From JALTID01 sp027004335 [NCBI: bacterium] (GTDB taxonomy: Bacteria > JALSQH01), in the NCBI GenBank assembly GCA_027004335.1, contig JALTID010000115.1, forward strand, positions 1,978-10,434: DNA of 8,457 bases, read 5' to 3'. Below, in pieces: positions 1 through 8,457 of the stretch. The notes beneath the pieces are model-generated. The model searched no databases, was not told where the DNA came from, and saw only the letters and a program-made list of their open reading frames with translations. The translations under genes and the position numbers were made by a program. The stretch's first letter is position 1, and each line of letters begins with the position of its first letter.

Positions 1-222
1 AAACTGCTGGGCAGGGGTAAGACTTTCAATTACCTCTTTACCCAGTGCCTTTTGCTTTACATCATCTACAAATTTTTTAACAATTCCATAATTAACATCA
101 GCTTCTAAAAGACTTATGCGCACCTCTCGTAGAGCTTCCTCTATGTTGTTCTCTCTGATTTTACCCTGTCCCTTTATATAGCGGGCAACTTTGTTTAACC
201 TTTCAGAAAGTTGATCAAACAT
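1..222 (-). CDS. ffh: Signal recognition particle GTPase Ffh (SRP54), N-terminal part only
   Basis: The minus strand reads 74 open codons from an ATG at 222-220 to the window edge, so the 3' part of the gene is missing. The translation begins MFDQLSERLNKVARYIKG and continues with LREVRISLLEADVNYGIVKKF. This is the four-helix N domain of Ffh, including the conserved LLEADV motif, and it starts at the same Met-Phe as in other bacterial Ffh proteins. The GTPase (G) and RNA/signal-sequence-binding (M) domains lie outside the window; the family is usually about 450 residues. Ffh binds signal sequences emerging from the ribosome together with SRP RNA and hands them to FtsY at the membrane. FtsY shares the NG fold but normally has an acidic extension and not this N-terminus. 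The start is supported by AGAGG about 10 nt upstream (near 233-237) and a promoter just beyond it. The gene is divergent from the large lipoprotein gene. Confidence 0.96.
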   Translation of the reverse strand, partial: MFDQLSERLNKVARYIKGQGKIRENNIEEALREVRISLLEADVNYGIVKKFVDDVKQKALGKEVIESLTPAQQF

Positions 223-244
223 CCCTTTTTAACCTCTTACCTAA

Positions 245-273
245 ATGGTACCCAAAGGGAAAAATATTGTCAA
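245..273 (-). promoter_or_regulatory. Predicted sigma-70-type promoter of ffh
   Basis: Read on the minus strand, a perfect -35 box TTGACA (273-268) is followed after exactly 17 bp by TACCAT (250-245), which matches four of six bases of the -10 consensus. Transcription would start near 238, giving a leader of only about 16 nt whose first bases are the Shine-Dalgarno AGAGG. The weak point is the -10 box. No transcript data are available. Confidence 0.65.
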
Positions 274-298
274 AAACTTTTAAATAAAACTTCCCTTT
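254..298. repeat. 8-bp inverted repeat in the divergent ffh/lipoprotein intergenic region
   Basis: AAAGGGAA at 254-261 is matched by its exact reverse complement TTCCCTTT at 291-298, with 29 bp between the arms. The left arm lies in the spacer of the ffh promoter and the right arm covers the only candidate -35 region of the lipoprotein gene. It could be a paired regulator-binding site. In DNA this AT-rich and low in complexity it could also be chance. Confidence 0.3.
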
Positions 299-318
299 TC
301 TTTACAATCCAGTATAAT
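291..318 (+). promoter_or_regulatory. Weak candidate promoter of the large lipoprotein gene
   Basis: A perfect -10 box TATAAT sits at 313-318. The best -35 partner is poor: TTCCCT at 291-296, spacer 16 bp, three of six matches. Transcription would start near 325 and give a leader of about 50 nt. No better pair is visible between 223 and 374, so this promoter may need an activator or another sigma factor. Confidence 0.35.
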
Positions 319-374
319 TATTATATGAAACAAGTGAAGGAATACAAGGCACAGAATTTGCATATATAAAGAAA

Positions 375-3300
375 ATGAAAGAGAAGTTTTTTCTTTTTTT
401 AACAATTGTTTTTATCCTCTCTTCCTGTTCGGGACACAAAAAGATCAAGACTCCAGAAACATATACCCTTAAAGATGTAAAAATTCTTTATGTGGAAGTT
501 GGAGACAGGTATGTAAAAATTTCATGGGAACTACCGGATGATTCACATGTAAAAAAAATCCAGGTAAACAGAAAAGAAAACTACTCGATAGATGGTGTTA
601 CAGATGGAGTGGTGGTATACAACGATGATCTTACTACTTCAGTGTATGACAGATCTGTCAGCAACGGCGTCACCTATTTCTACAAGATTTTTACAAGCGA
701 CGGTAAAATTTTTTCAAAGGGGGTAGAAATTAGTGCTACTCCAAACCCTCCTCCAGATATCACACCCCCGGCAGAAGTATACGATACTGAGATAACAGGA
801 GGAAATGGGTATATAAAAATAAGATGGAAGAATCCCTCCGATTCGGATTTTGCTGGAGTTCTCATCGTAAAAAGAGAGGATTCCTGCCCTCAGAGTGAGG
901 AGGATGGAGAAACAACCTATAGTGGGAAAGGCACAGAGGTAATTGATAGAGATGTGGAAAATTTTCACAAATATTGTTACAGGATCTTCACCTATGACAC
1001 AAGTGGAAATTATTCTTCCGGGATACTGCTCCATGGAGAGCCAATGGATCTAATACCGCCTCCAGAGATTCCTGTTTTCTATGCAGCAGCGGCATCTCAA
1101 CAGGTGATCCTCAGCTGGATTAATCCCGATGATCCTGATTTCTATACTGCAGAAATTTTCAAGGACTCAGTCTTAATATATAACTCCTCAGGCACAGAGG
1201 AGGTTTATTTTGATAAAAGTGTTTCTCCAGCTACAACATATACATACCTCATAAGAAGCTGTGATAAATATAACAACTGTACAGCAGGTATTTCAAAAAC
1301 TGTTACTACTCCCACAGGGAAGGATCTAATTCCCCCTTCATCTGTTAAAAATTTTCAGGTTTCTCCCTATCCTCCTGGAAACGGATTGATTCTCAGATGG
1401 CAACTACCTTCTGATCCTGATTTTGCATTTGTTGAAGTTTATGTACAGGAAAATTCCTGTTCCACTTTGAGCAGAGGGATAAAAGTTTATTCAGGAGTAT
1501 CCACAGGATTCACAGATTTCACATGTACTGGGAATTGCCTTAATGGCGATAAATACTGTTATACAATATATTCAGTTGATGCCTCACTTAATTACAGCTC
1601 TCCAGTAACTGGCGCAGGAATTCCACAGGATAGTGTACCTCCACCACCAGTAACAGATCTCATGGCAAATTGCAACAATAGTGGATATATAACCACCACA
1701 TGGAAAAACCCTGATTCCAAAGATCTATACGGTTATAAGCTCTTTGTTATAAATAGGAATTGCTTAAAGAATATTTATACTCCCCATGAGCTTGAAAATT
1801 CCTCTTCTCATAGATACCCCGTCATCATTACCCCTGTTACGGATCATTTCACCGATGAGAATCCACCACTTCCATCAGACAGAGAGCATCTCTGTTATGC
1901 CATATCTGCCATAGATAGATATGGCAACATGTCAGCCGCTCCGGCAACTACCGTGGTGGTTCATGATAACATCCCACCAGGGAAAATCAGATCCCTCACA
2001 GCACAACCTCAACCAGATGGAAGTATCTACTTTACATGGAAATATCCCTCCTCTCCAGATGTAAAAGGAGTAAAAATACTTCGTAGAACAGCAAGAGGCT
2101 CAGATGATGATTACTTCCTCCCATGCAGTGGTAGTGAAATTGCCTCGGTTTTCTACCCTGATTCCCAATTTCTTGATCAATCAATTCAGGGAGCTACAGG
2201 AGCTTACTACAATTACACCTTCTGCGCATATGACGAATGGCAGAATTACTCCATACCATATGATATAATGGTTCGTTCCTACGACTCACAGCCACCGGGG
2301 AAAGTAGAGAATCTTGTCTATATCGTTGATCCCAATGGAAAAAATGTGTATATCTCATGGGACAATCCATCCGATCCTGATTTTGCCGGGGTATTGCTCC
2401 TTAGAAGGGAAGACGGATATCCAGTTTCTCCTACAGATCCTTTTTCAGAAAAACTTCTCAATGGTGAAGAGAATGATTTTACAGACTTCTCCGTACTTCC
2501 TGATCATAGATATTACTATGCAATTTATTCATATGATAATAACGAAAACTACTCAGATGGTGTTAGCTTTTCCGTACTGGTTAAAGATATTCAACCCCCG
2601 GAAGATGTGAAAAATATAATTTTTCATGATCCAATCACTACCAATGTAATAACTCTCTCATGGAAAAATCCTACTGATGCAGATTTCAACGGAGTGACTA
2701 TAATAAAGAACTCCTCTCCTCCAGCCACCAGAAATGATGGCAAGATCATATACAGAGGGAAAGGTGAAGAAATAACTTTTTACCAGCCGAGGGGGGAATT
2801 AAACTTTTATGCCTTTTACACATCTGACACCTCATTAAATTATTCAAAAGGTGTAACATCTGCATTTGCTCCCGCATGGATAACCGGGGTAACTGGAGGA
2901 AGTTATGGTGAAGATCTTTCCTTAACAAAATATGGGAAAAATATTTTCATTCTCTACTACTCTTCTGCTCTTTCACTTGGGATTATACTCGAGAAAAGAA
3001 CTCTTAAAGGGGATCTTATCTTAAGAAAGACTTTATCAAAATTCGCCTCGCCAGAATTTCTTTCTATTGCTCATTCCAATAATTACATCTGGACCTTATT
3101 GGGCAGAAGTGATAGAGCAGAAATTTATAAGATCTCACCTGATGGTACAGTAATGAAAAAGAAAGCTATTGAAGGTCAATGGAAAAATGGAAAATTAATC
3201 TCATGCGGTAGCAGAGTTAATTTGATCCTATCATCAGGCAATTCTGCTGGAATTGTGGTAAAAATAAATGAAGACTTTTCTTCATCTTCATATCAGATAC

Positions 3301-4679
3301 CGATTTCTCCAGAATTCTCAGCACTGTGCTACGGGAATCTAATTACCTACACCCATATTGACGATCAAATCCACCTCACCACTTTTTACAATGGAGACAT
3401 TACTTCAGAAGTAGTAAGAAACTACGGTGGTTACTCACCTGAAATAACATGGGAAGAGGAAACATGGCGAATACTCTTCCAATCTTATTCACCATTTGAA
3501 TTTTATACATTATCATCCTCAGGGTATCAGGGGGAAATAACCGATGAAGGATGGTATCCATCATTCGTAAGTGACAGTAATTTCATCTTTTATAATCCAG
3601 ATGAAGGTGAGATCTTCTACGGGAAAATCCTTACTGATTCTACATACTTAATCCCGATAGCCTCAATAGGGGTGGGATTCCTGAAATCCTTTTACTCCAC
3701 CAGTATTACAGGGGTAATTTATTCAGATATCAACACATACTCTCTCAATTTATTGACTTTCTCTTCTATAATTGAAAATGACAAGACTCTCATCAAGGGA
3801 AATTACTTCACATACCTTAAAGCAGTATCCACCGATGCGGGGGATTTCCTTCTCCTGAAAGATAAAATGAACAACAGCTACATTTTTGATGTAGCAAACA
3901 ACATATACCTTCCTGTAACCACCTCTACAGAAGATATTTCAAGCGCAGGGGGCACTTTGGATGAACTCCGCATCGGAGCTAATGGAAATTTATTTATAGT
4001 AAGATACTATCCCCTGACGCAGACAGAAGAAGTACTTAAGCTCAACATAACAGGAGATAACGGAAAAATCTGTGTGAGTGATAAGATTATGGTTATTTAT
4101 GATTCGGGGGGATCACTCTATGCAGATTCCATCACTTTCTCCACCGGGATAACTCAGAGCATCAGTCAAATACCTGTGGCCTTTAATTCATATTCTCTTT
4201 CCTGTTCTGCCGGGAAATTTTATGCAGGAATAATTAATGGGGGCACCGGGAATTACAATCTTTACCTCTACGATGTAAGTTCAGGCCCTGCTCTGCTCTG
4301 GCAGAAATCACTTTCAACAAACTTTCCATTTGCATCAATCAGAAATTCTGAAACCTATATTGATGTTTTTGTGAATGACAATGGTATCTCGTGGTACAGG
4401 CTTGATAGCACAGGTCAAGTAGTAAATTCATCCACAGTTTCAAACGGAACCATCCCCGCTTTATTCAATGAAAACAATTCCATGAAATACCTGACTTTTA
4501 AAGATCTCTACTTCGGGGATCTATATTTAGGAAGATTTCTAAACGACAGGTGGTACTATGGTACAGTTGACACAATTGGCGATACAGGAAATTCGCCTTC
4601 TGTGATCACAGGTAAAAATTTTGTTAAAATTTACTATATTTCAGATGGAGCCATTTATAGGGCACTTCTCCCCAGATAA
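375..4679 (+). CDS. Giant predicted surface lipoprotein: eight FnIII-like domains plus a propeller-like C-terminus
   Basis: I do not recognise a named family for this 1434-residue protein. Residues 1-18 form a lipoprotein signal peptide: Lys2 and Lys4, a hydrophobic core, then lipobox L15-S16-S17-C18. Cys18 would be lipidated, and Ser at +2 suggests the outer membrane under the E. coli Lol rule. Residues 31 to about 832 hold eight fibronectin type III-like domains of 92-112 residues, beginning near 31, 131, 228, 320, 422, 534, 640 and 741. They share a core of W-x-x-P-x-D-x-D-F-x-G-V, a Tyr-rich strand and D-x3-N-Y-S. Residues 834-1434 lack FnIII features and look like a degenerate beta-propeller with repeated x-P-S/E blade starts. 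No catalytic motif, sortase signal or membrane segment is visible after the lipobox. The start is the only in-frame ATG after the stop at 315-317, but its Shine-Dalgarno is poor (AAAGAAA directly before it). Likely roles are adhesion, binding of a polymer or partner, or a structural surface filament; none is proven. It is divergent from ffh and 49 bp upstream of gltX. Confidence 0.88.
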   Translation: MKEKFFLFLTIVFILSSCSGHKKIKTPETYTLKDVKILYVEVGDRYVKISWELPDDSHVKKIQVNRKENYSIDGVTDGVVVYNDDLTTSVYDRSVSNGVTYFYKIFTSDGKIFSKGVEISATPNPPPDITPPAEVYDTEITGGNGYIKIRWKNPSDSDFAGVLIVKREDSCPQSEEDGETTYSGKGTEVIDRDVENFHKYCYRIFTYDTSGNYSSGILLHGEPMDLIPPPEIPVFYAAAASQQVILSWINPDDPDFYTAEIFKDSVLIYNSSGTEEVYFDKSVSPATTYTYLIRSCDKYNNCTAGISKTVTTPTGKDLIPPSSVKNFQVSPYPPGNGLILRWQLPSDPDFAFVEVYVQENSCSTLSRGIKVYSGVSTGFTDFTCTGNCLNGDKYCYTIYSVDASLNYSSPVTGAGIPQDSVPPPPVTDLMANCNNSGYITTTWKNPDSKDLYGYKLFVINRNCLKNIYTPHELENSSSHRYPVIITPVTDHFTDENPPLPSDREHLCYAISAIDRYGNMSAAPATTVVVHDNIPPGKIRSLTAQPQPDGSIYFTWKYPSSPDVKGVKILRRTARGSDDDYFLPCSGSEIASVFYPDSQFLDQSIQGATGAYYNYTFCAYDEWQNYSIPYDIMVRSYDSQPPGKVENLVYIVDPNGKNVYISWDNPSDPDFAGVLLLRREDGYPVSPTDPFSEKLLNGEENDFTDFSVLPDHRYYYAIYSYDNNENYSDGVSFSVLVKDIQPPEDVKNIIFHDPITTNVITLSWKNPTDADFNGVTIIKNSSPPATRNDGKIIYRGKGEEITFYQPRGELNFYAFYTSDTSLNYSKGVTSAFAPAWITGVTGGSYGEDLSLTKYGKNIFILYYSSALSLGIILEKRTLKGDLILRKTLSKFASPEFLSIAHSNNYIWTLLGRSDRAEIYKISPDGTVMKKKAIEGQWKNGKLISCGSRVNLILSSGNSAGIVVKINEDFSSSSYQIPISPEFSALCYGNLITYTHIDDQIHLTTFYNGDITSEVVRNYGGYSPEITWEEETWRILFQSYSPFEFYTLSSSGYQGEITDEGWYPSFVSDSNFIFYNPDEGEIFYGKILTDSTYLIPIASIGVGFLKSFYSTSITGVIYSDINTYSLNLLTFSSIIENDKTLIKGNYFTYLKAVSTDAGDFLLLKDKMNNSYIFDVANNIYLPVTTSTEDISSAGGTLDELRIGANGNLFIVRYYPLTQTEEVLKLNITGDNGKICVSDKIMVIYDSGGSLYADSITFSTGITQSISQIPVAFNSYSLSCSAGKFYAGIINGGTGNYNLYLYDVSSGPALLWQKSLSTNFPFASIRNSETYIDVFVNDNGISWYRLDSTGQVVNSSTVSNGTIPALFNENNSMKYLTFKDLYFGDLYLGRFLNDRWYYGTVDTIGDTGNSPSVITGKNFVKIYYISDGAIYRALLPR
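465..2873 (+). repeat. Tandem array of eight FnIII-like domain repeats within the lipoprotein gene
   Basis: The repeat shows at protein level. At DNA level only short blocks such as GATCCTGATTT recur (for example near 1131, 1411 and 2371), so the duplications are old and diverged. Domains 2 to 8 are each preceded by Asp-x-x-Pro-Pro: DITPP, DLIPP, DLIPP, DSVPP, DNIPP, DSQPP and DIQPP, with the first Pro near residues 131, 228, 320, 422, 534, 640 and 741. Inside each unit a W-x-x-P-x-(D/S)-x-D segment is followed about 60 residues later by D-x3-N-(Y/M/C)-(S/T). Domain 1 is the most divergent: it has LPDDSH in place of NPSDPDF and lacks the NYS segment. Domain 5 has an insertion of about 15 residues before strand F. 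Confidence 0.85.
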
Positions 4680-4680
4680 T

Positions 4681-4708
4681 TTGATAAAAGCCCTTTATCC
4701 AATATAAT
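4681..4708 (+). promoter_or_regulatory. Predicted sigma-70-type promoter of gltX
   Basis: TTGATA (4681-4686, five of six bases of the -35 consensus) and a perfect TATAAT (4703-4708) are 16 bp apart, starting two bases after the lipoprotein stop codon. Transcription would start near 4715, giving a leader of about 14 nt that begins just before the Shine-Dalgarno AAGGGGA (4717-4723, 5 nt before the ATG). gltX is therefore probably transcribed independently of the lipoprotein gene. A 6-bp inverted repeat, GATAAA/TTTATC (4683-4688 and 4694-4699), overlaps the -35 box and spacer. Confidence 0.7.
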
Positions 4709-4728
4709 CAAGAAAAAAGGGGAAATAA

Positions 4729-6162
4729 ATGTCCGAAGTGAGAGTCCGTTTCGCTCCATCACCCACAGGATACCTGCATATCGGAGGGGCAAGAACAGCC
4801 ATTTTCAATTATCTCTATGCAAGGCATCATAATGGGAAATTCATTTTAAGAATTGAAGACACAGACATAGAGAGATCCAGCAAAGAATACACCCGGGCAA
4901 TTCTGAGATCAATGCAGTGGCTGGGTCTTGACTGGGATGAAGGTCCATATTTCCAGAGCCAGAGATTTGATATTTACAACAAGTATCTAAAAAAGCTTCT
5001 TGAAAATAAAACAGGGTATAGATGCTGGTGCTCACCCGAAGAGCTCTCCGATTTCAAAAATTCCCTGAGAGAAAAGAAACTAAAATTTAAGAAAAAATAT
5101 ATTGAAGAAACAAATCTACACTGGCTCTCAGAAAGAGAGAATATCTATCCCGTGGTAATTGTAGAAACTCCCTTAGAGGGAACTATTACATATAAGGATA
5201 TAGTGAAGGGTAATATAACCTTTTCTGCAAAAGATCTTAATGATTTTATAATATGGAGGTCAAATGACACTCCAATATACAACTTTGTAGTGGTAGTTGA
5301 CGACAGCGATATGGGTATTACCCATGTAATAAGAGGAGACGACCATATAAGCAACACCCCCAAGCAGATAATCATATATAATGCACTAAAACTGGAACTT
5401 CCCTATTTTGCCCACATCCCTATGATTCTGGGGCCAGATAAAAAAAGACTCAGCAAGAGGCATGGAGCAACATCTGTGGAGGCATATAAACAGCAGGGAT
5501 ATCTGCCTGAAGCACTTTTTAACTATCTGGTAAGGTTGGGATGGTCCTACGGAGATCAAGAGATATTCTCAAAAGATGAACTTGTTGGAAAATTTGATCT
5601 TGACAATGTGGGAAAATCAGCAGCGATTTTCAACCCCGAAAAACTTCTCTGGCTTAATGCCGAATATATTAAAAGTTCACACCATGCAAGGCTTTTTGAT
5701 GAAATTATAGATAGAATCCCCGAGGAGGAGAGAAGCAAACTCCGATCCGATAGCAATTTTTTCAAGCTCATAGGACTTGTAAAAATAAGAAGCAGGACAC
5801 TCAGAGAACTCTATGAGAATTTGAAATTCTACTTTGAACCATATCCCAATGAGTATGACTCAAAGGGAGTAAGGAAATTCTTTTCCAAAAAAACGCTTTA
5901 CGAGGCACTGAGAGCACTCTATAAAAAATTAGATGTGATGATCCATTTCAATGAAGAAAATCTGGAAAATGCTTTCAATGAAATAGCTACAGAGTACAAT
6001 GTTAAACTCAGAGACCTTGCACAGTCTGTGAGATTGGCAATAACCGGGAAAACAGTAAGTCCTGGGATATTTGAGATCATAGAACTTCTGGGGAAACTCC
6101 GTACCATGAGAAAACTCCAATATGCCATTCAATGGATTGAGAAACACATAACATTTGAATAA
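4729..6162 (+). CDS. gltX: Glutamyl-tRNA synthetase (GluRS)
   Basis: GluRS joins glutamate to tRNA-Glu in the cytoplasm using ATP. The 477-residue protein has the usual bacterial length. The class I signature HIGH appears as H17-I-G-G inside FAPSPTGYLHIGGARTA. The KMSKS motif appears as K239-R-L-S-K243, inside DKKRLSKRHGA. Between them are FVVVVDDSDMGITHVIRGDDH, here cut at 20 residues to FVVVVDDSDMGITHVIRGDD, and SNTPKQ, which are typical of the GluRS catalytic core. Residues from about 320 on are the helical anticodon-binding region. The zinc-type insertion keeps Cys99-x-Cys101 and Tyr124, but the position of the last Cys ligand of E. coli GluRS is Thr128. A strong Shine-Dalgarno (AAGGGGA) and its own promoter support the ATG. 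From sequence alone I cannot say whether it is strictly tRNA-Glu specific or also charges tRNA-Gln; gatCAB and glnS are not in view. The next gene, tetR-like, is 51 bp downstream on the same strand. Confidence 0.97.
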   Translation: MSEVRVRFAPSPTGYLHIGGARTAIFNYLYARHHNGKFILRIEDTDIERSSKEYTRAILRSMQWLGLDWDEGPYFQSQRFDIYNKYLKKLLENKTGYRCWCSPEELSDFKNSLREKKLKFKKKYIEETNLHWLSERENIYPVVIVETPLEGTITYKDIVKGNITFSAKDLNDFIIWRSNDTPIYNFVVVVDDSDMGITHVIRGDDHISNTPKQIIIYNALKLELPYFAHIPMILGPDKKRLSKRHGATSVEAYKQQGYLPEALFNYLVRLGWSYGDQEIFSKDELVGKFDLDNVGKSAAIFNPEKLLWLNAEYIKSSHHARLFDEIIDRIPEEERSKLRSDSNFFKLIGLVKIRSRTLRELYENLKFYFEPYPNEYDSKGVRKFFSKKTLYEALRALYKKLDVMIHFNEENLENAFNEIATEYNVKLRDLAQSVRLAITGKTVSPGIFEIIELLGKLRTMRKLQYAIQWIEKHITFE

Positions 6163-6183
6163 GCCCAGTAAATCTGATATTAT
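6155..6183 (+). promoter_or_regulatory. Predicted promoter of the TetR-family gene
   Basis: TTGAAT (6155-6160) overlaps the end of gltX, and TATTAT (6178-6183) follows after 17 bp. Matches to consensus are four and five of six bases. Transcription would start near 6190, inside the palindrome at 6186-6201. Read-through from gltX is also possible because I see no terminator between the two genes. Confidence 0.5.
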
Positions 6184-6185
6184 AA

Positions 6186-6201
6186 GTTAGTAATTACTTA
6201 C
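6186..6201. promoter_or_regulatory. Candidate operator palindrome upstream of the TetR-family gene
   Basis: GTTAGTAATTACTTAC is a 16-bp palindrome with seven of eight complementary pairs; its core AGTAATTACT is perfect. It lies just after the predicted -10 box and covers the predicted start site, a typical place for a repressor. The size and symmetry suit a TetR-family dimer, so autorepression is a reasonable inference. It ends 12 bp before the start codon. Confidence 0.45.
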
Positions 6202-6213
6202 AAAGAGGAAGGG

Positions 6214-6807
6214 ATGAAGAGATTAAAAAAAGAAGAAAGAAGAAAAAGGATCCTTGAGAGTGCTATAAAAGTATTTGCAAAGAAGAACTATCAATCAGCA
6301 ACAACCGCCGAAATTGCTAAAGAAGCTGAGGTGTCAGAAGCTTTGATATATCAGCACTTTAAAAGTAAAAAAGAACTTTTCATCGCAAGTATTGAAGAAA
6401 CTGCAGCCTTTTTTATTAATAACCTGAAAGGGATACTAAAAAGGCATGAAAATGATCCAGTTGAAGGTTTTAAAAGTGTATACAGGTTCTACTACAATTA
6501 CCTTAGAAGTGACCCAACTCTTGCAAAAATGAGCCTTATGATAATTGCCGATGCGGACGATCCTGAGATAAAACAGGCACTAAAAAAATACCTTGATCAC
6601 GCAGCCTTAATCCTTGCAAAAGCGATCTCCAATGCCCAGAAAAAAAAATTGCTTGTTGATACATTTGATCCAAAGGCAATGGCATGGCTTTTAGTCGGCA
6701 ATTACAATCTTCTTGCTCTCCTAAAACTCATTGACAGCCTGGATGCCTTTGACGAAAATTCTGTAATCAAAATAGTTGAACCCTTTGTAGAACAGAAAAT
6801 TAACTAA
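6214..6807 (+). CDS. TetR-family transcriptional regulator, possibly of fatty-acid metabolism
   Basis: The 197-residue length is typical of TetR-family repressors. Residues 8-57 form the DNA-binding domain: RRKRILESAIKVFAKK, then the helix-turn-helix at about 30-49 (TTAEIAKEAEVSEALIYQHF), then KSKKELF. The rest is an all-helical ligand and dimerisation domain of no obvious subfamily. Such proteins usually repress neighbouring genes and let go when they bind a small molecule. The convergent neighbour is an acyl-CoA synthetase, so an acyl-CoA or fatty-acid ligand, as for TetR-type FadR, is plausible but inferred from context only. The start is supported by AAAGAGG at 6202-6208, 5 nt before the ATG. 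A run of nine A bases (6640-6648) encodes Lys143-145. The last 8 bp of the gene overlap the end of the convergent gene. Confidence 0.9.
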   Translation: MKRLKKEERRKRILESAIKVFAKKNYQSATTAEIAKEAEVSEALIYQHFKSKKELFIASIEETAAFFINNLKGILKRHENDPVEGFKSVYRFYYNYLRSDPTLAKMSLMIIADADDPEIKQALKKYLDHAALILAKAISNAQKKKLLVDTFDPKAMAWLLVGNYNLLALLKLIDSLDAFDENSVIKIVEPFVEQKIN

Positions 6808-8455
6808 TTATAAATTCCTTGCCATATCTTTCCTTCAAAAATCTCTTGAGGATTTTTTCTGTAGGGCCATACGGCATTGTCCCCCTCTCTATTATCTTCA
6901 CTTTCCTTGGGGCCTTATATGGAGCAATATGTTCCTTTGCCCATTTTACAAGTTCTTCCTCTGTTACATTTCCATCCTCATGAAGAGTTACAACTGCTAC
7001 AGGGATCTCCTTTTTTATTGGATGGGGAACCCCAAATACTGCTATTTCAAAGATATCTGGATGCTGTCGCATCTCTGCTTCTACCTCAGCAGGAAAAATT
7101 GAATAACCACCTGATTTTATAAGATCCTTCTTTCTATCCATAAAATAGACCCTTCCCCAAAAATCTTTCTTTCCAATATCCCCTGTTCTAAACCATCCAT
7201 CTGGGGTAAAGCTTTCCTTTGTCTTTTCAGGATTTTTCCAGTAACCTTTGGTAACTCCAGGCCCTTTCACAACAACCTCACCTGTCTTGCCAGAGGGAAG
7301 TTTTTCCCCATTTTCATCAATAATTCTTATCTTCATCGGAGGAACAGGCCATCCTATGCAACCAGGCTTACATCTAAGAACAGGAAGAGGAACCTTTAAA
7401 GTTGCTATTCCAGATAATTCAACCATTCCATACGCTTCTAAAAAAAGGGGCTTAATCCTTAAAGGACCCAGTCGCACCAGAGCTCCATATTTCCTCATCT
7501 CCTCAACATACTCAGGAGGCATAGCATCAGCAGCACTTGCCCAGATTCTAACAGAGGAAAGATCATATTCTCCATTGTTCCTCCTTAATTCATCTATCAT
7601 CATTCCATACATTGCAGGCACTCCCACAAATACAGTAATTCTATTTTTTGTAATCACTTTCAGCACCTTCTTTGCCTCAAAATGCTTAATCAGGTAACCC
7701 TTCACATTGGCAAAAGTTCCTAAAATAGCCACTGCTGTTCCCATTATATGTGCAAAAGGGAGAGAAAAGATTCCCAAGTCAGATTTTCTTGTGGGAATCA
7801 CTATTCCTGCCATTTTTTGTCCCTGTATTAAACTCCTGCTGGTAGTAATAGCACCCTTTGGCTTGCCTGTAGTCCCAGATGTATAGAAAATTCCAACAGG
7901 ATCCCCTGGCTTCATATCAACAGGGGATAACTCTATAGGCTCCCCCTCTATGCCTATATCAAGGCTTTCTACTCCATCCAGTACAGTATCAGCAGGGCCA
8001 GCCATTATCAAGTTTTCAATATAGGAAACATTTTTCAATTCCTTAATATTTTCATCAAAAACATATCTATCAAAAATAAAAAACCTTGCACCACTATCTT
8101 TAAGGATATAATCAATTTCTCCAAGTCTCAGCATGGAATTTATAGGTAAAGCGATTGCGCCAATTTTAAAAATAGCAAGCATTATCATAAACATATCTGC
8201 GTTATTCTCCATGCAAACAGCAACTATGTCTTCTCTTTTAACTCCTGCATCCTTTAGAAAATTACCCACTCTATTTATAAATTTCATGGCATCAGTGGCA
8301 TAGATTGTGTCACTTGCTAACACCTTATACCGCAAAGGGGACTCAAGTATGGAAGTGATCCTGTCACCATAATAATCCATCAACTTTTCAGTAAAATTGG
8401 CTGCTGTGAAATTTTTATCTCTTAATACTCTGAATTTTTCAACTATAATTCCCAT
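6800..8455 (-). CDS. Acyl-CoA synthetase (AMP-forming, ANL superfamily), FadD-like
   Basis: The enzyme would activate a carboxylic acid with ATP to an acyl-adenylate and transfer it to CoA. All main ANL motifs are present in order: the P-loop T192-SGTTGKPKG-201, P233-FAH-236 (A4), A341-YGMVE-346 (A5), T424-G-D426 (A7), D440-RKKD-444 with GGYSIFPAEVE (hinge and A8), and catalytic Lys534 near the C-terminus. The Lys stands in P-T-E-K-I-L-K-R, with Glu533 where most members have Gly. A segment of about nine residues (near 327-335) precedes A5. At 551 residues the protein is of normal size. Long- or medium-chain fatty acids are the likeliest substrates, but related ligases act on aromatic or bile acids, so I give no gene symbol. 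The ATG at 8455-8453 is only 2 bp from the window edge, so its ribosome site cannot be seen and a longer N-terminus is possible. The gene converges on the TetR-family gene. Confidence 0.92.
   Translation of the reverse strand: MGIIVEKFRVLRDKNFTAANFTEKLMDYYGDRITSILESPLRYKVLASDTIYATDAMKFINRVGNFLKDAGVKREDIVAVCMENNADMFMIMLAIFKIGAIALPINSMLRLGEIDYILKDSGARFFIFDRYVFDENIKELKNVSYIENLIMAGPADTVLDGVESLDIGIEGEPIELSPVDMKPGDPVGIFYTSGTTGKPKGAITTSRSLIQGQKMAGIVIPTRKSDLGIFSLPFAHIMGTAVAILGTFANVKGYLIKHFEAKKVLKVITKNRITVFVGVPAMYGMMIDELRRNNGEYDLSSVRIWASAADAMPPEYVEEMRKYGALVRLGPLRIKPLFLEAYGMVELSGIATLKVPLPVLRCKPGCIGWPVPPMKIRIIDENGEKLPSGKTGEVVVKGPGVTKGYWKNPEKTKESFTPDGWFRTGDIGKKDFWGRVYFMDRKKDLIKSGGYSIFPAEVEAEMRQHPDIFEIAVFGVPHPIKKEIPVAVVTLHEDGNVTEEELVKWAKEHIAPYKAPRKVKIIERGTMPYGPTEKILKRFLKERYGKEFIIS
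6837..6857 (+). terminator. Weak candidate terminator for the TetR-family gene, inside the opposing gene
   Basis: AAAAATCT (6837-6844) can pair with GGATTTTT (6850-6857, one G-U pair) around a 5-nt loop. The T run (6853-6858) is itself part of the 3' arm. It is AT-rich and unstable, and it lies within the acyl-CoA synthetase coding sequence (codons for ILKR). It is the only hairpin I noticed shortly after the regulator stop codon, and it may be chance. Confidence 0.2.
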
Positions 8456-8457
8456 TT

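What the first reader, a model, noticed from the sequence alone, without database searches (positions are those of the whole stretch)
375..4679. Very large lipoprotein of unfamiliar architecture: eight FnIII-like domains plus a 600-residue propeller-like region
The signal peptide and lipobox (L15-S-S-C18) are clear, and so are the eight repeats. The combination of a lipid anchor, about 800 residues of FnIII-like rod and a C-terminal globular region with no enzyme motif does not match a named family I know. It could be a surface stalk presenting a binding head. It accounts for half the window and sits between two housekeeping genes.
Basis: partly seen in the sequence, partly recalled or inferred. 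Interest (0 to 1): 0.6.

Follow-up and report, generated by a model that had tools for sequence, protein, structure and literature searches.

The report
Stalked probable-propeller lipoprotein, vent bacteria
This gene encodes a very long fat-anchored protein from a little-known deep-sea-vent bacterial lineage, built as a rod of eight small linked modules carrying a probable propeller-shaped head; it is one of a set of related proteins with different rod lengths, is probably used to grip something outside the cell, and its parts are of known kinds.

Summary
The ORF at 375-4679 (1434 aa) has a lipoprotein signal, eight fibronectin-III (FnIII) repeats at residues 31-833, and a 600-residue head. 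All eight repeats match one profile; repeat 7, the only one modelled, folds as FnIII (pLDDT 96). Pfam calls the repeats DUF4959, the membrane-proximal domain of Bacteroides SusE-like lipoproteins. The head model is weak (mean pLDDT 47), but its confident part is bladed and the listed structural matches are dominated by beta-propellers.

The genome shares a family with MAG JALSQH01, described as a potentially new vent phylum. Both genomes held for that phylum have paralogues with 5 and 2 FnIII domains and heads not detectably related by sequence. Rod length agrees between orthologues (8/8, 5/5, 2/2); heads diverge faster (35, 27, 28% identity against 57, 50, 68% for rods). 17 of 18 cysteines are conserved: the lipobox and eight within-domain pairs. 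The ffh neighbour is conserved; gltX is not.

Most likely it is an outer-membrane stalk-and-head binding protein with an unknown ligand. New variant of a known kind, moderate interest.

The parts
375..428 (+). Lipoprotein signal peptide, residues 1-18, lipobox LSS-C18
   Evidence: sequence read directly; LPAM_1 weak, E 0.37; lipobox-type Cys also in the G001 orthologue and in four paralogues with intact N-termini
465..743 (+). FnIII-like repeat 1 (residues 31-123)
   Evidence: profile hit 33-123, i-E 2.0e-28; lacks the D-x-x-PP start
756..1049 (+). FnIII-like repeat 2 (residues 128-225), Cys171/Cys201
   Evidence: profile hit i-E 1.2e-38; cysteines conserved
1047..1322 (+). FnIII-like repeat 3 (residues 225-316), Cys296/Cys302
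   Evidence: profile hit 225-312, i-E 4.7e-26; cysteines conserved
1323..1631 (+). FnIII-like repeat 4 (residues 317-419), Cys362/384 and 388/395; best Pfam DUF4959 stretch 311-412
1629..1967 (+). FnIII-like repeat 5 (residues 419-531), Cys463/507; Cys433 is Ser in G001
1965..2285 (+). FnIII-like repeat 6 (residues 531-637), Cys584/617
2283..2588 (+). FnIII-like repeat 7 (residues 637-738); AF2 seven-strand sandwich, pLDDT 96
2586..2873 (+). FnIII-like repeat 8 (residues 738-833)
   Evidence: profile hit i-E 4.0e-32
2877..4676 (+). C-terminal head (residues 835-1434), probable beta-propeller(s); Cys944/985 and Cys1233/1277
   Evidence: AF2 mean pLDDT 47, confident about 846-975 (model covers 836-1434); Foldseek and VIA; cysteines conserved
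1..222 (-). 5' end of ffh, head to head with the lipoprotein gene; the arrangement is conserved in G001
   Evidence: NCBIfam TIGR00959 ffh 2.9e-153 for the part beyond the window and 1.5e-185 for G001; 83% identical over 367 aa
223..374 (.). Divergent intergenic region (152 bp; 161 bp in G001)
   Evidence: coordinates; alignment
4729..6162 (+). gltX, glutamate--tRNA ligase; not a conserved neighbour
   Evidence: TIGR00464 7.6e-165; on another contig in G001; promoter-like site 4681-4708

Best explanation
It is an outer-membrane lipoprotein built as a stalk with a binding head. SHOWN by sequence or computation: a lipobox at residue 18; eight tandem FnIII-like domains, five of them with conserved cysteine pairs; a C-terminal head of 600 residues whose confidently modelled part is all-beta and bladed; a genome with Omp85, TonB-receptor, secretin and LolA genes; paralogues with shorter rods and different heads; faster divergence of heads than rods. 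INFERRED: lipid attachment and sorting to the outer membrane; exposure outside the cell; the FnIII domains acting as an extended spacer, perhaps 25-30 nm if straight (about 3.5 nm per domain, recalled); the cysteine pairs being disulfides; the head being one or two propellers that bind a ligand. The ligand is unknown; a glycan, polymer, nutrient or another cell's surface are the leading options.
For: Eight FnIII copies, FnIII fold of repeat 7, DUF4959 match. Head: four-strand blades in residues 846-975; Foldseek's 50 listed rows are dominated by propeller proteins, many with two propellers in tandem such as IFT-A subunits, LRP6, EML1 and DDB1 (what these chains are is partly recalled); VIA Z 15.2, rmsd 2.8 A over 190 residues with the lectin PLL2. 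Outer-membrane markers in 2 of 2 phylum genomes: Omp85, TonB-dependent receptor barrel, secretin, LolA. Rod/head identity: A 57/35, B 50/27, C 68/28% (the C rod figure is its first domain only), beside Ffh 83% and GltX 72%. 17 of 18 Cys conserved.
Against: Most of the head model has low confidence (377 of 599 residues under pLDDT 50), and TM-scores of the listed Foldseek rows are low (0.13-0.30 by query length). Sequence periodicity of the head did not show a 45-residue blade period (strongest lags 133, 78 and 34; hydropathy lag 31). No ligand-site motif was found. No transporter, enzyme or glycan-use gene was recognised beside it, apart from an acyl-CoA ligase. LPAM_1 is below cut-off. Surface exposure is untested; the protein could face the periplasm. 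LolA also rang in two archaeal control genomes, so it is a weak marker. VKOR was found in G001 but not in G000, so the disulfide route in the window's own incomplete genome is unconfirmed. Fast head divergence may be relaxed constraint rather than ligand specialisation.
Confidence: 0.55

Rival explanations
1. The head is an enzyme (a propeller glycosidase, sialidase or lyase) held away from the cell by the FnIII rod.
For: FnIII rods are common spacers in secreted carbohydrate enzymes (recalled). VIA lists propeller glycoside hydrolases such as BT3686 and BACINT_00347.
Against: No family at E up to 10 for the head in Pfam. No Asp-box in the window protein or its orthologue's two pieces. The Z 14 glycosidase rows have rmsd about 18 A, so they are not real superpositions; the better ones (Z 12.5, rmsd 3.2-3.4 A) are no closer than many unrelated propellers.
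Confidence: 0.12
2. A periplasm-facing scaffold: an outer-membrane lipoprotein that reaches inward and binds envelope proteins, as the propeller lipoprotein BamB does.
For: BamB chains are among the VIA rows (Z 12.7-13.0, rmsd 2.8-3.2 A, 132-162 residues). LolA is present.
Against: An eight-domain rod would probably be longer than the periplasm is wide (recalled dimensions). BamB has no FnIII rod (recalled). The fast divergence of heads beside conserved rods suits contact with a changing outside partner better (inference).
Confidence: 0.15
3. An adhesin or cell-cell recognition protein whose heads diversify, possibly also under phage pressure, with paralogues reaching different heights.
For: Heads of groups A, B and C are not detectably related (hhalign probability 5.5% for A-B, 0.2% for A-C, 0.2% for B-C); heads diverge faster than rods in all three groups; FnIII counts agree between orthologues.
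Against: Two genomes only; no population data; phase-variation signals were not looked for; fast divergence is also expected of relaxed constraint.
Confidence: 0.15

Closest known systems
SusE-like lipoproteins with DUF4959 (Bacteroides thetaiotaomicron BT2857, BT3158; PMC8211771, passages read)
   Same: N-terminal lipid anchor; FN3-like DUF4959 domain next to the membrane; further beta domains after it
   Different: Three domains (DUF4959-DUF5126-DUF5000) beside susC/D; here eight FnIII domains, a 600-residue probable propeller head, no DUF5000 hit, no susC/D neighbours
BtuG, corrinoid-binding surface lipoprotein (PMC10404256, passages read)
   Same: Lipid-anchored surface beta-propeller; BT1954 is among the VIA rows, Z 12.8, rmsd 3.3 A over 181
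   Different: BtuG2 is one propeller on a linker capping BtuB; here a long FnIII rod, a head nearly twice as long, and no transporter gene recognised beside it
PLL-family seven-bladed lectins of Photorhabdus (PMC6943638, passages read)
   Same: Best VIA rows for head residues 836-1042 (Z 15.2, rmsd 2.8 A over 190); four-stranded blades
   Different: No sequence match in the PDB at E up to 10; PLLs have no FnIII rod (recalled); YncE is tied within Z 1
Fibronectin type III domains (fibronectin FN7-10, PDB 1fnf)
   Same: Seven-strand sandwich, Foldseek E 5.0e-6, TM 0.73 by query length
   Different: Bacterial D-x-x-PP ... W-x-NP-x-D-x-DF-x-G-V type, several with conserved cysteine pairs

Membership tests
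Fibronectin type III domain (repeats 1-8) | Seven-strand A-B-C-C'-E-F-G sandwich | tested here: met
   Repeat 7 only: AF2 pLDDT 96, strands 9-15, 22-27, 36-42, 56-61, 65-68, 75-84, 94-100; PDB FnIII matches. The other 7 of 8 repeats rest on sequence similarity to it
Fibronectin type III domain (repeats 1-8) | Core Trp in strand B and Tyr in strand F (recalled rule) | tested here: met
   W26 and Y79 of the repeat-7 numbering are invariant in 8 of 8 repeats
Pfam DUF4959 (PF16323) | Score over the curated cut-off | tested here: met
   55.2 bits against 32.9 for the whole protein; orthologue 52.1. All five B and C proteins are under the DUF4959 cut-off; 2 of 3 B and 1 of 2 C proteins pass fn3 instead
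SusE-like proteins (DUF4959-DUF5126-DUF5000) | Three-domain order with C-terminal DUF5000 | tested here: not met
   DUF5126 only 16.1 bits against cut-off 27, DUF5000 not listed at E up to 1
SusE-like proteins (DUF4959-DUF5126-DUF5000) | Gene next to susC/susD | tested here: not met
   Neighbours are ffh, gltX, a TetR gene and an acyl-CoA ligase gene
PLL lectins | Seven-bladed propeller fold | tested here: inconclusive
   VIA Z 15.2 for part of a low-confidence model, tied within 1 with YncE
PLL lectins | Sugar sites with stacking Trp between blades | not tested
   Head model too poor to place sites
Sialidase/BNR propellers | Asp-box S-x-D-x-G-x-T-W (recalled) | tested here: not met
   0 in the window protein and in the two pieces of its orthologue; one in paralogue B of G000
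BtuG surface lipoproteins | Gene beside btuB | tested here: not met
   The 10.4-kb contig (ORFs of 100 aa or more) holds a trmD-like end, ffh, the lipoprotein, gltX, a TetR gene and an acyl-CoA ligase gene; the contig ends limit the view
BtuG surface lipoproteins | Beta-propeller fold | tested here: inconclusive
   BT1954 Z 12.8, rmsd 3.3 A over 181
Bacterial lipoprotein | Signal peptide with lipobox Cys | tested here: met
   LSS-C18 read from the sequence, Cys conserved in orthologue; Pfam LPAM_1 only weak; lipidation itself not testable here

The most novel reading that the evidence does not exclude
Members of the JALSQH01 lineage display a graded set of lipid-anchored rods of fixed, paralogue-specific lengths (8, 5 and 2 FnIII domains), stapled by disulfides, each lifting a different fast-evolving propeller head to its own height above the outer membrane: a staggered recognition layer in which height and specificity are set separately.
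Probability: 0.2. Interest if true: 0.55.

Novelty: new variant of a known kind. Interest (0 to 1): 0.36.

Why it matters
In the library held here only one paper uses the name JALSQH01, so little seems to be known of this lineage's cell surface. The family offers concrete, expressible proteins from it. Rod lengths that agree between genera beside diverging heads give a simple testable idea, that reach and ligand choice are under separate selection. The parts themselves (FnIII rods, probable propellers, lipid anchors) are ordinary.

Tried and rejected
A two-fold duplication of the head was considered, because Cys944/985 and Cys1233/1277 lie 289-292 residues apart and hhalign's second self-match has an offset of 280-291 (P 0.14). 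A profile alignment of the two halves scored no better than shuffled columns (z 0.6; 17 of 60 shuffles reached it), so the duplication is not claimed. A blade period was not visible in the sequence alone.

Homology of the heads between groups was tested and not found for A-B, A-C and B-C; the A-B comparison has one short match of 47 columns, P 0.007 but probability 5.5%. Group A heads were found in 2 of 386 genomes; group B heads in 4 of 386, two of these being short partial hits in distant genomes (G010 over 86 and G151 over 56 model positions, E 1.2e-4 and 3.3e-4); the G151 protein is of BNR_4 type. Nearly all of the 386 are from other phyla, so this does not show absence elsewhere. Group C heads were not searched for. 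A whole-protein search found matches in 7 of 41 genomes, the five outside the phylum in the FnIII part only.

Phage origin: no PHROGs hit at E up to 0.1. No Rfam family on the contig at gathering thresholds. A shared operon with gltX was judged unlikely: different neighbour in G001 and a promoter-like site before gltX (the region as a whole holds fewer promoter-like sites, 11, than its shuffles, 15.7, so the site is weak evidence). An apparent break in ffh proved to be a run of N in the scaffold. The first genome-collection scan found nothing. The PADLOC library was not searched. Paper searches were used as listings only, apart from the papers named as read.

Full report
What is there. The ORF at 375-4679 encodes 1434 residues with a lipoprotein-type signal. 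A profile built from its own repeats finds eight strong copies between residues 33 and 833 and only a chance-level stretch after. The other seven repeats are 26-39% identical to repeat 7, and most pairs score far above shuffled sequence, with repeat 1 against 5 and 6 the weakest (z about 2). Pfam places the region in DUF4959 (1e-14, 55.2 bits, cut-off 32.9). Repeat 7, modelled with the other seven as its alignment, is a confident seven-strand sandwich (pLDDT 96), and the 50 listed PDB matches are mostly FnIII domains, first fibronectin itself. Only this one repeat of eight was modelled.

The head. Residues 836-1434 match nothing in Pfam (E up to 10) or, as a two-row profile, among PDB sequences (E up to 10). 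An AF2 model from two sequences is poor (mean pLDDT 47, pTM 0.33), but its confident residues near the start (846-975) show repeated four-strand blades 43-47 residues apart. The 50 listed Foldseek rows are dominated by propeller proteins, many with two propellers in tandem (their nature is partly recalled), at low TM-scores. VIA's best rows are PLL lectins (Z 15.2, rmsd 2.8 A over 190 residues), with YncE within 1 Z and BamB and BT1954 at 12.7-13.0. I take this as evidence for a propeller fold, not for any family. The length would fit two propellers; a duplication could not be shown from sequence, and sequence periodicity did not show the blade length.

Whose it is. The window's genome (1.5 Mb in 262 contigs, 80% complete) and G001 are the only two genomes held for the phylum. 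A G001 contig of 13,769 bases bearing the orthologue's C-terminal part corresponds to a public record of the same length and contig number, JALSQH010000104.1, a MAG titled only 'bacterium'. PMC9793634 (passages, including part of the abstract) names JALSQH01 as a potentially novel phylum from deep-sea vent deposits, with 3 MAGs. That G001 is that MAG, and that the window's organism belongs to the same lineage, is inferred from these matches and from the tool's 'same family' label.

The family. G000 has two paralogues: B, 1272 aa with five FnIII copies, and C, 950 aa with two. In C the profile sees one strong copy; the second scores only i-E 4.7e-3 in G000 and is missed in G001, and is recognised by BLASTP against repeats 2-3 of the window protein and by the G000-G001 alignment. 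G001 has an A orthologue, two B-type proteins (one cut by a contig end) and a C cut at its C-terminal end. The G001 A orthologue is split over two contig ends with roughly 10-16 residues missing between the pieces; that it is one gene is inferred from the colinear match. FnIII counts agree between orthologues: 8 and 8, 5 and 5, 2 and 2. Over both genomes the profile finds 15 copies in G000 and 21 in G001; 14 of 15 and 17 of 21 lie in these proteins.

Two patterns. First, heads diverge faster than rods in all three groups: A 57% rod, 35% head; B 50 and 27 (L008/L030), 55 and 35 (L008/L031), 46 and 30 (L030/L031, both of G001); C 68 and 28, where the C rod figure is its first domain only. Ffh is 83% identical over 367 residues and GltX 72%. 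The heads of the three groups are not detectably related to each other. Second, 17 of 18 cysteines of the window protein are conserved in G001, all but Cys433: the lipobox Cys and eight pairs within domains, 171/201, 296/302, 362/384, 388/395, 463/507, 584/617, 944/985 and 1233/1277 (the pairing is inferred from position). The head piece of G001 has two further cysteines (6 in all, 4 of them shared). Paralogues have similarly spaced cysteines. VKOR, one route to disulfides, was found in G001 but not in the incomplete G000; other routes were not searched.

Context. Both genomes carry Omp85, TonB-dependent receptor barrels, secretins and LolA (in the controls LolA also rang in two archaea), so an outer membrane and lipoprotein sorting are likely. 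The lipoprotein gene is head to head with ffh in both genomes, 152 and 161 bp apart. The other side is not conserved: G001's gltX is on another contig, and the ORF beyond the end of its A gene carries 4Fe-4S and CCG domains.

How it probably works. Lipidated at Cys18 and sorted to the outer membrane, the FnIII rod would hold a propeller head away from the membrane to bind something outside. The anatomy is shown; lipidation, location, exposure, disulfides and binding are inferred. The nearest working parallels are SusE-like proteins with a membrane-proximal DUF4959 (PMC8211771, passages) and BtuG, a propeller surface lipoprotein that captures corrinoids (PMC10404256, passages). It fails the domain order and gene context of the first and the gene context of the second. 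A search of the paper library for such a stalk-plus-propeller lipoprotein (five papers listed, judged by title and start of abstract only) showed no match; that is not proof of absence.

Verdict. It is a new variant of a known kind: a long-stalked, probably propeller-headed lipoprotein, one of a small graded family in a poorly known lineage.

Noticed in passing
6214-6807 (+) and 6800-8455 (-): A TetR-type regulator gene (best NCBIfam match a FadR fatty-acid regulator model, 66 bits against a cut-off of 200) overlaps by 8 bases the end of a convergent AMP-binding, long-chain acyl-CoA ligase-like gene.
   Followed up: partly
4729-6162; G000:C47:6055-7413: The genome holds a second glutamate--tRNA ligase-like gene, 37% identical; G001 has two as well. 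This suggests indirect Gln-tRNA synthesis (recalled idea, not tested).
   Followed up: no
L007:1968-1977: ffh carries a run of ten N (scaffold gap) just outside the window, which splits its reading frame in the assembly.
   Followed up: yes
L029:4599-7604: On the same G001 contig as the head piece lies another very large ORF (1001 aa) with a Cys after a signal-like start, a Big_5 Ig-like domain (9.5e-21) and FG-GAP matches.
   Followed up: partly
L008:2919-5732: Beside paralogue B lies a 937-aa ORF with a lipobox-like start and a metallophosphoesterase match (1.7e-5), resembling a surface 5'-nucleotidase (the last is my reading).
   Followed up: partly
L030:3-4167: In G001, paralogue B lies close to an RCC1-repeat protein, an FHA-domain protein and a Ser/Thr protein kinase gene.
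   Followed up: partly
G030:C12 and G030:C6: A distant genome has open frames of 3625 and 8313 aa matching the FnIII part; the C12 one shows the same D-PP ... W-NP ... DF-GV type of repeat.
   Followed up: partly
G001:C178:11-178: A lone FnIII copy at a contig end of G001 might be part of the missing front of the truncated second B-type protein; not tested.
   Followed up: no
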